Shown here: positions 1 through 6,639 of the stretch, one piece after another
How positions within the stretch are numbered: the first letter of the stretch is position 1
Layout of the letters: every line of letters starts with the position of its first letter
DNA from: Candidatus Rifleibacteriota bacterium
GTDB lineage: Bacteria > Riflebacteria > Ozemobacteria > Ozemobacterales > Ozemobacteraceae
Direction: 5' to 3'
Assembly: GCA_029560455.1 (NCBI GenBank)
Contig: JAKQKW010000155.1
Location: 1 to 6,639 of the forward strand
DNA length: 6,639 nucleotides
The notes under the pieces: model-generated
Database searches by the model: none
Seen by the model: the letters and a program-made list of their open reading frames with translations, nothing else
What the model was told of the DNA's origin: nothing
Translations under genes and position numbers: made by a program

Positions 1-17
1 GCACGGAAGTTTTTTTT
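1..17 (+). terminator. Possible right arm and T-tract of a rho-independent terminator
   Basis: The window opens with a nine-base GC-containing stretch (GCACGGAAG) followed at once by eight T residues at 10-17. This is how the 3' arm and U-tract of an intrinsic terminator look, for a plus-strand gene ending to the left. The left arm, which would have to read close to CTTCCGTGC, is outside the window, so the hairpin cannot be confirmed. Read on the minus strand the tract is A-rich and would not end the dioxygenase transcript, except as part of a bidirectional terminator. Confidence 0.2.
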
Positions 18-43
18 CTCAGTCGTATTGTTATGCGATTGCA

Positions 44-847
44 TCAGATTTCCCAGAGATACATGCTCGATTTTTTGTTGAGAATCTGGAGTTCATAAGA
101 ACTTGAACAGGCGGCGGCCGCAAAACCATAGCAGACATGCAGGGGAAGCAGGTGTTCCTCGCGTGGGTGGCAGTAGCGCGCGAAAGGTGCCGATTCCCAG
201 TTTATCAGCCGCTGCTTCCTTTCTTCTTCGGAAATATCCCGGGCAGAGCACGTTTCCTGAAGCCAGCGGTCGAACGCATGATTCATGTTCCGCGATTCAT
301 CGGTTTCCGGCGCGAAAAAGGCATTCATGTTATGGAAAGAAAAACCTGAGCCAATGAGCAGCAGCGATTGATCACCCAGGCTGCGCAGCGCTTTCCCCAT
401 ATTTATGTGAGCGGCAGGATCGAGGCCCCTGACCAGCGACAGCTGCACGCACGGAATATCAGCTTCCGGATACATGATTTTCAATGGAACAAACAGACCA
501 TGATCGAACCCGCGCGCTGCTTCGAGGTCGGCGGTGATGCCCGCATCGCCAAGTGTCTGGGAAACTGCCTGCGCCAACTGCGGGGCACCCGGGCAGGGAT
601 AAGTGATCGCGTAGGATTCCTTTGGAAACCCGTAGTAGTCGTAGATAAGCGCCGGACTGGCAGCCGAAGTTACCGTCGGGCGGGTTGCTTCCCAGTGGGC
701 GCTCACAACGATAATTGCCGACGGCCGCGCGATGGCAGCCGCGAGGTCATGCAGGCGTGCCACCATTTCCAGATGCGATTCGTCGCCCAGGAGCGGCAGA
801 GGGCCACCACCGTGCGACAGGAACAGAGCTCGATGCTGTTTTTTCAC
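44..847 (-). CDS. DODA/YgiD-type class III extradiol ring-cleavage dioxygenase family protein
   Basis: This 267-residue protein belongs to the LigB-like 4,5-DOPA dioxygenase (DODA/YgiD) family, cytosolic metal enzymes that open catechol-type aromatic rings; the usual length is about 260-275. Family landmarks are all present: SHGGGP (His12) near the N-terminus, VVSAHWE (His51), the FDHGLFVPL block (His116), SGFSFHN (His172) and HPREEHLLPL (His227, His232) near the C-terminus. His12, His51 and His232 line up with the metal ligands of E. coli YgiD, and His172 with its catalytic-site histidine; that alignment is from memory. The start is GTG at 847-845, supported by an AGGGGGA ribosome site six bases upstream. 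The gene stands alone behind its own promoter and has no aromatic-degradation neighbours, so the real substrate is unknown. It could be a housekeeping or detoxifying enzyme flanking the accessory island. The family call is firm; the substrate is not. Confidence 0.9.
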   Translation of the reverse strand: MKKQHRALFLSHGGGPLPLLGDESHLEMVARLHDLAAAIARPSAIIVVSAHWEATRPTVTSAASPALIYDYYGFPKESYAITYPCPGAPQLAQAVSQTLGDAGITADLEAARGFDHGLFVPLKIMYPEADIPCVQLSLVRGLDPAAHINMGKALRSLGDQSLLLIGSGFSFHNMNAFFAPETDESRNMNHAFDRWLQETCSARDISEEERKQRLINWESAPFARYCHPREEHLLPLHVCYGFAAAACSSSYELQILNKKSSMYLWEI

Positions 848-852
848 TGGCT

Positions 853-859
853 TCCCCCT
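853..859 (-). promoter_or_regulatory. Ribosome binding site of the dioxygenase gene
   Basis: On the minus strand AGGGGGA lies about six bases before the GTG at 847-845. It decides the start: GTG is the first in-frame start at the right distance, and it puts the conserved SHGGGP motif at residues 11-16 as in relatives. Confidence 0.55.
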
Positions 860-939
860 GCTGGAAACTGACGGCAGGCCTGGCCGGCTTTACGGCTGGC
901 GCAAATCTCAGAGCGTCTTTTGCAATTTCCGATCTCTGC

Positions 940-948
940 ATTATAGCA
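940..948 (-). promoter_or_regulatory. Extended -10 promoter for the dioxygenase gene
   Basis: The minus strand reads TGCTATAAT, a perfect TATAAT with the TGn extension of extended -10 promoters. No good -35 box lies 16-18 bases upstream (best is ATTTTG or TTTTGC), which is usual for this promoter class. The predicted transcription start is near 933, leaving a leader of about 85 bases before the GTG start. The promoter begins just beyond the antitoxin stop codon, so the dioxygenase need not depend on read-through from the toxin-antitoxin operon. No terminator is visible between them, so some read-through is likely. Confidence 0.55.
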
Positions 949-967
949 ATAATTTTCCAGGGCAAAA

Positions 968-1258
968 TCATGTTGCCAGTGCTTTTAATACCGCTTCTGG
1001 TTGCATTTGCACGACTCGAAGAAGAGCCTGGGCCGGACCTACGGGTTTGCGACGGCCCTGTTCCCAGTTTTGCAGAGTTGAAAGACTGACGCCGATCATT
1101 TTTGCAAATTCAGACTGAGATTTATGCAGGCTTTCGCGGAGTGCTTTCACATCGAGAGCTGTGAACTCGAACACTCTGGAAGGCTTAATTTCGCCGCGTT
1201 TGATTTGAACAAACTGCTTTACACCCTCAACCAACCTGTTAAAGTCTTTGTCTTTCAT
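968..1258 (-). CDS. NadS/HigA2-like Xre-family antitoxin
   Basis: This 96-residue protein is the antitoxin of a type II toxin-antitoxin pair. It would bind and neutralise the toxin encoded just upstream and repress the shared promoter. Residues about 47-72 form a clear Cro/C1 helix-turn-helix (SQSEFAKMIGVSLSTLQNWE, then QGRRKP). It is followed by the GPAQALLRVVQMQPEAVLKAL tail typical of NadS-type regulators, here at residues 74-94. The N-terminal 30 residues, containing KRGEIKPSR, resemble the toxin-binding segment of HigA2-type antitoxins; this part is inference. The ATG at 1258-1256 overlaps the toxin stop codon as ATGA, and an AAGGAG site seven bases upstream lies inside the end of the toxin gene. 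The order toxin-then-antitoxin is that of higBA systems. The family is confident; the exact sub-name (HigA, NadS, YiaG-like) is not. Confidence 0.88.
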   Translation of the reverse strand: MKDKDFNRLVEGVKQFVQIKRGEIKPSRVFEFTALDVKALRESLHKSQSEFAKMIGVSLSTLQNWEQGRRKPVGPAQALLRVVQMQPEAVLKALAT

Positions 1259-1572
1259 TTTAACACTCCTTTTACCAGAGACTTCAGCAGCTTTATCTGA
1301 TCCTGAGTGAGGTCTTCCTGAACAGATTTTTTATAAATGACGACCAGATAAAGCTTTTGCGTCGATTTTTCCCAGTAATAAATCACTCGAACTCCGCCAC
1401 GCTTACCTTTGCTGCCCTGCTTCCAACGCATTTTTCTGAAACCGCCACTGCCCTGAATCAGATCGCCGACCTCTGGTTCGAGCAGCAAAGCCTTCTGCAT
1501 TTCCTTGTATTCATTATCAGAAAGCAGGTTCAGCAAATCTTCAGTAAAGACCGGAGTTTCTATAAATATCAT
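1255..1572 (-). CDS. HigB2-like RelE/ParE-superfamily toxin
   Basis: This is a 105-residue toxin when started at the ATG at 1572-1570. HigB2/RelE toxins are ribosome-dependent mRNA endonucleases that stop translation when free of antitoxin. Family marks are the MIFIETPVF start, LLSDNEYKEMQKALL (residues 16-30), GDLIQGSGGFRKMRW (36-50), KGKRGGVRVIYYW (55-67) and VVIYKKSVQEDLT (77-89), which resemble V. cholerae HigB2 block by block. The basic and aromatic residues in the last two blocks are the probable RNA-cleavage surface. The frame is also open back to a TTG at 1590-1588, six codons earlier, but relatives begin at MIF or MKSVF, so the ATG is preferred. No Shine-Dalgarno sequence precedes it; a TATAAT box sits six bases upstream, so the message is probably leaderless. 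The gene looks intact. It overlaps the antitoxin by four bases, implying translational coupling. Confidence 0.88.
   Translation of the reverse strand: MIFIETPVFTEDLLNLLSDNEYKEMQKALLLEPEVGDLIQGSGGFRKMRWKQGSKGKRGGVRVIYYWEKSTQKLYLVVIYKKSVQEDLTQDQIKLLKSLVKGVLK
1266..1271 (-). promoter_or_regulatory. Strong ribosome site of the antitoxin, inside the toxin gene
   Basis: The minus strand reads AAGGAG, a near-complete Shine-Dalgarno, seven bases before the antitoxin ATG and within the last codons of the toxin. The toxin start has no such site, so the arrangement should favour more antitoxin than toxin from one mRNA. Confidence 0.75.
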
Positions 1573-1578
1573 ACTTAT

Positions 1579-1607
1579 ATTATACGTCAATGACTGATAT
1601 AACGCAA
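1579..1607 (-). promoter_or_regulatory. Promoter of the toxin-antitoxin operon
   Basis: On the minus strand a perfect TATAAT (1584-1579) lies 17 bases from a weak TTGCGT -35 (1607-1602). The expected transcription start, about seven bases after the -10, falls on the A of the toxin ATG at 1572. That predicts a leaderless transcript. The operator-like palindrome at 1581-1599 overlaps the spacer and the -10. Confidence 0.6.
1581..1599. promoter_or_regulatory. Operator-like palindrome in the toxin-antitoxin promoter
   Basis: The 19-base imperfect palindrome reads TAT-ac-GTCA-A-TGAC-tg-ATA: seven of nine base pairs are symmetric about the A at 1590, including a perfect GTCAATGAC core. It covers the spacer and most of the -10 of the promoter, where Xre-type antitoxins usually bind to repress their own operon. 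A wider TTATAT/ATATAA pair flanks the same region. That the antitoxin binds here is inference. Confidence 0.5.
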
Positions 1608-1804
1608 CTGAAATGCCACCCGGCAGTGCTGGTTTTCCCCGGCTGGGATGTCAGTCAGCAGATAGCCGCATAAGTTGTTCGGTGAAGCGCATCTGGCTTT
1701 AGTCGATGCGGTGAATAGTCGTTCTATTTGCATTAAATTGTGCGGTGAATAGAAAAGTATCTGATTGACGGTGCGGTGAATAATCATTATATTCTCATTA
1801 AATT
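1591..1804. other. Divergent intergenic region between toxin-antitoxin and fic
   Basis: This 214-base region separates two divergent promoters. The left part (about 1600-1675) is GC-richer and holds nothing I can name: no convincing ORF, RNA gene or strong hairpin. The right part (about 1679-1804) is AT-rich and is taken up by the GCGGTGAATAG repeat array and the fic promoter. The shift in composition between the halves suggests separate origins for the toxin-antitoxin and fic modules. Confidence 0.6.
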
Positions 1805-1817
1805 ATGCGGAGAATAG
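1708..1817 (+). repeat. Four direct copies of GCGGTGAATAG, iteron-like operator array
   Basis: Copies start at 1708 (GCGGTGAATAG), 1742 (GCGGTGAATAG), 1773 (GCGGTGAATAA) and 1807 (GCGGAGAATAG), spaced 34, 31 and 34 bases apart, close to three DNA turns, so they would lie on roughly the same face of the helix. A fifth weak copy (TCGGTGAAGCG, 8 of 11 bases) may begin at 1679. The third copy lies within the spacer of the fic promoter and the fourth overlaps the G of the fic ATG and codons 2-5. Same-strand spacing and promoter overlap suggest binding sites for a regulator, perhaps the winged helix at the Fic C-terminus. Confidence 0.7.
1765..1793 (+). promoter_or_regulatory. Promoter of fic, giving a nearly leaderless mRNA
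   Basis: TTGACG (1765-1770, five of six consensus bases) is followed after exactly 17 bases by TATATT (1788-1793, five of six). The expected start of transcription is about 1800-1801, only four or five bases before the ATG at 1805. No Shine-Dalgarno sequence can fit in that space and none is seen further upstream either. Repeat unit 3 (1773-1783) occupies the spacer, so a protein bound there would block RNA polymerase. Confidence 0.7.
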
Positions 1818-2917
1818 AAAAATATATTTATCAAAAGCCAGACTGGCCGAGGTTTTTCTGGAATACGGAAAAACTGCTGACTTTGCTGACTGAAGTAAGA
1901 AACATGCAGGGCCGCATTGTCGGGCAAATGAGCGCTCTGGGGTTTTCCCTCAAAGATCATGCGAACCTTGAAATCCTGACTCAGGACATCTTGAACTCCA
2001 CTGAAATTGAAGGGGAAGTTCTTGATAAAAATCAGGTCAGATCTTCAATTGCCAGGCGACTTGGCCTGAATGTTTCCGGTCTTGTTGCATCCGACAGAAA
2101 CGTGGATGCCGTTGTTGAAATGATGATCGATGCCACCAGAAATTTCGATCAGCCTCTCACCAGAGACAGAATCATTGGCTGGCACAATACCCTTTTTCCT
2201 TCAGGCTACAGCGGCATGCTTAAAATCCGGGTCGGCAAATTCAGAGATGACGCGTCAGACCCGATGCAGGTTATCTCTGGCCCAATCGGCAAAGAAAAAG
2301 TTCATTATCAGGCCCCGCCGGCAGCAGCCCTGGAAAGCGAGATGGCGGCTTTTCTCGATTGGTTCAATAAAGAACAGGGCATCGATCTGGTAATAAAATC
2401 CGCTCTGGCGCATCTATGGTTCGTCACCCTCCATCCCTTCGACGATGGCAATGGAAGAATCGCCCGGGCTCTGGCAGATATGATTCTGGCCCGTTCAGAC
2501 GGCCAGCCGCATCGCTTTTACAGCATGTCTGCGCAAATCAGGGCCGAAAGAAAACAATATTACGAGGTTCTGGAAAAAACCCAGAAAAGCTCACTCGATG
2601 TCACCTGCTGGCTGGAATGGTTTTTAAAGTGCCTGCTGAATGCCATAAAAGCATCTGCAACGACTCTTGACATGGTTGTTTTCAAGCACAATTTCTGGCT
2701 GACCAATGCTGCAAAACTCGAGAACGAAAGACAGCGCAAAATGCTCAACAAGCTGCTGGATGGCTTTGACGGCAACCTGACTTCTTCAAAATGGGCTAAA
2801 ATCTGCAAATGCTCTCAAGACACCGCCCTGCGCGACATCAGAGATCTGCTGGAAAAAAAGATACTGCAGAAACTCCCCGGCGGCAGCCGCAGCACCGCCT
2901 ATGCTCTGAAAAAATGA
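1805..2917 (+). CDS. Fic family protein (class II, DUF4172 N-terminus, C-terminal winged helix)
   Basis: This 370-residue Fic protein probably transfers AMP from ATP to hydroxyl side chains of target proteins. Residues 7-20 (YIYQKPDWPRFFWN) open a DUF4172-type N-terminal region. An inhibitory helix motif STEIEG (residues 65-70), matching [S/T]xxxE[G/N], precedes the Fic core, making it class II; Glu69 would block productive ATP binding until released. The Fic signature HPFDDGNGRIAR (210-221) is complete, with catalytic His210, so the enzyme should be active. The flap region lies near residues 166-176. Residues about 300-370 look like a winged helix (LTSSKWAKICKCSQDTALRD, 325-344). The ATG sits four or five bases from the predicted transcript start with no ribosome site. 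It is flanked by the repeat array upstream, and its stop is one base from the jetD stop on the other strand. The target is unknown; stress control, a solitary toxin or gene regulation are all possible. Confidence 0.93.
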   Translation: MRRIEKYIYQKPDWPRFFWNTEKLLTLLTEVRNMQGRIVGQMSALGFSLKDHANLEILTQDILNSTEIEGEVLDKNQVRSSIARRLGLNVSGLVASDRNVDAVVEMMIDATRNFDQPLTRDRIIGWHNTLFPSGYSGMLKIRVGKFRDDASDPMQVISGPIGKEKVHYQAPPAAALESEMAAFLDWFNKEQGIDLVIKSALAHLWFVTLHPFDDGNGRIARALADMILARSDGQPHRFYSMSAQIRAERKQYYEVLEKTQKSSLDVTCWLEWFLKCLLNAIKASATTLDMVVFKHNFWLTNAAKLENERQRKMLNKLLDGFDGNLTSSKWAKICKCSQDTALRDIRDLLEKKILQKLPGGSRSTAYALKK

Positions 2918-2918
2918 A

Positions 2919-4208
2919 TTAAACCCCTATGTTTTCCTGCTCGAGCCAGAGGTTTTGCGATGCGATTTCGTTCAGCAGGTCGGCGCAGATGATATCGGGG
3001 CGGCGCTGCAGCAGTGAGACGATCAGCTGTTTTTCAGCGGCCGGCAGAGCCCTGCCCCTGGCTGCGTGATCTCTGAAAGTTTTTACATCCATGCGCATGG
3101 GCCTGATTTCCAGGCCGGTTCGGCGGCGCAGGCTGTCGAGAATGAGAACGCCGCTGCGGTCGAGATCGCCCCAGTGCCAGATTTCGGCCGCCATTCTCTG
3201 CAGTTGTGACAGAAAACTTACCAGCAGCCGGTTAGCCTGACCCATGGTGCACAATATCAGCTCTCTGGCCGGGTCGGCCCGCTCAGCGTATTCGAAAAAT
3301 GTCGTCTCGTTCTCTATGCACAGAACCTTTGCCGGAACCGCAACAACCGAAGAATTATAAAGCTGCGCCCAGGTAAGCACGACCGGCTCGCCCAGAGCCG
3401 CGTGCCGCCTGACATAGTCAAAGCACTCGCCGCCCTTTTCAAACACGAGATTGCCAAAAACCAGTATTCGACTGGCAGAACCGTCGAGCTGCAACCTGGT
3501 CTGTTCGAGAGCCATACGCAGCTTTTCGCTCTCATTCGCAGGTTCAGACAAATCAACTTCCGCTTTTACAGAGGCATCAAAGCGATAGATGATACGGGCA
3601 AAACTGTTGAGTAGCTGGGTTCCGGGGCGGCAGCACTTGGTATCGCCGGCCACTTCGAGCCCGAAGCGGGAAAGGCGCACCGGCCGGCTGTCAGACGCCA
3701 GAAAGCTTAAGCCGCGAGACAAAGCGGTCAGATAGTTTTTCACAACCGGAAAGCCTTCAGTTCTGGCCAGAGAGAACAATTCGCCGCGGCCGGCGGCGGC
3801 GTTCTGGCTTTCAGCCGCAAGCCAGTCGCGAAAAACCGTGCAGGCAACCCCGGCAAATTCATCGATAACCGCACTGAGGCGCGAAGCCAGATCGGTCCTT
3901 TCGCCACGCAGATTGCGGCGAATTCGCCTGGTAACAGCATAAAGGGTGTCAACAATACCAGGCTGCTGCTGAAGCAGTTCTTTCAGCTTCAGCGTAACTT
4001 TTGTCGGGCCGACAGCCACAAACTTCGGGCCAAAAAACCACCTGATATCTTCGGGCTTGTTAAATGCGGCGGCTGGCAGCGAAAAGACATTCGGAACATT
4101 GCCGAGTCTGTCGATTTTATCGAGCAGAGCCGCGACAAAAGCACCCGCATCGGGGGTTCTTTTCAGGTCATCGGCCAACTGTTCATTATGCTGCTGATTT
4201 TCAGTCAT
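2919..4208 (-). CDS. jetD: Wadjet anti-plasmid system protein JetD (Toprim-containing nuclease subunit)
   Basis: This 429-residue protein matches JetD (DUF2220), the nuclease subunit of Wadjet, which cleaves circular plasmid DNA once the JetABC SMC complex has extruded it. The C-terminal half carries a Toprim-like fold: VLCIENETTF (residues 295-304, Glu299 the likely first metal ligand) and AEIWHWGDLDRSGVLIL (341-357, with the D348-x-D350 pair). An LEQE segment (422-425) close to the C-terminus matches a conserved end of JetD as I remember the family. The N-terminal half (residues about 15-200) is helical and divergent; I cannot assign DUF3322 with confidence, so the Wadjet subtype is open. 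The ATG at 4208-4206 follows the jetC stop by 33 bases; a purine-rich GAGGGGAGA lies 12 bases upstream, rather far for a ribosome site, but no in-frame alternative start is near. The gene is the last of its operon and converges on fic with one base between. Confidence 0.85.
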   Translation of the reverse strand: MTENQQHNEQLADDLKRTPDAGAFVAALLDKIDRLGNVPNVFSLPAAAFNKPEDIRWFFGPKFVAVGPTKVTLKLKELLQQQPGIVDTLYAVTRRIRRNLRGERTDLASRLSAVIDEFAGVACTVFRDWLAAESQNAAAGRGELFSLARTEGFPVVKNYLTALSRGLSFLASDSRPVRLSRFGLEVAGDTKCCRPGTQLLNSFARIIYRFDASVKAEVDLSEPANESEKLRMALEQTRLQLDGSASRILVFGNLVFEKGGECFDYVRRHAALGEPVVLTWAQLYNSSVVAVPAKVLCIENETTFFEYAERADPARELILCTMGQANRLLVSFLSQLQRMAAEIWHWGDLDRSGVLILDSLRRRTGLEIRPMRMDVKTFRDHAARGRALPAAEKQLIVSLLQRRPDIICADLLNEIASQNLWLEQENIGV

Positions 4209-4241
4209 GCAATCAAGACTTCTCCCCTCGCCTGACCGGCT

Positions 4242-6639
4242 TCAATTAATTATGATCTCGGCGGCGGCTTCGGGTTCTGGCTCAGAGAAAAGGTCGACCT
4301 GCTGCTGATCGCGACGCGAATATCTGTATTCGCCGAGATAGATATCGCCCGCCGGCGTTTTTTCGACCAGCAGAGTCGTTGCTTTCGCCAGTTTGCGGGT
4401 GACACCGTCGAGGTCGGGGTGAGCAATCACCAGGTTCAGACCGATGCTGTCGGCAAAGCTCAGCAGTTCGTCGCGGCGCTGTGCGTCGATACCGTAAAAG
4501 GCTTCGTCAATCAGCAGAATTCTGATTTTTGCCGCAGTATGATCGAGGTGCACCTTGGCGAGAGACAGTAGAAGCAGATAATTCGGCACTGACTGTTCGC
4601 CGCCCGACCCAAGGCTCAAAGTCTGCTGTGACAGTTCGACGCCTTCGCTGCCCGGCTCGGTCTGACCGGAAGTTTTGGCTTTCAGAACCACGTCATACCA
4701 TTTGCGGTAATCGAGGAAATCAGGCAGTTCTGAGCCTTCGCGAATCATCGCCTGCTTGTTGTCTTCGAAAAATTCCCGCATTTTGCGGCGCGAATCTTCA
4801 TTGGCAATCGAAGCGCCGTGCACCAGGCTCCTGAATTCTCTGAACTCGCGGCGCAGCTGCATGCTGAAATGATAGACGGTGTTGCCGAATTTCAGCTCGC
4901 TGAGATGACGGTTCATCTGTTTGATGGTTTTTTCAAGCGCAGCTTCTTCCTGCCAGAGACGGCGAACTATGTTGTTGATGATCAGGTTTTCGAAGAGGTC
5001 GCGGTTTTTGCCGCTGAGAATTTCACGGTTTTTTTCGTGTTCCCGTTCGTGCTCAGCTGCCAGCTCTTTCAGGTCTTTGCCACTCGACTGAACTGCGAGA
5101 GTATCATCGTCGAGACTGAAATGAAAATCTTTCTGCAACAGCGGATTCCGGTCGATGCAGTTTTTCAGGTCGGTATGGTGGCGGGTGAAGCTGAGCTCGG
5201 CCTGACGCAGATTTTCTTCGCAATTCTCAGGCTTTATCTGCCGGCCGCCTCTGGTGATGTAAACATAATCGCGCAGCTGCGCTTCGTCGAGACCTGGCCT
5301 TAAAAGCTGCATTTCAGCAACTCTTAAGGCAAACTCCGCTGTTCTCGCTTCGAGCTGCTGCCTGGTCTGCTCGATACGAACGCCGATGTCGCGCTGCTGC
5401 TGATCAAGTCTGCCCTGACAGCGCAGAATTTCGCGATGCCGCTTTTCGAGGTCTTCGCGGCAGGTTTCAAGTTCTCTCAATCTTGCGGCCAGTGCCTCAA
5501 AGCTCTTTTCGCCAGCCGTTTCAAGGCAGACCGCAATCTGCCTTTCACAACCGGCAATTTCCGCTTCCAGGCCGGCAAGAGACGCCTGATTGCGGTTTTC
5601 TTCATCAACAGCCCGCTTCTCATCTGCGGCAGCCTCGAGGTATTCTTCATTCATTTTTACAAGACTGCGCGGGCGTAAACGGTTAAGGTCGTCATATTGC
5701 AGCTCGAACGCTTTCAACCTTTCGTCGGCGGCTGAAAGTTCTTTTTTAAGCCTTTCCAGCTCCATATTTTCGCTATTGGCTGCGTAACGCAGGCGGTCGA
5801 TCTCTTCCTGGCGGGTTCTGGCGCGGGCCGCGCTGCCAATATAACGATTCTGGTCGCAATTTACACGGCGCAGTGCCGAATTCTGAAGTATCAGACCATC
5901 ACTGCTGACAGCAAAACCCTTTGCCTGCTTCAACAGCTTTTCATCAGAGCTGAACAGCCGGTAGTCATCGAGAAGTTCGGCAGCAAAACGCTCGGCCGCT
6001 TCCGGCATGGCGTTGAACTGCAACTGGCTGCGCAGGCCGCCAACGGGCGGTGCAGACAGGGCAGACACGCCGGCATCGGTATCAATCACCGGGATATTGA
6101 ACGGTCTGGCGATGACCGCAGCCCGGGCACGATTACGCTGGCTGCCGGTGGCAAAAATGGCACAGAGGTTCTCGGGGCCGATCAGTTCTTCAATAACTCT
6201 TGCCAGACCATCTGAAAGACCGGGAGCCGGTTCGAGCAACCGATAAAATGGCACAAATTCGATTTTTTCTTCGTGCAGTCGCTTCTGCAGCTCTTCGAAC
6301 TCTGCGGCCGGTGGCACCGGGTCAGGCTGCTTTTCGAGCCTGGCGATTCTTTTTTCGAGATCGGCGGCTGAACGCTCGACCCGGCTTATTTCCTGGCGCA
6401 GAGCGGCCTTATCGTCGCTGAAGCGCCGCTTGCAGTCACGCGCCCTTTCGAGCCATGCCTGGTAGCTTTCGTCAATACCGGCGGCAAATTCATCGCGTGC
6501 AAATTTCAGACCGAAGTTTCCGAGCGTGTCGAGACGCTCACAACATGCCTGCAGCTGCTGCCACCAGTTTTCGATACTGTCGCTGATCGCGTCTTTGCGC
6601 TGCCTGAGGCGCTGCAGTTCGCGTTTCAGGGCCTCGATT
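4242..6639 (-). CDS. jetC: Wadjet SMC-like ATPase JetC, partial (N-terminal part beyond the right edge)
   Basis: The frame stays open to the window edge, giving 798 visible residues of an SMC/MukB-like protein. The GTG at 6317 is not the start, because coiled-coil sequence continues upstream. Order seen: end of the first coiled coil (visible residues 1-105), a globular hinge (about 108-275, closing with GLILQNSALRR and NRYIGSAARAR), a long returning coiled coil (about 275-610), then the ATPase head. The head has the ABC signature LSLGSGGEQ (4593-4619), Walker B IRILLIDE (4503-4526) with D-loop AFYGID, and a switch histidine in VIAHPD (4419-4421). Walker A would be in the missing N-terminus. 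In Wadjet, JetC is the DNA-extruding motor working with kleisin JetA and KITE-like JetB and delivering plasmids to JetD. The direct jetC-jetD order supports this over MukB or RecN. The tail ends with a charged, probably disordered stretch containing QVDLF (4287-4301). Confidence 0.88.
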   Translation of the reverse strand, partial: IEALKRELQRLRQRKDAISDSIENWWQQLQACCERLDTLGNFGLKFARDEFAAGIDESYQAWLERARDCKRRFSDDKAALRQEISRVERSAADLEKRIARLEKQPDPVPPAAEFEELQKRLHEEKIEFVPFYRLLEPAPGLSDGLARVIEELIGPENLCAIFATGSQRNRARAAVIARPFNIPVIDTDAGVSALSAPPVGGLRSQLQFNAMPEAAERFAAELLDDYRLFSSDEKLLKQAKGFAVSSDGLILQNSALRRVNCDQNRYIGSAARARTRQEEIDRLRYAANSENMELERLKKELSAADERLKAFELQYDDLNRLRPRSLVKMNEEYLEAAADEKRAVDEENRNQASLAGLEAEIAGCERQIAVCLETAGEKSFEALAARLRELETCREDLEKRHREILRCQGRLDQQQRDIGVRIEQTRQQLEARTAEFALRVAEMQLLRPGLDEAQLRDYVYITRGGRQIKPENCEENLRQAELSFTRHHTDLKNCIDRNPLLQKDFHFSLDDDTLAVQSSGKDLKELAAEHEREHEKNREILSGKNRDLFENLIINNIVRRLWQEEAALEKTIKQMNRHLSELKFGNTVYHFSMQLRREFREFRSLVHGASIANEDSRRKMREFFEDNKQAMIREGSELPDFLDYRKWYDVVLKAKTSGQTEPGSEGVELSQQTLSLGSGGEQSVPNYLLLLSLAKVHLDHTAAKIRILLIDEAFYGIDAQRRDELLSFADSIGLNLVIAHPDLDGVTRKLAKATTLLVEKTPAGDIYLGEYRYSRRDQQQVDLFSEPEPEAAAEIIIN
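4287..4301 (-). other. QVDLF motif in the JetC tail, sliding-clamp-binding-like
   Basis: About 15 residues from the JetC C-terminus, after the last recognisable head strand (GDIYLGEYRYS), the sequence QQQVDLFSEPEPE appears. QVDLF differs from the canonical bacterial beta-clamp-binding peptide QL[S/D]LF only by V for L. Its position in a Gln/Glu/Pro-rich, likely flexible tail is where such peptides are usually found. Clamp binding itself is inference. Confidence 0.4.

Follow-up and report, generated by a model that had tools for sequence, protein, structure and literature searches.

The window, i.e., the whole stretch of 6,639 nucleotides analysed, embeds a fic gene whose start codon and upstream region carry an array of short repeats (Table 1). 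Two genes reading away from fic, one HigA-like (XRE) and the other HigB/RelE-like, adjoin it upstream and represent a probable toxin-antitoxin pair; on the other side, tail to tail with fic, lie a JetD (PF09983) gene and an SbcC-like ATPase gene, which are probably part of a Wadjet-type defence system.

In the Pfam scan, the Fic protein of the window harbors an N-terminal PF13776 domain (E-value 5.6e-32) followed by PF02661 (3e-18); together with a C-terminal winged helix, this is the architecture of the DUF4172-Fic (CbFic2-like) proteins. It also possesses both the catalytic motif HxFxDGNGRxxR (HPFDDGNGRIAR) and the inhibitory motif [ST]xxxE[GN] (S65TEIEG70), and residues H210, D214, G215, N216, G217, R218, R221, E69, and G70 are invariant across 33 aligned rows. 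By its motifs, it is a class II Fic and a predicted AMP-transferase. The assignment of the inhibitory motif to class II draws on established knowledge of Fic proteins. It also draws on the accessible text of PMC10628234.

Table 1. Genes, promoter elements, half-sites, and protein motifs in the window (positions from its first nucleotide).
Feature	Position	Strand	Remark
HigA-like XRE gene	968..1258	-	
HigB/RelE-like gene	1255..1590	-	
Half-site A1, TGCGGTGAATA	1707..1717	+	exact to TGCGGNGAATA
Half-site B1, inverted, degenerate, TAATGCAAATA	1725..1735	-	18 bp after A1, 4 mismatches
Half-site C1, TGCGGTGAATA	1741..1751	+	exact
-35-like hexamer TTGACG	1765..1770	+	
Half-site A2, inside promoter spacer	1772..1782	+	exact
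-10-like hexamer TATATT	1788..1793	+	
Half-site B2, inverted, TAATGAGAATA, overlapping -10	1790..1800	-	3 mismatches
fic gene, 370 aa, DUF4172 (PF13776) + Fic (PF02661) + C-terminal winged helix	1805..2917	+	
Half-site C2, TGCGGAGAATA, overlapping start codon	1806..1816	+	exact
Class II Fic inhibitory motif S65-TEIE-G70	1997..2014	+	alignment
Fic catalytic motif HPFDDGNGRIAR, residues 210-221	2432..2467	+	alignment
Winged-helix domain, about residues 308-368	2726..2908	+	
Recognition helix, residues 338-350	2816..2854	+	Asp339 codon 2819-2821; pairs with C at half-site base 3
JetD (PF09983) and SbcC-like ATPase genes	2919..6638	-	

The original prediction had described four same-strand copies of GCGGTGAATAG, and these were retrieved, without mismatch at 1708 and 1742 and with a single one at 1773 and 1807, at the same spacings of 34, 31, and 34 bases; one copy does sit in the 17-bp spacer between TTGACG and TATATT, and the last does begin with the G of the start codon (ATG at 1805). 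The conserved unit extends one base further at the 5' end: the full half-site is TGCGGNGAATA, which makes all four copies (starting at 1707, 1741, 1772, and 1806) exact. A weak fifth copy proposed at 1679 has three mismatches, and the window holds 21 matches of this quality (at most three mismatches) when 16.2 are expected by chance; hence, it does not stand out. Two weak inverted half-sites, B1 and B2, had been overlooked, and they occupy positions where relatives have better inverted copies. The six half-sites form two A(+)-B(-)-C(+) modules spanning the promoter and the start codon. The repeats are real and above chance level: four 11-mers (at most one mismatch) within 120 bp were found in none of 60 dinucleotide shuffles of the window, the maximum being two in 59 of them and three in one. 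TTGACG-17-TATATT is the sole promoter-like match between 1580 and 1860, where 0.6 are expected by chance. The A2, B2, and C2 slots overlie the spacer, the -10, and the start, so that inverted half-sites lie over the gene's own core promoter in a blocking position, as in self-repressing Fic-HTH proteins of the CccR type, with a degenerate B2 in the window.

A scan of one genome per species retrieved 249 stretches that encode relatives, the best 80 of which, 57–85% identical, were kept. The original prediction had named as a check the presence of the motif upstream of other DUF4172-Fic genes: at least one half-site (at most one mismatch) occurs in the 200 bp before the Tyr7 codon in 81 out of 81 loci (the best 80 of the 249 and the window). 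Half-sites amount to 228 matches in 16,037 bp before this codon versus 26 in the remaining 471,169 bp of the loci. Relative to the Tyr7 codon they fall into six slots, namely A1 at -103, B1 at -85 (inverted), C1 at -69, A2 at -51, B2 at -33 (inverted), and C2 at -17, filled (at most two mismatches, 4 bp of slack) in 55/80, 20/80, 54/81, 73/81, 55/81, and 67/81 loci, respectively; the corresponding values for the opposite strand are 0, 4, 1, 2, 2, and 0. Allowing three mismatches, an inverted site is present at the B1 slot (±4 bp) in 49 of 80 loci and at the B2 slot in 71 of 81, the opposite strand giving eight in each case. Moreover, in 51 of the 81 loci the ATG falls on the canonical C2 slot, 18 or 9 bases before the Tyr7 codon. 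The downstream module of the window is at the canonical place, the upstream one 13 bp further out, and the C1-to-A2 spacing is 31 bp versus 18 in the canonical form. In the closest relatives (two Riflebacteria loci), 93% is shared over the 58 bp before Tyr7 versus 18–35% in ungapped blocks farther upstream, which implies that one module stays with the gene. As for the promoters of the 81 loci, the Bacteroidota type (TTTG, TAnnTTTG) was found in five under strict and in 15 more under relaxed matching, and sigma-70-like pairs in six; these counts are too low to claim a single shared promoter type.

The geometry was also searched for without reference to any letters, by taking any 11-mer A, its inverted copy 18 bp on and its direct copy 34 bp on, in 158 loci (including seven duplicate entries). 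A score of at least 23 out of 33 was reached by 125 of the 158 loci versus 0.29% of 15,800 shuffles, and 18/16 was the best of 169 spacing pairs, the next three reading as register shifts of it. By set, this score was reached in 74 of 81 loci of the first set and in 51 of 77 of the second, which derives from family searches in the phyla of the fetched loci (PF13776 being present in 10/39, 31/247, 1/249, 21/198, 10/149, and 1/2 genomes per phylum search). The remaining 26 of the 77 scored less than 23, and 21 of these less than 21; some of the latter (L135, L141, L145, and L156 among them) have TGCGG-like sites at other spacings, and in four of the 21 (L131, L155, L158, and L168) the match begins inside the gene, so that their anchor is unsure. 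Distant relatives maintain the same geometry with other letters (TGAAGCGATTA, TGATATGATTA). In an imperfect control, represented by Fic genes of the Fic_N type, the 18/16 module (score of at least 23) was found in none of 25 loci; here the start was the first ATG of the frame, two loci (L174 and L175) have identical upstream DNA, and one below the family cut-off (L197) was left out.

In the genomes probed, the paired site occurs largely at fic genes. Probing 20 fic-bearing genomes from the fetched loci with a direct half-site pair at 34 bp (at most three mismatches) retrieved 38 matches, 34 of them at a fic gene: 32 lie in the known fic locus by coordinates and two next to another fic copy that one of the genomes carries. 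The four elsewhere all have three mismatches, and no Fic gene lies within about 2 kb of them; three matches came from the reversed control pattern. The second copy just mentioned (L202, on contig C5 of genome G058) is a full-length fic, 60% identical to that of the window, and the array beside it is identical to the array at the first fic of that genome.

Concerning the neighbours, no family of at least 80 aa recurs in more than three of the 81 loci (an upstream or a downstream neighbour is missing at eight loci each), a result that speaks against both a partner regulator and the adjoining HigA-like gene; thus, no conserved partner of the kind that defines a type II toxin-antitoxin operon was found beside fic in the 81 loci among ORFs of at least 80 aa. 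When ORFs from 30 aa within 420 bp were considered (full flank at 74 loci upstream and 72 downstream), small ORFs recurred in 34, 19, 14, 12, and fewer of the 81 loci. The widely recurring ones are upstream, on the array, and those that could be read are translations of it; since they lie on the array in both strands, we attribute them to the DNA repeats, even though a leader peptide may conceivably exist.

The original prediction had proposed the winged helix of Fic itself as the binder. We compared the recognition helix with the half-site bases (per locus, the majority of the three best sites) in 121 of the 158 loci, chosen for having the module (score of at least 21, protein of at least 330 aa, duplicates removed). 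Asp339 occurs with C at base 3 in 102 out of 102 loci, and other residues occur with A in 19 out of 19, two of the 19 being out of register; for L129 and L153 the reading was shifted or reversed, which was put right for L153 alone, in the tree analysis. The tail of the window's Fic reads SQDTALRD here, and that of L116 has the helix SRATAFRE. The association survives the correction for Fic-core divergence, while partial values over all 11 bases are weaker (0.45 for the helix and 0.17 for the core). Shared ancestry is thereby only partly removed from the covariation of the 121 loci. Four independent pairs differing in helix class go in the predicted direction in 3.8 cases out of four on average, with a sign test (p 0.125) that with four pairs cannot reach significance. 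On the tree, the operator CGG trait changes 11 times and the helix trait five, so some operator changes occurred without a change in helix class; moreover, the majority bases 3–5 are not CGG in six of the 95 loci with an xD helix. The half-site bases thus track the recognition helix once the divergence of the core is removed, and this points to Fic as the binder, in agreement with the proposal.

Type II toxin-antitoxin systems are known to repress themselves at palindromic operators. The operator proposed here resembles theirs in this respect; the difference is that enzyme and putative repressor are one chain, with no conserved partner gene found. Among Fic proteins, the nearest precedent is CccR of Yersinia pseudotuberculosis, a secreted effector with a C-terminal HTH domain and inverted half-sites over its own promoter: according to the accessible text of PMC9755527, the C-terminal part of CccR binds a pair of inverted half-sites, separated by 26 bp and close to the -35 and -10, the promoter is repressed, and repression is lost when the dimer interface is mutated. 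The original prediction had stated that the arrangement has no standard name; this needs amending, in that self-repressing Fic-HTH proteins are already known. The footprint of CccR given there is AGATAATCAT-N26-ATGATAATCT, a two-half-site form that the window array does not share: its letters differ, its six half-sites are arranged as two 18/16-bp modules, and it extends into the start codon. Between C1 and B2 the canonical two-module form has 36 bp, the same as in CccR (49 in the window). The same article describes Fic proteins with a DNA-binding tail as widely distributed, and, within the portions of the literature searched, the CccR site is the only published DNA site that we found for such a protein. 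In the literature searched, which covers few subscription journals, we found no description of this layout of six half-sites, of its presence across several phyla, or of the rule linking residue and base, and a text search for the half-site strings gave no Fic title among the matches listed.

The closest solved relative is CbFic2 of Coxiella burnetii (PDB 8cil). In the accessible text of PMC10628234, it bound random DNA with nanomolar affinity, which counts against the self-operator reading, and binding to DNA reportedly causes it to dimerize and to change from AMPylation to deAMPylation; both binding and activity assays used random DNA, and a specific promoter site is left open by its authors. 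SoFic (SO_4266, PDB 3eqx/3zcn) is only 15–16% identical in fold alignments, and DNA binding by it had not been shown as of 2023 according to the same text.

On these grounds, we propose, with a probability of roughly 0.85, that the array serves the Fic enzyme as self-operator, bound by the winged helix of Fic and limiting its synthesis. As in the published case of CccR, Fic very probably binds its own promoter and represses it, because the motif is present at 81 of 81 loci, the module is conserved, the matches are linked to fic, and helix and letters covary. The C-terminal winged helix would read TGCGGNGAATA half-sites in the order A(+), B(-) 18 bp on, and C(+) 16 bp further, the inverted pairs A-B (18 bp) and B-C (16 bp) and, in the canonical form, C1-B2 (36 bp) being candidates for what one dimer bridges. 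With the second module upstream and the first spread over spacer, -10, and start codon, accumulating Fic would fill the sites, block RNA polymerase, and limit its own synthesis, in a putative single-gene negative feedback loop. Physical binding, repression, cooperativity, and dimer pairing are what we infer from sequence, and the repressor role is assigned by the overlap with the promoter and the start codon and by analogy with CccR (PMC9755527, accessible text). Several of the results above stand against the proposal: the low scores in part of the second set, the choice of the 121 loci and their partly shared ancestry, the weaker values over all 11 bases, the operator changes that lack a helix change, the six xD loci without CGG, and, in the window, the degenerate B sites and the 31-bp spacing.

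HigA-type antitoxins usually bind DNA. A HigA-like gene adjoins the array, and so this XRE protein, or else a separate host transcription factor, might read the repeats; we consider this quite unlikely, given that no neighbour family of at least 80 aa recurs at more than three of the 81 loci and yet the motif is present at all of them, that the site letters track the helix of Fic itself, and that the array follows fic across phyla, with the paired sites concentrated at fic genes. Neither do we favour, as very unlikely, an array of core promoter, ribosome-binding, leader-peptide, or RNA elements. It is true that many relatives have a GGAG, contributed by C2, close ahead of the start codon, that B2 overlaps the -10, and that up to 34 of the 81 loci share small ORFs read from the array; against this, A1 and C1 lie far upstream, inverted copies are conserved, the small ORFs run in both strands as DNA repeats would give, distant relatives keep the geometry with non-Shine-Dalgarno letters, and no Rfam match at the gathering threshold was found in the whole window. 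The direct repeats about three helical turns apart and a 57-bp repeat, 84% identical, could suggest replication iterons or a tandem duplication that arose locally and recently, but none of the six window proteins matches a replication initiator family in the Pfam scan and the two-module layout lies at fixed slots in relatives of several phyla, which makes such an origin hardly credible.

A Fic protein bound to the array might also activate, or merely park, rather than repress. An upstream module could serve activation, and DNA binding moves CbFic2 towards deAMPylation (PMC10628234, accessible text); the position of A2, B2, and C2 is that of a block, though, and CccR represses (PMC9755527, likewise), so that we regard this as improbable. 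A bolder extension of the self-operator reading, to be taken as tentative and rather doubtful, joins the array to the DNA-induced dimer switch of CbFic2: the array might double as a DNA antitoxin, with a parked Fic dimer in a harmless, deAMPylating state and Fic off the array, or in an array-free cell or genome, acting as an AMPylating toxin. The gene and the array would then be a self-contained selfish or defensive module; in the accessible text of PMC10628234, the CbFic2 authors speculate in this direction for CccR.

If the self-operator reading holds, the array is a concrete candidate site for the whole DUF4172 subfamily, and it suggests that a single gene with its promoter can restrain a potentially toxic enzyme. 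It also provides a testable rule linking residue and base, in which Asp339 goes with C3 and Ala, Ile, Thr, or Met with A3, and the exact DNA needed to learn if Fic switches between AMPylation and deAMPylation when it binds specifically.

Two further observations concern other Fic genes. Among the Fic_N-type loci (L172–L196, from the phylum of a Bacteroidota genome), 12 out of 25 harbor a different inverted repeat, matching in 11–12 of 12 positions, before the gene; a repeat of this quality appeared in three of 125 single-letter shuffles. Fic-HTH proteins may therefore have self-operators in general. Furthermore, the one relative that the viral contig collection yielded (L171), 53% identical, has the same 18/16 module with altered letters directly before the ATG (positions 1957–2009 of that locus), consisting of TGCGTAGAAAA at 1957, TTATCTACGCA at 1975, and TGCGGAGATAA at 1991.
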